62,466 nucleotides of DNA. It comes from Chloroflexota bacterium (GTDB lineage Bacteria > Chloroflexota > UBA6077 > JACCZL01). The stretch covers positions 1 through 62,466 of the forward strand of contig JADZEM010000136.1 of assembly GCA_020850535.1 (NCBI GenBank). Direction: 5' to 3'. The notes beneath the pieces were generated by a model. The model was not told where the DNA came from. It ran no database searches and saw only the letters and a list, made by a program, of their open reading frames with translations. The position numbers and the translations under genes were made by a program. Below, one piece after another: positions 1 to 62,466 of the stretch (the first letter of the stretch is position 1; every line of letters begins with the position of its first letter).

Positions 1-2
1 AG

Positions 3-107
3 GTCGCTGCCTGGGAGGCCGCCCGCAACGAACAGCGCGCCACCATCCGCTGGCAGTTCACCGTCGATGACGCGCGGCGCAAGCTGCATCGGCTCTACCC
101 CTCGTAA
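3..107 (+). pseudogene. IS630-type transposase, C-terminal end (cut by window edge)
   Basis: The window opens inside a reading frame that ends at the TAA at 105-107. Its last residues (IRWQFTVDDARRKLHRLYPS) are typical of the C-terminus of IS630-family transposases, where a TIRW-F-T--DAR-KL-RLYP ending is common. Only 34 codons are visible, so the DDE residues cannot be checked and intactness is unknown. The right end of the element should lie within roughly 20 bases after the stop. The next gene seems to lack its own N-terminus, which fits insertion of this element into it. Confidence 0.6.
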
Positions 108-108
108 T

Positions 109-573
109 CAGCGTGGCGAAGTACTAGGTGGCGTGCAATTGGGGATCTCGGAGTCCGATGTACGTGAACTGTTAGGGGAACCGGACCACAAGTTCGACAG
201 TCCTGTTGACCCGGCTTCGGACTGGATCTATGGCTCAGCTGAAGTGGCGTTCCAAGATGGGTCGGTCATCGCCATCCGGCTTCGTCTGGGCGACTTGCAG
301 GATTTGCCAGAGAAGCTATGCCTGACAGGATATCTGCCAAAGTTGGGAACACGAATAGAAGAATTCCTTGCGTATGTGCGTGCAGAGAAGCTCTCCGTAG
401 CTGAGGATACCCTGTATTCCAACCTGGAGGCATTCGATGACGACGACAAGGAAGTTGTCCTCGTCGTCGGGGGTGGGGTCGACGTGTGGTTCGTCGGAAC
501 GCCTCCCAGATTGAACCGATTTCTCGTCGCCACTGGCCGAGTACCGTTGGAGCGGCTGCGCCCCCTGCCCTAG
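109..573 (+). CDS. Unrecognised protein, probably lacking its N-terminus
   Basis: I do not recognise this gene. The frame is open from an ATG at 67, but that start lies inside the transposase tail. The protein-like part begins near GVQLGISESDVRELLGEP (from about 130). That opening resembles the short helix-turn segment of BamE/SmpA-like small domains, but the match is too weak for a name. The rest is acidic, with a DDDDKEVVLVVGGGVDVW stretch, and ends in a basic tail. No ATG lies in frame after the transposase stop; GTG at 133 and TTG at 139 are the only options. I infer that the IS630-type element removed the original start. Confidence 0.4.
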   Translation, partial: QRGEVLGGVQLGISESDVRELLGEPDHKFDSPVDPASDWIYGSAEVAFQDGSVIAIRLRLGDLQDLPEKLCLTGYLPKLGTRIEEFLAYVRAEKLSVAEDTLYSNLEAFDDDDKEVVLVVGGGVDVWFVGTPPRLNRFLVATGRVPLERLRPLP

Positions 574-735
574 CCACCCGAGTACGACGGTTCACAGGAT
601 TGAACCCTGCCATAGCTGTCACGGGAAGCTGACCCCTTCTCAGTTTCCACCTACGATCAAGGGGAAGCCTGGTGGTCCTTGGGACAGATTGCGAGACTCG
701 ATCCGGTGAATGGGTAGCGCCCCACGGAACCGTGG

Positions 736-1546
736 TCACGCGGCAGTCTTGAGAGGCGGGTGTTTCGGCGGTCGGCCGCGTCGTTTGGGTGGGATCCAGC
801 GAGGTAAGGGGATCTGGAGCCGGAGCAGTTCGCGGATGGTCCAGGGGTGATCGGCAAGGCCGGCGGCATGGCCGGTGTACGCTGGTGCCACTTGCGGGGG
901 GCGCCGGGCGGGGCGAGCGGGCGGCGGCTGTCATGCGGCCAGCAGAAGTTGTAGGCGGTACCGACCAGCCACACGCCGGCGGTGAGGGTCGCCTCGGTGT
1001 GAGCGATGGCACGTCCGCGACGAGTGAGCGGCGCGAGGTGGGCGCGGACGGTGGCGTTGAGGCGCTCGATGTCGGCGGTGTTGATCACGGTGCCGACTGA
1101 TCACGCCGCCCAGCCACAGCCGCGAGGGCGCCGCCAGCGCGAGCGCCATCCAGACCTTGCCGCCGACCTGCTTCACCCACAGCTCGTCCGCCTGCACGTG
1201 CTGGAGATCGACCTGCCCCCGCTCCACCAAGTGCTCATGCACCCGCTGGCAGTGCTGCCCGGCACCCGCGAGCCAGCGCGCCACCGTGCGCTCGTCGGGC
1301 CCAAACGCCGCCACAATCGCTTGCGTTGGGCAGCCATGACTCAGCAGCGTCAGCACCAGCACCGCCAGCTCAGCCGGCGTCTGCAGCCGATAGAACGGCG
1401 TCCCGACCGTCTCAGCGAAAGGTCCGCTTGCACCGCCGACACTGGTACCGCCGGTCCGCCTGACTGTGGATCCGGATGTTGCTTCCACCGACAATGCCAC
1501 GCTCAGGGCAGTCCGAGTTGTGGCAGAATTGCCGCTGTGGGTCCAT
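736..1546 (-). pseudogene. Zinc-ribbon DDE transposase (IS1-like), broken
   Basis: Fragments of one transposase are spread over three frames. It starts at the ATG at 1546 (MDPQRQFC), with a zinc ribbon made of CHNSDC and CRRCKRTF. A one-base shift near 1415 changes frame to FAETVGTPFYRLQTPAEL and continues through QADELWVKQVGGKVW. After WLGGVISRHRD (near 1095) the catalytic middle is missing and the frame resumes at INTADIERLNATVRAHLAPL. A further shift near 868 leads to the natural ending IPPKRRGRPPKH with TGA at 736-738. Relatives in Chloroflexota genomes keep an uninterrupted frame. With two frameshifts and an internal deletion it is dead. The exact family name is from memory. Confidence 0.75.
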
Positions 1547-1699
1547 CGGTGCCTCCAGATGATGGGATGTAGGAGTTGCATCACCTGCAATGCCTGATGG
1601 ACCCGCTTTTTGTCAGGCCCGCCCCTCGTTCCGCTTACTCTGCACAGTTGAGTGGGGTGCTACCAAGCTGCCACCTTCGTGACTGATTTCGGTGAGCAG

Positions 1700-1714
1700 T
1701 TGCCTGACAGGCAA
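1700..1714. promoter_or_regulatory. Perfect operator-like palindrome TTGCCTGACAGGCAA
   Basis: Two 7-base arms surround one central base. The size and symmetry suit a GntR- or TetR-type operator. It lies upstream of the headless dehydrogenase fragment at 1848, so it may be the surviving control site of a lost operon. No regulator lies next to it. Otherwise I see nothing coding between the transposase remnant (1546) and 1848. Confidence 0.35.
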
Positions 1715-1810
1715 TATCCCGATAGAGGGTGAATCGTCGATGCTGTGAGGTTGGCGTCGACGCGTCTTACGTGATAGCGTGTCGCAGGTCAGGATGCCTG
1801 TCGGACGTTA

Positions 1811-1835
1811 GGGACTGTCAAGTAAAAACTGTCTC
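1811..1835. mobile_element. Possible solitary insertion-sequence end
   Basis: The sequence beginning GGGACTGTCAAGTAAAAACT looks like the terminal inverted repeat of IS256-type elements (GGGACTGTCAA-TAAA...). No transposase or partner repeat is visible nearby. It abuts the point at which the dehydrogenase fragment begins, so it may mark the break that removed that gene's 5' part. This is resemblance only. Confidence 0.3.
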
Positions 1836-1847
1836 AAAGGGACGTGA

Positions 1848-2213
1848 GCGTGGACGGGGCTGGGGCTCGCGATCGAGTTGCTGGCCGGCGCGCTCGTCGG
1901 GTCGGCGACCGGGCGGGACGTGCGCGGTACCCTCGACTCGCAGCACCCGGCCTCCAAGGGCGACCTGTTCATCGCCATCGACCCCGGCTCGCTCGCCGGC
2001 TCCGGTGACCTGGCGGAGCGGGCCGGAGCGTACCTGGACGAGGTCCGCTCGTCCAGGCCCATTGGCCCGGCCGCACCACCCCGCATCCCCGGCGACCGGG
2101 CACGAGCCTGCCGGGCCGGACGGCTGACCGACGGCATCGTGCTCTCCCGCGAAGCCTGGGAAGCGGCGATCGCGCTCCGAGAGCCGCGCGTCGCGGTCGG
2201 CGCGACCGGCTGA
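1848..2213 (+). pseudogene. Malate/L-lactate dehydrogenase family (Ldh), C-terminal fragment
   Basis: About 120 codons match the end of the Ldh family of NAD(P)-dependent 2-hydroxyacid oxidoreductases. GLGLAIELLAGALVGSATG is the conserved nucleotide-binding end region, followed by HPASKGDLFIAIDP, then an AERAGAYLDEVR helix and PRIPGDRARA. Full-length members are about 340 residues, so two thirds are missing. A stop at 1845-1847 closes the frame upstream. A TTG at 1878 could start translation but would give a non-functional piece. It lies next to a hydroxyacid/aldo-keto catabolic operon to which the intact gene could once have belonged. Confidence 0.7.
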
Positions 2214-2291
2214 GACCACGGCGCCCCGCCGCTCGCGCCCCGCGTTCCAGCGCGGGGGCCAGACCGGCGAGGCGCGATCTCTCGCGGTCGC

Positions 2292-3293
2292 TTACCGGCG
2301 GACCGGGCGACGGTCGGCCGGCCAGGCCATCCGGAAGGCCGGGCCCCCGATCAGCGCCAGATCCAATCGCCCCGCCTCGGCGATGGACTCCAGCTGCTCG
2401 CGCGTCAGCGTCGAGCCGAACGCCGCCACGTTCTGTCGAATCTCCTGGGGCGAGATCATGCCCGGCACCGTCTGGTCCACCAGCGGCTCGGTGTACGAGT
2501 AGGCCAGCGCCGCCTCGCGAATCGAGACGCCGAGCTCGGCGCAGCGACGCTCCATCATACTCACCGCGTCCGCCACCTCGGGCAGGGCCGGGAAGTACGT
2601 GTAGAGGCCCCCTTCGGCACCGGTGGCCAGGATGCTGCCCCCAAACGGTGCCGCTGCGATGGTCGCCACGCCCTTCGCTCGGGCCGCTTCCAGCAGGCCA
2701 CTCGTCCTGGCGGTCGGGTTGAGTAGGGTGTAGAGACGCGGGAACTGGATCGCGTCGAACTCGCCGCACTCCACCGCGAGCTGCAACGGCTTGAGCGTCC
2801 CCGTCGCCACGCCAACGGTGCCCAACAGTCCCTCGGACTGGAGCTTGCGCATCGCCTCCAACGCGCCGCCCGGCCCGAGGATCGTCTGCATGTCGTGCTC
2901 GTCGCGCGGGTCGTGCACGAACATCAGCGGGATCTTTTCGATCCGCAGCTCCTTCAGGCTGCGCTCGGCGCTGGCCCGGACCTGATCCGCGCTGAACCCC
3001 TTGCCGTGCCCGAACTTCGTGAAGATCAGCAGGTCGTCCGGTGCCCCCGCCGCCGGCAGCAGTCGCCCGAGGAGCGCCTCATTCTCGTACGCCTCGGCGG
3101 TGTGGATGCAGCGGATGCCCGCCGCGAAGGCGGCCCGCAGGGTGGCGACGATCGCCTCGTCACCTTCCAGGCGAGTCTGCTCCGGCCCCTGGCCGCCCCA
3201 CCCGTAGGCACCGATGGCGAGCCCAGTGGTACGGAGGCCGGTCCGGCCCAGGGTGACCCATGGGACCGCGGGCAGCGATGTTGGTGCACTCAT
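2292..3293 (-). CDS. Aldo/keto reductase (copy 1), last gene of leftward operon
   Basis: A 333-residue member of the aldo/keto reductase superfamily, which reduces sugar or other carbonyls with NAD(P)H in a TIM barrel. It opens with WVTLGRTGLRTTGLAIGAYGWGG. The catalytic Tyr is likely the one in TAEAYENE, the Lys is in IFTKFG and the His in LMFVHDPRDE, the usual order for the family. A second copy of the same length lies at 16082-17083, with the same AVPW/SIPW-TLGRTG start and the RLDLALIGGP-type end. It is the last gene of the operon that starts at 13639. The substrate cannot be read; neighbours suggest a sugar-derived aldehyde or lactone. Confidence 0.85.
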   Translation of the reverse strand: MSAPTSLPAVPWVTLGRTGLRTTGLAIGAYGWGGQGPEQTRLEGDEAIVATLRAAFAAGIRCIHTAEAYENEALLGRLLPAAGAPDDLLIFTKFGHGKGFSADQVRASAERSLKELRIEKIPLMFVHDPRDEHDMQTILGPGGALEAMRKLQSEGLLGTVGVATGTLKPLQLAVECGEFDAIQFPRLYTLLNPTARTSGLLEAARAKGVATIAAAPFGGSILATGAEGGLYTYFPALPEVADAVSMMERRCAELGVSIREAALAYSYTEPLVDQTVPGMISPQEIRQNVAAFGSTLTREQLESIAEAGRLDLALIGGPAFRMAWPADRRPVRR

Positions 3294-3380
3294 ACTCTGT
3301 ATATCCTCTGAGGCTCTGGAATTGGTCCTGCAGGCCGGCCCCTCCCGACTGCGTTGGAGAGAGGACGGCGAGAGGTTTGT

Positions 3381-4358
3381 CTACTGGCGGCGCCGGTCCC
3401 ACACCGTCGGGTTGATGAGGCCATCTGGGCGCTCGCCGCGCAGCACTCGGACGACGTTCTCGGCGGCCGCATGCATCGAGGCCATCGCCGCGGTTTCGGT
3501 GCTGCCGGCCGCGTGCGGCGCCAACACCACGTTGTCGAGGTTACGGAACAGGCTGTCGTGGTTCGGCTCGACGACCCGCACGTCGAGCGCGGCGCCGGCG
3601 ATCCGCTGCTCCGAGAGCGCCCGGTACAGCGCCTGCTCGTCCACCAGCGGGCCGCGCGCGGCGTTGACGAGATACGCCGTCGGCTTCATCAGCCCGAGGG
3701 TACGGTCGTTGACCGTGTTCTCGGTCTCGGCCGACGACGGCAGGTGCAGTGTCACGAAGTCGCTCTCGGCGAAGACGCGCTCCAGCGGCGCCAGCTCGAT
3801 GCCGTGCTCCCGAGCGAAGTCCTGCTGGGGATAGGGCTCGTAGGCCAGAATCTTCATGTCGAAGCCGCGCGCCCGCCGCGCCACGCCCCGCCCGATATTG
3901 CCCAGCCCGACGATCCCAAGCGTCTTCTGCCAGACGTCCCCGCCGATCCGCGTCTGCCAGATGCCGCCCTTGACCTCGCGGTCGAACAGCGGGATCCAAC
4001 GGGCCACGCCGAGCAACAGCCCCATCGTGAAGTCCGCCACGGCGTTGGCGTTGGCACCGGGCGTGTTGCTGACGACGACGCCCCGTTCCGTCGCCGCTGG
4101 GATGTCCACCGCGTCGTAGCCGATGCCGATTCGCGAGACGTGGCGCAGGGTGGGCGCGCCATCGAACACCTCGGCGGTGTACGGCTCGATGATCGCGACG
4201 ACCGCGTCGCAGCCGTCGAGCGCTCGGATCAACTCGGCGGCCGGCGTCTGCGGGTTGGCCGGAACGTAGCGCACCTCGTGGCCGGCCGCGTACAGCGGCG
4301 CCAGCGGGCCGTCCGGACTCAAGTTTGCGTAGCGGCGCGTCACCAGGACCGTCGCCAT
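3381..4358 (-). CDS. D-isomer-specific 2-hydroxyacid dehydrogenase
   Basis: A 325-residue NAD-dependent D-2-hydroxyacid dehydrogenase of the SerA/glyoxylate reductase type. The nucleotide-binding motif is GIVGLGNIGRGVARR. The catalytic Arg lies in NAARGPLVDEQAL, Glu in the ALDVRVVEPNHD segment and His in VLAPHAAGSTE. I chose the ATG at 4358 because GGAG sits eight bases upstream, although the frame extends 13 codons further. In this operon it could interconvert a 2-keto acid made by the aldolase encoded next door (4467-5249). No ACT domain is present, so it is not full-length SerA and probably not for serine synthesis. Confidence 0.85.
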   Translation of the reverse strand: MATVLVTRRYANLSPDGPLAPLYAAGHEVRYVPANPQTPAAELIRALDGCDAVVAIIEPYTAEVFDGAPTLRHVSRIGIGYDAVDIPAATERGVVVSNTPGANANAVADFTMGLLLGVARWIPLFDREVKGGIWQTRIGGDVWQKTLGIVGLGNIGRGVARRARGFDMKILAYEPYPQQDFAREHGIELAPLERVFAESDFVTLHLPSSAETENTVNDRTLGLMKPTAYLVNAARGPLVDEQALYRALSEQRIAGAALDVRVVEPNHDSLFRNLDNVVLAPHAAGSTETAAMASMHAAAENVVRVLRGERPDGLINPTVWDRRRQ

Positions 4359-4466
4359 CGAGCTATCTCCTTCTGGTGGCGCCCGACGACGGCCCACGCC
4401 CGGCGCACGTCAGAGAAGGGCCCCTTCCCTGCACGTCGGGCATCGGCCGGCCTGGGCGCGTCCTCG

Positions 4467-5249
4467 TCAGGCGGGCCGGATCAGCTTCCGAACCGCGTCG
4501 ATGCCGCGAGTCAGGCCCTCCGCGAACAGGCGGTGGTCCGCACCGTAGGCGATGGCGCGATACCCCGTCGCCATCCACTCTTTGGCCATCTCCAGGCTGC
4601 CGGCGGCCACCCCGCACGGCTTGCCGTTCCGGTCCGCCACATCGGCCACCCGCTTCATGGCGTCCTGGAACGCCGCCGACTTGAACTGGCCGGGGATGCC
4701 CATCTGGATCGAGAGGTCGTTGTGGCCGATCCAGAGACAGTCGATCCCATCCGTGGCGCCGATCGCCTCCAGATTCTCCAGCCCGGACGGCGACTCGATC
4801 TGGGCGATGATGAACGTCCGCTCGTCAATCGCCGCGATCTTGTCAGTCAGGCTTGCCTGCTCATAGTCGTCCTGGGCCATCCCGAAGCCGGCCCCTCGCC
4901 GACCACGCGGCGGGTAGCGGGTGGCGTCCACGATCCGCCGCGCCTGCTCTCCAGACTCGACCATCGGAATCATCAGCCCCAGCATCCCAACGTCCAGGGC
5001 GCGAGCCATGAAGCTGTATTCGGTGGCCGGCACGCGGCACATCGGCACCGGCGAAGGGCCCCGCGAGGACGCCGCCAGCATGCGCAGCGTCTCGAAGGAC
5101 ATACCGGTGTGCTCCATGTCGTAGATGGCGAACTCCGCGCCGGTGTGGCCCATCAAGCGCGGGATGCCGGGCACGAAGAGCTCGAACAGCATCGTGCCGA
5201 TGGCGGTTCCGCCACGCTGGAGCTTCGATTTCACCGGGTTGTCGCGCAC
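4467..5249 (-). CDS. HpcH/HpaI-type class II aldolase
   Basis: A 260-residue member of the HpcH/HpaI aldolase/citrate lyase family. These metal-dependent TIM-barrel enzymes cleave 2-keto-3-deoxy acids to pyruvate plus an aldehyde. Visible marks are AIYDMEHTGMSFETLR (the DMEH segment), LGLMIPMVESGEQAR, IIAQIESPSGLENLEAI (metal-binding Glu) and DCLWIGHNDLSIQMG (metal-binding Asp). The length is usual for the family. It is followed by a 2-hydroxyacid dehydrogenase and preceded by TIM-barrel proteins of unknown reaction. Together they suggest breakdown of a keto-deoxy sugar acid. The exact substrate is not readable. Confidence 0.85.
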   Translation of the reverse strand: MRDNPVKSKLQRGGTAIGTMLFELFVPGIPRLMGHTGAEFAIYDMEHTGMSFETLRMLAASSRGPSPVPMCRVPATEYSFMARALDVGMLGLMIPMVESGEQARRIVDATRYPPRGRRGAGFGMAQDDYEQASLTDKIAAIDERTFIIAQIESPSGLENLEAIGATDGIDCLWIGHNDLSIQMGIPGQFKSAAFQDAMKRVADVADRNGKPCGVAAGSLEMAKEWMATGYRAIAYGADHRLFAEGLTRGIDAVRKLIRPA

Positions 5250-5379
5250 GGGGAGCCTCCCTCACATTGCTCCGTCGGTAGACGGGACGGTCCCGATCGT
5301 GGCCTGACAGTCGCGCGGCCGGGCGGCGTGCCGGCACATGCCGGACCTGCCGCGCCCCGCGGTGTCCGTCCTGCATCCA

Positions 5380-6231
5380 TCAGATCAGGGCCGGACTGCG
5401 AAGACGCTGGCCCTTGAGCGCCGCGATCTCCGCCGCGACACGCTCCTCGATCGGGATGCGCTCGATGGCCGATTCCCCGAAGAAGCCGTGGACGTCCGTG
5501 TGGGCGTACAGCGCCTCGGTGTCGTCCGGCCGGGCAAACGGGCCACCGTGGGCCAGGCAGAAGACGCTCGGGTTGACGCGCTGCGCCGCCGTGACGATGG
5601 CCTGGACGTGCGCCAGCGACTCCTTCAGCGGAAGCCGCGGCTCCTTCGGGCCGACCATCCCGCCCACGGTCAGGCCGCAGCGCGCGACGATCACGTCCGC
5701 GCCGGCCTGCGTGAGCCCGCGCGCGTGCTCTTCCGAGAAGGCGAACCCGATCGTGAACAGGTCGCGGGCGTGCGCCAGCGACAGCAGCTCGTACTCGCGC
5801 TCGATGCCCTGGCCGACGTCCGAGCGCGCCAGCCCCCAACTCGGGATCGCCCCGACGGACGGGAAGTTGCCGACGCCGTCAAACCGAAGCTGCTGGAGCT
5901 CGTCCAGCACGCGCGGCAGGCGGCGGCGGGTGGGGTCGGTCGCCTCGACGCCGGCAATGATCGAGGTCCGCTCGACCACGTTGTCGATCTGCGGGTACAG
6001 CGACAGCATCATCGCGGTGGCGTTGCCGAGCGTGACGGTGGTGGGAAGCCCCTGCATCCGCGACACGCCGGTGCAGAGGACGACGATCAGGTCCGCACCG
6101 GCGACCTCGGCGCACTTGGCGACGATGCCGGAGCCGGCCCCGACCGCGATGATCGGCTCGCCGCGCGCGAGGGTCTGCTTGAGCCGTTCGAGTATGGTGG
6201 CACGGGTGAAGGCGCGCTCTGGGGTGACCAT
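5380..6231 (-). CDS. PEP hydrolase-type TIM-barrel protein (PF09370 family), copy A
   Basis: A 283-residue protein of the family annotated 'phosphoenolpyruvate hydrolase' or 'TIM-barrel signal transduction protein'. Shared marks are a start FTRATILERLKQTLARGEPI, the VGAGSGIVAKCAE-AGADLIVV-TGVSR--GLPTT segment, the CLAHGGPFARPDD motif near residue 225 and a C-terminal GESAIERIPIEE. Three paralogues lie in this window. This copy is the most divergent: it has VLCTG where the others have VYxTG, and IAVGAGSGI in place of GAGSS. It ends the run of barrel genes, with only 4 bases between it and copy B. The biochemical role is unproven; the fold corresponds to the C-terminal half of tomato Tm-1. Confidence 0.8.
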   Translation of the reverse strand: MVTPERAFTRATILERLKQTLARGEPIIAVGAGSGIVAKCAEVAGADLIVVLCTGVSRMQGLPTTVTLGNATAMMLSLYPQIDNVVERTSIIAGVEATDPTRRRLPRVLDELQQLRFDGVGNFPSVGAIPSWGLARSDVGQGIEREYELLSLAHARDLFTIGFAFSEEHARGLTQAGADVIVARCGLTVGGMVGPKEPRLPLKESLAHVQAIVTAAQRVNPSVFCLAHGGPFARPDDTEALYAHTDVHGFFGESAIERIPIEERVAAEIAALKGQRLRSPALI

Positions 6232-6235
6232 GCTG

Positions 6236-7102
6236 CTACCTCGTTCCGGGCGTGCCGGCCGCCGCGAGAACGCGCGGGTGCTTCGACTTGAAGGCCTTGA
6301 TCGCGTCGATGACCGCCGCCTCGACGGGGATCCGCTCGACGCTGGACGCCCCGAGGAAACCCTGGGCGTCGGTGTGGTCGTACAGGTACCGGGTATCCGT
6401 CGGGCCGGAGATCGGGCCGCCGTGGGAGAGGCAGATGATCTCCGGGTTCTCGCGGCGGGCCAGGTCGATCAGCTTCTGGACGTGCTCGGCGGCCGCCTCC
6501 AACGACATCGCCGAGGCACCGGCACCGGCCAGGCCACCGGTGGTCCAGCCGGCGTGCGGCACGATCACGTCAGCGCCGGCCGCCGCCAGTCCCTGCGTCT
6601 GCTCCTCGGTGTAGCCGTAGCAGCAGGTGAAGTACTCCAGCCTGCGGGCGATCCGGACCATCTCGAAGTCCCGCTCGACGCCCAGTCCGACGCTGCGGCG
6701 GTCGCGGTTGCGGGCGGTGCTCGGGCCGGTGGTCGGGAAGTTGATCAGGCCATCGAAGCCGGTCGCGCGGAAGTCGTCGACGAGGCGCTCCAGGTCGAAG
6801 TAGGTCGGGTCCTGGGCCTCGGCCCCGCCGATGATCGGCGTCTGGGTCACCACATTGGCGATCTCGGGATACATTGCCAGCGTGGACGGGTTGGCGTGGT
6901 TCATCGTGTGGGTGGTGGGCAGTCCCATCAGGCGAGAGGTGCCGGTGTTGTAGACGATGATGAGATCGGCGCCGCCGGCCTCGGCCGACTTCGCGATCAG
7001 CCCGGAGCTGCTGCCCGCGCCGATGATCGGCTTGCGCTCGGCGATACTCTGCCGGAGGCGGGCCAGAATCTTGGCGCGGGTGAACGGTCGTCGATCCGCC
7101 AC
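6236..7102 (-). CDS. PEP hydrolase-type TIM-barrel protein (PF09370 family), copy B
   Basis: A 288-residue paralogue with FTRAKILARLRQSIAERKPI, GAGSSSGLIAKSAEAGGADL, TGTSRLMGLPTTHT, CLSHGGPISGPTDT and GASSVERIPVE. I place the start at the GTG at 7102, preceded by AAGGAGC at good spacing; the open frame runs 25 codons further but that part is not conserved among the copies. It is almost adjacent to copy A, so translation is probably coupled. Four copies in one region suggest either a multi-step use or a hetero-oligomer. The reaction is unknown. Confidence 0.8.
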   Translation of the reverse strand: MADRRPFTRAKILARLRQSIAERKPIIGAGSSSGLIAKSAEAGGADLIIVYNTGTSRLMGLPTTHTMNHANPSTLAMYPEIANVVTQTPIIGGAEAQDPTYFDLERLVDDFRATGFDGLINFPTTGPSTARNRDRRSVGLGVERDFEMVRIARRLEYFTCCYGYTEEQTQGLAAAGADVIVPHAGWTTGGLAGAGASAMSLEAAAEHVQKLIDLARRENPEIICLSHGGPISGPTDTRYLYDHTDAQGFLGASSVERIPVEAAVIDAIKAFKSKHPRVLAAAGTPGTR

Positions 7103-7207
7103 GAGGTGCTCCTTGGTACGGAGAGCGCATCCGGCTCGCGCCGCGCACGGCGTCGCCGGATGCCCGTCGAACGGCACCGGTGTCGCCGGCGCGCGTTCAG
7201 GTCGCGA

Positions 7208-7909
7208 TCAGATCGGCGACTCCATCGCCCAGTCCGGCACCTCGCGGTTCTTGACCGGGTCGCCGTGCAGCTCCCGCAGCAGGTGCCCGTCCCGGCCCTT
7301 GCCTTCGATCTGGGTCGCGAAGCCGACCCCCTCGAAGTGCTGCTCCGGGTTGAGCGCCCCGTGCTCGTAGCCCATGCCGGCCGCGAGCATCATGCCGGGG
7401 CGCATTGGGAATTCGCGGTCGTCGTAGTTCAAGGTGAAGTTGCCCCGGAACACAAACCAGTACTCGTCGCCGTCGTGGAAGTGGTAATCGCACGGCTTGT
7501 CGGGGCGGAACTGGAAAATCTCGGTTCGGATCGCCTCCTTCCAGGTGCCGGAGATCCGTACCAGTTCGACGGTCGAGCTGGAGATGTTGCGGATCGTCGC
7601 CCCGGTCGGCGGGATGTCCAGCCAGTCGCGGCGGCGCAGGGTCACGCGGCCGTACGCCGTCTCGACGTGTGCCTCCCCGACCAGCACCACGATCCGCTCC
7701 TTCAGGGACGTCGGCGTGATGGTGATCTCGGTCGGGTCGGCCTGCGCCTGGGGCGCCGCCCAGACGGCCTGGTGACCGGCCGCCAGGGCCTCGGCAGTTG
7801 AATGGACCTGCGGCGTCCTGTTCCGGCCGAGGTAGATAAACTCGTAGTCGTCGATGTCCACCCAGGGCAGCTTCTGCTCTTTGAGGGTCTCGCGCGTGTA
7901 CACCGGCAT
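7208..7909 (-). CDS. Cupin-domain protein (bicupin-like)
   Basis: A 233-residue protein with a clear cupin metal site in its second half: PCDYHFHDGDEYWFVFRGNF gives the two His and a Glu, and YEHGALNP supplies a later His. The first half (near VVLVGEAHVETAYGRVTLRRRDWLDIPP) looks like a second, more degenerate cupin barrel, so it is probably a two-barrel protein. It lies between two TIM-barrel paralogues in the operon. Such proteins often isomerise sugars or sugar acids (KduI- or mannose-isomerase-like) or act as lyases. I infer an isomerase or epimerase role, without a specific substrate. Confidence 0.75.
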   Translation of the reverse strand: MPVYTRETLKEQKLPWVDIDDYEFIYLGRNRTPQVHSTAEALAAGHQAVWAAPQAQADPTEITITPTSLKERIVVLVGEAHVETAYGRVTLRRRDWLDIPPTGATIRNISSSTVELVRISGTWKEAIRTEIFQFRPDKPCDYHFHDGDEYWFVFRGNFTLNYDDREFPMRPGMMLAAGMGYEHGALNPEQHFEGVGFATQIEGKGRDGHLLRELHGDPVKNREVPDWAMESPI

Positions 7910-7969
7910 GGTCGTCCACTCCTCGTGATCTGGGGCGGAGCGGGCGGGGCAGCCCGCCCCCCGGTCGCC

Positions 7970-8824
7970 TTAGCTGGTCTTGCGGGCCGACGCGCGCAGC
8001 GTCTGGGTCTTGAAGCCGCGCGCCGCGTTCATGATCCCCTGCTCGATCGGGATGCGCTCTAGGCTGGATGCCCCGACGAAACCCTGGGCGTCCGTCCGCT
8101 CGTAGAGGACCTTGGTGTCCTCGGGGGTGGCGAGCGGGCCGCCGTGGGCGAGGCAGATGACCTCGCGGTTCTCCTTCCAGGTGGCGTCGATCATCGTCTG
8201 GACTTCCTCGCAGCCCCGATCCAGCGACATCGCGGCGTCGCCGGCCCCCGAGAGCCCGCCAACGGTCCACCCGACGTGCGGCACGTTGATGTCCACGCCG
8301 GCCGCTGCCATCTCGCGGGCCTGGTCCGGGTTCCAGACGTACGCCAGCGTCAGGTAGTCCTGCTTGCGGGCCAGGCTGACCATCTCCAGCTCGCGGTCGA
8401 ACCCCTGCCCGACGTGCGCGCGGCTGGTCGAGAAGTCCGGGCGGTTGCCGACCGTCGGGAAGTTGATCAGGCCGTCGAAGCCGGTGTCGCGGAACGCCTT
8501 GACGAGGCGCGGCAGCCGCCGGTAGGTCGGATCGACCGCCTCGGCGCCGCCGATGATCGGGGTGTCATCCACGACATTGGCGATCTCGTCGAACATGCCG
8601 AGCGTCAGGGGGTTGGAGTGGCCGATCATCGTGGTGGGCAGGCCCCAGATCCGCGAGCGCCCGGTGCTGTACACGATGATCAGGTCGGCCCCGCCGGCCT
8701 CGGCCGACTTGGCGACGATGCCGACGCTCGACCCGGCCCCGAGGATCGGGCGGCCCTCGGCGATGTTCTTGCGCAGGCGGGTCAGGATGCTCTCGCGGGT
8801 GAAGACCGTTCGTTCGGGGATCAC
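7970..8824 (-). CDS. PEP hydrolase-type TIM-barrel protein (PF09370 family), copy C
   Basis: A 284-residue paralogue with FTRESILTRLRKNIAEGRPI, GAGSSVGIVAKSAEAGGADL, STGRSRIWGLPTTMIGHSN, CLAHGGPLATPEDT and GASSLERIPIE. I place the start at the GTG at 8824, just after a GAGGAGCGAGGA sequence; about 27 further open codons upstream are not conserved. It is the first barrel gene after the Tm-1-like gene, the same pairing as at 17424-19646. That suggests the Tm-1-like protein and this barrel are partners. It resembles copy D (18783) most, with the shared GLPTT--GHSN segment. Confidence 0.8.
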   Translation of the reverse strand: MIPERTVFTRESILTRLRKNIAEGRPILGAGSSVGIVAKSAEAGGADLIIVYSTGRSRIWGLPTTMIGHSNPLTLGMFDEIANVVDDTPIIGGAEAVDPTYRRLPRLVKAFRDTGFDGLINFPTVGNRPDFSTSRAHVGQGFDRELEMVSLARKQDYLTLAYVWNPDQAREMAAAGVDINVPHVGWTVGGLSGAGDAAMSLDRGCEEVQTMIDATWKENREVICLAHGGPLATPEDTKVLYERTDAQGFVGASSLERIPIEQGIMNAARGFKTQTLRASARKTS

Positions 8825-8991
8825 TCCTCGCTCCTCTCGTGCTGCTCTGCCGGGGCCGTCGGGCATGCCGAGGGCGCGCCCGGGCAGGTGACGGGCGCGG
8901 GCCACCGCGCCCCTACGGGTCGTGCCGATGACGGATCATGCCGCTGTCGCTGTCGCTGTCGCTGTGCGACGCATCGCACTCCGCCGGGGGC

Positions 8992-10218
8992 TCATCGCGC
9001 CCCCGCGAGCGCCGACGACGGCCTGCCGACCAGCGCCAGCATCGCCTCGGCGGCGGCCCGGGCGAACGCCTCGGAGTTGATGTGGTCGGGCAGTACCTCG
9101 ACGGGGATTTCGGGCCGCAGGTCCGCCCGCAGCGCCGCCACGAACGCCGCGTTCGCCTTGCGGTCCTCGAACGGGCCGCCGGTGACGTCCAGCGTCGAGT
9201 AGCCGCCTTCCGGGATCAGGACCCGGACCGGGCCGCGCGCGGCGTTCAGCTTGCGGGCGATGAATGCGCCGATCTCACGGCTCTCGCGCACGGAGGTCCG
9301 GATCAGCGGCACGTTCGGCAGGTGCATGTGGGAGGTCCGCCTTGCGAAGCGGCGCGGGATAGCGCCGTGAATGTTGATGACGTCCACGGCGCCGGGCACC
9401 ACCACCTGCGGGACGCCGTGCGCAGCGGCCGCCTCCAGCCGGTCCGGGCCGGCCGTGCAGATGCCGCCGGCGATCTCGTCCGTGACCTCGCTGGTGGTCC
9501 AGTCCAGCACCCCCGCGAACGCCCCCCGCGCCACCAGGTCCTCCATCGTCCGGCCGCCGGTGCCGTTGGCGTGGAACACCACCACCTCGCAGCCGGCCGC
9601 CTCCAGGAACTGGCGGACCAGCGTGCCGCCGCGCGTGGTGACGCCGAACATCGTCAGGGCGATGGTCGGGCGGGAGGTGTCGAGCTCGACGTCGGTGCCC
9701 TCAGCCATGCCGCAGGCGGCGCAGGCGGCGTTGGCGAGGATCGGCCCGAGCAGTCGGTTCACCCCTGAGACGTCGGCCACGCTCGGCATCACCATGATGT
9801 CGGTGGTGCCGTCGCGGCTTCCCAGGGTAGACACCATCAGCTTCGGGAACCCGAGCGGCAGCGCACGCATCACCGTCGTCCCCAGCCAGGTCCCGGTCCC
9901 GCCGCCGATCCCGAGGACGGTCTGGACCTCGCCCCGCCCAACCATCGCCTGCACCAGCCGGGCGGCGCCGACCGCTGCCGCCTCCATCGCCTCGGCGCGC
10001 TGGAGCGCACCGATCGCGGCGACCGTCGTGCCGGCCGCCTCGGCGACCGCCTCGCGCGGGGTGTCCCCTGCGAAGGCCGGCTCCCCGGCGATGCCCAGGT
10101 CCACCAGCCACGGCTCGTGCCCGCGCCGACGGATGCAGTCTGCGACGAACCGCGCCTCCTGGGCCTTCGTGTCGAGAGTGGCCAGGACCGCGATGCGCCG
10201 GATCGTCCTCTGGCTCAT
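8992..10218 (-). CDS. Tm-1-like ATP-binding protein (UPF0261), copy 1
   Basis: A 408-residue protein of the UPF0261/Tm-1-like family. It begins RIAVLATLDTKAQEARFVAD, has the glycine-rich VLGIGGGTGTWLGTTVMRALP, ALTMFGVTTRGG, VVVFHANGTGGRTMEDLV and PQVVVPGAVDVINI. The fold corresponds to the N-terminal half of tomato Tm-1, which binds ATP; the bacterial function is not known. The ATG at 10218 overlaps the stop of the upstream permease gene by four bases, so translation is coupled to the transporter. The adjacent barrel gene (7970) corresponds to the other half of Tm-1. Confidence 0.85.
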   Translation of the reverse strand: MSQRTIRRIAVLATLDTKAQEARFVADCIRRRGHEPWLVDLGIAGEPAFAGDTPREAVAEAAGTTVAAIGALQRAEAMEAAAVGAARLVQAMVGRGEVQTVLGIGGGTGTWLGTTVMRALPLGFPKLMVSTLGSRDGTTDIMVMPSVADVSGVNRLLGPILANAACAACGMAEGTDVELDTSRPTIALTMFGVTTRGGTLVRQFLEAAGCEVVVFHANGTGGRTMEDLVARGAFAGVLDWTTSEVTDEIAGGICTAGPDRLEAAAAHGVPQVVVPGAVDVINIHGAIPRRFARRTSHMHLPNVPLIRTSVRESREIGAFIARKLNAARGPVRVLIPEGGYSTLDVTGGPFEDRKANAAFVAALRADLRPEIPVEVLPDHINSEAFARAAAEAMLALVGRPSSALAGAR

Positions 10219-11120
10219 CCCTTGATCCCCGACATCACGATGCCCTGCACGAAGTACTTCTGGGCGCAGAAGTAGATCGTCAGGATCGGCATGGTCGCCA
10301 TGATCGCGGCAGCCAGCAGCAGGTGCTCCTTCGGGCGGCCGAGGTCGGCCGGGGTGGACTGGAGCCAGCGCAGCCCGAGCGGCAGGGTGAAGTTCTCCGG
10401 GCTGTTCAGGAAGATCAGCGGTCCCCAGAAGTCGTTCCAGTGGGCCAGGAAGGCGAAGATGATCGCCGTCGCCAGGGCAGGCTTCGCCAGCGGCAGGATG
10501 ATGCGCCAGAAGATCCACCAGCTCGACGCGCCGTCCAACTGGGCGGCCTGGTCGTACTCGTACGGGATCGTCATGAAGAACTGGCGCATCAGGAAGATCG
10601 TGAAGGCGCCGGCCCCGGCCGCGAACCAGTACGGCACCCAGAGCGGATAGAGGGTGTCGATCCAGCCAATCTCGCGGAACATCAGGTAGAGCGGGATGAT
10701 GGTGACCTCGCGGGGCAGCATCAGGGTGGCAAGTGCCAGCCCGAAGAGCAGGCCCCGTCCCGGGAAGCGGAACCGCGCAAACCCGTACGCCACCGCCGTG
10801 GACGACAGCACCTGCCCAACCATCGACAGGACCGTCACCAGGACGCTGTTCCAGAGGAAACGCCCGAACGGGACGACCTGCCAGACCTCGACGTAGTTGA
10901 AGAAGCGGGGCTCGTCCGGGATCCACCTGGGCGGCCGGATGTAGATCTCGCCGGCGTCCTTCAGCGAGCTGGAGACGGCCCAGAAGAACGGCCAGGTCAG
11001 CGCCACGACGAGCGCGATGGCGATGACATACAGCACCAGCCGATCGACCCGGACGCGGCTCGTCGCCGTGCCGCGCACGCCGGCCGCGGGCCCGGCCGCG
11101 CGATCGGTGACCACGACCAT
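10215..11120 (-). CDS. Carbohydrate ABC transporter permease, MalG type
   Basis: A 301-residue inner-membrane permease with six predicted membrane segments, the first at LVLYVIAIALVVALTWPFFW. The cytoplasmic EAA-type loop reads AAQLDGASSWWIFWRIILPL, where an ATPase would dock. The C-terminus VQGIVMSGIKG is typical of MalG-type proteins. The start at 11120 overlaps the stop of the MalF-type gene by one base, and the stop overlaps the start of the Tm-1-like gene by four. It forms the importer channel with the gene upstream and the binding protein at 12173. No ATPase gene lies in the operon. Confidence 0.9.
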   Translation of the reverse strand: MVVVTDRAAGPAAGVRGTATSRVRVDRLVLYVIAIALVVALTWPFFWAVSSSLKDAGEIYIRPPRWIPDEPRFFNYVEVWQVVPFGRFLWNSVLVTVLSMVGQVLSSTAVAYGFARFRFPGRGLLFGLALATLMLPREVTIIPLYLMFREIGWIDTLYPLWVPYWFAAGAGAFTIFLMRQFFMTIPYEYDQAAQLDGASSWWIFWRIILPLAKPALATAIIFAFLAHWNDFWGPLIFLNSPENFTLPLGLRWLQSTPADLGRPKEHLLLAAAIMATMPILTIYFCAQKYFVQGIVMSGIKG

Positions 11121-12064
11121 CACTCGTTCTCCGCTGCGTAGTAGACCCAGCGCTTCGCGAGTGCGAACTGCGCCCAGGTCAGGAGGGCCACGATCACGAA
11201 CATCACCCAGGCCAGCGCGGTGCCGTATCCCATGTCGTAGTACCGGAAGGCGTTGGACCAGATGTGGAGGGCGAAGAACCAGCTCGCGAAGTTCGGCCCG
11301 CCCTCCGTGGCGATGTACGCGAACTCGAAGGAGGCGAAGCTGCCAATGATCGCCAGGATCAGGTTGAGGAAGATCGTCGGCGAGAGCATCGGGATGGTGA
11401 CGTTCCAGAAGCGGCTCCAACGGCCGGCGCCGTCGATGGCGGCCGCCTCGTACAGCTCGGTCGGGACGTTCTGGAGTCCGGCCAGGAAGATGATCATCCG
11501 GCTGCCGCCAATCCCCGCCCACAGCGCCACCAGCGCCAGCGACGGGATCACCATCGCCTCGCTGTAGATCCACTGCGGCCCCTCGATCCGGAACAGCCGC
11601 CAGAGCAGGTCGTTGATCGGCCCCCAGTCCGGCTGGAACATCCAGCGCCACAGCAGCGCCGAGGCGATGACCGGCGTCAGGAATGGGAGGAACATCAGCG
11701 TCCGCAGGACGGACGTCATCTTCAGTTGCTGATTCATCAGCATCGCGACGGCGAGGGCCCCGACGATCACCAGCGGCACCGTCAACCCGGCGTAGTAGAA
11801 GGTGCGCGTCAGGGAGGGCCAGAACAGCGGGTCTTCGGTGAACGCCCGCACGTAGTTGGCGAACCCGACAAACTCTGTCGCCCGGCTCGGCCGGAAGCGC
11901 GTGAACGACATCGCGAGCGACGCCACCATCGGGATGACGGTGAAGGCCGCGAATCCGACCAGCCAGGGCGAGACCCACAGAAGCCCGGTCAGCGCCTCGC
12001 GGCGTTGCAGGTTCAGCAGGCGCCCGGCGCGTGGCCGGACGGGCTGGTGCGAGACAGCAGTCAT
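11120..12064 (-). CDS. Carbohydrate ABC transporter permease, MalF/UgpA type
   Basis: A 314-residue permease with the usual start of the family (GLLWVSPWLVGFAAFTVIPM as first membrane segment) and six predicted helices. The EAA loop reads LYEAAAIDGAGRWSRFWNVT. It is coupled to the MalG-type gene (one-base overlap) and lies 108 bases after the binding-protein gene, a typical binding protein-F-G order. The substrate is probably a sugar or sugar derivative, judged from family and context. Confidence 0.9.
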   Translation of the reverse strand: MTAVSHQPVRPRAGRLLNLQRREALTGLLWVSPWLVGFAAFTVIPMVASLAMSFTRFRPSRATEFVGFANYVRAFTEDPLFWPSLTRTFYYAGLTVPLVIVGALAVAMLMNQQLKMTSVLRTLMFLPFLTPVIASALLWRWMFQPDWGPINDLLWRLFRIEGPQWIYSEAMVIPSLALVALWAGIGGSRMIIFLAGLQNVPTELYEAAAIDGAGRWSRFWNVTIPMLSPTIFLNLILAIIGSFASFEFAYIATEGGPNFASWFFALHIWSNAFRYYDMGYGTALAWVMFVIVALLTWAQFALAKRWVYYAAENE

Positions 12065-12172
12065 GGTGCGGCCCAGGTGGCCCGTTCCTTTCCAGCGGCG
12101 ACGACGGACGCGCCGCGTGGCTGCGCAGGGGCGGCCCCTGATGGAGCCGCCCTTGCAACCGTGAAGCGAGAG

Positions 12173-13639
12173 CTACAGTCGTGGTCGGTCCAGTACCTGC
12201 TGGATCTTGGCGTTGGCATCATTCGCGAACGCATCGTCGGCCTTCGCGTTCCCAGTCCAGAGGGCGGACGTCACCTGATGAGTCACGTCGTTGACCTCGA
12301 CCTGGCGCAGGTTGGCCGGGCCGCGGAACGGCAGCGCCTCCGCCACCAGCCGGTTGAACAGCGCCTGCCGCTCGTTCGACTTGACGCGCGGATCGTCGTA
12401 GACGTCCTGGCGGGCGCCACAGAGGCCGATCCCGCACATCGAGACGCCAGACTCCTTGTTGGTCATCCACTTCAGGAGGTTCCAGCCGGCTTCCTTCTGC
12501 TTCGAGAGCGACGGGATCAGGTAGGCATCGCCCATGTACATGCTGCCGCGCTTGCCGCTCGGGCCCTTGGGCATCGGGGTGACGCCGTAGTTCAGGTCCT
12601 TCTTCTGGTCGAACGTGTACGCCACATTGCCAGCGCTGGTCGTCATGGCGACACGCCCGCTCATGAATACCTCGACGGCCTGGCCGGCCGAGAGCGGTGG
12701 CATCACCTCGTGGGTGTACTGGAGGTCCCAGAAGTACTTCCAGGTCGCCTTCGCTTCCGGCGAGTTGAACAGTGCCTTCTTCCCGTCCTCGGAGATCAGT
12801 TCACCGCCGAACGCCCGCACCATGCAGACGAACTGGAGATAGCCCCGTGAGCCCGTGCCATCCGAAACCGGAATGAGGCCGTACTGCTCGACCCGGCCGT
12901 CAGACGACTTCTTGACCAGCCCCTTGGCGATCTGGGTCAGATCTTCCAAGCTCATCGTGTCGCCATCTGGGTACTTCACACCAGCCTGATCGAACATCGC
13001 CTTGTTGTAGAACAGCACCGTGTCGCGAGCGTGCACCAGCAGCGGCAGACCATAGAGCGGGCCTGAGCCGATGCCCTTGTCACTGACCCGCAGCGCGTCC
13101 ACCATGTTCGGAAGGTACTGCTTCAGGTCGAAGTTCTCACCCTTCACGAAGTCGTCGAGCGGATAGACCATCTCGTTGGCGGCGACGTACTGGAACGAGC
13201 CCGACCCGACCGCGCCGTACACCACGTCGCCGATCGTGCCGCCCATGTGCAGTGACAGCAGCTTCGGCCCGTACTCGGCCGTTCCCGGCGGCAGCGGCTC
13301 GACCACGACCTCGACGTTCGGGTTCGCCTCCTTGAACTTGTCGAGGTGACCGCCGGGCTTGAACAGCTCGTACTGGGCACCCCCCTGGACGACGTTGTTC
13401 GCACGCTCGTGGAGGCGAACCGTTACCTTGCTCTGGGTGGGCGCCGCCGGCTTAGCAGCAGCGGCCGTCTGCTGAGCAGGGGCGGCCGGAGCGGCTGGCT
13501 TGGCAGCGTCGGCCGGCTTCGACTCGGCCGGCTTGGCCGGCGCTGCCGGCGGCTGGCTGCACGCCGCGAGCACCACCGCTCCGCTGATGCCGGCGAGTCC
13601 GGCCATGAAGCTACGCCGTGAGAAAGCTTGTCGCGCCAT
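12173..13639 (-). CDS. Sugar-binding lipoprotein of ABC importer (SBP_bac_1 type)
   Basis: A 488-residue extracellular solute-binding protein. The N-terminus carries a twin-arginine motif (SRRSFMAG) and a lipobox-like LAAC followed by an alanine/proline/lysine-rich linker of about 55 residues, so it is probably a Tat-exported lipoprotein. The mature domain starts near VTVRLHERANNVVQGG and has the AxxFNS-EAKATWKYFWDLQ segment typical of sugar-binding proteins. I chose the ATG at 13639 because GGAGGGG lies nine bases upstream. It is first in the long leftward operon and probably the most strongly expressed gene in it. Confidence 0.9.
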   Translation of the reverse strand: MARQAFSRRSFMAGLAGISGAVVLAACSQPPAAPAKPAESKPADAAKPAAPAAPAQQTAAAAKPAAPTQSKVTVRLHERANNVVQGGAQYELFKPGGHLDKFKEANPNVEVVVEPLPPGTAEYGPKLLSLHMGGTIGDVVYGAVGSGSFQYVAANEMVYPLDDFVKGENFDLKQYLPNMVDALRVSDKGIGSGPLYGLPLLVHARDTVLFYNKAMFDQAGVKYPDGDTMSLEDLTQIAKGLVKKSSDGRVEQYGLIPVSDGTGSRGYLQFVCMVRAFGGELISEDGKKALFNSPEAKATWKYFWDLQYTHEVMPPLSAGQAVEVFMSGRVAMTTSAGNVAYTFDQKKDLNYGVTPMPKGPSGKRGSMYMGDAYLIPSLSKQKEAGWNLLKWMTNKESGVSMCGIGLCGARQDVYDDPRVKSNERQALFNRLVAEALPFRGPANLRQVEVNDVTHQVTSALWTGNAKADDAFANDANAKIQQVLDRPRL

Positions 13640-13996
13640 GCTGGTATCCCCTCCATGGGCGGGTCGCTTGCCGATTTCCGAACGACGTTGCTCCCCAGGC
13701 TGCTGGCGGCTCACCGCGACCGTGGACGCGCCGTGCAGTACGGGTCAATGACCGTCGATGGGCAGGCCCGCCGCCGCTTGCTCGCGACGACTGGCCTCCC
13801 TGGCTCGCCGAAGCCAGGCCGGCCACGCTCCATCCACCCCTCTATCCCATCCGGCAGGGCGCTGCCATACCGGAGTCGAACACTCGCGCCACCGACGCTG
13901 GACAACGGACCAGAGACGCCGCACATTCGGCGCGTGCGCGGTACGACGCCGTACCTGTTCACCCTCCACCCTCGGGTTCGCGCGAGATTGAACACT

Positions 13997-14025
13997 ACAA
14001 TACGCGAACGCCCAACGGTTGTCAA
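13997..14025 (-). promoter_or_regulatory. Sigma-70-type promoter of the leftward sugar operon
   Basis: Read on the minus strand, a perfect TTGACA (14020-14025) is followed after exactly 17 bases by TATTGT (13997-14002). It is in the most AT-rich patch of the intergenic region and points at the binding-protein gene. Confidence 0.6.
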
Positions 14026-14033
14026 TATAGACA
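14020..14033. promoter_or_regulatory. Operator-like dyad TGTC-N6-GACA over the -35 box
   Basis: The dyad overlaps the TTGACA box, where a bound regulator would block RNA polymerase. The divergent MocR-type gene at 14428 is the natural candidate. A CCAGACA half-site lies about 14 bases further upstream (14047-14053), and the same heptamer forms the arms of the palindrome at 17273-17300. Confidence 0.4.
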
Positions 14034-14427
14034 TTTCCGTACAATGCCAGACAGGTGGGCGCGCGACGGGCTGGCTGAGGCGGCGAGATGCGCTCAATTG
14101 GCCGCCGTGGCGGGGTCTCCGATGGGACGGATGAGGGGAGCACGGCATGGGAAAAACCTGCGAGCCACAGACGAGCGGCAGCGATCACGTCGCTCATGCA
14201 GGAAACGTCCGGTACCCTGACGGGTGCCGGACGATACGCTTGGCCTTGCTGGTCATGGCTGCTCCGAGCGCTGCCAGGCAGGCAGCGTGCGCTAGCGGGG
14301 CGCGCAACGACAGGCGATGGTCGCGACTCCCATCGCGGCATCAAGAACCCGAAACGCCAGGATACCCGGATGTCTCCAGGCCGCAATTGATCTGCTATGA
14401 TGCCGTGAACACAAACATAGGCTGGAC

Positions 14428-15969
14428 ATGGTCTGGACATTCGAGCCGAAGCATCTGCTGACCTCGCCCGACGGGACGCCACGCTACGAGCAGATCGCCG
14501 CCGCGATAGAGGCCGCCATCGATCGGGGCGACTTTGGTGTGGGTGACCGGCTGCCGACGGTTCGAGCGCTCGCCCGGCAACTTGACGTCAGCGGCGCTTC
14601 GGTGGCCGTGGCATACAGCCTGCTGGCGCGTCGCGGCCGGGTCAGCGCCCAGGTCGGGCGCGGCACGTTCGTCACCGAGCCGGCTGACACGGCGGTTGCT
14701 CCATCTCCGGCCACGATCGGCGATGCCCGGACCATCAGGGACATGCCACGGCGGGCGTCCGAGAACAGCCGCTCGCTGCTGGCGGCCTCCTGGCGCCGGC
14801 GGGCGCTACGCTTCAGCGACCGACTACGGGCGCTGAGCCCCGAAGCGCTGGTCTGCACCGCGAGCTGGCCGGATCCGGTGCTGCTGCCGGTCGAAGTGCT
14901 GAAGCGGGCCTATGTCCGCGTGGCCGAGCAGCTTCGAGCAGAGGACTTGCAGTACACCGGCCCGGAGCCGCACCCGGATCTGGTGCAGGCCGTCCTGCCG
15001 CACCTGGAGCGGGATGGCGTGCCGGTGCTTGCCGACGATCTGGTCGTCATGAGTTCGATCCGCCAGGTTTTGACGCTGACCTTGCGGGTAGCCCCAGGTG
15101 TGCTGGGTACCAGCGAGCTGATCGTGGGTGTCGAGGAGCCGGGCCACTACACCATGTACGACACGGTGGAGAGCCTGGGACATCGGCTGGTGGGCGTGGG
15201 GGTTGACGCGGAGGGCGCCATCCCCGAGTCGCTGGATGCGGTGTTGAAGCAGGGCGCCAACGTCGTCGTGCTCACGCCGCGCGCGCACAATCCAACCGGC
15301 GCGTCCTGGACGTCAGCTAGGCGGGCGGCGTTGGCCGACGTGCTCGCGAGCCACCCGGCCGCCCTGATCCTCGAGGACGACCACTTCGCCGGCATCTCGA
15401 ACCATGTACCTGGTTCGCTGCTGGCCGATCCGCGCCTGGACGAGCGGGTGATCTATGCGCGCTCGTTCTCCAAGGCGATGGGGCCAGACTTGCGGATGAC
15501 GCTGGTGGCGGCCCGTGCCCGGCTGCGGGCGCAGCTCCGGGACGCCAAACTGGTCACGGACGGCTGGAGCCCGCACATGACTCAGCGGGCTCTGGCAGCC
15601 GCCCTGAACGACCCGGAGCTCGAGGTCGTGTTCTCACGCGCGCGTGACTCATACGCCGAGCGCCGCGCCGCCGTCTCAGATGCCCTGGCCGCCCGCTTGC
15701 CGGCCGGCAGCGTGGCTCCGTCGGCAGACGGCGTGAACGTGTGGCTCCGGCTCCCGGAAGGCTCCAATCTGCTGGACTTCATCCATGACGCCGCCGAGCT
15801 TGGGGTGCTCGTGTCCAGCGGCGAGCCGTTCTACATCCGGCCCGGCCACGCCAACGCGGTCCGGCTCAGTATCAGCTGGGTCACGCTTGAAGAGGCACGC
15901 CAGGCCGGGGAGATTCTGGCGTCGGCCGCACTGACCGTGGACCTGGTGCCGGTCCCAATCGGCGTCTGA
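14428..15969 (+). CDS. MocR-type regulator: GntR helix-turn-helix fused to aminotransferase-like domain
   Basis: A 513-residue PLP-dependent transcription factor. The winged helix covers about residues 8-80 (PRYEQIAAAIEAAIDRGDFG, then GDRLPTVRALARQLDVSGAS and GRGTFVTEP). The rest is a fold-type I aminotransferase domain, with HNPTGASWTSARR, the Asp of LILEDDHFAGI and the PLP lysine in YARSFSKAMGPDLRM. The length is typical of MocR proteins. It is divergent from the sugar operon and 110 bases from the convergent aldo/keto reductase, so it is probably the local regulator of both halves. The ligand is likely an amine or aldehyde sensed with PLP, which would be unusual for a pure sugar pathway. 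Confidence 0.9.
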   Translation: MVWTFEPKHLLTSPDGTPRYEQIAAAIEAAIDRGDFGVGDRLPTVRALARQLDVSGASVAVAYSLLARRGRVSAQVGRGTFVTEPADTAVAPSPATIGDARTIRDMPRRASENSRSLLAASWRRRALRFSDRLRALSPEALVCTASWPDPVLLPVEVLKRAYVRVAEQLRAEDLQYTGPEPHPDLVQAVLPHLERDGVPVLADDLVVMSSIRQVLTLTLRVAPGVLGTSELIVGVEEPGHYTMYDTVESLGHRLVGVGVDAEGAIPESLDAVLKQGANVVVLTPRAHNPTGASWTSARRAALADVLASHPAALILEDDHFAGISNHVPGSLLADPRLDERVIYARSFSKAMGPDLRMTLVAARARLRAQLRDAKLVTDGWSPHMTQRALAAALNDPELEVVFSRARDSYAERRAAVSDALAARLPAGSVAPSADGVNVWLRLPEGSNLLDFIHDAAELGVLVSSGEPFYIRPGHANAVRLSISWVTLEEARQAGEILASAALTVDLVPVPIGV

Positions 15970-16020
15970 ATCGGCGGGCGGGTTCCTTCTCCGGGCACGT
16001 CGGCGGGTGCGGTCGCCAGG

Positions 16021-16072
16021 CGGAGAGCAGGGGCAGGAGCGCAGCCACCTAGACCCCCGCCCCTGCTCTCCG
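16021..16072. terminator. Hairpin between convergent genes
   Basis: Perfect 14-base arms (CGGAGAGCAGGGGC and its complement) at 16021-16034 and 16059-16072 enclose a 24-base loop. It lies between the stops of the MocR-type gene (15969) and aldo/keto reductase copy 2 (16082). There is no T-run, so it may act both ways as a weak or Rho-assisted terminator. Confidence 0.45.
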
Positions 16073-16081
16073 GCGACGTCG

Positions 16082-17083
16082 TCAGCGCACGACCGGGCGG
16101 TCGGCCGGTCGCGAGCCCACGAAATCCGGGCCGCCCAGCAAATCCGAGTCGATGGCACCGGCGTCGGCGATCGAGTCAAGCTGTTCACGGGTCAGGTTGG
16201 CCCCGAACGGCGCGACGTTCCAGGCGACCTCGTGCGGGCGCGCCATCCCGATGATCGTCATGTCCAGCAGTGGCTCGGTATAGGCGAACGCACAGGCCGC
16301 CACCGGCAGGCGGGTGCCGAGCTCGGCGCAACGAGCCTCCATCTTTCGAACCGCATCGATCACTTCCGGGATGGCCGGCTGGTAGGAGTACACCGCGTTC
16401 TCCACGGCGCCCGTCGCCAGGATGTTGCCGGCGAACGGCGCCGCCAGGACCGTGCCCAGGTTCTTGGCCTTCGCCTTCGCCAGCAGCCCTGACGTCTTCG
16501 CCACGCGCAGCAGCAGCGTGTAGAGGCGCGGGAACTGGATCACGTCGAACTCGCCGGACTCCACCGCGATCTGCAGCGGCACGATCGTCTGGGTGGCGAT
16601 GCCGATGTGCCCGACCAGGCCCTCCGACTGGAGCTTGCGCAGCCCTTCGAGCGCACCGCCCGGCCCGAGAACCTGCCGCATGTGCTCCTCGCCGCGTGGG
16701 TCGTGCACGAAGAACAGCGGCAGTTTCTCCAGGCGCAGCGCCTTGAGGCTCCGCTCGGCGTGGGCGCGGAACGCGTCCGCCGTGAACTCACCGCGCCCGA
16801 ACTTGGTGGCGATCGTCAGGTCGGCGGGCGGGTTCGCTTCCGGCATCAGGCGACCGAGATCGTCCTCATTCTGGTACTGGTCGGCGGTGTCCACGTAGCG
16901 GATGCCGGCCTCGAACGCCGTGCGGAGCACCTCGACGAGCGCTCGCTCGTTCTCGACACGCGCGATGGCCGGCCCGACCTTGCCCCACCCGAACGTCCCG
17001 AGCGCGAGCTTGGTTGTCCGGATGCCGGTGCGCCCCAGTGTGGTCCACGGAATCGACTGCAGGCTCGTCGCTTCACTCGTCAT
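16082..17083 (-). CDS. Aldo/keto reductase (copy 2)
   Basis: A 333-residue aldo/keto reductase, paralogous over its whole length to the one at 2292-3293. Tyr lies in TADQYQNEDD, Lys in IATKFGRGEF and His in LFFVHDPRGEEH. The end SDLLGGPDFVGSRPADRPVV matches the copy 1 end. I use the ATG at 17083; an ATG four codons upstream (17095) is also possible. The gene runs alone toward the MocR gene and is divergent from the Tm-1-like gene at 17424. Having one reductase at each end of the locus suggests that two related carbonyl substrates are handled. Confidence 0.85.
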   Translation of the reverse strand: MTSEATSLQSIPWTTLGRTGIRTTKLALGTFGWGKVGPAIARVENERALVEVLRTAFEAGIRYVDTADQYQNEDDLGRLMPEANPPADLTIATKFGRGEFTADAFRAHAERSLKALRLEKLPLFFVHDPRGEEHMRQVLGPGGALEGLRKLQSEGLVGHIGIATQTIVPLQIAVESGEFDVIQFPRLYTLLLRVAKTSGLLAKAKAKNLGTVLAAPFAGNILATGAVENAVYSYQPAIPEVIDAVRKMEARCAELGTRLPVAACAFAYTEPLLDMTIIGMARPHEVAWNVAPFGANLTREQLDSIADAGAIDSDLLGGPDFVGSRPADRPVVR

Positions 17084-17272
17084 GACGGTCCCCATCTCCG
17101 GTGATTGGCCTGGAGCGGCGCCACCCTCGGCACACGCTTCGGCGCCCGGAACGGCAGACGGCATCGCACACCGTCGTGCTCCGGATTGCGGCCCTTGCCG
17201 ACGCCACAGGCTCGGCGGCTGGCCACGAGAGGGTATTGTATAGCACGCTTCCAACGTTGTACAGTGGGGGAC

Positions 17273-17300
17273 ACCAGACATTGTGTGACTATTGTCTGGT
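17273..17300. promoter_or_regulatory. Palindromic operator candidate ACCAGACA-N12-TGTCTGGT
   Basis: Perfect 8-base arms separated by 12 bases lie between the divergent aldo/keto reductase (17083) and Tm-1-like gene (17424). The surrounding 70 bases are AT-richer than the genes and include TTGTAT...TACAGT, a possible weak rightward promoter. The arms contain the CCAGACA heptamer also found near the promoter at 13997-14025, so one regulator could control both sides. Confidence 0.5.
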
Positions 17301-17423
17301 ACAAGCTCGGCGACGGTGGCCGTGACAGCGGGCGTTGCGCAGGGGTCTGGGATGGACCGGCCATGGCGCGAGGCCTTCGCATGGCGTGGGACGGGCCAAC
17401 CGGCGGTTGGGGAAGGGAGGGGG

Positions 17424-18668
17424 ATGGTGCAGGGTGGCAAGACCGTGGTCCTCCTGGCCACGCTCGACACGAAGGGTGAGGAGACGCGTTTCGTCAAAGA
17501 CACGATTGAGGGGCGCGGGCTGCGGACGCTGGTGGTGGACACCGGCGTCCGGGGAGCCCCGGCCTTCGCCGCCGACGTGTCCCGCGCCGAGGTAGCGGAG
17601 GCGGCCGGCGAGGATGTGATCGCGCTGGCCGAAGCCCGTGACCGTGGGCGGGCGGCCGGCGTGATGGGGCAGGGCGCGGCTGTTGTCGTCACGCGGCTGC
17701 ACGCCGAGGGTAGGCTCGACGGCCTGCTCACCATCGGCGGCGGCACCGGTAGCTCGATCGCCAATCCAGCGCTGGTGGCGCTCCCGCTGGGCATCCCGAA
17801 GATGATGGTCACCGTGCGCTCGGCGATTGACTATCGAACGGTGTTCGCGCGGAAGGATGTGACGGTCGTGTACGCCGTCACGGACATTCTCGGGCTCAAC
17901 CCGGTGCTGCGACGCATCCTGAGCAACGCGGCCGGCGCGATCAGCGGCATGGTCGAGCAGGAGTACGTCGAGCCGCTGGCCCGGCCGGTGGTGGCGGTGA
18001 CCTCGTTCGGGGTGACGACGCCGGCGGCGATGCGCTGCCGCGAGATCTTGCTGGAGCACGGCTTCGAGGTGGTGGTCTTCCCGGCCACGGGGACGGGGGG
18101 GATGAGCCTGGAGGAGCTGATCGACCAGGGGACGGTCCAGGCGGTGCTGGATCTCACCACCTCCGAGCTGGCGGACGAGCTTTGCGGGGGATCGGCCACG
18201 GCCGGGCCGCACCGGCTGGAGGCGGCGGCGCGCATGGGCATCCCACAGGTCGTCATCCCCGGTGCGATGGACTTCGTGAACTTCCGGTCGGTCGAGCAGA
18301 TCCCGTCCCAGTACAAGGATCGCCTGTTCTACTTCCACACGCCGACCACCGCGCTCATGCGGACGACCGCCGAGGAGAACATCATCCTGGGTGGGCAGGT
18401 TGGCGAGCGAGTCGGTCGCTCGGCCGGGCCGGCCGTGGTGCTGATCCCGATGCGCGGCTATTCGGACTACGACCATGAGGGCCGGGTGTTCTGGGATCCG
18501 GCCGCCGACCGCGCGTTCGTCGAGGGCGTGCGCAGCTCGATCGGCGACCGGATACCGGTGATCGAGGTGGACCTGCACGTCAACGATCCGGATTTCGCGG
18601 CGACAGCGGTCGAGCGCCTGGTGCATCTGATGGCCTCGGCCCGGGCGGCGGGGGTGGCAATGGCCTGA
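17424..18668 (+). CDS. Tm-1-like ATP-binding protein (UPF0261), copy 2
   Basis: A 414-residue paralogue of the protein at 8992. It shows KTVVLLATLDTKGEETRFVKD, GLLTIGGGTGSSIANPALVALP, VTSFGVTTPAAMRC, VVVFPATGTGGMSLEELID and PQVVIPGAMDFVNFR. The start at 17424 follows a GGAAGGGAGGGGG stretch. A TIM-barrel gene of the PF09370 family follows after 114 bases. UPF0261 plus PF09370 is the domain order inside tomato Tm-1, so this pair is in effect a Tm-1 split over two genes. The bacterial function is unknown. Confidence 0.85.
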   Translation: MVQGGKTVVLLATLDTKGEETRFVKDTIEGRGLRTLVVDTGVRGAPAFAADVSRAEVAEAAGEDVIALAEARDRGRAAGVMGQGAAVVVTRLHAEGRLDGLLTIGGGTGSSIANPALVALPLGIPKMMVTVRSAIDYRTVFARKDVTVVYAVTDILGLNPVLRRILSNAAGAISGMVEQEYVEPLARPVVAVTSFGVTTPAAMRCREILLEHGFEVVVFPATGTGGMSLEELIDQGTVQAVLDLTTSELADELCGGSATAGPHRLEAAARMGIPQVVIPGAMDFVNFRSVEQIPSQYKDRLFYFHTPTTALMRTTAEENIILGGQVGERVGRSAGPAVVLIPMRGYSDYDHEGRVFWDPAADRAFVEGVRSSIGDRIPVIEVDLHVNDPDFAATAVERLVHLMASARAAGVAMA

Positions 18669-18782
18669 TTGTCGCCCGCTCTCTCGTGATCGGCATTCAG
18701 CTCGCGATGCTGGCTTGGTGGCCAGGATCGCCGTTCCGCTCGCCGCGTCTGAGGCGCAGCGAGCACTGAAGGGGCAGCAGCG

Positions 18783-19646
18783 ATGACGCTTGATCACTCG
18801 TTCACCAGGACCGAGATCCTCGATCGGCTGCACGCCAGCGTCGCGGCCGGCAAGCCGATCGTCGGGGCGGGGTGCAGCGCCGGCATCGTGGCGAAGGCGG
18901 CCGAGTTGGGTGGCGCCGACTTCATCGTGGTGTACAGCACCGGCCGCTCGCGGATCATGGGCCTGCCGACGACGCAGATCGGCCACTCGAACACGGTCAC
19001 CCTGGAGATGTTCGACGAGATCGAGAACGTGGTAAACAACACCCCGATCGTCGTCGGCATCGAGGCGCAGGACCCGACGTGCATGAGCCTGCAGCGCCTG
19101 CTGGACAAGTTCCGCACCAAGGGCTTCAATGGGCTGATCAACTTCCCGGGCCTCGGGCAGGTGCTGGACACGCGTGGCACGATGCGCGAGGACGTCGGCC
19201 TCGGGTTCTCACGCGAGGTGGAGCTGATCAAGCTGGCGCGCAGCCAGGACTTCTTCACCACGGCGTACGCCTACAACGTCGAGGCGGCGCGGCGGCTGGC
19301 CGCGGCCGGCGTGGACGTGCAGATCGCGCATGCCGGCTGGACGACGGGCGGGCTGTCCGGCCGCTCGACCTCCGGGGCGCCGTCGCTGCAGCAGGCCGCC
19401 GACCATTGCCAGGCGATCTTCGAGGTGACCAGGCAAGAGAACCCGGACGCCATCCTGCTGGCGCACGGCGGCCCGTATGACGTTCCGGAGAACGTGACGA
19501 AGCTGTACGAGATGACGGACGCCGTCGGCTTCGTCGGGGCGTCGAGCATCGAGCGCATCCCGATCGAGCGGGCAGTCATGGACGCGGTGTCGTCGTTCAA
19601 GTCGGCGGTGCTGCCCCGCCTGCAGAAGGTCGGTGCCGCCGTCTGA
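18783..19646 (+). CDS. PEP hydrolase-type TIM-barrel protein (PF09370 family), copy D
   Basis: A 287-residue paralogue of the three leftward copies. Marks are FTRTEILDRLHASVAAGKPI, GAGCSAGIVAKAAELGGADF, STGRSRIMGLPTTQIGHSN, LLAHGGPYDVPENV and GASSIERIPIE. Here CSAG replaces the SSxG of copies B and C. The HGGP motif is kept in all four. It follows the Tm-1-like gene in the same operon and precedes a strong hairpin at 19659. Confidence 0.85.
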   Translation: MTLDHSFTRTEILDRLHASVAAGKPIVGAGCSAGIVAKAAELGGADFIVVYSTGRSRIMGLPTTQIGHSNTVTLEMFDEIENVVNNTPIVVGIEAQDPTCMSLQRLLDKFRTKGFNGLINFPGLGQVLDTRGTMREDVGLGFSREVELIKLARSQDFFTTAYAYNVEAARRLAAAGVDVQIAHAGWTTGGLSGRSTSGAPSLQQAADHCQAIFEVTRQENPDAILLAHGGPYDVPENVTKLYEMTDAVGFVGASSIERIPIERAVMDAVSSFKSAVLPRLQKVGAAV

Positions 19647-19658
19647 GGCACCAATCCC

Positions 19659-19700
19659 GCTGTTGGCCCCGCCCCGTCACGCTGGGGCGGGGCCAACAGC
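19659..19700 (+). terminator. Strong 17-bp hairpin after barrel copy D
   Basis: Perfect 17-base GC-rich arms (19659-19675 and 19684-19700) enclose an 8-base loop, starting 12 bases after the stop at 19646. No T-run follows. It probably ends or attenuates the Tm-1/barrel transcript, letting the HAD gene be expressed at a different level. Confidence 0.6.
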
Positions 19701-19789
19701 GTGAGCCTCGCGCACGAGGAGGAAGAGATCGGCAAGGCGAGTGGTCGGCGCTGTACGAACGCGTGAGCCTCGCGCACGAGGAGGAAGAG
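19699..19789 (+). repeat. 29-bp direct repeat carrying the ribosome binding site of the HAD gene
   Basis: The same 29 bases occur at 19699-19727 and 19761-19789, 62 bases apart. Each copy ends in CACGAGGAGGAAGAG. The second copy supplies the Shine-Dalgarno sequence for the ATG at 19793; the first is followed by no start codon. It looks like a recent local duplication of the leader. Confidence 0.7.
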
Positions 19790-19792
19790 GGG

Positions 19793-20488
19793 ATGCACCT
19801 CGTCCTGTGGGATGTCGACGGGACGCTGATGAATTCGCGCGGCGCCATTCGCCATGCACGCTCCACGGCGCTGCGCTCGGTGTACGGGATCGAGGGCGAG
19901 ATCCGACGCGTCGCCGGCGGGGGCATGACCGATCCGCAGTTGACGCTGGAGACGGTGGCGCTGCACGGCTGGACCGAGGAGTCAGCCCTGGCCCACCTGG
20001 ACGCCTTCCGGGATGCGTACCTCGCCGGGTTGGAGGAGGCGCGGGCGTCGCTGGCGGCGGACCTGGAGGTCCTGGACGGCGTCCGCGAGACGATCGAGCG
20101 GCTGCACGCGCGTGGGGTGGCGCAGTCGCTGCTGACGGGCAACTATGAGCCGGCGGCCCGGCTCAAGGTGAGCGCGGCCGGCCTGGACACGCGCCTGGAC
20201 TTCGCACTCGGGGCGTTCGGCAGCGACAACCGCGACCGCCTCTGCCTGGTGCCGGTGGCGCTGGAGAAGGCGCAGCGCCTGCTCGATCCGGCGATGATCG
20301 CCGCAGACATCGTCGTCATCGGAGACTCGCCGCGTGACATCGCGTGTGCCCGAGCGGGCGGCGCCCGGGCCGTCGCCGTTGCGACGGGGCCACATCCGGC
20401 TGAGGAGCTTGCCACCTTTCATCCGGATGCGTTGCTGGAGCGTCTACACGATAACGACGAGACGATCAAGGCGCTGCTCGGCCGCTAA
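19793..20488 (+). CDS. HAD-family phosphatase, phosphoglycolate phosphatase type
   Basis: A 231-residue haloacid-dehalogenase-type hydrolase. Motif I is LWDVDGTLMNSRGA (nucleophile Asp and second Asp), motif II is SLLTGNYEPAA, a Lys lies in the KVSAAGLDTRLDFALGAFGSD segment or in ALEKAQ, and motif IV is IVVIGDSPRDIACARAGGA. An alpha-helical cap lies at about residues 20-85. The ATG at 19793 follows AGGAGGAAGAGGGG. In this locus it could dephosphorylate a sugar or glycolate phosphate; general detoxification is equally possible. Confidence 0.85.
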   Translation: MHLVLWDVDGTLMNSRGAIRHARSTALRSVYGIEGEIRRVAGGGMTDPQLTLETVALHGWTEESALAHLDAFRDAYLAGLEEARASLAADLEVLDGVRETIERLHARGVAQSLLTGNYEPAARLKVSAAGLDTRLDFALGAFGSDNRDRLCLVPVALEKAQRLLDPAMIAADIVVIGDSPRDIACARAGGARAVAVATGPHPAEELATFHPDALLERLHDNDETIKALLGR

Positions 20489-20522
20489 GAGCGCTCGGCA
20501 ATAGGTAGACAGAAGGAGCATA

Positions 20523-20587
20523 CAGGCACGGACTCCGGCGACAGTAGAGGTGCAAGCCATCTCCGGTCGAGGAGGAGTCCGTGCCTG
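20523..20587. repeat. 14-bp inverted repeat covering the IS5-type transposase start
   Basis: CAGGCACGGACTCC (20523-20536) is repeated inverted at 20574-20587, and the right arm includes the GTG start at 20581. In RNA the hairpin would bury the ribosome binding site, a known way for elements to block translation from readthrough transcripts. It may also be close to the left terminal repeat of the element. Confidence 0.55.
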
Positions 20588-21106
20588 TCCTTCCAGCATG
20601 CCTGTTGGAGCCGCTCTGGGTCCAGTTCTCAGCGCTGCTGCCAGCGCACCCGAAAGTGTCGCCGACCCACCCACTCGGCTGTCATCGGCCACGGATCTCG
20701 GATCGGGTGGTCTTTGCGCACGTGATCGCCGCGCTGGTGCACGGCTCGGGCTACGAGCGGATCGCGAGTCCCGGCTGCTCGGACCGAACCATTCGGCGGC
20801 GTGTCCAGGAGTGGGCAACTGCTGGACTGGCCGAACAGGTCCAGACGCTGGCGCTTCAGGCGTACGATCGCATGATCGGCGTGGACCTGGACGAACTGGC
20901 GGTGGATGGCTGTCTCACGAAGTCACCAGGAGGCGAGGCGGCCCGACGCTCCCCGGTGGACCGTGGCAAGCAAGGAGTGAAGCGCTCGGTGGTGACCGAT
21001 GGGACCGGCATCCCGCTGCACATCGTGTCGGCCGGAGCCAACCGTCACGATAGCCCGCTGCTTGGTCCGACCCTCGCCGGCCTGGACAGGCTAAAGGACG
21101 GACTGC
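20581..21106 (+). pseudogene. IS5-family transposase, 3'-truncated
   Basis: The first 175 codons of an IS5-type DDE transposase: a helix-turn-helix region around GCSDRTIRRRVQEWATAGL, the first catalytic Asp in LAVDGCLTKSPGG, then RSPVDRGKQGVKRSVVTDGTG and IVSAGANRHDSPLLGPTL. The usual second Asp and Glu motifs are missing because the frame is cut at 21107 by the end of the ISAs1-type element. The missing 3' part is not found on the far side of that element, so a deletion accompanied or followed the insertion. Confidence 0.8.
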
Positions 21107-21127
21107 CAGGGCGATTGCATCACTCGA

Positions 21128-21342
21128 TCAGGCGCTCAAACCGTTGAGGACTGAGCGGAGACAGGCCTCGTCGAGGGCGGCGCAAAGGCGTTTGGTGGCG
21201 ATGCTGGAGCAGCGAGAGGTCTCCTGACGGAGCAGGTTGAGGGCGAAGTGGCGGATGATGGCGAGGTTCTTGGGGCCGTGTCCGAGGCGGACGGTGCTGG
21301 CATCCTCGCGGAAGGCGACATCCAAGACCCAGTGCAGGCGGT
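21128..21342 (-). pseudogene. ISAs1-type transposase, 3' exon
   Basis: The C-terminal part begins at the intron 3' splice site (21342) with the codons for RLHWVLDVAFREDASTVRLG and continues KNLAIIRHFALNLLRQE, classic for ISAs1-family transposases. It ends at TGA 21128-21130. Joined to the 5' exon at 26859, the sequence reads GIE-N-RLHWVLDV with the Asn codon split across the intron, as expected of the uninterrupted protein. Confidence 0.85.
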
Positions 21343-21373
21343 GTAGAGTGAGGACGGGAACGCCATACAGCGG

Positions 21374-22648
21374 TTAGCCGCCGCGGTCTTCCCCATCCTC
21401 CTCTCCAAACCGGGCGTGCGACGTTAACCGCACCCGGCTCTCCCTTGGGTTCGCATCGTGGCGACCGTAGTGCTCAGCCTGGTGGCAGGCGACGCAGAGC
21501 GATTCCAGGTCATCGATGTGGTGAGAGACGGTGCCGTGGCGATGGTGAACCTGGAGCGAACCCCGGGCGCCACACCGCACGCAGCGGAACCGATCCCGGA
21601 TCTTCACCCTGAGTTCACGCGTGGCCATGTTCTGTGGCTCCCGACGTGTCGCGCTCGCGCTCGGGAGGCCCATGGTCAGCGTGAAGAGCCGCTCGTCAGG
21701 ACCGGTTTCCCCCAGGGGGTAGTCCGGCACTGGGGCGGTACCCGTGTCTAGGTACGGATGAGCGAAGCCCAACCGGCCTTTCTGCCGGTACCGTCCGCGT
21801 CGTAGCTCCTGCGAGGTGCCAAGCCATTGATACGTCTCGAGCGTCGTGCCGCTCTGACGGATCTGGGCGGTCCAGCGTCGTTGCCCATGGATGCGGCGGG
21901 TCTTGCGCTGGATGAGAGTCCGGGGGCCGCTCGTCGGGTGCTTCTTGCGAAGCCACCGAAGATAGCGATGCCAGGTGTAGTCGGTGACGGCCTTGATGTC
22001 GTGCTGGAGGCTGGTGTGCCGATAGTACTCGGCCCACCCACGGACCAGCGCGTTCAACGTCGTCAACCGCGTGTACTCTTTCATCCAGGCCCACGCTCTG
22101 GTCGTCAGGGTTTTGATCTTCGCTTTGACTCGCACTGTTCCCGCTGCCGTCGGTCGAAGATGGACCACCCAGCGTCCTTCCGGTCGGCCTCGCTGGATGT
22201 GGAAGCCCAGGAAGTCGAAGCCGTCGTTGACGTGCGTGATGGTCGTCTTTTCGTCCGAAAGCTCCAGGTACAGCTCGTCGGCCAGGAAGCGCGTGATCGC
22301 CGCCTTGGCAGCCCGAACACCGGCAATCCCGTCGTTGCTCACGACGCAGAAATCATCGGCGTACCGAATCAGTCTGTAATTGCCGCCGCCCGCTGCGCGT
22401 CTCCGTTCCCGTTCGTATGGTGTGAGGTCCCGCTGCCGCTCGGCCCAGACGTCAAACTCGTGGAGGTAGACGTTGGCGAGGAGCGGTGAGACGCCAGCGC
22501 CCTGGGGGACACCGGCCTCAGAGCGGGCGAAGAGCCCGTTCTCCATCACCCCGGCTTTGAGAAACCGCCAGATGAGCGCGATGAGGTCCTTGTCCGCGAT
22601 CCGTCGCTTCAGGAGACTCACAAGCTTCCGATGCTGAACCGTATCGAA
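21374..22648 (-). pseudogene. Group II intron reverse transcriptase/maturase, C-terminal part
   Basis: The part after the inner insertion starts in FDTVQHRKLVSLLKRRIADK. It holds the RT active site IRYADDFCVVSNDG, then DGFDFLGFHIQRG, the maturase (X) domain around LNALVRGWAEYYRH, and an HNH endonuclease of the CVRCGARGSLQVHHRHG...LCVACHQAEHYGRH type. The frame does not stop after the HNH domain but runs through domain V to TGA at 21374, so the natural stop may have been lost. The N-terminal part is 3.1 kb away at 25770-26277. Split and frameshifted, the enzyme is dead. Confidence 0.9.
21407..21440 (-). ncRNA. Group II intron domain V
   Basis: On the minus strand a 34-base hairpin starts GAGCCGGGTGCGG, has a TTAA terminal loop and returns GTCGCACGCCCGGTTT. 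It matches the domain V consensus (GAGCCGUAUGCG--GAAA-GUCGCACGUACGGUUC) in length, loop position and the catalytic AGC-type triad region near the 5' side. The loop TTAACGTCG is slightly unusual beside the common GAAA. Confidence 0.85.
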
Positions 22649-22664
22649 CGACCCGGCGTCACAC
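22647..22664. other. Left attachment site (attL-type) of the serine-recombinase element
   Basis: The core dinucleotide AA lies at 22647-22648. To its right, inside the element, are 8 bases and then CGTCACAC (22657-22664). To its left is the interrupted RT codon series for FDTV. The arm is the exact inverse complement of GTGTGACG at 25752-25759 at the other end, at the same 8-base distance from the other AA. Confidence 0.75.
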
Positions 22665-23133
22665 TACCCACCTCGAGGGTTTCCCGGCCACCGTCACCGT
22701 CGTCCGACCGCACCACCCGCTTGAAGGTCAGGCCCTCTCAGTACTCGGCTGGACGCGGCGGCAGGGGACGCTCGATCTCCTCCTCCTGCTCCCGGATGGC
22801 TCCCGCTCGCTGATCCCGTCCGGCTGGACTGACCTGGCACCTGGTCCGTCCACGGAGGCGCCAGCCCCGGCGACGCTCGGCACGCTCGCCGATCTCCTGC
22901 AGGCCGGCCGTATCGTCGCCGGGCTGCTTCGCTGCCTCCCGCCGCAAGCGGATGATGGGCGCATCGCTGCCCAGGAGGATGCCGATGCGCAGCCGGCAGT
23001 TGCCGCTGGACCTCGGGGAGATCCCGACGTCCCCAGCGTCGCTCTGGGACGTGTTCCCAGCCGAGGACCAGCTCGCCGCCGTCGCAGCCCTGGCCCGGCT
23101 GATGGCCCAGGCCACCGTGCATGCCGTTCATGA
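22648..23133 (+). CDS. DUF5372-like gene body without a start codon in this arrangement
   Basis: A frame of 162 codons runs from the left end of the element to TGA at 23131-23133. It encodes TVTVVRPHHPLEGQALSVLG and LLPDGSRSLIPSGWTDLAPG. This resembles the small DUF5372 proteins that accompany such recombinases, as I recall them. No ATG, GTG or TTG occurs in frame near the start. In the excised circle, ATG-GCT-CCA from the right end (25760-25768) would join in frame through the AA core to ACG at 22648, giving an N-terminus MAPTTRRHTT. The last 50 codons overlap the next gene and may not be natural. Function unknown. Confidence 0.5.
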   Translation, partial: TTRRHTTHLEGFPATVTVVRPHHPLEGQALSVLGWTRRQGTLDLLLLLPDGSRSLIPSGWTDLAPGPSTEAPAPATLGTLADLLQAGRIVAGLLRCLPPQADDGRIAAQEDADAQPAVAAGPRGDPDVPSVALGRVPSRGPARRRRSPGPADGPGHRACRS

Positions 23134-23179
23134 GGAGGAGTGCCCCGATGCCGCGACCGACGACGAGCCCGTCGCGTGA
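22985..23179 (+). CDS. Small accessory protein of the recombinase element
   Basis: A 64-residue protein starting MRSRQLPLDLGEIPTSPASL, with AGGAGG six bases before the ATG at 22985 (an ATG at 22979 is too close). It contains WDVFPAEDQLAAVAALARLM, a short helical stretch similar to small proteins that I recall next to such recombinases (a -LW--LP-E----L---LA-L--KA pattern). The tail is acidic. It overlaps the next gene by 32 bases, so the two are probably coupled. The function is unknown; a recombination directionality factor or helper is a reasonable guess. Confidence 0.55.
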   Translation: MRSRQLPLDLGEIPTSPASLWDVFPAEDQLAAVAALARLMAQATVHAVHEEECPDAATDDEPVA

Positions 23180-23519
23180 CGATGGCGTGACGACCACGTG
23201 CCCGGTCTGTACCCGCCCCTTCGTGCCAGTCGGACGCCAGCGCGTCTGTTCGGCCGCGTGCCGCCAGGCCGCGTATCGCCGCCGCCAGCAGGCGCATGTC
23301 CCAGCGGTGGTGCTGCCGCCCCAGCGATCACGCCGCGAGGGGACGATCTATCAGTGCCCCACGTGTGAGACGCGCTACCTCGGGACCCAGCGCTGTCCCG
23401 AGTGCGGCGTGTTCTGCCAGCGGGTCGGGCCCGGCGGGCTCTGTCCCTCATGCGATGAGCCGGTCGCCGTCGCCGACCTCGTCGCCGACCTCGTCGCCGA
23501 CCTGGGAGGTCGTCCCTGA
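23148..23519 (+). CDS. Zinc-ribbon accessory protein of the recombinase element
   Basis: A 123-residue protein with several zinc-binding pairs: CPVCTRPFVPVGRQRVCSAAC-QAAYRRR (a short 'CxxC...CsaaCrq' treble-clef pattern), YQCPTCETRYLGTQRCPECG and GLCPSCDEPV. The end is a 12-base tandem repeat encoding VADL three times. GGAGG lies upstream of the ATG at 23148. Its stop overlaps the recombinase start by one base, so the two are coupled. Probably DNA- or RNA-binding; the role is not known. Confidence 0.65.
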   Translation: MPRPTTSPSRDDGVTTTCPVCTRPFVPVGRQRVCSAACRQAAYRRRQQAHVPAVVLPPQRSRREGTIYQCPTCETRYLGTQRCPECGVFCQRVGPGGLCPSCDEPVAVADLVADLVADLGGRP

Positions 23520-25757
23520 TGGAGCACGCCAGGATCAGCGCGGCCCAGCGCCAGCGCACGGCCGTGGTCTACGTCCGCCAATCGAGCCCGACCCAGCTCG
23601 AGCGCAATCCAGAGTCCACGACCCGCCAGTACCAGCTCGTGGCCCGGGCCCAGGCGCTTGGCTGGCCCCCGCCTCAAGTGCAGGTGATCGACGAGGATCT
23701 CGGACGCTCCGCCAACGGCACCGCCGAGCGCCTGGGCTTCGCCCACCTGACCGCCGAGGTCGCCCTCGGTCACGTCGGCATCGTCCTGGGGCTTGAGGTC
23801 TCGCGCCTGGCACGCAACAATGCTGATTGGTACCGGCTGCTCGACCTGTGCGGTCTGACCGGTACGTTGCTGGCCGACGAGGATGGCGTCTATGACCCGA
23901 GCGTGTTCAACGATCGGCTGGTGCTGGGATTGAAGGGCACCATGAGCGAGGCCGAACTCCACGTCCTGCGCGCTCGTCTGGACGGCGGCATCCGCCACAA
24001 GGCCGCGCGCGGCGAGCTGCGCCGTGGCTTGCCGGTCGGGCTGCTTTGGGGCGACGAGGACGGCGAGATCCGTTTCCATCCGGACGAGGCGATCACCCAC
24101 GCCATTCGGACCGTCTTCGAGCGCTTCGCCGAGCTGGGCTCGGTTCGGCGGGTCTGGCTCTGGCTCCGCTCGGAGGGCCTGCAGTTCCCGTTCCAGCGGC
24201 TCGCGACCGAGCCGATCCAGTGGCTGCCGCCCAGCTACCTCGCGGTCCACCACGTCCTCACCAACCCCGGCTACGCCGGCGCCTACGCCTACGGCAAGAC
24301 GCGCCAGGAACGGTACGTCGACGAGACCGGCCGAGTCCGCCAGCGGACCCGCCGGTTGCCGCGCGCCGAGTGGGCGGTCCTGATCCCACACCACCATCCC
24401 GGCTTCATCACCTGGGAGACCTACCTGGCCAACCAGGAGCGGATCGGCGCCAACACGCGACCACGGCCAGCCCCTGGAGCAGGGCGGCGCCGTCCGCGAA
24501 GGCGCCGCCCTGCTCCAGGGGCTGGCCGTCTGTGGACGGTGCGGTCGTCGCTTGCGCGTCTCCTACCACGGGCGGAACGCGACGCCCGCCTACTACTGCG
24601 CGGCGGGTGCGCTGGTCAACGGGCGAGGCACCGCCTGCCTGCGTGTTGGCGGCCAGCAGATCGACGCTGCCGTCGCCACGACGTTCCTCGCCACCTGCAC
24701 GCCGGCCGGGCTCCAGGCCGCCCTGGCAGCGGCCGAGCGCCTGGAGGCCGACCATGACGCGGCGCTGACCCAACGACGCCAGGCCATCGAGCGGGCACGG
24801 TACGAGGCAGTCCGTGCCGAACGACGCTACCGCGCCGTCGATCCTGAGCACCGATTGGTCGCTCGCGGGCTCGAACGGGAGTGGGAGCAACGCCTGCAAG
24901 CGCTGGCGGCAGCCGAGGCGGAGCTCGCCGCGGACGAACAGCGCCGACCGCGCGGGGTAAGCTCCGAGGAGCGCGTGCTCATCGAGCGCCTGGGGAACGA
25001 TCTGGAGCGCGTCTGGACCGCACCCTCCACCAATGACCGCGACCGCAAGGAGCTGCTGCGCACCCTGCTCGACGAGGTGATCGTGCAGGTCGATCGTCCA
25101 GCGGAGCAGGCGCGGTTGACGCTGCGCTGGCGCGGCGGCGCGCTGACGGAGCTGGCGGTTCCTCTGCCACGCTCTGCCTACCAGCCGCTCCGCACCGACG
25201 AGGAGACCCTGGCGCTGCTCCGTCGGCTCGCCGCCCACTACCCGGATGCCGTGATCGCCGGCATCCTCAACCGGCAGGGTCGGCGCAGCGCCCGTGGCGA
25301 GCGCTTCACCGCCTCGATCGTCAGCAGCCTGCGCACCCACTGGGGCATCCCGCGTTACCAGCCGCCGGCCACACCACCAGCGGGCGAGCTGGTGACGATC
25401 ACCGAGGCCGCCCGTCAGTTAGAGGTGGCGCCCTCCACCCTCCACCGCTGGCTACAGGATGGCTTCCTGGCTGGCGAGCAGCTCACGCCGGGCGCGCCCT
25501 GGCAGATCCGCCTGACCGACGAGCTCCGCGCCCGCTTCATCGAGGATGCCCCGCCCGGCTGGCTGCCGATGCGCGCGGCCATGAAGGCGTTGGGCGTCTC
25601 CCGCCAGACCGTCTTGCAGCGTGTCAAGCGCGGCCAGTTGCGCGCCGTCCACGTCCATCGAGGGCGCCAACCGGGCCTCCGGATCGAGGTGCCCCAGGAG
25701 ATGCAGGCCATGGCTGATCTGTTCGCCCCGCTCGCCGGCAGCATGGGGGCAGTGTGA
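23519..25757 (+). pseudogene. Large serine recombinase with C-terminal helix-turn-helix domain, frameshifted
   Basis: The N-terminal part has the resolvase domain with the catalytic Ser in VVYVRQSSPTQ, then VIDEDLGRSANG and VSRLARNNADWYRL. A recombinase domain includes the NPGYAGAYAYGKTR segment. Near 24460 the frame shifts by +1; the correct continuation LEQGGAVREGAALLQG leads into the zinc ribbon CGRCGRRL...YYCAAG and a coiled-coil region. The C-terminus carries two added DNA-binding segments: ITEAARQLEVAPSTLHRWLQ and MKALGVSRQTVLQRVKRGQL. The corrected protein would be about 745 residues. The shift breaks it unless it is a sequencing error or is recoded. Confidence 0.85.
24471..24521. repeat. 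Perfect 21-bp inverted repeat inside the recombinase gene
   Basis: Arms at 24471-24491 and 24501-24521 are perfect complements, with a 9-base loop. The repeat encodes LEQGGAVREGAALLQG, a part of the protein between the recombinase domain and the zinc ribbon. It begins about 10 bases after the apparent +1 frameshift. Such a strong hairpin can cause polymerase or sequencing slippage, and can also stall ribosomes. Confidence 0.8.
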
Positions 25758-25769
25758 CGATGGCTCCAA
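25752..25769. other. Right attachment site (attR-type) of the serine-recombinase element
   Basis: GTGTGACG (25752-25759) is followed by 8 bases and the AA core at 25768-25769. The recombinase stop TGA (25755-25757) lies in the arm, and an ATG (25760-25762) lies in the 8-base spacer. To the right is RT sequence (GTAGCC..., minus-strand GGCTAC for Gly-Tyr). Confidence 0.75.
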
Positions 25770-26277
25770 GTAGCCTTTGATGTCGCCCTCAATGACGTAG
25801 TAGTGCTTACGACTCGTGTTGAACAAGGGCATCATGACCGCGATGGCGCCCATGGTACAGCGACCCTTGCGAAACCCGTACGAGTGCGGCCGGAAGTCCG
25901 ATTCGAAGATCGGGTCCAGGATCGCCCGCAGGGCCTCTTGCACGATGCGGTCGCGGAGCGTCGCGATGCCCAGCGGCCGCCGTTTGCCGTTCGGCTTCGG
26001 GATGTACACCCGCCGGACGGGCGCTGGCTGATACGTCCGACGCTTCAGGTCCGCGACGAGGGAGGCACTGTGCTCCTCGAAGTGGTCCCGGAAGGCCTGA
26101 CGGGTCTGGCCATCGACTCCCGCCGTCGAGCTTCCCGGCCGGGTCGGAACCGCCTCGGACGCGCAACGCATCCACGAGTCCCGGTGCAGCAGACTGTACA
26201 GGTTGGTAAACCTGTGGATGGGTGCGTCGCGTGATCGCCAGGGTCTGCTGCTTTTGGGCCATCACCGTCCGGCTCAT
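25770..26277 (-). pseudogene. Group II intron reverse transcriptase, N-terminal part
   Basis: The gene starts at the ATG at 26277 (MSRTVMAQKQQTLAITRRTH), preceded by GGAGGACGG. A frameshift near 26213 changes the reading to RFTNLYSLLHRDSWMRCASE. Then come AGVDGQTRQAF, YIPKPNGKRRPLGIATLRDR, the RT0-RT2 hallmark, SYGFRKGRCTMGAI and YYVIEGDIKGY. There it is cut by the serine-recombinase element within the conserved DIKGYFD (motif A) stretch. It continues at 22648. Confidence 0.85.
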
Positions 26278-26858
26278 ACATCCGTCCTCCGGCTTCGTTC
26301 GCCGCTGACCCGCACCGTCACCCAACTGCGCCCCTTCGCCCTGTGCTGGGCTTTCCCCAGCGCCGACTACTACGGGGGCTCCGCCCCAGCGGCGGGGCTA
26401 GTCGCAGGCTGACCCGCTCCCCAGGGGGAGAGCCGCCGCTGGTTCCCAAGTTCGCAGAAGGAGCGTCTTCACGTGGTGGTAGGTCGTGCCTATACGCCTG
26501 GCGCGGCTCGCTGCCGTGCTTGGACCGGGGATCGCAGGGTGTTCGGAGTGCTGCGCTCCTGCCTCGGGGAGAGGCTCTCCACGTGCCTCGAAAAGACACG
26601 CGTTCCGGTTCCTCCATCCTCGCCCTCTCGTTCGCGGATGGTCCTGGGTACGACGCTTCAAACGGCACTTCCTTGCGTGACCATGACCACGCTCTGGCTA
26701 GCAGCGCCCGAGAGCAGAGGGGCTCCCGCCGCCACGTTGTGGAGGGAGCTTCAGACCCGGGGCTGCCTCGGCTCCCCACGCCTCTCCCTCTAGCCACACT
26801 GCCCACTCCTGGCAGGATTCCTTCGTGGAATGTCCTCCTTCTGCGCTTCTTGGCGCAC
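26278..26858 (-). ncRNA. 5' ribozyme region of the group II intron (domains I-III)
   Basis: The 581 bases between the intron 5' end (GTGCGCC at 26858) and the maturase start hold no gene. The length is usual for the structured 5' half of a bacterial group II intron. I did not fold it base by base. Exon-binding sites should pair with the last bases of the 5' exon (CATTGGGGGATCGAGA). Confidence 0.7.
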
Positions 26859-27785
26859 TCTCGATCCCCCAATGGCTGCGGATGGTCGCGGCGAGGCGGG
26901 CCGCAGCAGGCGGGAGGCTGGAGAGGTAGTGGCGCTCCTCGGTCGTGGTGGTCCCGCCGGCGCATCGGGTGGAGGTGATGCAGACGACGCTGGCGAGGTT
27001 GGCCCAGCGGCGGTCCGGATCGATGTAGGCGAGGTAGGCCGGGTCGCCGATGACCCGGCAGCGCCGTCGCTCGAGCCGGTCGTGCCGGGCCTCGGTCACG
27101 TCGTGGGGGACCACATCGGCGTCCCCGTCGCGGCGTCGGCGTCGGCGAATGCCGCGCGCACCCGCTCGTGCAGCGTCGGCTGGTTGTCCTTGAGGGCCAG
27201 GACGTAGTCGGCGCCCTGCTCGATGATCTGGGCGGCGATCGCGGTCTGGCAGCCCATCGCATCGATGGTGACGGTGGCGTCCTTGAGGTCGAGGAGCCGC
27301 AGCAGGGCCGGGATCGCCGTGATCTCGTTCGACTTCGCGTCCACGGCCACCTGGGCCAGCACCGGCTCGTTGGCCGTCGCCCAGGCACTGACCAGATGCA
27401 ACGCGCTCGTCCCGCGGTGCCGGTCGTGGGACCGCCGCAGCGTCTTGCCGTCGATGGCAACCACTTGCTTACCCGGCACGCCGACGACTGCGGCGACCCA
27501 GTCCAGGAAGCACCGCCGGAACTCGTCCGGGTCCAGCCGCGCGAACACGCGGCCGAACGTGTCGTGCGACGGAATCCCGCCCGGCAGTGCCAGGAACGTC
27601 CGCAGCCACGCTTCCTTCGCCCGGCCGAACGTCGCCACATGCACCCCATCGTCCGCGCCGCAGATCACCGCGCACAACGTGATCGTCACGATGTCGAGCA
27701 GCCGGTGCTCCTTCAGATGCTCACGGCGCGGGTCCGTGAGCCCGCCGAAGTGCTCACTGATGCTCGTCCGGGGCAGGTCGGCCAT
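26859..27785 (-). pseudogene. ISAs1-type transposase, 5' exon, frameshifted
   Basis: It starts at the ATG at 27785 (MADLPRTSISEHFGGLTDPR). ISAs1 marks are LDIVTITLCAVICGADDGV, PSHDTFGRVFARLDPDEF, the catalytic Asp in VVAIDGKTLRRSHD, TIDAMGCQTAIAAQI and GADYVLALKDNQPTLHE. Near 27125 one base is gained or lost: the frame needed is DADVVPHDVTEARHDRLERR. It then runs to IRSHWGIE and the intron insertion point. The frameshift means that even a spliced mRNA would not give an intact transposase. Confidence 0.85.
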
Positions 27786-27873
27786 CGGTACCCTCCCGCT
27801 CCCTTCCCTGCGGAGCAGGACCCAGTATCGACGCCACCGCCCATACTTGACAAAAGGTTATGCAATCCCCCTG

Positions 27874-28288
27874 CGTCCAGCCCGATGATGATGGCGCGCA
27901 GGAGGTCAGCACCGCTACAACCATTCGCCTCGGCCACGACCAGCGCGGCCGGGACGACCACGGCGGCGGCATGGGTGATGCTCGGTCCGTGGATGCTCTC
28001 GATGTCGAGCGCATAGGCGAGCGTGCCGTTCACCAGCGCTGCGAGGGCCGGCCCGGTCTTTCGGGGAGAGCCGAAGATCGAGGCGCGGGGATCGCCGCCT
28101 TCGATCGCGGCGTAGCGCAGGAGCGGCGCGGAGATCGTCAGCCAGGGCGCCCGCGCCCCGATGGTGGCGGCGAGGGTGTCCAACAGGATGTTCAGACCAG
28201 CCCGCGTGAGCTCTGGCGGCAGGGTGGCGGGCGTGTTGCCGATGGCGTACTCGACGAGCGACGCGGTGGCTGGATGGATCGAGGTCAC
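27874..28288 (-). pseudogene. MmgE/PrpD-family protein, N-terminal fragment
   Basis: About 138 codons of the MmgE/PrpD family (2-methylcitrate dehydratase-like) remain. It begins at GTG 28288 (TSIHPATASLVEYAIGNTPA) and includes the family's AGLNILLDTLAATIGARAP, GSPRKTGPALAALVNGTLAY and DIESIHGPSITHAAAVVVPA. Full-length members are about 450 residues. The fragment is cut at 27873 by the end of the ISAs1-type element. It may once have been part of a hydroxyacid catabolic operon. The bases upstream (about 28380-28420) include TGCATGCA and may hold its promoter. Confidence 0.8.
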
Positions 28289-28459
28289 GGCGGGCTCCCG
28301 GCCCACGACCGGACCCCGAGCGTCGCGACGGGCAACGTCAGCCAGGAGCAACACGCTCGCATCTGCATACCCTATCTCGCGCACGATTTTGCATGCAAAG
28401 TAGTATGCGGGCCATGGTAGCCCGGACGGTGACGGCCTGTAAAGTCGCCGTCATGGCCC

Positions 28460-29920
28460 GGGTGTGACTCACTTCTGTAAATCTGGTGGAAGGGGTACCG
28501 TGTCGGGAGCAGAGGAAAGGCCGCCGATGGTCGTAACATCGGCGGCCGAGAGGACGGCCCGAGGATGACGCGAGCGATCCCCGAGCAAATCGTAGCAGCC
28601 GTGACGACGTTGGCGGAGAGTCTGGCTGGGTGGTGTGAGGAAGGCCGCGATGGTCGGCTGGAGCAGCACGAAGCGGCGGTGCTGGAGCGTGTGCAGCAGG
28701 TGCTGCCGCAGGTGTTGGAAGCGGTGGTGGAGGTGGCGACGAGCGGGCTGGCGCCGCGCGTGCGAGAGGCCAGCGCCGCCTGTCCAAGCTGTGGGCGGCG
28801 GGTGAAGCCGCATCAGGAGCGCCCCCGACAGGTGCTGACCCAGTGTGGGGCGATCGTGATCGAGCGGCCGTGGTACACGTGTGAGCGCTGCCATCATGGG
28901 TGGAGCGTGGTGGAGACGACGCTGGGGGTCGCGAGTCGGCGCCGATCGAGCAACGGTCTGGTCGAGTGGCTGGTGCGGCTGGGGGCGACGACCGACTACC
29001 GGGAGTCGGCCGAGCTGCTGGCCGAGCTGACGGGGCTGGTGGTCGGTTCGGAGACGATCCGGCGGGAGTGCATCCGTGTCGGGACCGCGATCCGGACGGC
29101 CGAGGCGGCGGCGACCCGGCAGACCCAGCGGACGCGCGAGGCGGCCGGGCGACTCGATCCGGCGCCCGGCCTGCTGGTGCTGGAGGCCGATGGGGCCATG
29201 ATCCAGTTCACGGATGGCTGGCATGAGGTCAAAGTCGGCATGGTCGCCGGCTGGGATGGTGACCGGCTGGTTGCGCCGAGCGACGTCGCGGCCCGCGAGA
29301 CGGCTGCCGAGTTCGGCCCCCGTCTCGCGACGGAGGCCGCCCGACGTGGCGCGCTGGAGGTCGAGCGCTGGGAGGGCAGCGTCACTCGCCGCAGCCTCGC
29401 GGTCCTCCGCCCGGCCCTCATCCTGGCCGATGGTGCTGCCTGGATCTGGAACCTCGCCGACGAGTACGTCGATCAACGGATCGAGGTCTCCGATTTCTAC
29501 CATGCGGCCGAGCATCTTGCCGCCGTGGCCACCGCCTGCTGCCCCGACCCGGCCGCCGCGACCGTCTGGCTCGACGCCAGGAAGGGCGAACTGCTGACCC
29601 AGGGACCGCTGCCCGTGCTCGACGCCTTCGACCGGCTCAAGCCCGCCACCCCCCAGGCGGCCGAGGTCCGTCGTGTCGAACGTGCCTCTTTCGCCAGCCG
29701 CGTCGACCGCATGGCCTACCCAGCACTCCGCCTTGACGGCCTCCCGATCGGCTCCGGAGCCATCGAGTCCGCCGCCAATCACGTCGTCCAGCGACGCATG
29801 AAGCGCTCAGGTATGCGCTGGTCCAAGGTCGGCGGCGACGCCATCCTCGCCCTTCGCGCTCGTCACCGCTCGCGCAGGCCCCTCGCCGCCTGACCTGGAC
29901 TACAGAAGTGAGTCACACCC
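28460..29920 (+). mobile_element. Complete ISKra4-type insertion sequence
   Basis: The element is 1461 bases long. The left end reads GGGTGTGACTCACTTCTGTA (28460-28479) and the right end (29901-29920) is its perfect inverse complement. It carries one uninterrupted transposase gene. The flanking 9-base duplication and intact gene make it the best preserved and probably youngest mobile element in the window. Confidence 0.9.
28565..29893 (+). CDS. ISKra4-family transposase, apparently intact
   Basis: A 442-residue DDE transposase. It has two zinc-binding pairs, CPSCGRRVKPH and YTCERCHHGW, a DYRESAELLAELTGLVVGSE region, the first catalytic Asp in LVLEADGAMIQF, the second in LILADGAAWIWNLA, and the Glu in PIGSGAIESAANHVVQ with RRMKRSGMRWS behind it. 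No frameshift or stop is seen. The ATG at 28565 lies 105 bases inside the left repeat. The GC content resembles the host. Confidence 0.9.
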   Translation: MTRAIPEQIVAAVTTLAESLAGWCEEGRDGRLEQHEAAVLERVQQVLPQVLEAVVEVATSGLAPRVREASAACPSCGRRVKPHQERPRQVLTQCGAIVIERPWYTCERCHHGWSVVETTLGVASRRRSSNGLVEWLVRLGATTDYRESAELLAELTGLVVGSETIRRECIRVGTAIRTAEAAATRQTQRTREAAGRLDPAPGLLVLEADGAMIQFTDGWHEVKVGMVAGWDGDRLVAPSDVAARETAAEFGPRLATEAARRGALEVERWEGSVTRRSLAVLRPALILADGAAWIWNLADEYVDQRIEVSDFYHAAEHLAAVATACCPDPAAATVWLDARKGELLTQGPLPVLDAFDRLKPATPQAAEVRRVERASFASRVDRMAYPALRLDGLPIGSGAIESAANHVVQRRMKRSGMRWSKVGGDAILALRARHRSRRPLAA

Positions 29921-29929
29921 TCATGGCCC

Positions 29930-30387
29930 TACCGTATCCCTCGTTGACATGCGCTGCCGCTTCCGCAAAACTGACCGAACGGAGATCACTCCCTTCACCC
30001 GAAAAGTCACGCTGGCAAGGCAGTAGCAAGCGCCTCTGCGGTTCTGTGTGGCTGGAGGCAACGTCGGTACTCCGCGGTGTTTCATGCAGGAGGCTGGCGC
30101 TCAAGTGCGTATGCGACAGCCACTTCAACTGTCATCCTGCGCCCTTCGGACCAGTGCTCAGTATAGGCTTCGTCTCCAAACTCCGCTCGGGACGGCAGTA
30201 TCGACAGATTCCCTCGGGACACGTTCCCAACATCATGCATCCGCACGTGATCGCAGAGGTCCTCGTGCAGATCATCGAAGGACCGCCTCCCGGTATCACC
30301 AGTTGCCGATGATGTGCAGATGTGCACATGGGGCGGAGCATGTCTGCTGGATTGGTGTCTGACGCTCCTCAGCGAGCGCTAGTATGA
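29930..30387. other. Decayed region between the ISKra4-type element and a hydrolase fragment
   Basis: Apart from the short regulator-like remnant at 30082-30192 I see no gene. The sequence is less GC-rich than its surroundings and has several unconvincing short frames on both strands. It reads like decayed coding DNA. Confidence 0.5.
30082..30192 (-). pseudogene. Possible C-terminal remnant of a LuxR-type/ATPase regulator
   Basis: The end of a minus-strand frame, SRAEFGDEAYTEHWSEGRRM and then TVEVAVAYALERQPPA, resembles the common C-terminus of large ATPase/LuxR-type regulators (ARxxLGEExFxxAWAEGRxLSLEEAVAYALEE). Only about 36 residues can be recognised; the sequence before it is not convincing. 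I treat it as a gene remnant. Confidence 0.35.
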
Positions 30388-30840
30388 CACCCCGACGGTC
30401 ACCATCAACTACGCGGTTGGCCCCAGTAGCGGGCCGCCCTTCGTGCTGCTGCATGGCGGCTCCGGACGATGGCAGGGTCGTGACGCATCGCTCCAACTCC
30501 TGGCCAAACGGTGGCATGTGTACGCGCCCGACTTGCGCGGGCACGGCCGATCTGGGCGTATTCCTGACTGCTACACTCTGCACGACTTCTCTACTGACAT
30601 TTGCACGTTCATCAGGGAGGTGGTTCGAGCGCCGGCGGTTATCTACGGACACTCGTTGGGCGGCGAAATCGCCGTCATGGCGGCTGCCACTGTGCCGGAT
30701 CTTGTGCGAGCGCTCGTCGTAGGCGATGCACCACTCGCCGTGGAGGACCATCCCACCGAGGAGCCCGCCCACCACGAGATGAACCAGTTGTGGCGAACAC
30801 TCGGGGGCCGATCTATGGAGGTGGTCCAGGCGGGGCGGCG
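30388..30840 (+). pseudogene. Alpha/beta hydrolase, N-terminal part only
   Basis: About 150 codons of an alpha/beta hydrolase: TVTINYAVGPSSGPPFVLLH with the oxyanion HGGSG, YAPDLRGHGRSGRIPD, and the nucleophile elbow VIYGHSLGGEIAVMAA, then VVGDAPLAVED. An in-frame TAG lies just before it and no good start is present; GTG at 30443 would begin inside the fold. After LWRTLGG the sequence changes into transposase-like protein, so the acid and His of the catalytic triad are missing. Confidence 0.7.
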
Positions 30841-30844
30841 CCAA

Positions 30845-31290
30845 GGATGCCCCGGGCCGGCCACAACGTGGGACGCGACAACGCGCGGCCGAGGAGGCGC
30901 ACGCCGAGCACGCGCGTTGGTCGCCTTGGTGGCCGGCTGGGCCGACGGTCGAACCGTCTACGCCGTCGTCGATAGCGCCTATGCGGCCCGCCCCCTCCTG
31001 GAAGGCCGCCCCGCCAACGTCAACAGCCTGAGCCACCTGCGTCCAGACGCGGCGCTGTGGGCCCGACCGGGCCGCCGCCGACCGGGGCAGCGCGGCCGGC
31101 CACGGCGTAAGGGCCATCGCCTGCCCATGCCCACAGCGATGGCGGCGACCCGCCAACGCTGGGATCCGCTGCCCGTGTCATCCTCTACGGGCGGCCGGTC
31201 ACCTCACTCGTCTTCGGCTGCACCGCCTCTGGTACGCCGCTCGCGTCCAGCAGGGGCGCTCCTCCGACTGGCCCGACCCGCCCCTGGTAT
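30845..31290 (+). pseudogene. DDE transposase fragment (IS4/IS701-like)
   Basis: The frame continues from the hydrolase remnant into RALVALVAGWADGRTVYAVV, then DSAYAARPLLEGRPANVNSL, SHLRPDAALWARPG and RPGQRGRPRRKGHRLP, a stretch of a DDE transposase that I recall from Chloroflexota. Near 31180 the frame shifts to VILYGRPVTSLVFGCTA. Both ends are missing. The family assignment is from memory. Confidence 0.6.
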
Positions 31291-31400
31291 CGTTCTAAGG
31301 CCACCCCATCCTTCCTCGACATGCTCATTGCCGTCCACCGGGACTCATGGCGTGCCCACTTTTCGGACCGGCCTTTGCCCACCCCGGTCTCTCAGAATTC

Positions 31401-31436
31401 GCCGCTACTTGGGGAGCGCGCTCCCCAAGTAGCGGC
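31401..31436. terminator. Perfect 36-bp palindrome after the Dpp-type operon
   Basis: GCCGCTACTTGGGGAGCG is directly followed by its exact inverse complement, giving a palindrome with no spacer. On the minus strand it starts 20 bases after the stop of the last permease gene (31456). In RNA it would form a very strong hairpin. There is no T-run. A terminator is the simplest reading; a recombination remnant is possible because decayed mobile DNA lies next to it. Confidence 0.55.
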
Positions 31437-31455
31437 ATAAGGGTGGAAGTCGAGG

Positions 31456-32370
31456 CTAGCGCCCGAGATTGATCTGGCGTGGATCCAGCGCGTCGCGAAC
31501 GGCCTCGGAGAGGAAGTTCAAGCCGATCAGGAGTAGCGTCAACGCCACACCGGGAAACACACCGTACCACCAGGCCGTACGGAGGAACTGGCGACTGCTG
31601 CTCAGCATCGAGCCCCACGACGGATCGGGTGCCTGCGTCCCCAATCCCAGGAACGAGAGCGTGGACTCCAGCAGGATGCCGAACGCCATCGCTACCATGA
31701 CCTGCACGAGCAATGGGGACATCACGTTCGGCAGGATGTGACTGAAGATGATGCGCGGTATGCTGGCACCCAGCGCGCGCTCGGCCAGCACGTAGTCGCG
31801 TTCCTTCTCTGTCAGCGCGCAGGCCCGAGCCAACCGCGCAAAGATCGGGATGTTGAACACCCCGACGGCGATCGAGGCGTTGACTGCACCCGGTCCGATG
31901 ACCAGCACGATGGCGATGCCGAGCAAGATCGCGGGAAACGCCAGCAGGCAGTCCCACACCCGATTGATGACCCCATCTACCCAGCCGCCGAGATACCCAC
32001 CGAGCAGTCCGGTCGTAGCCCCGACGGAGAGTCCGATCGCGACGCTGATAATTCCGACAGTCAGCGAGATCCGCGAGCCGTAGAGCAGCCGGCTGAGCAC
32101 GTCACGCCCGAGGTCATCCGTGCCGAGCAGGTACGGGACGCCCGGCGGCTTCAACTGGGCACCGGGGAACTGCTCCACTGGGTCGAACGGCGCCACGTAC
32201 GGTGCGACGAGAGCCACCAGGCAGAACGCCCCGAGCACCGAGATGCCAATCATGCCGCTCGGGTTGCGCAGGATGCGCCGGCCCGCTCGAATCATCGGCG
32301 ACTGGACCGATTGCGCGACATCGTCGCGATTCGCCGTGAGGACGGCCCCTTGCGTGGACACTCCCATCAT
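31456..32370 (-). CDS. Peptide/nickel-type ABC permease, DppC type
   Basis: A 304-residue permease of the binding-protein-dependent Dpp/Opp type. It has an N-terminal segment RILRNPSGMIGISVLGAFCL, the YLLGTDDLGRDVLSRLLYGS motif typical of DppC proteins, the EAA loop RALGASIPRIIFSHILPN and about six membrane helices. The ATG overlaps the stop of the DppB-type gene by four bases. It is the last gene of the leftward sugar-acid operon. No DppD/DppF ATPase gene follows; the palindrome at 31401 and decayed DNA come next. Confidence 0.9.
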   Translation of the reverse strand: MMGVSTQGAVLTANRDDVAQSVQSPMIRAGRRILRNPSGMIGISVLGAFCLVALVAPYVAPFDPVEQFPGAQLKPPGVPYLLGTDDLGRDVLSRLLYGSRISLTVGIISVAIGLSVGATTGLLGGYLGGWVDGVINRVWDCLLAFPAILLGIAIVLVIGPGAVNASIAVGVFNIPIFARLARACALTEKERDYVLAERALGASIPRIIFSHILPNVMSPLLVQVMVAMAFGILLESTLSFLGLGTQAPDPSWGSMLSSSRQFLRTAWWYGVFPGVALTLLLIGLNFLSEAVRDALDPRQINLGR

Positions 32371-33323
32371 CCCCGTCCTCGGCTCAGCCGGATGCGCGGG
32401 TCGATCAACCCGTACATCAGGTCCATCACCAGGTTGATCAGCACGAACACCATGACCATGATCAGCAGCACCGCTTGCACCAGCGGATAGTCACGCTGGC
32501 CCACCGCGTCGATCATCAGGCGTCCCAGACCCGGCCAGGCGAAGATCGACTCGACCACCACCGTCCCGCCGAGGAGGCGCCCGAACTGGAGCCCCACCAC
32601 CGTGACAACGGGGATCAGCGCGGCCCGAAGTGCGTGGCCGATGACCACGACCCTCTCCGCGAGCCCCTTCGCGCGGGCCGTCCTCACGTAGTCCTCGTGG
32701 AGCACGTCGAGCATCGCCGTCGCGATGAACCGCGAGAAGACGGCGGACATGTGGAAGCTCAGCGTCAGCGCCGGCAGGATCAGGGAGCGCATGCCCAGCA
32801 TTGGGTTCTGGAACGGGTCCACCCGCCCGCCCGGTGGCAGCCAGCCGAGCGCGAGCGTGAACAGCAGGATCAGGAGGATGCCGAGCCAGAAGTTGGGCAC
32901 GCCGAGCGCAAGGCCCGTGTATGCGGTCACCAGCAACTGAATCCGAGATCCTTGTTTCAGCGCGGTGATCAGCCCCAGCGGCAGCGCTACGACCAGCGCC
33001 AGCAGCAGCGAGACGAGCGCCAGTTGCGCCGTGGCGGGGGCAGCGTCCCAGATGAGCTCGGCGACCGGGATCTTGCTCAGATAGGAGAAGCCGAGGTCGC
33101 CACGCACGACGTGGCTGACCCAGGCGAGGTACTGCACCGGCAGCGGCTGATCCAGTCCTAACCGCGCGCGGACTTCCGCGATGGACTGGGAGGAGGCCTC
33201 CGGGCCGGCCACCATCTGGGCCGGGTCGCCCGGCACCAGCCGCATCAGGACGAACACCGTGGCCGATGCGAGCACCACCACCGGGACAAGCTGCCAGAGT
33301 CGTCGGAGTGTGTACGAGATCAT
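32367..33323 (-). CDS. Peptide/nickel-type ABC permease, DppB type
   Basis: A 318-residue permease beginning MISYTLRRLWQLVPVVVLAS, a typical DppB start. It has LVPGDPAQMVAGPEAS, the EAA loop TARAKGLAERVVVIGHALRA and YPLVQAVLLIMVMVFVLINL near the end. Its stop overlaps the DppC-type start. Dpp-type importers in such catabolic clusters often carry sugar acids or oligosaccharides rather than peptides, which fits the enolase-superfamily and aldolase genes upstream. Confidence 0.9.
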   Translation of the reverse strand: MISYTLRRLWQLVPVVVLASATVFVLMRLVPGDPAQMVAGPEASSQSIAEVRARLGLDQPLPVQYLAWVSHVVRGDLGFSYLSKIPVAELIWDAAPATAQLALVSLLLALVVALPLGLITALKQGSRIQLLVTAYTGLALGVPNFWLGILLILLFTLALGWLPPGGRVDPFQNPMLGMRSLILPALTLSFHMSAVFSRFIATAMLDVLHEDYVRTARAKGLAERVVVIGHALRAALIPVVTVVGLQFGRLLGGTVVVESIFAWPGLGRLMIDAVGQRDYPLVQAVLLIMVMVFVLINLVMDLMYGLIDPRIRLSRGRG

Positions 33324-33437
33324 CGCCGGCCTCTCAATTCGCAGCCATGCAGATGGGAATGTCAGCGAGGTGCCGGGCGCCGCGCAGAGACGGGAGCCAC
33401 CTCTGGGTCACCGCCGGTACCGGCGCCCGGCCGCCGC

Positions 33438-35165
33438 TCACTTGTCCAGCCACATGTCCGAGACGTACGGCGTGTTGTCCATGTTGTAGGTCAGCCCCTT
33501 GACGTACGGGGCCAGCACCCAGGAGCGCGGCTGGTACGCGACCGGGTTGTTGAAGCACTCGTCCAGCATGATCTCCTGGATCCTCCGGCAGATCTTCTGG
33601 CGTGCGTCACGGTCCAGGGTCGACTGGAGGTCGGCCCTGAGCTTGTCGTACTCGTCGTTCTCGATGTTGGTCCAGCCGCCTTCCTTCGCGGAGTAGAGCG
33701 ACTTGGTGCCGGCGAAGACGGAGCCAGGATCGCGGTTGCCACGCCCGAACGTGTGGACCGTGGACATCATGTCGGCCTTCTCAAGCCGGTCGCTGACCTG
33801 GGCCGGGTCCATCTCGTTGATGCGGGCGTTGATCCCGATCTTCTTCAGGTCGGACTGGATCACCTGCAACAGTGCGCCGTGGCCGGGGCCGATCGCCGAG
33901 GAGCCGAGGATCTCCAGGTCGAACCCGTTGGCGAAGCCGGCCTCGGCCAGCAGCGCCTTCGACCTCTCCAGATCGAAGCCGATCCTCGATTCGAGATCCT
34001 TGAAGTAGGCCCACGAATGCTCCGGCCAGAGCAGCGGGGTCGGCTCCACCAGGCTGTAGAGGCCGGTCTCGGTGAACCGCTTGCGGTCCACGGCCCAGGC
34101 CAGCGCCTGCCGCACCTTCTTATTCTGCAGCGGCTCGCGCTTCAGGTTGAGCTCGAAGGCGAACTTGAACGCGCCCGGCGCCCCGAGGTCCGCCACAAAC
34201 TTGCCGCTGTCGCGCAGGCGCACGAGGTCCGGGAAGTTGACCTGCCAGACTGCGTCAACCTCACCGGATTCGAGATTAATCGCCATCGCGCTCAGGTCCG
34301 GGATCTGCCGCACGACGAACTTGTCCACGTACGGCTTGCCGGGCTCCCAGTACTCTTTGAAGGCGCTCATCTCGACACGGTCGTTCGGGACGTATCGGTC
34401 GAGCTTGAACGGCCCCGTCCCGATGGCCGTCTTCCCGATCTGGTCGATGGTGTCCCTATCCATGATGTAGAGCGTGTCGAGGATATCGAAGACGCCGGGG
34501 TTGATCTTGTCAAAGCGGAGGATCGCCGTGTGTGGGTCCGGCGTCTTCACTTCTTTGATCGTCTGATAGGCCGAGCGCAACGATGCCTTGTCGTTGCTCG
34601 CCGCGAAATTGACGGTGAACTTCACGTCCTCGGAGACAAACTCGCGGCCGGAGTGGAACTTCACGCCCTTGCGCAGCCGCAGCGTCATCTCCAGGTTGTC
34701 CGGGCTGAACTGCCAGGACTCGGCGAGTTCGGGTTGTGGGGTGAGCGCGGCGTCGTAATGGACCGGCGAGTTCCAGATCGCCCGCATCCAGGTGTAGTGG
34801 CCCGGGCTGACCTGGAACGGGTCGAACTCCCGCATCGGCGACGGCTTCGCGACGGTCAGAGTGCCGCCACGCCTTACGTTCGCAGGGGCCGGGGCGGCCG
34901 TGGGCTTCGCCGGCGCGGCAGCGGCAGCCTGGGTGGCCACCGGGGCAGCTTGCCCCGCCGGAGCAGCGGTCGCCTGCTGGAGCGCGGACTTCGGGACCTG
35001 CGGCGGGGTCGTTGGCGCAACCTGGACCGCCGGTGCGGCGGTGGGCTTGGCGGCCGGCGCCGATGGCTGCGAGCAGGCCTGGCTCAATACGACGGCGACC
35101 GTTGCCCCGCCGAGCATCAGGAACTCACGACGCGTTCGATAACTCCGAGTGTTGGAGCTGGTCAT
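33438..35165 (-). CDS. ABC substrate-binding lipoprotein, SBP_bac_5 (Dpp/Opp) type
   Basis: A 575-residue family 5 binding protein. The N-terminus has a twin-arginine motif (RTRREFLMLGG) and a lipobox-like SQAC, then an Ala/Pro/Thr-rich linker of about 70 residues, so it is probably a Tat-exported lipoprotein. The mature domain has FDPFQVSPGHYTWMRAIWNS, LRLRKGVKFHSGREFVSEDV and FKLDRYVPNDRVEM. The start at 35165 has GGGGAGGGGG upstream. It lies between the GntR-type gene and the permeases in the operon. Confidence 0.9.
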   Translation of the reverse strand: MTSSNTRSYRTRREFLMLGGATVAVVLSQACSQPSAPAAKPTAAPAVQVAPTTPPQVPKSALQQATAAPAGQAAPVATQAAAAAPAKPTAAPAPANVRRGGTLTVAKPSPMREFDPFQVSPGHYTWMRAIWNSPVHYDAALTPQPELAESWQFSPDNLEMTLRLRKGVKFHSGREFVSEDVKFTVNFAASNDKASLRSAYQTIKEVKTPDPHTAILRFDKINPGVFDILDTLYIMDRDTIDQIGKTAIGTGPFKLDRYVPNDRVEMSAFKEYWEPGKPYVDKFVVRQIPDLSAMAINLESGEVDAVWQVNFPDLVRLRDSGKFVADLGAPGAFKFAFELNLKREPLQNKKVRQALAWAVDRKRFTETGLYSLVEPTPLLWPEHSWAYFKDLESRIGFDLERSKALLAEAGFANGFDLEILGSSAIGPGHGALLQVIQSDLKKIGINARINEMDPAQVSDRLEKADMMSTVHTFGRGNRDPGSVFAGTKSLYSAKEGGWTNIENDEYDKLRADLQSTLDRDARQKICRRIQEIMLDECFNNPVAYQPRSWVLAPYVKGLTYNMDNTPYVSDMWLDK

Positions 35166-35298
35166 TGCCCCCTCCCCTTCCCTGGGCCCTGGCCGTGGCG
35201 CGACGCCCGCCTCCCGGGCCCGCCCACGGCAGCGATGCCCAGTTTCCTGGCCGGCATCCGGCCGCTTCCGGGTCAGCAGCGGACCACACGCTGGACCA

Positions 35299-36039
35299 TC
35301 ACTCACTCACGCCCCCGTTGCGCTGTGCATCGGCACGATCCGGCGGCGGATTGGCGTCGTCATCCGCCGTTGCCGTGGCTCGATCGAGGAACGATTGCTT
35401 CGCCAGTCCAAGGTGGGTTCGCACCGCATCGAGCGTGCGCCCCAGGTCTCGTGCTGCGAAGGCGGCGTAGATGGCCCGGTGCTCCACAAGCATTCCCGCT
35501 CGTGCACGCATCCGATTGCTGATCTGGTATGAGCGGATGTGGGTGTTCAACTGGGCGTACCACGTCCTGGCCCGCCCGTTGGGCCAGAGCTCCATGTACC
35601 ACCCGTGGAAGTCGCGGTCCGCTTCCAAGACCCGTCGCTGCGACTCGAAGCTGGTATCACGCGCGTCGCAGGCCGCTTCGTGTCGCTCAAGCCGGCGTTC
35701 AAGCTCCGCCAGGAACGGGGCATCCACCCGGGCGAAGCCCTCGCGGACCGCGTGGAGCTCGCACATCAGCCGGCATTCGTACAGGTCCAGGATCTCCTCG
35801 ATGGTGGGCTGGGCCACGATCGGCCCGAGCCCGGCGCGATGATCCACCAGCCCCTCGCCGGCCAGACGCGCCAGGGCGTGCTTGACCGGCGTGGGGCTCA
35901 GTCCCAACTGGGCCGCGAGATCCTCAGGCCGAAGACGCATGCCTGGGCGAAGCTCGTGTGATAGGATTGCACGGAGCAGGTGCTCGTATGCGAGATCTCC
36001 CAGGGTGTTTCTGGCACTGCGAAGGTCCACGGCCTGCAT
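35299..36039 (-). CDS. GntR-family regulator with FCD domain (copy 1)
   Basis: A 246-residue FadR/GntR-type repressor. The winged helix lies at about residues 5-70 (GDLAYEHLLRAILSHELRPG, LRPEDLAAQLGLSPTPVKHA, GEGLVDHRAGLGPIV). An FCD domain follows with the metal-binding-type ADRDFHGWYMELWPNGRA and LVEHRAIYAAFAARD. I place the start at the ATG at 36039, after GAGGTGACG. The protein is clearly paralogous to the regulator at 39863. It lies inside the operon, between the enolase-superfamily and binding-protein genes, and may sense the sugar acid or a keto-acid intermediate. Confidence 0.85.
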   Translation of the reverse strand: MQAVDLRSARNTLGDLAYEHLLRAILSHELRPGMRLRPEDLAAQLGLSPTPVKHALARLAGEGLVDHRAGLGPIVAQPTIEEILDLYECRLMCELHAVREGFARVDAPFLAELERRLERHEAACDARDTSFESQRRVLEADRDFHGWYMELWPNGRARTWYAQLNTHIRSYQISNRMRARAGMLVEHRAIYAAFAARDLGRTLDAVRTHLGLAKQSFLDRATATADDDANPPPDRADAQRNGGVSE

Positions 36040-36243
36040 CGTCACCTCATGCGGTCGGACGGGATGGTCAATGGATCTGTCTGGCCGAGCTGGCCGTCCA
36101 ACCCGGTTGGCGCGGGTGCTGCGCGGCTCGTGGCCGCCCTCGAAACGGCTAAGCACTCGCGCAGAAGTTCGGCCCGTTTTCCCCGGGAGCTTTACCAGGA
36201 GGCCGGAGTCCCAGAAAGCCGTGCCAGACCTTAGTTCAGGTGC

Positions 36244-37434
36244 TTAGGTGGCGCCGCGGTCGGCGAGGTCTTCCCCGACCAGCCCGAGGGCCGGCTTGAC
36301 TGCCACCGAGATGTCCGTGCCGCCACGGTAGGCGAACTTCTCGCGGATCTCATCCGTGAGCTCGACGCCCAGTCCCGGCCTGTTCGGGAGCGGCAGATAG
36401 CCGTCCTGCGCTTCGAGGAGCGCACCGCCAAGCTCGCTACGGAGTGGGTTGTGGGTGATGTCGTGCTCGATGATGAACGCTTCCGGTGTGGACGCGATCA
36501 CATGGAGCGCCGCAAGCTCCAGCGCGGCGTCCCCGAACGAGTGCGGCACGAACAGGAGGTCGTTGGCCGTCGCCATTGCGCCGATCTTGCGGATCTCGCT
36601 GATGCCGCCGCAACGGGCCGTGTCCGGCTGGATCACGTCCACGGCCTTTCGGCCAATCACGTCACGGAAGCCGTAGCGAGTGTAGTTGTTCTCGCCGGCC
36701 GCGATCCGGACCGAGGTCGCGTCGGAGAGCTGCTTCATGCCGTCGAGGTCGTCGAACGGGATTGGCTCCTCGAACCAGAAGACGTTGAGGCGCTCAAGCT
36801 CCCGGACCACCTTGAGGGCAAGCTTGGTGGTGTAGCTGACGTTGGCATCCACGAACAGGTCCACCTTCGGGCCGATCGCCTCGCGGACCGCCACCATCAT
36901 CGCCAGGTCACGATCAAGGTCGCCGCCGATCTTCACCTTGACGGCGGTGTACCCCTGGGCGATGTATCGCTTCGCCTCCTCGTAGGCTGATTCGGGTGCC
37001 TGCCAGTACACAGAGCTCGCATACGCGCGCACCTTCGGGTGGGCAGCACCGCCGAGGAGCTCATAGATCGGCACGCCGAGCGCCTTGCCCTTGATGTCCC
37101 AGAGGGCGATGTCGATGCCACTGAGGGCGCCGACGCCAATCCCGCGCGGCCCTGATGACCGTTCGAGGCGGCCGATGTAGAGGTCGCGCCAGATCGCCTC
37201 GATCTCGAACGGGTCGCGACCATGCAGGGCCGGCGCGAACACATCTTCGACGACCGCCTTGATCGCCGATGGCGGGTTGCCAAGGCAGCTACCCAGCCCG
37301 GTCACGCCTTCGTCGGTCAGCACCTCGACAAATGTGCTGGTCCGCGCGTACTTGAGCCCGACCCCCGAGCGGACGCGCGATCCGGCCGGGATTGGCGCCG
37401 AGAGGATCGTGGCGCGGACGTCGGAGATGCGCAT
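36244..37434 (-). CDS. Enolase-superfamily enzyme (mandelate racemase/muconate lactonizing type), MR1
   Basis: A 396-residue acid-sugar dehydratase-type enzyme. The capping domain starts MRISDVRATILSAPIP. In the barrel are the Lys pair AVKVKIGGDLDRD, the metal ligands in VDLFVDANVSYTT, VFWFEEPIPFDD and RIAAGENNYTRYG, the Asp of VIQPDTARCGGIS and the His of LFVPHSFGDAAL. All usual catalytic positions are present, so it is probably active as a dehydratase or racemase. The start at 37434 follows CAGGAGAGA. It probably makes the 2-keto-3-deoxy acid used by the aldolase at 38621. Confidence 0.9.
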   Translation of the reverse strand: MRISDVRATILSAPIPAGSRVRSGVGLKYARTSTFVEVLTDEGVTGLGSCLGNPPSAIKAVVEDVFAPALHGRDPFEIEAIWRDLYIGRLERSSGPRGIGVGALSGIDIALWDIKGKALGVPIYELLGGAAHPKVRAYASSVYWQAPESAYEEAKRYIAQGYTAVKVKIGGDLDRDLAMMVAVREAIGPKVDLFVDANVSYTTKLALKVVRELERLNVFWFEEPIPFDDLDGMKQLSDATSVRIAAGENNYTRYGFRDVIGRKAVDVIQPDTARCGGISEIRKIGAMATANDLLFVPHSFGDAALELAALHVIASTPEAFIIEHDITHNPLRSELGGALLEAQDGYLPLPNRPGLGVELTDEIREKFAYRGGTDISVAVKPALGLVGEDLADRGAT

Positions 37435-37526
37435 GTGGTCTCTCCTGTTGCCTGGTGAGTAGGTGGTGACGGCGGCTTTGCCGAGACGAGCCCGGGGCAC
37501 GCCGATGCGCCTGCCGTTCGTCCGCG

Positions 37527-38624
37527 CTACAGGATGTCAGAGGCCACCCGCTCGGCCGCCTTCAAATCGATGTCGAAGCCGAGGCCGGGGCCGGTTGGGG
37601 CGTGGACGTACCCCTCGCGATCGACGCGGATTGGCTCCAGGTAGACACCGGGGTAGATCTCGCTGTCGAAGCAGCCCTCGGGCGTGGCCTGCTCGTAGTA
37701 GTCGCAGTTGCTGATTGCCAGGCCGACGTGCAGGCTGGCGGTGCCACCGCCGAAATCGTGCGGCTCCATCTTCATGTTGTTCGCTTCGGCCAGCGCAGCG
37801 AGCTTCATCAGGTCCGTGATCCCGAACGAGGCAGGGCCGGCCATGATGTCCATGCAGTTGTTCTTGATCATCGCCGCGTACTCGGAGATGTGCTCCACGC
37901 GGTCGGCCGAGCGGATCTGAACCACCTTGCACTCGCGGGTGAGCTGGGCCAGACCTTCCAGGTCCGTCTTCGGCAGCGGGTCCTCGAACCACCAGTAGCT
38001 GAGCTCGTCCAGCGCGCGGCCCATCCGGAGTGCCTCGTCGCGCGTGTACGGCGCGGGGTAGACCAGGGTGTCGATCATCAGCGTGAAATCGTCTCCTACG
38101 GCCTTCCGAACCTTGTACACGAGACGCAGGTCATCCTCGAAATTGCAGTACGGGTGGAGCTTGACGGCCTTGAACCCCTGCTCCTTGCACCTGAGCGCGG
38201 TCTCGATGAACCGCTCGTCGGTGCTGTGGTGGATGGTGGAGCCGTACGCCAGGATCTTCTCGCGGGTGGCCCCGAGCAGCTTGTAGATCGGCTTGTTGAA
38301 CGTCTTGCCCGCGATGTCCCAGAGGCCGTAGTCGAGCACACCCAGGGTGCCCTGGGGCCAGTTGAAGCGGCGCCGCAGCACGCGGGTGATCTTGCCCCGG
38401 TCGAACGGGTTCTGCCCCTCGATATGCTCCCGTGCCTGGGCCCACAACTGCGCGAAGCGGCGAATGCGGCTGCCCTCCGAGGAGACGACGCCCAGGATGC
38501 CCTCGTCAGTCTCGATGACGGCGACGCCGTTCTGGCGGGTCTTCGAGACGACATACTCTTCGACTTCCTGGTGGTGGTTCTCGCGCGGGCTCAGGATGAT
38601 GGCGCGCAGTCCGGTGATCTTCAT
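37527..38624 (-). CDS. Enolase-superfamily enzyme, MR2, with altered active site
   Basis: A 365-residue enolase-superfamily protein starting MKITGLRAIILSPRENHHQE. Metal-ligand segments FTLMIDTLVYPAPYT and YWWFEDPLPKTDL are present, and VQIRSADRVEH probably holds the third ligand as Asp. The Lys motif reads AVKLHPYC (K-L-H rather than K-x-K). The stretch corresponding to IQPD reads DIMAGPASFG, so the Asp of the His-Asp dyad seems to be missing although the His remains in MEPHDFGGG. The substrate or chemistry may differ from MR1. Its start overlaps the stop of the DapA-type gene by four bases. Confidence 0.8.
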   Translation of the reverse strand: MKITGLRAIILSPRENHHQEVEEYVVSKTRQNGVAVIETDEGILGVVSSEGSRIRRFAQLWAQAREHIEGQNPFDRGKITRVLRRRFNWPQGTLGVLDYGLWDIAGKTFNKPIYKLLGATREKILAYGSTIHHSTDERFIETALRCKEQGFKAVKLHPYCNFEDDLRLVYKVRKAVGDDFTLMIDTLVYPAPYTRDEALRMGRALDELSYWWFEDPLPKTDLEGLAQLTRECKVVQIRSADRVEHISEYAAMIKNNCMDIMAGPASFGITDLMKLAALAEANNMKMEPHDFGGGTASLHVGLAISNCDYYEQATPEGCFDSEIYPGVYLEPIRVDREGYVHAPTGPGLGFDIDLKAAERVASDIL

Positions 38625-39535
38625 GCGACGACTCCCGTCACGAGGTCTTGCTGGACCAGTGCCATCGCGTGGTCAAGCTCGCGGAGGTCGTACTCGTCGA
38701 GGTCGGTGTCTGGTCGGCGGCTGACCGTGGCCCGGAAGACGCCGCGTCGGCGCAGGATCTCCTTGGCGACGCGGATACCGAGCAGCCCCCAGATGGTCTG
38801 GGCCGGTAGCTGCCGTACGAACGCCTCGCGGGCGCCCGCCTCGTCGCCCTTCTCCAGGAGCTCGAAGACCTTGACCTGGGCGTCCACCAGGTGGCAGCCG
38901 GACATCAGGCCGCAGGCGCCGCGCTGGAGCTCATCCACCAGGCAGCGCCCGCCCGAGCCCCCAAAGACGCCGCTCAGGTGGTCTCCGCCGAGCCGGAGCA
39001 CTTCCGAGATGCGGTGGGTACTCGGGAGCGTCTCCTCCTTGACGTACAGAACCTGGGGGATCGCCTCGGCGATCTTTGCAATGGCCTCCGGGCGGAGCGG
39101 CGCACCGACCTGCCCGCCAACGTTCTGGACAACGACTGGCAGCCCGTCGGCGGCATCCGCGATCTGGCGGTAGTAGTCCAACACGCCATCCGGACCGAGC
39201 GGGATCACGTACGGCGGCATGGCGATGACCCCGGTCGCGCCGTGCTCGCGGGCATGCCGGGTCAGGCGCACGGCCGTGCCGACGGCCGCGGCAGCCGTGC
39301 CGATCACGACCGGTACGCGCCCGCGCGCCTGCTCGATGACGATCTCGGTCAGCCGGCGCCGCTCATCGTCGTCCAGGAGCGAGAACTCGCTAGTGTTGAC
39401 CGGCGTGACGATGCCGTGGGCGCCCGCCGCGATGACGAAATCGACCTCGTCGCGCAGGCTGGCCTCGTCCAACGAACGGTCGTTGTGAAACGGCGTCAGG
39501 AGAATCGTGTAGATGCCGTGCCAAGGTTGAGCCAT
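38621..39535 (-). CDS. DapA-family aldolase/dehydratase
   Basis: A 304-residue protein of the dihydrodipicolinate synthase/N-acetylneuraminate lyase family of class I aldolases. Marks are YTILLTPFHNDRSLDEASLR, HGIVTPVNTSEFSLLDDDER, GVIAMPPYVIPLGPDGVLDY, the Schiff-base Lys in VLYVKEETLPS and GVFGGSGGRCLVDEL. In place of the usual G-(S/T)TGE loop it has TPVNTSEF, so it is not DapA itself but a 2-keto-3-deoxy-sugar-acid type enzyme. I use the ATG at 39535 after GGAAGGGG. It is the first gene after the promoter at 39660. Confidence 0.85.
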   Translation of the reverse strand: MAQPWHGIYTILLTPFHNDRSLDEASLRDEVDFVIAAGAHGIVTPVNTSEFSLLDDDERRRLTEIVIEQARGRVPVVIGTAAAAVGTAVRLTRHAREHGATGVIAMPPYVIPLGPDGVLDYYRQIADAADGLPVVVQNVGGQVGAPLRPEAIAKIAEAIPQVLYVKEETLPSTHRISEVLRLGGDHLSGVFGGSGGRCLVDELQRGACGLMSGCHLVDAQVKVFELLEKGDEAGAREAFVRQLPAQTIWGLLGIRVAKEILRRRGVFRATVSRRPDTDLDEYDLRELDHAMALVQQDLVTGVVA

Positions 39536-39618
39536 CGTCGCCCCTTCCTGCACCTGGAGTAGCCCACCAGCGGGCCAGCGAGGACCGTCACACTCGAGCC
39601 AGATCGTGAAACATCAGA

Positions 39619-39644
39619 TTTCGAAACCTCAAAATTTCGAAATT
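39619..39644. promoter_or_regulatory. Two TTTCGAAA palindromes, operator pair
   Basis: TTTCGAAA occurs at 39619-39626 and within AATTTCGAAATT at 39633-39644, centres 16 bases apart. They lie just downstream of the predicted transcription start of the promoter at 39660-39688, a usual place for a repressor. One of the two FCD-type GntR regulators (35299 or 39863) is the likely binder. Confidence 0.55.
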
Positions 39645-39659
39645 CTGACCGTGATCGCC

Positions 39660-39688
39660 AGTGTAGCGAGTCATGTACGGGGTGTCAA
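39660..39688 (-). promoter_or_regulatory. Sigma-70-type promoter of the sugar-acid operon
   Basis: Read on the minus strand: TTGACA (39683-39688), 17 bases, TACACT (39660-39665). It points to the DapA-family gene at 39535 and probably drives the whole operon to 31456. No other convincing promoter is visible inside it. Confidence 0.65.
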
Positions 39689-39862
39689 CCCGCCAATCGG
39701 GCGTCAGGCAGGCGGCGGGCGAGGACACACGACACTGCCAATCGAGACAGCACCGGTTACCGTATGGTGAGATGACCGGCCAGACGGGTCAACAGCTCAA
39801 CGCAATAGCTCGGGGTACACCACAGGTGGCGGCGGCGATCTGGGCAGCCCTCTGGTGTCGGG

Positions 39863-40546
39863 CTACCCCTCTGGAGTGGACGAGCGCTCCACAAATGAGT
39901 CTCGTGATGCCTCGACATGGCGACGGGCCGCCGTGAGGGCCCGCTCAAGGTCGCGAGCCAGCAGCGCATCAAAGATCTCGCGGTGCTCGACCAGCGTGCC
40001 CGGCCGCCCACCGACGCGGTTGGCCACGAGATCCGATCTGATGTGGACGTTGAGCTGGGTGTACCAGGTGATCGCCTTGGCGTTGGGCCAGAGCCGCAAG
40101 TACGAGAGATGAAAGTCGCGGTCGGCCTCAGCCAGTTGCCGCTGGCGCTCGTAGGACCCATCTCGAGCCGCCATCGCCGCATCGTGCGCGTCCAGGCGCG
40201 CACGCACGTCCGCAATGAACGGCTTGTCGATCCGTGAGAACCCTTCCCGCAATGCGTGGAGTTCACACATCAGGCGGCAGCCATACAGGTCCACGATCTC
40301 CGCGACGGTCGGCGCAGCGACGAATGGCCCCAGGCCGGGACGATACTCGACGAGGCCTTCCCCGGCCAGCCGAGCCAGCGCATCCTTGACCGGCGTCGGG
40401 CTCAACCCCATGCGCTGAGCGAGGTCCGGTGGCCGCAACGGCGCGCCTGGCGTGAGCTCATGCGCCACGATCGCGTTCAGCAAGTGGCGATATGCAAGCT
40501 CACTCAGGCTCGTCTTTGCCTTGCGGAGGTCGGTGGCCTGGATCAT
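39863..40546 (-). CDS. GntR-family regulator with FCD domain (copy 2)
   Basis: A 227-residue FadR/GntR-type regulator. The winged helix has LSELAYRHLLNAIVAHELTP, LRPPDLAQRMGLSPTPVKDA and GEGLVEYRPGLGPFVAAP. The FCD domain has ADRDFHLSYLRLWPNAKA and LVEHREIFDALLARDLERA. It aligns along its length with the regulator at 35299, so the two arose by duplication. GGGCGAGG lies before the ATG at 40546. It is in the same direction as the operon but upstream of its promoter, so it is probably a separate transcript controlling that promoter. Confidence 0.85.
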   Translation of the reverse strand: MIQATDLRKAKTSLSELAYRHLLNAIVAHELTPGAPLRPPDLAQRMGLSPTPVKDALARLAGEGLVEYRPGLGPFVAAPTVAEIVDLYGCRLMCELHALREGFSRIDKPFIADVRARLDAHDAAMAARDGSYERQRQLAEADRDFHLSYLRLWPNAKAITWYTQLNVHIRSDLVANRVGGRPGTLVEHREIFDALLARDLERALTAARRHVEASRDSFVERSSTPEG

Positions 40547-41118
40547 CTCGTTGCCTCGCCCATGCGTGACGTGTCGCGTTCATTGTCGCCTACCGCGCCC
40601 GCTGGATGTGCGTGAGACTCGCTGGCGCACTGCGACAGCAGGCCAGGATGCGCATACATTGCTGACCCACGCTCGGACGAACAGTGCTGTCTGCACGCCG
40701 GTCCCGTGCTCAGGGTGCCCCGTGTCTCTACCGAACCCAGGGCACCGGGTGCGACTCACTTCTACGCATGGTGTGAAATTCATCCTCGGCCCCTATCAGC
40801 TGGGGTCACGTGGCCTGCTGCCACCAGGCTCGGCGCTCCCGAGTCTATTTGCGCGACCAAGAAGCGTCGTCTGTCGCACCGACAGGGCTCCGCAGCGGCG
40901 AGCGGCTCCCTTTGGGCCGTTCGTGACTCGATATTTCGCTGCTCGGCCGAATTTCACACCAAGCGTTTCTGTCCGCTCTCCTGGCGGACGCTGCGCCGGT
41001 GTGCGCGACGCTGGCCGGAGCCACCGGTCAGCTCCACGGTTGCCGCAAGACCACCGTCTCGGCCGTCAGACCACTGCTTTCGGCCGCGCGGCGACCGTCG
41101 CGATGATCTGCTCGTCCG
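40547..41118. other. Non-coding stretch with IS-end relic and MITE-like element
   Basis: No convincing gene is seen here. A sequence matching 16 of the first 17 bases of the ISKra4-type terminal repeat lies at 40747-40763. It is directly followed by the MITE-like element at 40764-40966. The short frames at 41000-41100 look like shadows. Confidence 0.5.
40764..40966. mobile_element. 203-bp MITE-like element with 18-bp inverted ends
   Basis: The left end reads ACGCATGGTGTGAAATTC and the right end is its inverse complement with one mismatch (A/T at the fifth base). The inside has no gene. Short non-coding elements with inverted ends are usually moved by a transposase encoded elsewhere. The ISKra4-like relic that directly abuts the left end suggests which family. 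Confidence 0.5.
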
Positions 41119-41349
41119 CTACGGCCCATCCAGCCCGAGGAATGTCGCGCGGAGCCACGCGCCGCCAAGCTTCCACACCCTGAAGGTCTGAATCCACGCC
41201 TGCACGGCGCCGGGCGGCGCCGAGTTCGGACCTGACGTCTGCGCTGGGCAGGAGCACGTCTGGTAATCTCGGCTGTGCCAGGCGCGCGCGTGGTTGATGC
41301 AATCGACTCGATCGCCGAACGACTGCCGACAGTAGTCGCATCGCCACAT
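41119..41349 (-). CDS. Small protein with a C2H2-type zinc finger
   Basis: A 76-residue frame starts MWRCDYCRQSFGDRVDCINH and continues ARAWHSRDYQTCSC. The first 25 residues contain C-x2-C-x12-H-x4-H, the C2H2 finger pattern with an aromatic/F core. GGAGGG lies six bases before the ATG at 41349. The rest (PNSAPPGAVQAWIQTFRVWK) is not recognised. Small single-finger proteins occur in bacteria but are rare. The gene could be a chance frame, but the start signal and finger at the very N-terminus argue for it. Confidence 0.4.
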   Translation of the reverse strand: MWRCDYCRQSFGDRVDCINHARAWHSRDYQTCSCPAQTSGPNSAPPGAVQAWIQTFRVWKLGGAWLRATFLGLDGP

Positions 41350-41668
41350 TGCGCCCTCCGCAAGCATTCTCTCGGAGAACCATGGAGAGCGTGAGACTGT
41401 ACGTCGCCTTGTGATGCATCTCAAACCATTGCCGTCAAGAGAGCGTCAAGTTGTGGGACGTGCGGTGCTGCATCGTCGTCACGGTGGCGTCATTCCGATG
41501 AGTCGGACTCATCCATGCGTGGGAGTGCGCTCATGGCGTCATTACTGCATGTGAGCGTCGAGTTTTCTTGAGTCTCTTGCTATGCTGGTGGCGCTTGGCA
41601 ACCACCCTCCCTGGCTGGTTTGTCGCAGCGTTGCGCGCGTGCGGACTCTTCGCCTCGGGGGATCGGCG
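41350..41668. other. Intergenic region between zinc-finger protein and large secreted protein
   Basis: About 320 bases without a convincing gene. The last 100 bases are AT-richer and probably hold the promoter of the large secreted protein. I see no clear consensus boxes. Confidence 0.4.
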
Positions 41669-44584
41669 ATGGCGGCCCAGGACAGATGGCGTCGGCAGGC
41701 GTACTCGAGCCTTCTGGCGCACAGGACGCTCGTCGCTCCCTGGCCCGCCTACGCTCTGTTCGATGCCCGGGTCCGACATCCCGTCCTTGCGACGGTAGCC
41801 GTCCTCATGCTGGTGGCGGCCTTCGCCCTCACGACGCTGCCCGCTGCCGCGGCCACCATCACCGTCGACGCGATCCCTGAGTCGTGGGATCATCCGGCTG
41901 GCCCCGGCACCTGCACGCTCTTCAACGCGGTCAAGGCCGCGAACACGGACACTGCAGTCGCGGGATGCGCCACCGGAAGCGGCACCGACACCATCGTGTT
42001 CAACATCGCCATCGCGGGCACCGACCCCCTGGATGCGACGGGCACCGACGGTGCAATCGTCGTCACGACGCCGATGATCATCGATGGGTTCACGCAGCCC
42101 GGCGCGCGTGCCAACTCCCTGCCGTCTGGCAACAACGCCGTCTGGCGCATCGTCATCAGCGAGCTGCAGGTCTCAGGCACGGGGAGCACGGTGCAAGGGT
42201 TGTGGATCGGCGGCCGGTTCGTCGAGGGGCGCGGTGTCTCCGTCTCTGGGACCGGTCATTCCCTGCGGGGCAACCTCATCTTCGGGAACAGCGGGCGAGT
42301 GACCCTTGGTGGGTCGAACAACCTCTACGGCGGCTCGACCCCGGCTGACCGCAACATCATCACCGAGAATGATCCCATCGGCGCTGACATCGACGTCTCC
42401 GTGATCCTCGACGGCACAGCAAACAGGGTACAGGGTAACTACTTCGGAACCGATGCCGCCGCCACACGGGCACTTGGGAGTGGCGAGAACACGGGGACGC
42501 TGCTGGTCGTGGGGGAGCGGCATCTCATCGGCGGGACGGATCCCGGCGCCGGAAACCTGTTCGTCGGCTCCACCATCTTTCATCTCAGCCTGGGATGGTG
42601 GTGGTGGATGGCCCAGGAGAATCCCACCATCAAGGAGAACCAGATAGAGGGCAACACCTTCGGTGTGATGCCGAACGGCACTGTGACCGGTGGCTACCTC
42701 CAGGTCCAGGGTGCTCCTGACAACGTGATCGGTGGGACGGCCCCGGGTGCTGGCAACGTTATCGCAGGCACAGTTGGCGTGTTCGGCAGCGCGGCCGCGG
42801 GCACGAAGGTTCAAGGCAACGCCATCGGATTGCCGGGCGCCCCAGGGAGCGTGTGGCTGGACGGAGCCACTGGCGTGACCGTGGGCGGCGCTGAAGCAGG
42901 CGCACGCAATGTCATCACCGGCGGCGTGACCATCGGCCGGTCGCAGAGCGTGGCCACGTCCACGGGCAACATCATCGCCGGGAACACCATCGGGCCGCCC
43001 TCCGGCAGCGTCCCGAACGTGGGCGGCATCCGCATCGAGGAGGGCAGCAACAACACCATCGGCGGCGTCGAGCCGGGGGCCGGCAACACCATCCAGTTCG
43101 CCGGAGGACCGGGCGTCGTTGTCGTCGCCGGCACCGGGAACGCCATCCTCGGGAACTCCATCCAGAACAGCGACGGGCTCGGCATCGATCTCGCCGCCGA
43201 TGGCGTCACCCAGAACGATGCCGGTGACGGCGACAGTGGGCCGAATCGGCGGCAGAACACGGCGGCCCTGGCATCGGCGACGGTCGCCGGACAAACGGCG
43301 CGCGTCGTCGGCACGCTCAGCAGCGCGCCGGGGCTGGCCTACCGCGTCGAGCTGTTCGCCAGCCCGGCCTGCGATCCCTCCGGATTCGGCGAGGGCCAGA
43401 CGTTCCTGCGGGCGGCCACCGTCTCGACGGATGGCAGCGGGCATGCACCGATCGCCATCGACGTGCCCGGCCTCGCCGTCGGGCAGCAGATCACTGCCAC
43501 GGTGACGAGCATCGCCACGAACGACACCTCGGAGTTCTCGAACTGTGCCCCGGCCCGGCAGGCTGGCATCGTCGTCTCGCCGCCGTCCGGCGCGCCCTCG
43601 GAGGTCGGCGGCGCGGCCACGTTCACCGTGGCGCTGGCGGCGGCCCCGACGGCCGACGTGCAGCTCGCGCTCGCCGTCTCCGACCAGACCGAGGCCGCCG
43701 TCTCGCCCACCTCGCTCACGTTCTCCCCGGCGAGCTGGAATGCGCCTCAGACCGTCACGGTCACCGGCCTGGACGACACGCTTGACGACGGCAACGTGGC
43801 GTTCACGGTGACAATCGGCCCGTCCACCAGCGCCGATCCCGCCTACAGTGGTCTGACCGCGCCGGCGGTTGCCCTGACCAACCTGGACGACGACGCCGGT
43901 GGTACGCTTGCCTTCACCTCCGGGGCGCTCACGGTCTCCGAGCGCGACGGTTCAGCCACCCTGACCGTCGTGCGGACCGGTGGGGCGGCCAGCGGCGTCA
44001 CGGTACGCGTGCAGACCGTCGACGGGACAGCCACCAACGGCTCGGATTACATGCCGATCTCGACCATGCTGACGTTTGGCCCTGGCGAAAGCTCCAAAGC
44101 CGTCACCCTCACGGTGGTCAACGACAATGCCGTCGAGCCGGACGAACAGTTGACCGTCACCCTCAACGAGCCGACCGGTGGGGCCGTGCTGGGCACGCCT
44201 GGCGCCGTACTCGTCACGGTGGTGAGCGACGATGTCGAGGTCTCGCAGCCGACGGCCTGTAGCCCGCGACCGCCCGTCCGTGTGCGTACCCAGGCGGTCA
44301 ACGGTCAGCTGCTGGTCCGTGTCGAGGTGCAGAAGTCGTCGCTCCTGTCCGCCAACAGCGTGTCCCAGATCACCTTCACCCGCCTGGAGAACGCGACTCC
44401 CGTGACGGCGAACGGCGCATCGATCTCGACGGTCTCGCCGATGGTGCTCCCGTCCGGCACCGAGACGGTCGAGTTCACGGTGCGGCGCGAACGGCCGCGC
44501 GAGGCCGCCACGGTGCACTTCACGGTGCGCGATGCCTGCGGCGAGTGGAAGACGTTCGTGGGCGGCGGTCCAGATGCCTTCTAG
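41669..44584 (+). CDS. Large secreted protein: right-handed beta-helix plus Calx-beta domain
   Basis: A 971-residue protein if started at the ATG at 41669; an ATG at 41582 in the same frame would add 29 residues. A membrane/signal segment VLATVAVLMLVAAFALTTLP ends in AAAAT. Residues about 70-480 are rich in repeating NxIGGTxPGAGNVI-type units, typical of parallel beta-helix (CSLREL-like) surface proteins; the start TITVDAI-ES-DHPAGPGTCTL fits the CSLREL type. A Calx-beta domain follows (ALTVSERDGSATLTVVRTGG, DGTATNGSDYMPIS, VNDNAVEPDEQLTV). The C-terminal part is another beta-rich domain with two Cys. Probably exported; adhesion or polysaccharide binding is inferred. Confidence 0.8.
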   Translation: MAAQDRWRRQAYSSLLAHRTLVAPWPAYALFDARVRHPVLATVAVLMLVAAFALTTLPAAAATITVDAIPESWDHPAGPGTCTLFNAVKAANTDTAVAGCATGSGTDTIVFNIAIAGTDPLDATGTDGAIVVTTPMIIDGFTQPGARANSLPSGNNAVWRIVISELQVSGTGSTVQGLWIGGRFVEGRGVSVSGTGHSLRGNLIFGNSGRVTLGGSNNLYGGSTPADRNIITENDPIGADIDVSVILDGTANRVQGNYFGTDAAATRALGSGENTGTLLVVGERHLIGGTDPGAGNLFVGSTIFHLSLGWWWWMAQENPTIKENQIEGNTFGVMPNGTVTGGYLQVQGAPDNVIGGTAPGAGNVIAGTVGVFGSAAAGTKVQGNAIGLPGAPGSVWLDGATGVTVGGAEAGARNVITGGVTIGRSQSVATSTGNIIAGNTIGPPSGSVPNVGGIRIEEGSNNTIGGVEPGAGNTIQFAGGPGVVVVAGTGNAILGNSIQNSDGLGIDLAADGVTQNDAGDGDSGPNRRQNTAALASATVAGQTARVVGTLSSAPGLAYRVELFASPACDPSGFGEGQTFLRAATVSTDGSGHAPIAIDVPGLAVGQQITATVTSIATNDTSEFSNCAPARQAGIVVSPPSGAPSEVGGAATFTVALAAAPTADVQLALAVSDQTEAAVSPTSLTFSPASWNAPQTVTVTGLDDTLDDGNVAFTVTIGPSTSADPAYSGLTAPAVALTNLDDDAGGTLAFTSGALTVSERDGSATLTVVRTGGAASGVTVRVQTVDGTATNGSDYMPISTMLTFGPGESSKAVTLTVVNDNAVEPDEQLTVTLNEPTGGAVLGTPGAVLVTVVSDDVEVSQPTACSPRPPVRVRTQAVNGQLLVRVEVQKSSLLSANSVSQITFTRLENATPVTANGASISTVSPMVLPSGTETVEFTVRRERPREAATVHFTVRDACGEWKTFVGGGPDAF

Positions 44585-44620
44585 CGAGACGCGGGACAGT
44601 GGCCGTTGCCGTCAGCAGGC

Positions 44621-44689
44621 GACGGGGTGAGGTACACCCGCGACGGGGTGAGGTACGCCCGCGACGGGGTGAGGTACGCCCGCGACGGC
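44621..44689. repeat. 21-bp tandem repeat, three copies
   Basis: GACGGGGTGAGGTACGCCCG plus C occurs at 44621-44641 (one variant base), 44642-44662 and 44663-44683, with six bases of a fourth copy. It fills the space between the convergent secreted-protein and histidine-kinase genes. No role is evident. Confidence 0.85.
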
Positions 44690-44714
44690 CTCCGTGAGGC
44701 CGGCTCGGCCGCCG

Positions 44715-46262
44715 TCAGGCCGGCCTGGCCGCCGGCAGCGCTCGCTCCGGCTGCTGGCTCACGCCGAGCAGCCCTTCGTGCTGGAGACGCTCCAGCAGCT
44801 GCTCGAGCTGGCGGCCTCGGAACGGCTTCGCCAGCACGGCGTGGACGCCGCGCTGACGGGCATCCGCCTCATCGATCTCCGCGCCCCAGCCGGTCGCCAG
44901 CACAAACACAAGCTCAGGCTGGAGCGACGAGAGCGCCTCGGCCAGCTCCCAGCCGTTGATGCCGTCGCCCATGCCAAGATCGGAGATCACGAGATCGAAC
45001 TGGCGGTTCCGTGCGACCTCCAGCGCTGCCTCTCCAGACCGCGCCGTGACCACCTGATGCCCGTGTGGCCTCAGGAGCGCTGCAACCAGCTGCACCAGCG
45101 GCTGCTCGTCGTCCACGGCCAGGACGCGCAGCGCCGCGAGCGGTCGGCGCGCCAGCACCGGGAGGGCGGGACGCTCAGGGTCGTCGTCGGCGGGCAGGTG
45201 GATGGTGAACACCGTGCCCTCGCCCACTGCCGAGGCGACAGAAAGACGCCCGCTGTGATGCTCGACGATGCTCTGCACCATCGCCAGCCCGAGGCCGGTC
45301 CCGCGCTCGCCCTTGGTGGTGAAGAACGGCTCGAAGATGCGGGTTTGCAGGTCGGCCGGCATCCCGATGCCACTGTCAGCCACCCGAATCTCAACCGTAT
45401 CGGTGACCCGCGCAGCGCCAAGCGAGATCGTGCCGCCTGTTGGCAGCGCGTCCAGGGCGTTCAGCACAAGGTTGAGCACGGCTTCCCGCAACGACGACGA
45501 TGCACCCCGCACGTGGACGTCGCCCGCGGCCTCGACGGTCAACGTGACCGGCCGACCTTCACACTGCGTCAGATCTCGCCAGCGCGGCGCGGTCAGCTTG
45601 GCGACGTCCGAGAGCAGTTGCGCCACGTCGATCCGCTCCGGCTCGCCGGCTGCTCCGCCCCGGGCGAACGTCAGCAGCCGGCGGACGGTCGCGCCGCCGT
45701 CCTGAGCCGCCCGTGACACGAGATGGAGGTGGTCGACCACCGCGACCAGGTCCGGAACCTCGCGGTCGATCTCGCGGGTTGCCAGCTCGCAGTAGCCGCT
45801 GATGATGCCGAGCGACTGGTTCAGATCGTGCGCCACGCCGCCGGCCAGCTGGCCCAGGACGCGCAGCTTCTCGGCCTGGGTCTCGTCAAGCTGCCGCTTG
45901 CGGTCCTCCGAGACCTTCGCCGAGCTGCAGAGCGCGACCACCTTCGGGACGAGCGTGGGCAACGCAACCGCCGTTGCGAGGGAGGCTGCCAGCGTGATCC
46001 CCTGGATCATCACCGCCAGCCCGTGAACCGGCAGCTGCAGCGCCAGCAGCATGTGCATGACATGGGTGCCGCCGCACGCCACGATGAAGAGCCCGAACGC
46101 CGGCACGATCCAGGTGTGAGGAAGCTGTGGCCGCAGCCGCGCGTACAGCACCGCGAGGGTCACCGAGATCGCGAAGTACGCGAGCGCGATCACCCCGTCC
46201 GCGGCCAGATGCAGCCAGAAGAGGCCCGCCTCCGAGTCAAACGTGGCGTCTGAGAGTACCAA
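44715..46262 (-). CDS. Hybrid histidine kinase with ethylene-receptor-like sensor domain
   Basis: A 515-residue protein. The N-terminus has three membrane segments. The first (LAADGVIALAYFAISVTLAV) and second (AFGLFIVACGGTHVMHMLLA) match the ethylene-binding domain of plant ETR1. Asp22, Tyr29, Ile32, Ile60, Cys63 and His67 correspond to ETR1 Asp25, Tyr32, Ile35, Ile62, Cys65 and His69, the last two being the Cu(I) ligands. Pro36 is Ser33 here. No GAF domain follows; a coiled coil leads into the kinase with His145 (GGVAHDLNQSLG), N box LNLVLNALDA, ADSGIGMP, FEPFFTTK and GTGLGLA. A C-terminal receiver domain has LVISDLGMGD and LAKPF. Likely output: phosphorelay to an unlinked partner. Confidence 0.85.
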   Translation of the reverse strand: MVLSDATFDSEAGLFWLHLAADGVIALAYFAISVTLAVLYARLRPQLPHTWIVPAFGLFIVACGGTHVMHMLLALQLPVHGLAVMIQGITLAASLATAVALPTLVPKVVALCSSAKVSEDRKRQLDETQAEKLRVLGQLAGGVAHDLNQSLGIISGYCELATREIDREVPDLVAVVDHLHLVSRAAQDGGATVRRLLTFARGGAAGEPERIDVAQLLSDVAKLTAPRWRDLTQCEGRPVTLTVEAAGDVHVRGASSSLREAVLNLVLNALDALPTGGTISLGAARVTDTVEIRVADSGIGMPADLQTRIFEPFFTTKGERGTGLGLAMVQSIVEHHSGRLSVASAVGEGTVFTIHLPADDDPERPALPVLARRPLAALRVLAVDDEQPLVQLVAALLRPHGHQVVTARSGEAALEVARNRQFDLVISDLGMGDGINGWELAEALSSLQPELVFVLATGWGAEIDEADARQRGVHAVLAKPFRGRQLEQLLERLQHEGLLGVSQQPERALPAARPA

Positions 46263-46623
46263 TCCCTGGTCCGTTTCCTGTGTCGACCTGCCGTCTGCGT
46301 CCCGGCCCGGCGGCTGTGGGTCACGGTGGCTGGCGCGACGTCACCGGCCTGTCACCGGCCTGCACCTGCCCGTCACCGTCGTGCGCGAGCTTTGCGCGGG
46401 TGCGTCCGCTCCGTGCGGCGCTCGATGGGACAGCACTGGCTGAAACGGGACAGGCCAGCAGCAGGGGACGTCATGCCACAATTCGGCGAGGCGGCCCGTG
46501 GTGTGCGCAGTCGTTGGCGCCGGCAGTCGCCATCGCCGCCACACCGGGCAGCAGAACGGCCCTACGCGGACGGCATCCGAGACTGGCGGCGGATCGGCGC
46601 CGGTCGGCCGATGGGCGCGTGCC
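46263..46623. other. Intergenic region, 361 bases, no gene seen
   Basis: It lies upstream of the ethylene-receptor-like kinase and downstream of the secreted protein at 46624. Frames in it look like shadows. A short direct repeat (TCACCGGCCTG twice at about 46342-46362) is the only structure I see. It should hold the kinase promoter. Confidence 0.5.
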
Positions 46624-47211
46624 TCAGGGCAGCCGGTTCGCGGCCTCCAGCAACAACTGCTGGAGCTCGGGCCGGTTCAGCAGCGGCAGCAACCCGCGCG
46701 CGCAGGCCCGCACCGAGCCTTCGCGCCCCTCGTTGCGGCGCATGTGCCCCTCCAGGCACGCGCCCATCGTGGTGCGGACGGCTGCAAGCTCGTCTGGCTC
46801 CAGCAGGGCGGACAGCTCCTCGGTCCAGCCGGTGGTCCGACTCATGATCCAGGCGCGGTCTTCCGGCGTCAGCGTGTAGAGGACGGTGCCGGGCTGAACG
46901 GTGAACGCGTCCAGCACCTCGCCGCAGACGGCGTCTGCCTGCTGGCGCGTCAGGTCATGCATGTAGGCGGCCCCCAGGCAGACGCCCACGGCGTTGACGG
47001 CCAGCTTCGCTTCCTGCGGAGCCTTGCCGCCCTGGAGCAAGATGCCGTAGAGGGTCGCCATCTCCTGGCGAATCGACGCCTCTTCGGCCGACGTCAGTGG
47101 ACGCTCTTCGGCGGTGACCTGCGCGGACGCGACGCCGAGCGTCGCCATCATCGTCAGCATGAGCGTCAGCATGACACGGAACCAGACAGTGGTGCGGGTG
47201 GGCCGACACAT
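46624..47211 (-). CDS. Secreted protein of unknown function
   Basis: A 195-residue protein with an N-terminal signal peptide (VMLTLMLTMMATLGVASA, cleavage probably after ASA). The mature part is alpha-helical and charged, with Cys residues in AVGVCLGAAYM, ADAVCGEVL, TMGACLEGH and VRACARGLL. Four Cys in an exported protein suggest two disulfides. GAGGGCAGAGCC precedes the ATG at 47211. I do not recognise the family. It is divergent from the MFS transporter gene. Confidence 0.6.
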   Translation of the reverse strand: MCRPTRTTVWFRVMLTLMLTMMATLGVASAQVTAEERPLTSAEEASIRQEMATLYGILLQGGKAPQEAKLAVNAVGVCLGAAYMHDLTRQQADAVCGEVLDAFTVQPGTVLYTLTPEDRAWIMSRTTGWTEELSALLEPDELAAVRTTMGACLEGHMRRNEGREGSVRACARGLLPLLNRPELQQLLLEAANRLP

Positions 47212-47383
47212 GGCTCTGCCCTCACTTTGCGCTGAGCCGAAGACCGCGTGCTGCTGCCTTCTCCCTACACTCTACCGCACCTGAGGTAGTCTGGATGCGG
47301 TCCGGCGGACACGTTGCCTGTTGTGGCGCCAACGACCTTCGACTGCCCCAGCCGGAGCCGCGCGGGAGTACAGTCCTGTCCTG

Positions 47384-48736
47384 ATGCAGACCATCGCCAC
47401 GTTCCGCTCGTTTGACCGCCCGCTGCAGGTCGCGCTGTTCAACATGCTGGTGAACAACGTCGGCTTCTACATGCTCATCCCATTCCTGGCCGGCTACATG
47501 GCGAACAGCCTGGGCATGACCCTGACGGTCGTCGGCCTGATCGTGGGGATCCGCAGCCTGAGCCAGCAGGGCGCGTCTATCGTCGGCGGGGCCCTGGCCG
47601 ACCGGATCGGCTACAAGCAGGCCATCGTGATCGGCAGCGTGCTCCGCACCATCGCCTTCGCCCTGTTCGGCTTCGCGACCGAGCCAGTCGGGATGGCCAT
47701 CGGCGCGATCCTGACCGGGATCGGCGGGGCCTTGCTCAGCCCGTCCGTGCGCGCGTACATCACCCACGAGGCCGGCCCGCGCCGGGTGGAGGCGTTCGCG
47801 CTGCTCGACGTGACGATGCACGGCGGCACGCTGCTCGGCCCGCTGGTCGGCTCGTTCCTGATCGGGATCGATTTTCAGATCGTGTGTTTCGGCTCGGCGG
47901 CCATCTTCGCCCTGGTGACGTTTCTCCAACTGCGCTACCTGCCCAGGCTGGACACGGCAGCGGCAGCCGGCAGTCCGTCGATGCTCGGCTCGTGGGGCAT
48001 CGTGCTGCGGAATCGGCCGTTCATGCTGTTCGCCGCAAGCGTCCTGGGCTACTTCTTCCTGTACAACCAGATCTACCTGGCGCTGCCACTCGAGGTGGAG
48101 AGACTCACCGGCAGCGGCGCGGGCGTTGGCGTCCTGTTCACCGTCCTGGCCGTCGTCGGCATCTTCGGGCAGGTGCCGCTGACGACGTTCGCCCGCCGCC
48201 GGCTGCGCCCGAATGCGGCCATCGCGCTCGGGCTGCTGGTGATGGGGCTGGCGTTCCTGCCCTTGCTGGTGGCCGCGCCGCTGTTGCCCCTGGGGCCGAC
48301 GACGGTCGGGCGCTGGCTGGCCGTCGCTGGCCTGTCCAGCGGCGACACGGCCATGGCAGGGCTGACATCGGGCCTGACCTTCGTCATCAACATGCTCCCG
48401 CTGACGCTCTGCGCCCTGCTGCTGGTCGGCGGGCAGTCGCTGGTGTCGCCGTTCGTCGCCAGCGCCATCGCCACGCTCAGCGGTGGGCGGCTGGTGGGGA
48501 CGTACTTCGGGATGCATGCCGTGCTGCAGGGGATCGGCGGGATGTTCGGCAACCTGGCCGGCGGGGCAGCCTTCGAGGTGACACGCTCATCGGCGCACCC
48601 CGGGCTGCCCTGGCTGCTGATGATCGCCGTCGGGGCGGCCTGCGCCGGCAGTATGGTGGCGCTGGAACGGGCCGGCCTGCTCTCGGAGCCGCGCCCCGCG
48701 GACGCGCGGGCCGGCGCGCGGGCCAGCGCCGGCTAG
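47384..48736 (+). CDS. Major facilitator superfamily (MFS) transporter
   Basis: A 450-residue inner-membrane transporter with about 12 membrane segments. It has the loop 2-3 motif GGALADRIGYKQAIVIGSVL and the first helix segment LFNMLVNNVGFYMLIPFLAG, similar to drug-efflux (DHA1-type) proteins. GIGGALLSPSVRAYI resembles the antiporter-type motif C/D region. I use the ATG at 47384 because the residues upstream are not membrane-protein-like. It is probably an exporter of a drug or metabolite. The neighbouring XRE-cupin regulator gene (48824) could control it. Confidence 0.85.
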   Translation: MQTIATFRSFDRPLQVALFNMLVNNVGFYMLIPFLAGYMANSLGMTLTVVGLIVGIRSLSQQGASIVGGALADRIGYKQAIVIGSVLRTIAFALFGFATEPVGMAIGAILTGIGGALLSPSVRAYITHEAGPRRVEAFALLDVTMHGGTLLGPLVGSFLIGIDFQIVCFGSAAIFALVTFLQLRYLPRLDTAAAAGSPSMLGSWGIVLRNRPFMLFAASVLGYFFLYNQIYLALPLEVERLTGSGAGVGVLFTVLAVVGIFGQVPLTTFARRRLRPNAAIALGLLVMGLAFLPLLVAAPLLPLGPTTVGRWLAVAGLSSGDTAMAGLTSGLTFVINMLPLTLCALLLVGGQSLVSPFVASAIATLSGGRLVGTYFGMHAVLQGIGGMFGNLAGGAAFEVTRSSAHPGLPWLLMIAVGAACAGSMVALERAGLLSEPRPADARAGARASAG

Positions 48737-48794
48737 TCGGATCGACCACGTTGCCGCCGCCGACCACCGCCACATCGACATCATAGTACTGATA

Positions 48795-48808
48795 TTGTAT
48801 CTCAACAA
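48795..48808. promoter_or_regulatory. TTGT-N6-ACAA dyad before the XRE-cupin gene
   Basis: A small AT-rich dyad 16 bases before the ATG at 48824, within the only AT-rich patch of this intergenic region. XRE-cupin regulators commonly control themselves, so this is a possible own operator. The arms are only four bases long. Confidence 0.3.
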
Positions 48809-48823
48809 ACGCTCGCGGTCAGG

Positions 48824-49480
48824 ATGGCACGGTTTCGACAGAATGGCACTGCTGTTTGCCGATCTGACAACATTCGGTGGGTGAGCGACGCGGGAGATTT
48901 CGACGATGTCCTGACCGGGGTTGGTCCGCGCCTCCGGCATCTCCGTCAGTCTCGCAACGCCACCCTGGCGGGCCTGTCCCGGCAGACCGGCATCTCGGTC
49001 AGCACCCTCTCGCGCCTGGAGTCAGGGCAGCGTCGCCCGACCCTCGAGCTGCTGCTCCCGATTGCCCGGGCGCACGGCGTCCCGCTGGACGATCTGGTGG
49101 GTGCGCCGCCGGTGGGCGATCCGCGCGTACGCCTGGAGACGCGCCGCATAGGGGACCGGCTGGTAACGCCGCTGACGGCCCAGTCCGACGGCCTGCAGGC
49201 GTTCAAGATCACGATCCCCAGCCCTGTTGGTCCGGCCGATCTGCGCGTCCACGAGGGCTACGAGTGGCTGTACGTGCTCAGCGGCCGACTGCGGCTGCTC
49301 CTGGCCCACCATGACCTGACGCTCGGGCCGGGGCAGGCGGCAGAGTTCGACACGCGGGTGCCGCATGCGTTCGGCGCGGCCGGCGCCGAGCCAGCCGAGG
49401 TCTTGAGCCTCTTCGGGAGTCAGGGTGAGCGGATGCATCTGCGCGTCAGGCCCGGACCGCCAGCGCGCAAGGCGACCTGA
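48824..49480 (+). CDS. XRE-family regulator with cupin domain
   Basis: A 218-residue XRE-cupin transcription factor. The helix-turn-helix lies at about residues 32-90 (VGPRLRHLRQSRNATLAGLS, GISVSTLSRLESGQRRPTLE, LLLPIARAHGVPLDDLVG). A cupin sensor domain follows with RVHEGYEWLYVLSGRLRLLL and GPGQAAEFDTRVPHAFG. The metal-binding His/Glu set is partly kept (HEGYEW). The ATG at 48824 has only a weak AGG; a GTG at 48881 is an alternative start. It may regulate the MFS transporter upstream. Confidence 0.85.
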   Translation: MARFRQNGTAVCRSDNIRWVSDAGDFDDVLTGVGPRLRHLRQSRNATLAGLSRQTGISVSTLSRLESGQRRPTLELLLPIARAHGVPLDDLVGAPPVGDPRVRLETRRIGDRLVTPLTAQSDGLQAFKITIPSPVGPADLRVHEGYEWLYVLSGRLRLLLAHHDLTLGPGQAAEFDTRVPHAFGAAGAEPAEVLSLFGSQGERMHLRVRPGPPARKAT

Positions 49481-49734
49481 CCTCTGCGCCGCAGCGGCTA
49501 CGAAGGAAAACGTTGAGGGCGTCCTGGCATCAACTCTGTCCTGACGCAAATATCTGCGAGACCCGCCCCATTCTTTCCGTAGCCGGCGTTCTAGTAAGTG
49601 CATGTGGCTGGCACGTCTCCCAAATGACTCGACGTCGACCCAGAACGGTGCAAGCTGTCTCGCCAGCCCATATGCGCTCGATCTGCTCAGGCAGCTTGTA
49701 CTCTCATGGGTCATGATGGCAATCTGCGGATGGT

Positions 49735-51792
49735 ATGGGCATCATGCGAATGGGTATCCGAGCACAGCTTTTTGCGGCATTCGGGGCGCTGCTGGCCCTG
49801 ATGGGAGTCTTAGGCGCGGTCAGCATCGTCAAGCTCGCATCGATCAACGATCTCACCGACGCACTCTACGAGAAGCACACTCTGGGCCTCTCCTACATCA
49901 TGCAGGCCAACGTGGACCTGATCGCCAGTGGCCGCGCGGAGAAGAACGCGATCCTGGCCTCTGACCGCGCTGAGGGGGAGACGCATGCTGCGTCTGCTCG
50001 CAAGTCGCTGGCAGCCGTTTCCGACGATCTCAACAAGTTCAAGACGGTGGTCGTGCTGGAGGAGACGAGACGGCAGATTGCGAAGGTCGAGCAGGATCTG
50101 CGGGAGCTGAGCGCGGGCCGCGAGCAGGTGCTGAAGCTGGCCCTTGAGGGCAAGGACCAGGAGGCCAAGGCTGAGGCCGCGAAGGTTCGCCAGGTCGCCG
50201 ACCGCGTCGACACCGGCATGAACGAGTTGCAGTCCGGCAAGGAGAAGCTCGCGGACCAGGCCAGCGACGAGGCCACGAGCACCTACCAGGCCGCACGGCT
50301 CCAGGTGCTGGGCCTGATCGCGTTCTCGCTGCTGCTCGGCGTGGGCGTTGCCTACTACCTTGCGCGCCGCATCACCAGCTCGGTCGTCCAGATCGCGACG
50401 GCGGCGGACGGCCTCTCGCGCGGCGATCTCGAGCAGAAGGTGACGGTCGCCTCCCGGGACGAGCTTGGTGCGATGGCGGACAGCTTCCGCACCATGATGG
50501 GCTACCAGCGCGAGATCGCCGACGTGGCGAGCCTCGTGGCCCAGGGCGATCTGACCGTCTCCGTCACGCCGAAGTCTGAGCGCGACGTTCTGGGGAACGC
50601 TTTCTTCGAGATGATTGCCGGCCTCCGTGAGGTGGTGACCAACGTCAAGGCGTCGGCGGAAGGCGTCGCTGGCACCTCGTCGCAGCTCGGGCAGGCGGCC
50701 AACCAGACCAGCGGCGTCGTGCAGCAGGTGACCCAGGCGATCCAGAACGTCGCCGCCGGCTCTCAGGAGAGCAGCCGTGCAGCCCAGTCCTCGAACGAGG
50801 CCGTCTCGCAGCTTGGCCTGGCCATCGACAGCATCGCCAAGGGCGCGTCGGAGCAGGCGCGGCAGGTGCAGGCGGTCTCGGCCACGGCGACGCAGATGGC
50901 GGCCGGCGTCGAGCAGGTCGCCTCGAACGCCCAGAACGTCGCCAGCGCCTCGCAGCAGACGCGCGCCTCCGCCGAGCACGGTGCGAAGGCCGTCCGCGAC
51001 ACGGTCGACGGCATGGCCGAGATCAAGCTGGTCGTCTCGACGGCGGCGGGCAAGGTCGAAGAGCTTGGCAAGCTGGGCGAGAAGATCGGGGCGGTGGTCG
51101 AGACCATCGACGACATCGCCGAGCAGACCAACCTCCTCGCGCTGAACGCGGCCATCGAGGCGGCGCGGGCCGGCGAGCACGGTCGCGGCTTCGCGGTGGT
51201 CGCCGACGAGGTCCGCAAGCTGGCCGAGCGCAGCCAGCGCGAGACCAAGGCGATTGCCGACTTGATCCGCGAGGTCCAGGCCGGAACCAAGGACGCGGTC
51301 GCGGCGATGGAGCAGGGCTCGGTGAAGGTCGAGCAGGGCTCCGAGCGGGCGGACGAGGCCGGCCGTGCGCTGAGCGAGATCCTTCAGGCGGTGGAGTCCA
51401 CCGTCGCCCAGGTGACGCAGATCGCGGCAGCGGCGCGCGAGATGGCGGCCGGCGCGCGGGGCGTCGTGGACGCGATGGGCAGCATCAGCGCGGTGGTCGA
51501 GGAGAACTCGGCGGCCACGGAAGAGATGGCGGCCCAGGCCGGCGCCGTGACCGGCTCCATCGAGAGCATCGCGGCCGTCTCTGAGGAGAACACGGCGGCG
51601 ACGGAGGAAGTGTCGGCGTCGGCCGAGGAGATGTCGGCGCAGGTCGAAGAGATGAACGCCCAGGCCGAGGAGCTGGCGGCCACCGCCGAGCAGCTGAACC
51701 TGCTGGTGGCGCGCTTCCGCCTCGACGGCGGCGCGAATGCGTCCGTCGCTGCCCGCCGGCGCACCGCCAGCCCGCTCCGCCGCGCGAGCTAG
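49735..51792 (+). CDS. Methyl-accepting chemotaxis protein
   Basis: A 685-residue chemoreceptor. The first membrane segment is [21 protein letters not shown] periplasmic four-helix-bundle sensor follows ([20 protein letters not shown] onward). The second membrane segment is [24 protein letters not shown] follows at about residue 210-265 ([20 protein letters not shown]). The signalling domain has the hairpin tip [20 protein letters not shown] and [20 protein letters not shown], where CheA and CheW bind. Several Glu/Gln pairs suit methylation. No che genes are nearby. ATG 49735 or 49744 could be the start. Confidence 0.9.
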
Positions 51793-51800
51793 ATTGGAGA

Positions 51801-51961
51801 GGCCCTCACCCCCGACCCCTCTCCCTGTGCGCGGGAGAGGGGGGCGGATCATGACATCGTGCTCAACCTGCCGCCACCATCGCGAGTCAGAAGTCGTGAT
51901 GCCAGCGACTCTCGTATCTCCCCTCTCCCGCGCACAGGGAGAGGGGTCGGGGGTGAGGGCC
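51801..51961. repeat. Perfect 42-bp inverted repeat between convergent genes
   Basis: Arms at 51801-51842 and 51920-51961 are exact inverse complements, separated by 77 bases. Each contains the GGCCCTCACCCCCGACCCCT and CTCCCTGTGCGCGGGAGAGG segments, of a kind that I recall in many copies in related genomes. It lies between the stops of the chemoreceptor (51792) and an enolase-superfamily gene (51976). It can form a large hairpin and probably acts as a two-way terminator or is a REP-like repeat. Confidence 0.85.
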
Positions 51962-51975
51962 TTTCGTCCCCGTGC

Positions 51976-53106
51976 TCAGCTGCTCAGGTGCCGGGCCACC
52001 GCCGCGTCGTCAAGCACCAGGCCCAGACCAGGGCCGGTCGGCGGGGTGATGAACCCGTTCTTGACGACGATTGGCTCCACGAAGATCTCGCGGTGCAGCG
52101 GGCCGTCGTTGAACTCCTGAAGCATGAAGTTCGGCGAGCAGGTGTCCAACTGGATCGCTGCCGCCGCCGCGATCGGGCCGACGTACATGTGCGGCGCGAT
52201 CAGGGCATGATGCGACTCGGCAATCGCCGCGATCTTCTTCGCTTCGAGGATGCCGCCGCACTGGCCGACGTCCACCTGGATGATGCCGGCCGCCTGCTTC
52301 TCCAGCAGGTTGGCGAAATCGTACTTGGTCGCGAGCCGCTCGCCGGCCGCGATGGGGATGCTGGTCTGGGCCGCCACGCGGGCCATCTCCTCGACCATCT
52401 CCGGCGGCACCGGCTCCTCAAACCAGATCGGCAGGTACTCCTCGAAGACCTTTGCCGCCCGGATGGCGCCGGCCGTGCTGAACTGGCTGTGCGTCCCGAT
52501 GCCGATCTCCAGCTCGTCGCCCACCGCCTCACGGACCTGGCGGAAGATGCCGGCGGCATGCTTCAGTTCTTTGAGCGGGATATCTCGCGGGTACGGAAAG
52601 AGCGGCTGGAACGGATCGATCTTGCAGGCGGACCAGCCCTCTGACACCAGCTCGCGCGCGATGTCGGCGGCCTTCTCGGGCTGCTCCCAGACGCCTTCGG
52701 ACGGCATGTAGGCGTACGCCCGCAACTGCTGATGGTACTGGCCGCCGAGCAGGTTATAGATCGGCTGGTTGGTGACCTTGCCGATGATGTCCCAGAGGGC
52801 GATCTCGATGGCCGACATCGCCGGCGTCCGGCTCATGCTCGGGTGGCGGTAGTCGTGTGGGGTCGAGAACATCCGCTGCCAGATCAGCTCGACGTTGAAC
52901 GGGTTCTCGCCGATCACGAACTGGTCGCACAGCTCGTTGAGGAGCGCGATCTGCGAGCCGAGATCGGTGACGCCGCCGGTGACCCGCTCGCCCAGCCCGA
53001 CGATGCCTTCGTCGGTGTGCAGCTTGATGAACAGCCACTTCCGGCCGCCACGGTACGGCGGCACGTTGTCCAACAGGAGTGTTTCGAGACGGGTAACGGT
53101 GACCAT
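51976..53106 (-). CDS. Enolase-superfamily enzyme (mandelate racemase type), MR3
   Basis: A 376-residue acid-sugar dehydratase-type protein. The cap domain starts MVTVTRLETLLLDNVPPYRG and has EIALWDIIGKVTNQPIYNLL. In the barrel are SACKIDPFQPL (K-x-D, as in galactonate-dehydratase-like members), EIGIGTHSQFSTAGAI, IWFEEPVPPEM, IAAGERLATKYDF, VDVGQCGGILEAKK and LIAPHMYVGP. The first metal-ligand segment reads GTHSQF instead of the DAN or DFH of common members, a variant that I recall from a subgroup. GGAGGG precedes the ATG at 53106. It stands alone, away from MR1 and MR2. Confidence 0.85.
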   Translation of the reverse strand: MVTVTRLETLLLDNVPPYRGGRKWLFIKLHTDEGIVGLGERVTGGVTDLGSQIALLNELCDQFVIGENPFNVELIWQRMFSTPHDYRHPSMSRTPAMSAIEIALWDIIGKVTNQPIYNLLGGQYHQQLRAYAYMPSEGVWEQPEKAADIARELVSEGWSACKIDPFQPLFPYPRDIPLKELKHAAGIFRQVREAVGDELEIGIGTHSQFSTAGAIRAAKVFEEYLPIWFEEPVPPEMVEEMARVAAQTSIPIAAGERLATKYDFANLLEKQAAGIIQVDVGQCGGILEAKKIAAIAESHHALIAPHMYVGPIAAAAAIQLDTCSPNFMLQEFNDGPLHREIFVEPIVVKNGFITPPTGPGLGLVLDDAAVARHLSS

Positions 53107-53329
53107 CGTTGTCCCTCCGCTGGTCGTGCCCGCGCTCCGTGGCGCTCGGTTTTGCTCTGACGCGGGCACGCTGCCGTCGCCAGCCCCGCGTGGGCGCGGG
53201 TCTACGGCAGGCTGCCGTCTCGCCTCAGCCGGTGTGGAACGACCGCGCCAGCGGGACGGCGGCGACATGGTAGCAGGGGGCCGGGCCTGGACGGCGGGAT
53301 GGTCCCGTCGGACGTGCCGGGCGGCTCCG

Positions 53330-54397
53330 TCAGCTCGTGCGGGGCAGGTCGCCGATGAACAGCTCCAGCGCCAGCTCTGGCTCGGCCTCGCCGGTCTTGA
53401 TGGCGTGGTCGGTCTTGAGCAGACGTCGCAGCGCCGTCTCCAACTGCTCGATGCGGTAGCCGCGCGCCTGTTGCTCCGTCTTCTGGGCCACGTACGGATG
53501 CACGCCCAGTTTGCTGGCCAGGGCCGGACCGCGCAGCCCCTGGTCGAGCATCTCCCGCGCCTGGATCAGCCGCCGGAGGCTGCCGGCGATCTGCGGGATG
53601 ATGCCCTCGGACCGTTCGCCGCGCTGGAACAGCTGACGCAGGTGGGCCAGCGCCGTCCCTCGCTGTCCCTGCCCCACGGCGTCCAGCAGCCCAAAGATCG
53701 TCACGTCGGGGCTGGCTGAGAGCAGGGTCACGTCGTCCAGGGTGACCGGCTTCCCGTCGGCATAGGTCACCAGTTTGAGGATCTCGGTATCCAGCATGCC
53801 GAGATCCTCAGGGGCCAGCAGGGCGAGCTGGCGAATCGCTGCCGCCTCGATCCGGCCGTTGTGGTGTTTGGCCCGCTTCTCGATCCACTTGCCAAGCTCG
53901 CCGGGCTTGGGACGCTCGTAGCCGCGCACATGCGAGCGGCCGGCCGGCAGCATGCTCTCGACCTGGGCCTCGTCCACCTGATCCTCGACCAGCACCAGGG
54001 CCGTGCTCGGCGGCAGCTCCTGGAGCAGCCGCGCCAGCTCGGCGGCCGGCCCGTCGTCGCCCGTCGGCTCCGCGGCTTTCGCAGGCGTCTTGCGCGTGGT
54101 GCTGGCGCGGCTGGCACGCGGCTTCCGGACGGTGGCCTTGCCCTTGCCGCCGACGCGGCCGAGCAGCCCTTCGACCACCACCAGCCGCCGGTCCCCCATG
54201 AACGGCAGGGCGTCAGCTACGGCTCGTACGTCGCGCACGCGCACGTCGTCCCCGCTCAAGATCGAGAGGTTGTACTCGCCAAACGGCTCGGCAAGCATCC
54301 GACGCTTCAGGCCGCGCACCTGCTCGTCGCGGGTGAAGCGGTCATTGCCCCAGAGGACGTAGATCAGCTGCGGTCTGGCTGCGGTGGACATGCTCAC
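53330..54397 (-). CDS. holA: DNA polymerase III delta subunit
   Basis: A 355-residue clamp-loader delta subunit. It starts LIYVLWGNDRFTRDEQVRGL and has the AAA-like region FMGDRRLVVVEGLLGR, a low-complexity basic insert (RKPRASRASTTRKTPAKAAE, about residues 90-110), TALVLVEDQVDE, and the collar part DVTIFGLLDAVGQGQRGTA and GVHPYVAQKTEQQARGY. The insert is longer than in most relatives. The ATG at 54397 overlaps the fdhD stop by four bases, an unusual coupling of replication and formate-dehydrogenase genes, perhaps just from gene packing. An ATG at 54391 is also possible. Confidence 0.85.
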   Translation of the reverse strand: MSMSTAARPQLIYVLWGNDRFTRDEQVRGLKRRMLAEPFGEYNLSILSGDDVRVRDVRAVADALPFMGDRRLVVVEGLLGRVGGKGKATVRKPRASRASTTRKTPAKAAEPTGDDGPAAELARLLQELPPSTALVLVEDQVDEAQVESMLPAGRSHVRGYERPKPGELGKWIEKRAKHHNGRIEAAAIRQLALLAPEDLGMLDTEILKLVTYADGKPVTLDDVTLLSASPDVTIFGLLDAVGQGQRGTALAHLRQLFQRGERSEGIIPQIAGSLRRLIQAREMLDQGLRGPALASKLGVHPYVAQKTEQQARGYRIEQLETALRRLLKTDHAIKTGEAEPELALELFIGDLPRTS

Positions 54398-55389
54398 TCA
54401 GGGGATGGCGCGCCGACGACGCGGTGTGCGTGCGTGTAGACGTTCATGCTGCTGGAGCGAATATAGCCGATCACGGTCAGCCCGAGGTGCTCGCCGAGGG
54501 TGATGGCCATGCCGGTCGGCGACGTCCGTGAGCCGACCAGCGGCACGCCCATCAGCGCCGCTTTGAGGAGCATCTCGGACGAGATCCGCCCGCTCGACAC
54601 GATCATCGTGCCGCGTGTGGGAAGATCGCGCAGCAGGGCCTCGCCGCGCAGCTTGTCGAGCGTGTTGTGCCGCCCGATGTCCTCGCCCACGGCCAGGATG
54701 CCGGCTTCTGGGTGGACTGGCGAGGCCGGGTCGATCAGCACCGAGGTGTGGACGCCGCCGGACTGGTTGTAGAGGGTGGCATGGTCGTACAGCTGTCGGA
54801 GCGCGACGTAGACACGGGCCGGCTCGACGCGCACGCGGTCGGGCGGCAGGCGCAGGGAGTCGATCTCCTCCAGGTAGGCGCCAAAGCTGACGCCGCCGGT
54901 GCAGCCCGACGTGACGATGCGGCGGGTCGGCAGGGGTGGCGCCGGCCGGGCCAGCCGAACCTCGGCCAGCCCGTCGGGCAGGCAGACGCGCAGGGCGGCC
55001 ACGTCGTCCGATGAGTCGATGATGCCCTCGTGGTAGAGGAAGCCGAGCACCAGCGCATTGACCCGGTGCGGCGAGCACATCAGCTCGACCAGCTCGACGC
55101 CGTCAACCTCGATCCGCAACCGCATCTCCGCGATGACCGGCTCCTGGACGTGCTGGCCAGCGTCGGATCGGAAGCGGACGTAGCGGCGGGCGACGACGGG
55201 CCGCAGCCGGGCGATGGTCTCACCCGCCACCTCGTCCCGGACAGCCTCATCTCCCGACCCGCTGCGCGGCGCGACGACCGGCTTCGCCGGCATCGTCTCC
55301 GCGCCGGCGCGGGAGATGTCGTCGTCGTGGCCCTCGGGCAGGCTGGCGCGTGGCCCGGGCGACGTGCTGGGCGGGCGCTGGTCAATCAT
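54394..55389 (-). CDS. fdhD: Formate dehydrogenase accessory sulfurtransferase FdhD
   Basis: A 331-residue FdhD protein, which transfers sulfur from a cysteine desulfurase to the Mo/W cofactor of formate dehydrogenase. The core starts near YVRFRSDAGQHVQEPVIAEM. Marks are LVLGFLYHEGIIDS, VTSGCTGGVSFGAYL, LYNQSGGVHTSVLID, VGEDIGRHNTLDKLRGEAL and VSSGRISSEMLLKAA. The sulfur-carrying loop has one Cys (SGCTGG) where E. coli has two. A disordered N-terminal stretch of about 60 residues precedes the core. The ATG at 55389 overlaps the end of fdhE by eight bases. Confidence 0.9.
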   Translation of the reverse strand: MIDQRPPSTSPGPRASLPEGHDDDISRAGAETMPAKPVVAPRSGSGDEAVRDEVAGETIARLRPVVARRYVRFRSDAGQHVQEPVIAEMRLRIEVDGVELVELMCSPHRVNALVLGFLYHEGIIDSSDDVAALRVCLPDGLAEVRLARPAPPLPTRRIVTSGCTGGVSFGAYLEEIDSLRLPPDRVRVEPARVYVALRQLYDHATLYNQSGGVHTSVLIDPASPVHPEAGILAVGEDIGRHNTLDKLRGEALLRDLPTRGTMIVSSGRISSEMLLKAALMGVPLVGSRTSPTGMAITLGEHLGLTVIGYIRSSSMNVYTHAHRVVGAPSPE

Positions 55390-56461
55390 CGTCGTGATCC
55401 TCGCCGGCGAGGTCGGCGTGCTCCAGGCGTCGAGGCGGGGCGGCAGATCGCTGGAAGCCGGCCGCGAGCGCGTCGCGGTCCAGCGTCCAGGTCGCAAGGT
55501 CGTCCGCGAGCAATCTGGCCAGCGCAGCGGGACGCGGAGCGGCTGCCACCTTCAGGTACGCGCGACACGCCGAACACCCGAGCACACTCCACGCGCCTGC
55601 TCCGTCGAACTCCTGCGCGGCGATCACTGACAGCTCGCCGCCAGAACAGGCTGGACAGACTGGCAAGGAGCATGCCCAGGCGGCGGCGCAGCGGCCACAG
55701 CGTAGGTGGGCATGCTCGTCGTCGGTGTCGGGGTGAACGGCGTCAGCTTCGGCGTCGGGGTGAACGGCGCCAGCTTCGGCGTCGGGGTGAACGGCGCCAG
55801 CTTCGGCGTCGGCGTGAGCGGCATCAGCTTCGGCGAACAGCGGCCGGGCGCCGCAGATCGGACACCAGCCGTGCCGCCACGGTCCGAGACGCAGCGCCGG
55901 CCGCAGGCGCTCGGCCACGGCCGCGAGCAGCGGGCGTGCCGCGAGATCCGCCAGGGTGCTGACCAGCGGCTCGAACAGTCCGGCCGCCTGGGCCAGCGCC
56001 GCGAGGTGATCCCCGTGGTGCACGATCGCTTCGCCGATCACCTGTTCGGCGTGGATCCGATGGGTGCGGGCGGCGGTCAGGATCGCTTCGGCGGCTGGCT
56101 GGGCGGCCTCGTCGGCCAGCATGGCGACGGTCAGCCGCTCGAACAGGCTGAGCGTGGTGGGCGAGATCGGCAGGTTCAGCCCGTCGAGGAGCGGCGTGCC
56201 GTTCGCCAGCCGCGCACGCACGAGGACGGCCGGCAGCCGCGGCTCGGGAACGACGACCTCGCCACGGTCCAGCAGCTGGATCAGCGTGCCGCGCAGACGG
56301 ATCTCGTCGCGCAGTGACGGATCGGCCTGCTCCGTCAGGGCGGCAATACGGGCGCGCAGGCTGCTCTCCAACTCGCTCGTCTCCCCGGTGCGGCTCCGAT
56401 GCGACCACACCTGTCGCGCAGGCCAGCCGGCGCGTCGCGGCCGGACGCTGGTATGGCGCAT
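55382..56461 (-). CDS. fdhE: Formate dehydrogenase accessory protein FdhE with repeat insertion
   Basis: A protein of up to 359 residues resembling FdhE, a rubredoxin-like zinc protein needed for formate dehydrogenase assembly. Cys pairs lie in HGWCPICGARPLF, HLRCGRCAAAWACSLPVCPA and SVLGCSACRAYLKV. Between the first and second pairs is an insertion of about four 9-residue acidic repeats (AEAGAVHPD), encoded by a 27-base tandem repeat (55727-55834). The family has no such insertion as far as I know. The start is uncertain: ATG 56461, or TTG 56371 after GGGGAGA, which would begin just before the conserved part. fdhD follows with an overlap. Confidence 0.75.
   Translation of the reverse strand: MRHTSVRPRRAGWPARQVWSHRSRTGETSELESSLRARIAALTEQADPSLRDEIRLRGTLIQLLDRGEVVVPEPRLPAVLVRARLANGTPLLDGLNLPISPTTLSLFERLTVAMLADEAAQPAAEAILTAARTHRIHAEQVIGEAIVHHGDHLAALAQAAGLFEPLVSTLADLAARPLLAAVAERLRPALRLGPWRHGWCPICGARPLFAEADAAHADAEAGAVHPDAEAGAVHPDAEADAVHPDTDDEHAHLRCGRCAAAWACSLPVCPACSGGELSVIAAQEFDGAGAWSVLGCSACRAYLKVAAAPRPAALARLLADDLATWTLDRDALAAGFQRSAAPPRRLEHADLAGEDHDDD
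55727..55834 (-). repeat. 27-bp tandem repeat inside fdhE, four copies
   Basis: Four consecutive 27-base units lie at 55727-55753, 55754-55780, 55781-55807 and 55808-55834, the last degenerate. Because the unit is a multiple of three, copy-number changes keep the frame. It encodes the AEAGAVHPD repeats between zinc motifs. Confidence 0.9.
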
Positions 56462-56582
56462 GGTACCAGCAGTTGCGTGCTGAGCACGCTCGCACGCACG
56501 GGATGTGCCCAGACTGCCGTCCCACAGTGCAACAATCGTGACGTGTGCGGCGTCTCACCTGTAGGAGCGGACACGATCTCGG

Positions 56583-57176
56583 ATGGCCGAGCCCTTACCA
56601 GAGACGATTCGACGCGCCCAGGCGGGTGACCAGCAGGCGATTGCCCAACTGGTGGCCGAGCAGCAGCGTTACGTGTACAGCATCGCCATGACGATTACGA
56701 AAGACCCAACCGACGCCGCCGATCTGACCCAGGACGCCCTGATCCGCCTGATCCGGGCCATCGGGTCATACCGTGGTGAGACGAAGCTGTCAACCTGGCT
56801 GTACCGGCTGGTCGTCAACCTCGGCATCGACCGGCTGCGGCGGCGCGGCGCACCACCGATCCGCCTGGATGGCGAGGAGTCGGATTTCGACGTGGCGAGC
56901 GACCTTCCGGGCGACGACGTGGCCGGGGCGGCCGAGCGGATGGAGACGGCGCAGGCCGTGCGGATGGCCCTGGCGCAGCTGCCCGACGCTCAGCGGCTGG
57001 CGCTGACGTTACACTACTTCGAGGATCTCCGCTACGAGGACATCGCGGACGTGATGGGTGTGCCGGTCAACACGGTGAAAAGCCACATTCGGCGTGGCAA
57101 GGAGCGGCTGGCGTTGCTGCTGCGGGCATCGCTCGGTCCGGCCGGGCTGGAGCCGTCGCGGGGAGGGCTGGGATGA
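56583..57176 (+). CDS. ECF-type RNA polymerase sigma factor
   Basis: A 197-residue sigma-70 family protein of the ECF group. Region 2 is at about residues 22-95 (VYSIAMTITKDPTDAADLTQ, DALIRLIRAIGSYRGETKLS, TWLYRLVVNLGIDRLRRR). Region 4 is at about 125-180 (ALAQLPDAQRLALTLHYFED, LRYEDIADVMGVPVNTVKSH). Regions 1 and 3 are absent. Its stop overlaps the start of a small membrane-protein gene by four bases. That is the usual place of an anti-sigma factor. Confidence 0.9.
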   Translation: MAEPLPETIRRAQAGDQQAIAQLVAEQQRYVYSIAMTITKDPTDAADLTQDALIRLIRAIGSYRGETKLSTWLYRLVVNLGIDRLRRRGAPPIRLDGEESDFDVASDLPGDDVAGAAERMETAQAVRMALAQLPDAQRLALTLHYFEDLRYEDIADVMGVPVNTVKSHIRRGKERLALLLRASLGPAGLEPSRGGLG

Positions 57177-57658
57177 TCGACCCGGGCCGCGTTCAGGAGC
57201 GCGAGCCGTGGGAGCGCGAGCCGTGGGTTCGTGAGCTCGACGCGCTGGTTCGACCGGCGCTGCTGGCCGAGCCGCCGCCGGCGGTGCAGCAGTCGATCCT
57301 CGCCGCCGTCCTGCTGGCCGCCGCCGCCCAGCCGACGCCGGTCCCCGTCGCTGCGCCGCAGCCGGCCGACGTTCCTGGCCGGCCGCTGCCGCTGCTGGCG
57401 TATCTCCTGCTGGCCGCCGTGCTGGTGGCCTACGTCGCCGGCGTGTCCTGGCTTCAGGGGCTGTTCGGCAACGTCACCTGGCTCTCGATCCTGGCCGGGC
57501 AACTGCTGACCATCTCGGATCTGGTGTTCGGCCGGCCGGACACGGGAGAGCCGTTGACGCTGGCCTGGCAGCTTTTCGTGCGCGCGCCGTGGCTGGCGCT
57601 GCTGCCGGTCGCGTGGCTGCTCTGGGACCGCGACCGCGCCACCGCGCCGACGGCCTGA
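57173..57658 (+). CDS. Small membrane protein, candidate anti-sigma partner
   Basis: A 161-residue protein starting MIDPGRVQEREPWEREPWVR. An N-terminal cytoplasmic part of about 70 residues (VRELDALVRPALLAEPPPAV) precedes two or three membrane segments (PLLAYLLLAAVLVAYVAGVS, FVRAPWLALLPVAWLLW). No zinc anti-sigma H-x3-C-x2-C motif is seen. The overlap with the sigma gene suggests that it controls that sigma factor, but this is inference from position. I do not recognise the family. Confidence 0.6.
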   Translation: MIDPGRVQEREPWEREPWVRELDALVRPALLAEPPPAVQQSILAAVLLAAAAQPTPVPVAAPQPADVPGRPLPLLAYLLLAAVLVAYVAGVSWLQGLFGNVTWLSILAGQLLTISDLVFGRPDTGEPLTLAWQLFVRAPWLALLPVAWLLWDRDRATAPTA

Positions 57659-57662
57659 CCGG

Positions 57663-58625
57663 ATGCTCGGGGTACTGGAGAGCACGCAGCACGTCGTCAG
57701 TCGGGCGCGCGCCGTCCGCATCGACCAGGAGGCCGTCGAGCGGCTCGCGGCCCGTCTGGCTGACCGTGGCGTTGAGGCGCCGGAGTGGCGCGTCTGGCCG
57801 CACTGGTGGGAGGACTCCGACCGCGCAGCGAACTACGTGCTGGTGCTGGATGCGCTGAACTTCTGCTTCTGGGCCGCCCCCGGCGAGCCGCGCTGGCGGG
57901 TCCAGTTCGAAGGACAGACGCTTGACGGCTACTGGGCGCTGGCGGCCTGCCTGCGGCGGGCGCTCGACGCGGGGACGCCGCTGCTGGACCCGGACTACCT
58001 GGCCGACATCGACGAGGTCGAGGTGCGCCGCCTGTTTGCCGGCGAGGCCGAGGTTCCGCTGCTGGCGGCGCGCGTCGCCAACCTCCGGGAGGTCGGACAG
58101 GGGTTGCGCGCGACCGGCGGCTCGTTCGCGGCGGTGGCGCGGGCGGCCGGCGGCAGCGGCGAGGCGCTGGTGGCCGAGGTGGTGCGCCGCTTCCCCTCGT
58201 TTGACGACGTTGCGCGGTACGACGGTCAGCGGATCGTGTTTCACAAGCGCGCGCAGATCCTGATCGGCGATCTGCACGGGATCTACGGCGGTCACGGCCT
58301 CGGAGCGTTCTCGGACCTTGCCCGGCTGACGGCGTTTGCGGACTACAAGATCCCCCAGGTGCTGCGCGAGGCGGGCATTCTGATCTACGCGCCCGATCTG
58401 GCGGCCACCGTCGAGCGGCAGGCACTGATCCCGCCGGGGGATCCGCGCGAGGTCGAGATCCGCGCGGCGACGATCTGGGGCTGCGAGCGGCTGCGGCTCG
58501 CACTGGCCGAGCGCCGGGCTGGGCCGCCGCTCCAGGCGTTCGAGGTGGACTGGCTGCTGTGGAGCGACGCGCAAGGGCGGAGCATCAGCCAGCCGTACCA
58601 CCGGACGCGCACGATCTACTATTGA
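57663..58625 (+). CDS. Queuosine salvage protein (DUF2419/Qng1 type)
   Basis: A 320-residue protein of the DUF2419 family, which releases queuine from queuosine 5'-phosphate for tRNA modification. Marks are YVLVLDALNFCFWAAPGEPR, LDGYWALAACLRRALDAGTP, RIVFHKRAQILIGDLHGIYG, LTAFADYKIPQVLREAGILI and EVEIRAATIWGCERLRLALA. The length is usual. It starts four bases after the membrane-protein stop. Its TGA (58623-58625) overlaps the first bases of a 7-base tandem repeat. The best studied bacterial member that I recall is from Sphaerobacter thermophilus, in line with the proposed host. Confidence 0.85.
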   Translation: MLGVLESTQHVVSRARAVRIDQEAVERLAARLADRGVEAPEWRVWPHWWEDSDRAANYVLVLDALNFCFWAAPGEPRWRVQFEGQTLDGYWALAACLRRALDAGTPLLDPDYLADIDEVEVRRLFAGEAEVPLLAARVANLREVGQGLRATGGSFAAVARAAGGSGEALVAEVVRRFPSFDDVARYDGQRIVFHKRAQILIGDLHGIYGGHGLGAFSDLARLTAFADYKIPQVLREAGILIYAPDLAATVERQALIPPGDPREVEIRAATIWGCERLRLALAERRAGPPLQAFEVDWLLWSDAQGRSISQPYHRTRTIYY

Positions 58626-58700
58626 TCAGCGATCAGCGATCAGCGATCAGCGATCAGCGATCAGCGATCAGCGATCAGCGATCAGCGATCAGCGATCAGC
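58624..58700. repeat. Eleven copies of the heptamer GATCAGC
   Basis: A perfect 77-base tandem array of GATCAGC begins inside the stop codon of the queuosine-salvage gene. Contraction or expansion would leave the stop intact. Each unit contains a GATC site. Confidence 0.95.
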
Positions 58701-58715
58701 GCATGCGTGTGAAAA

Positions 58716-58834
58716 CGTGCAACTCCCAGTTGTCATCCTGAGCGCAGCGAAGGACCTCACCCGCTGACGCGAGCGTTGACGGTCAGCGGGTGAGATCCTT
58801 CGCTGCGCTCAGGATGACAACTGGGAGTTGCACG
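58716..58834. terminator. 53-bp inverted repeat between convergent genes
   Basis: Arms at 58716-58768 and 58782-58834 pair with one mismatch and enclose a 13-base loop. They contain GTCATCCTGAGCGCAGCGAA, a sequence that I recall as a common dispersed repeat in related genomes. It separates the queuosine gene (ending 58625) from the CCA-adding enzyme gene (ending 58844) and probably ends transcription from both sides. Confidence 0.7.
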
Positions 58835-58843
58835 GATGTTCGT

Positions 58844-60247
58844 TCAGGCTTCGGCGGCGTCGGACACGAACGCGCGGGCCATCGCTGCTGCGCCCTCCTT
58901 GTCGTCGGGCGCGAGCTGCCCGTCGAGCACCGCTGCCAGCAGCCGGTCCTTGACGCCCCGGATCCACGGGCCGGGTGGACGCTCGAACATCGCCATCAGC
59001 TCGACGCCGTCGAGCGGACTGGCGAGCTTCTCGATCTCCTCTTCCTCACGGAGCCGCTCGATGCGCTCGCGCAGCGCCGACACCCGCCAGCTGGCCGCGC
59101 GCTGCCGCTCGGGCCGCTTGCTGGTCACGTCGGCGGCCGAGAGGTCGAGCAGGTCTTCGAGCACGTCGCCGGCTTCACGTACGAACCGCCGGACGGCGCC
59201 GTCGGTCCAGTCGTCTTCGTAGGCGTTGGCTCGCTGATGCATCGCGACCAGCAGCGAGACACACTCGATGGTCTCCTTGTCGAGGCGCAGCCCGTTCAGG
59301 ATCTTCTTCGCCATCTGCGCGCCCACCGTCTCGTGCCCGAGGAAGTGGACGATGCCGTTCTCCACCGAGCGCGTGCGCGGCTTGGCGATGTCGTGCAGCA
59401 GGGCGGCCCACCGTACGGTGAGCCGGTTCGGTGTCTGATCGACCACCTGCATGGTGTGATCGTAGACATCCTTGTGATGGTAACTGGCGTCCTGGGTCAT
59501 CCCGCGCATCGCCAGCACCTCGGGGATGATGTACTGCATCAGCCCGAGGTCCGTCAGCAGGCGCAGCCCGAGACCGGGCAGGCGACTGGTCAGGATCTTG
59601 GTCAGCTCCTGCGCGACGCGCTCGCGGCTGATGGTTGCCAGGGCCTCCGCAACGGGCGGGATGGCCTGGCGGGTCTGCGGCTCGATCTGGAACGCCAGCC
59701 GTGACGCGAACCGGACAGCCCGCATCAGGCGCAGCGGATCGTCGCGGAAGCGATCCGCAGGCGAGCCGACGGCGCGCACCAGGCGAGCGCCCAGGTCTTC
59801 CCGGCCGCTGAACGGATCGACCAGGTCGCCCGAGTCGGCATGAATGGCCATGGCGTTGATGGTGAAGTCGCGGCGGCTGAGGTCGCCGTCCAGCGAGTCG
59901 CCGAACTCGACTTGCGGCTTGCGCGAGCCGGCCTCGTACGCCTCCGAGCGGTAGGTCGTGATCTCGACGACGTGCTCGCCGAAGACGCCGCCGATGGTGC
60001 CGAACCGCTCGCCCACGGCGAAGATGTGATCGGCGCGCGCACGTGTCAGCAGTCGCTTGACCTCGGCGGGGCGGGCGTTGGTGGTGAAGTCCAGGTCGAG
60101 GGGCGGGTGGCCGAGCAGCAGATCGCGCACGGACCCGCCGACGACGTAGAGGTCGCGGTCGGCAGCACCGAAGGCGGCAGCCAGGGCCGGTATCGGCGGG
60201 GACGCGAGAAGCTGCGAGATCGCCGCTGAGGTTCGAGTCTGGTCCAT
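58844..60247 (-). CDS. cca: CCA tRNA nucleotidyltransferase (class II) with HD domain
   Basis: A 467-residue nucleotidyltransferase. It has LYVVGGSVRDLLLGHPPLDL followed by DFTTNA (the G-G-x-V-R and D-x-D metal site), RRDFTINAMAIH, RFRDDPLRLMRAVRFASRLA (nucleotide-selecting R-x-D-D/R region) and an HD-type phosphohydrolase domain with AALLHDIAKPRTRS. It adds or repairs the 3' CCA of tRNAs. That fits the window, where tRNA-Val (60389) lacks an encoded CCA. I use the ATG at 60247 with AGGTAG upstream; an ATG three codons earlier is possible. Confidence 0.85.
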   Translation of the reverse strand: MDQTRTSAAISQLLASPPIPALAAAFGAADRDLYVVGGSVRDLLLGHPPLDLDFTTNARPAEVKRLLTRARADHIFAVGERFGTIGGVFGEHVVEITTYRSEAYEAGSRKPQVEFGDSLDGDLSRRDFTINAMAIHADSGDLVDPFSGREDLGARLVRAVGSPADRFRDDPLRLMRAVRFASRLAFQIEPQTRQAIPPVAEALATISRERVAQELTKILTSRLPGLGLRLLTDLGLMQYIIPEVLAMRGMTQDASYHHKDVYDHTMQVVDQTPNRLTVRWAALLHDIAKPRTRSVENGIVHFLGHETVGAQMAKKILNGLRLDKETIECVSLLVAMHQRANAYEDDWTDGAVRRFVREAGDVLEDLLDLSAADVTSKRPERQRAASWRVSALRERIERLREEEEIEKLASPLDGVELMAMFERPPGPWIRGVKDRLLAAVLDGQLAPDDKEGAAAMARAFVSDAAEA

Positions 60248-60388
60248 CGCACACACTACCTGAGACGACGAACGCTCACGCCTGGGAACTTCGCACGGCG
60301 AGACAGCGCAGACGGTGGCGAAGCGGGCTGCAGAGCATGAAAGAGGCCGCCTGCGCCTCGCGCGAGCGGCCCAAGAGCGTCACCTGGG

Positions 60389-60462
60389 TGGGCAAGAGAG
60401 GACTCGAACCTCCGACCCCCACGATGTCAACGTGGTGCTCTAACCAACTGAGCTACCTGCCC
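60389..60462 (-). tRNA. tRNA-Val (anticodon GAC)
   Basis: On the minus strand the acceptor GGGCAGG (60462-60456) pairs with CTTGCCC. The D loop holds AGCTCAGTTGGTTAGAGC, the anticodon arm is CCACG-TTGACAT-CGTGG with anticodon GAC, and the T arm has GGTTCGAGTCC. The discriminator is A and no CCA is encoded (ACCC follows). 74 bases. Confidence 0.95.
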
Positions 60463-60664
60463 CTGTAGGCAAGTATAGCGTGTGGCCGGGCGTTTGACCA
60501 GACCTTCCGGAGAATCGGATCGGGGAATCTGGGGAGGCGCAGCCTGGTGCGTCACACCTGTCAGACTGCTGCCAGCACGGGTGGCGGTGCGTCGTCCGGT
60601 ACACTTCGGGCGGCCGGGCGCCGCCCGGACTGTGCAGCGCGGCCCGCGGGTGGGAGTGAACGGT

Positions 60665-61936
60665 GTGACGAACGTCCTGGTGGTGGGCAATGGCGCGCGC
60701 GAGCACGCGCTCTGCCACGTATTGCGACGCTCGCCGTCGGTGACGACGCTGAGCTGCACGCCTGGGAACGCCGGCACGGCGGCCGTTGCCGAGAACGTCT
60801 CCGCCAGCCTGGGCGACGTCGATCAGCTGGTGCGGATCGCGCAGCAACGGGTGGCCGACCTCGTCATCGTCGGGCCGGAAGCGCCGCTGGCCGCGGGTCT
60901 GGCCGACCGCCTGCGCGAGGCCGGGATCAGGACGTTCGGCCCGGGGCAGGCTGCCGCCCGCATCGAAGCGAGCAAAGCCTGGGCCAAGGATCTGATGCGG
61001 GGGATCGGCGTGCCGACGGCGCGCGCGGTGACGGCGACCAGCCACGCGGCTGCTCGCCGTGCCGTCGAGCAGGTTGGGCTGCCGGCCGTCATCAAGGCGG
61101 ACGGTCTGGCAGCCGGCAAGGGCGTCACGGTGGCGCTCGATCGGGTTGCCGCCGACGCCGCCCTGGACGAGCTGTTTGTGCGGCGCTCGCTCGGCAGCGC
61201 CGCCGACGTGGTGGTGGTCGAGGAGTTCCTGGAGGGGCGCGAGCTCTCGGTGATCGCGCTGTGCGATGGTGAGCGGCTGGCGATCCTCCCGCCCGCGCGT
61301 GACTACAAAGCGGCGCTCGAAGGCGGCCTCGGGCCGAACACCGGCGGCATGGGGGCGTTTACGCGCCCGAGCTTCGCCACGCCGGGCTTGCTGGCGCGGC
61401 TGCGCATCGAGATCCTGGAGCCGGTCGTCCGCGAGCTTGGGCGGCGTGGTGCGCCGTTCGTCGGCGCGTTGTACGCTGGCCTGATGGTGACGGCGTCTGG
61501 CCCGAAGGTGATCGAGTTCAACTGTCGGCTGGGCGATCCAGAGACGCAGGTGATCCTGCCGCTGCTGGAATCTGACCTGCTGGATGCGATGCTCGCGGCA
61601 GCCGATGGTCGGTTGGACGCTGGCGCGCTCCGCTGGTCGAGCGACGTGCTGTGCGGCGTCGTGCTGACGGCGGGCGGCTATCCGGGGACGTACACCACGG
61701 GCGATGTGATCCATGGACTGGACACGCTGCCTGACGACATCATGGTGTTTCATGCTGGTACGCGGCAGCGGCCGGAGGGCGAGATCGTGACGGCCGGCGG
61801 CCGGGTGTTGACGGTGGTCGGGCGCGGTGCGACGCTTGAACAGGCGCGAACGCGAGCCTATGCAGGTGCAGCAGGGATCTCCTATCGTGGCGTCCGGTAC
61901 CGGGCGGATATTGGCGACGAGCGCGTATCGAAATGA
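60665..61936 (+). CDS. purD: Phosphoribosylamine-glycine ligase
   Basis: A 423-residue GAR synthetase of purine synthesis. It starts VTNVLVVGNGAREHALCHVL, the PurD N-terminus. The ATP-grasp part has LVIVGPEAPLAAGLADRLRE, AVIKADGLAAGKGVTVALDR, VVVEEFLEGRELSVIALCDG, GGLGPNTGGMGAFTRPSF and VIEFNCRLGDPETQVILPLL. I place the start at the GTG at 60665 with GGGAG upstream; the frame is open for 61 codons before it, but those are not PurD-like. purS follows 42 bases downstream, so the two are probably an operon. Confidence 0.95.
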   Translation: MTNVLVVGNGAREHALCHVLRRSPSVTTLSCTPGNAGTAAVAENVSASLGDVDQLVRIAQQRVADLVIVGPEAPLAAGLADRLREAGIRTFGPGQAAARIEASKAWAKDLMRGIGVPTARAVTATSHAAARRAVEQVGLPAVIKADGLAAGKGVTVALDRVAADAALDELFVRRSLGSAADVVVVEEFLEGRELSVIALCDGERLAILPPARDYKAALEGGLGPNTGGMGAFTRPSFATPGLLARLRIEILEPVVRELGRRGAPFVGALYAGLMVTASGPKVIEFNCRLGDPETQVILPLLESDLLDAMLAAADGRLDAGALRWSSDVLCGVVLTAGGYPGTYTTGDVIHGLDTLPDDIMVFHAGTRQRPEGEIVTAGGRVLTVVGRGATLEQARTRAYAGAAGISYRGVRYRADIGDERVSK

Positions 61937-61978
61937 TGGATGCCGACCGGGCGACGTGCGGTCGGGAGGAGTGATCTG

Positions 61979-62290
61979 GTGACGACGGCAGGAACGGCGG
62001 CTGAGCAGGTGGCGCGCGCGCCCGGTCGGCGGTGGCTGGCGCGGGTCCAGGTCTCGCTCAAGCCCGTGGTGAACGACCCTGCGGGAATCAGCATCGCGGA
62101 GGCGCTGCGGCACCTGGGCTTCGAGGGGCTGGAGAGCGTCCGCGCGGGCAAGTACTTCGAGATCGAGCTGCGGGCTCCGGACCGTGCTGCTGCCGAGGCC
62201 CAGGCTGACCAGATGTGTCGGCAGCTGCTGGCGAACCCGGTCGTCGAAGAGTACGTGGTCACCGTGGGGCAGGCGCGCGGCCGAGAATAG
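61979..62290 (+). CDS. purS: Phosphoribosylformylglycinamidine synthase subunit PurS
   Basis: A 103-residue protein. The core (WLARVQVSLKPVVNDPAGIS, IAEALRHLGFEGLESVRAGK, YFEIEL, NPVVEEYVVTVG) is a complete PurS, which bridges PurQ and PurL in FGAM synthase. An extra N-terminal tail of about 18 residues precedes it. The GTG at 61979 has GGAGGAG upstream. purQ and purL do not follow directly; a tRNA-Ala gene comes next, so the pathway genes continue elsewhere or after the window. Confidence 0.9.
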   Translation: MTTAGTAAEQVARAPGRRWLARVQVSLKPVVNDPAGISIAEALRHLGFEGLESVRAGKYFEIELRAPDRAAAEAQADQMCRQLLANPVVEEYVVTVGQARGRE

Positions 62291-62349
62291 CCAGCGCGCC
62301 GGGAGGCAGTTACGTGGGCGCCCGACGGCCGCACGGACCCGAGCGGCCG

Positions 62350-62378
62350 TTGCTGGTCCGACGCCGCTCTGCTAGAAT
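62350..62378 (+). promoter_or_regulatory. Promoter of tRNA-Ala
   Basis: TTGCTG (62350-62355), 17 bases, TAGAAT (62373-62378); the tRNA starts 12 bases later. Position and spacing are right for a sigma-70-type tRNA promoter. Confidence 0.65.
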
Positions 62379-62389
62379 GATGGGGCTAC

Positions 62390-62464
62390 GGGCCTGTGGC
62401 GCAGCGGGAGCGCGCTTCCTTGGCATGGAAGAGGTCAGGGGTTCGATTCCCCTCAGGTCCACCA
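62390..62464 (+). tRNA. tRNA-Ala (anticodon GGC)
   Basis: The acceptor GGGCCTG pairs with CAGGTCC (one G-T pair). The anticodon arm CTTCC-TTGGCAT-GGAAG gives GGC. The T arm has GGTTCGATTCC. Discriminator A is followed by an encoded CCA (62462-62464), unlike the tRNA-Val. Confidence 0.95.
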
Positions 62465-62466
62465 GA

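Follow-up and report, generated by a model that had tools for sequence, protein, structure and literature searches.

The window analysed here is a stretch of 62,466 nucleotides from a Chloroflexota bacterium (assembly GCA_020850535.1, contig JADZEM010000136.1), and its minus strand carries, from 46262 down to 44715, a real open reading frame for a hybrid histidine kinase, the features of which are collected in Table 1. The sensor was matched to ETR1_N with E=1.5e-21 (76.9 bits against a gathering cut-off of 27), far beyond chance, and a genome-wide profile search gave 81 bits for this domain at the coordinates of the gene; the initial annotation of an ethylene-receptor-like histidine kinase is thereby borne out. 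The assignment as a hybrid histidine kinase follows from HisKA (just below its cut-off, with His145 in place), HATPase_c, a receiver and the catalytic residues, and the H, N, G1, F and G2 boxes and the receiver motif are all intact.

Table 1. Features of the kinase gene (window positions; sensor residues assigned by alignment to ETR1 numbering)
Feature	Position	Strand	Details
Whole gene, ETR1_N sensor - HisKA - HATPase_c - receiver hybrid kinase	44715..46262	-	515 aa, TTG start
ETR1_N (ethylene-binding-domain-like) sensor, residues 14-111	45930..46223	-	Pfam PF25487, 76.9 bits
Helix 1, residues 11-43	46134..46232	-	AlphaFold2 model
Asp22 in helix 1, alongside Tyr29 and Ile32	46197-46199	-	ETR1 Asp25 equivalent
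Ser33 in helix 1	46164-46166	-	ETR1 Pro36 equivalent
Helix 2, residues 52-74, with Ile60, Cys63 and His67	46041..46109	-	AlphaFold2 model
Cys63, putative Cu(I) ligand	46074-46076	-	Cys65 in 142/142 relatives
His67, putative Cu(I) ligand	46062-46064	-	His69 in 141/142 relatives
Helix 3, residues 81-139, continuing into signalling helix	45846..46022	-	AlphaFold2 model
Gln87 in helix 3, ETR1 Lys91 position	46002-46004	-	Lys in 132/142 relatives
HisKA dimerisation/phospho-acceptor domain, residues 136-203	45654..45857	-	25.5 bits, just under 26.9 cut-off
Phospho-acceptor His145, in HDLNQ	45828-45830	-	H box motif
HATPase_c catalytic domain, residues 255-359	45186..45500	-	Pfam; N, G1, F, G2 boxes
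Receiver domain (Response_reg), residues 380-490	44793..45125	-	Pfam, 68.7 bits
Receiver phospho-acceptor Asp428	44979-44981	-	Receiver motif

A Pfam search found no GAF domain in the protein and placed a receiver at its C-terminus, both as originally described. As distinctive traits these two do not stand, since the clade in which the protein falls (below) varies widely: some members lack any additional domain, others carry GAF or up to two PAS, the kinases have either HisKA or HisKA_2, and receivers number from zero to three; a C-terminal receiver also ends ETR1 itself (PMC6586836). With architectures so varied, the sensor acts like a mobile input module, and a protein lacking GAF is nothing unusual. 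The neighbours checked encode an orphan 195-aa protein, an MFS transporter, an XRE-cupin regulator, an MCP and a Calx-beta protein, and no HPt, response regulator or ethylene-related gene was found among them. The 195-aa frame (46624-47211, minus strand) lies upstream on the same strand, 361 bases from the kinase; its start resembles a signal peptide, and Pfam gave no match for it. About three head-to-tail copies of a 21-base repeat, GTCGCGGGCGTACCTCACCCC, are found directly past the kinase stop codon (window 44605-44720).

Residue numbering follows a sequence that we take to be that of Arabidopsis ETR1, which fits D25, P36, C65, H69 and K91 as named in the literature. Those residue names are from PMC6586836 and PMC11819568. 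Asp22, Tyr29, Ile32, Ile60, Cys63 and His67 correspond to ETR1 Asp25, Tyr32, Ile35, Ile62, Cys65 and His69, so that six of the seven residues of a strict ethylene-binding-domain test are present, and Pro36 is replaced by Ser33, at the position where the substitution had been reported. In the alignment, Asp22 to Ser33 equal the ETR1 number minus 3 and Ile60 to His67 the ETR1 number minus 2; the spacing, initially described as exactly that of ETR1, holds within each of these two helices, but the TM1-TM2 loop is one residue longer (30 residues rather than 29 from position 36 to position 65). An AlphaFold2 model of residues 1-140 (mean pLDDT: 83.7) contains three helices, the third of which extends into the kinase, and a Foldseek search with the sensor model against solved structures returned no match at E≤0.001. 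ETR1 holds one Cu(I) per monomer at Cys65/His69, a site that modelling places inside the dimer interface (PMC6586836). Seven residues of ETR1, Pro36 among them, are described as essential to ethylene binding (PMC6586836, PMC11819568), and Pro36Leu gives the ethylene-insensitive Never-ripe tomato (PMC7285140, PMC6727826). In the literature searched, we found neither a tested Pro36Ser variant nor binding data for any Ser36 protein.

Relatives were gathered from a scan of named genomes and from phylum samples, to which plasmid records added only five. In the counted set of 139 distinct bacterial domains that keep Asp25, Tyr32, Cys65 and His69, position 36 held Pro 107 times, Ser 26 times and Thr 3 times, with single cases of Ala, Gly and Phe; the overall Ser36 fraction is biased upward because three Ser36 proteins served as seeds for the named-genome scan. 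Ile35 and Ile62 were almost invariant, and column entropy reached 0.94 bit at position 36 compared with at most 0.31 at the remaining six residues. For the phylum samples, domains with Asp or Asn at position 25 were counted, with only the best-scoring loci for Cyanobacteriota; residues other than Pro at position 36 were seen in 2/32 domains from Cyanobacteriota, 5/9 from Acidobacteriota, 3/12 from Verrucomicrobiota and 3/13 from Pseudomonadota. All four Chloroflexota proteins had Ser or Thr. Whether Ser is usual here in bacterial relatives had been left as a question by the initial annotation; it is common across a whole branch and not peculiar to this genome.

Ser and Thr are able to bend transmembrane helices via backbone hydrogen bonds. 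Since 29 of the 32 replacements are Ser or Thr, the pattern fits a helix-bending role for residue 36, which we infer for the window protein as well. The longer TM1-TM2 linker was present in 18/29 Ser/Thr36 domains versus 4/107 Pro36 domains, a difference of which relatedness explains much. At the Asp25 position, Asn occurs naturally in proteins of the Cyanobacteriota sample (L155, L164, L168, L171 and L173) and in a Bacteroidota record (L085); an Asn-type variant there is said to lower the ethylene affinity of ETR1 about 100-fold (PMC13012798).

The initial annotation missed two departures that are rarer than Ser36, as well as the additional linker residue. Directly ahead of helix 1, 132 of the 139 bacterial domains have a His-x-x-Cys motif (PHGHCYLW) and five others only the Cys, leaving only the window protein and L004, both from Chloroflexota, with no N-terminal Cys; a search of the three minus-strand frames upstream for an overlooked N-terminal extension with the motif found none. 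The motif might serve dimerisation or copper capture. The other rare departure is the replacement of Lys91 by Gln87, which removes the residue associated with coupling. Lys91 is described as a hydrogen-bond partner of Asp25 with a role in output (PMC11819568) and as part of a salt bridge (PMC13012798). Over 27 near-invariant columns the window protein departs at 7, the maximum of 76 sequences (median: 1), and all 7 fall in the 17 non-core columns (chance: 0.022, calculated post hoc), while all ten core columns (D22, Y29, I32, F56, F59, I60, C63, G64, T66 and H67) are kept. Judged by its aligned residues, it is the most divergent member sampled, with the copper/ethylene core untouched. Because that core is intact despite the 7 departures, it looks to have been kept under selection, the remainder having drifted or been re-tuned.

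Phylogenetic placement was performed with a first tree built without column 36 and without the linker. The window protein fell in a clade of 21 (SH-aLRT: 97), none of which has Pro36 (19 Ser, 1 Thr, 1 Phe); the clade spans Acidobacteriota, Verrucomicrobiota, Chloroflexota and Cyanobacteriota, and most members have the longer loop. A more careful tree (98 rows) recovered the same 21 with an SH-aLRT of 97 but an ultrafast bootstrap of 43, and a placement of the window protein outside the other 20 was not rejected (AU p: 0.384), which leaves its precise position uncertain; it forms a long branch. The initial annotation had named a phylogeny outside ethylene-binding domains as one outcome that would refute it, and both the tree and Pfam instead support family membership. 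We regard the window protein as a real, divergent ETR1_N member that probably belongs to a Ser36 branch, of which we found no description in the literature searched. The hypothesis that Ser/Thr36 arose only once was disfavoured (AU p: 0.022). Separate cases occur in Cyanobacteriota (L041, L042/L043, L051/L063 and L062) and in the Pseudomonadota sample (L140, L142 and L147).

Besides that of the window gene, no ETR1_N domain was found in the 7.65 Mb genome. Above the curated cut-off, the domain was detected in 3/400 Chloroflexota genomes, 1/29 genomes of the window's class, 13/247 Acidobacteriota, 14/195 Verrucomicrobiota, 18/249 Pseudomonadota and 28/79 Cyanobacteriota; its occurrence in Chloroflexota is rare and scattered. 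Apart from the window's own phylum, these phylum names were taken from the titles of the genome records around which the samples were centred. Weak matches in other Chloroflexota (L005-L007) were dropped, as their translations read as potassium-transport KdpA-like proteins. A genome of the same order (G008) carries a distant ETR1_N-like domain (L002, frame at 1252, plus strand; 25.7 bits, below the cut-off) fused to PAS and a kinase; by eye, this domain keeps Tyr32, Ile35, Cys65 and His69, with Asn in place of Asp25 and Ala in place of Pro36.

The kinase-receiver half shares 49-53% identity with hybrid kinases from the window's own genome and class, of which two were checked and have GAF or GAF-PAS inputs, whereas the kinases at loci of other ETR1_N proteins reach at most 37% identity to it. 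This difference is most simply read as the grafting, within this lineage, of an ETR1_N sensor onto a native kinase.

Among characterised systems, Arabidopsis ETR1 shares with the window protein the three-helix sensor, the six residues, the histidine kinase and the C-terminal receiver; the window protein differs in Ser33 for Pro36, Gln87 for Lys91, the loop longer by one residue, and the lack of an N-terminal Cys pair and of GAF. AzoEtr1 of Azospirillum brasilense is likewise a bacterial ethylene-binding-domain kinase without GAF, and it binds ethylene; unlike the window protein, it has all seven residues, Lys98 (ETR1 K91), PAS and a linked separate response regulator (PMC11819568). SynEtr1 (slr1212, Synechocystis) and GeiEtr1/2 (Geitlerinema) have a sensor of the same family, with phosphorelay output for SynEtr1, but carry an N-terminal Cys and all seven residues (stated for GeiEtr1/2), and SynEtr1 also senses light (PMC6682694). 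The Ser36 relatives L009, L010, L008, L059 and L003/L033, from Terriglobia, Verrucomicrobiota and Ktedonobacterales, keep the six residues and mostly the +1 linker; unlike the window protein they retain Lys91 and HxxC, and their kinase parts and accessory domains differ.

We lean towards a membrane hybrid histidine kinase that receives its input through a three-helix copper(I) sensor homologous to the ETR1 ethylene-binding domain. Homology, residue conservation, clade, architecture and intact kinase motifs are observed; copper, ligand, dimer, direction of response and output are what we infer by analogy. Each subunit of a dimer would most likely hold one Cu(I) between Cys63 and His67, near Asp22, and ethylene, or a similarly small pi-bonding ligand, would bind the copper and shift helix 3. 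This helix, continuous with the kinase, could then alter His145 autophosphorylation, after which the phosphate would move to Asp428 and onward to an unlinked HPt or response regulator. Ser33 may replace Pro36 as the bending residue of helix 1, together with the longer TM1-TM2 loop. Ethylene inhibits the ETR1 kinase, with indirect evidence of the same for SynEtr1 (PMC11819568). The copper-sensor explanation is supported by the kept core columns, the three helices with the third running into the kinase, the intact catalytic motifs and a Ser36 branch that keeps the same six binding residues. Against it stand the change of Lys91 to Gln, the missing N-terminal Cys and the lack of a linked output or ethylene gene nearby. 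The reported requirement for Pro36 in ETR1 and the phenotype of Never-ripe tomato with Pro36Leu count against ethylene as the ligand. Having six of the strict set of seven residues lowers the claim to an ethylene receptor without lowering the claim that the protein works like one. The reading given at the outset, a minimal ethylene sensor or a sensor for another small ligand, is partly supported: Pfam and the tree back family membership, with ethylene as a candidate ligand.

A Cu(I) sensor of the same fold for another ligand (for example another alkene or alkyne, CO or copper availability itself), in which Ser36, the longer loop and Gln87 mark a changed ligand or coupling, we consider rather unlikely. 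It draws on the co-occurrence of Ser/Thr36 with the +1 linker, as if the site had been re-tuned, on the report of Pro36 as essential for ethylene in ETR1 (PMC6586836) and on the additional change at Lys91; however, all other ethylene/copper residues are unchanged in the branch, and the presence of Ser36 amid close cyanobacterial Pro36 relatives (L062 beside L053) suggests that the change is tolerated. The wider proposal that the Ser36/+1-linker branch, across Acidobacteriota, Verrucomicrobiota, Chloroflexota and some Cyanobacteriota, forms a distinct class of copper gas sensor whose ligand or affinity differs from that of canonical ethylene receptors, with Gln87 and the absent HxxC in the window protein coupling ligand to kinase unlike in ETR1, is offered as a tentative possibility.

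Decay or repurposing, with a sensor that binds neither copper nor ligand and a kinase that is constitutive or otherwise driven, would account for the record number of departures, the missing HxxC and the long branch, but it appears improbable given that none of the ten core columns is touched, that the reading frame is uninterrupted and that both kinase and receiver retain their motifs. That the gene is foreign to the genome, on a contaminating contig, is very improbable: GC and GC3 agree with the neighbouring genes and the kinase-receiver half resembles kinases elsewhere in the genome and class more closely than those at other ETR1_N loci, although the assembly consists of 227 contigs with 4.58% estimated contamination and a single genome of the class has the domain over the cut-off.

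These proteins add Acidobacteriota, Verrucomicrobiota and Chloroflexota to the phyla with candidate ethylene sensors, for which a review lists proteobacteria and cyanobacteria (PMC7700396) and a recent paper mentions further phyla only in general (PMC11819568). Pro36 is absent from about a fifth of the bacterial homologues sampled whose copper core is otherwise intact, in a sample enriched for Ser36 by its seeding; these homologues fall in several separate lineages and mostly have Ser or Thr. Either the requirement for Pro36 belongs to the plant and cyanobacterial context only, or Ser36 proteins sense something else, and the Ser36 branch offers a natural test of whether Pro36 is required for ethylene binding.
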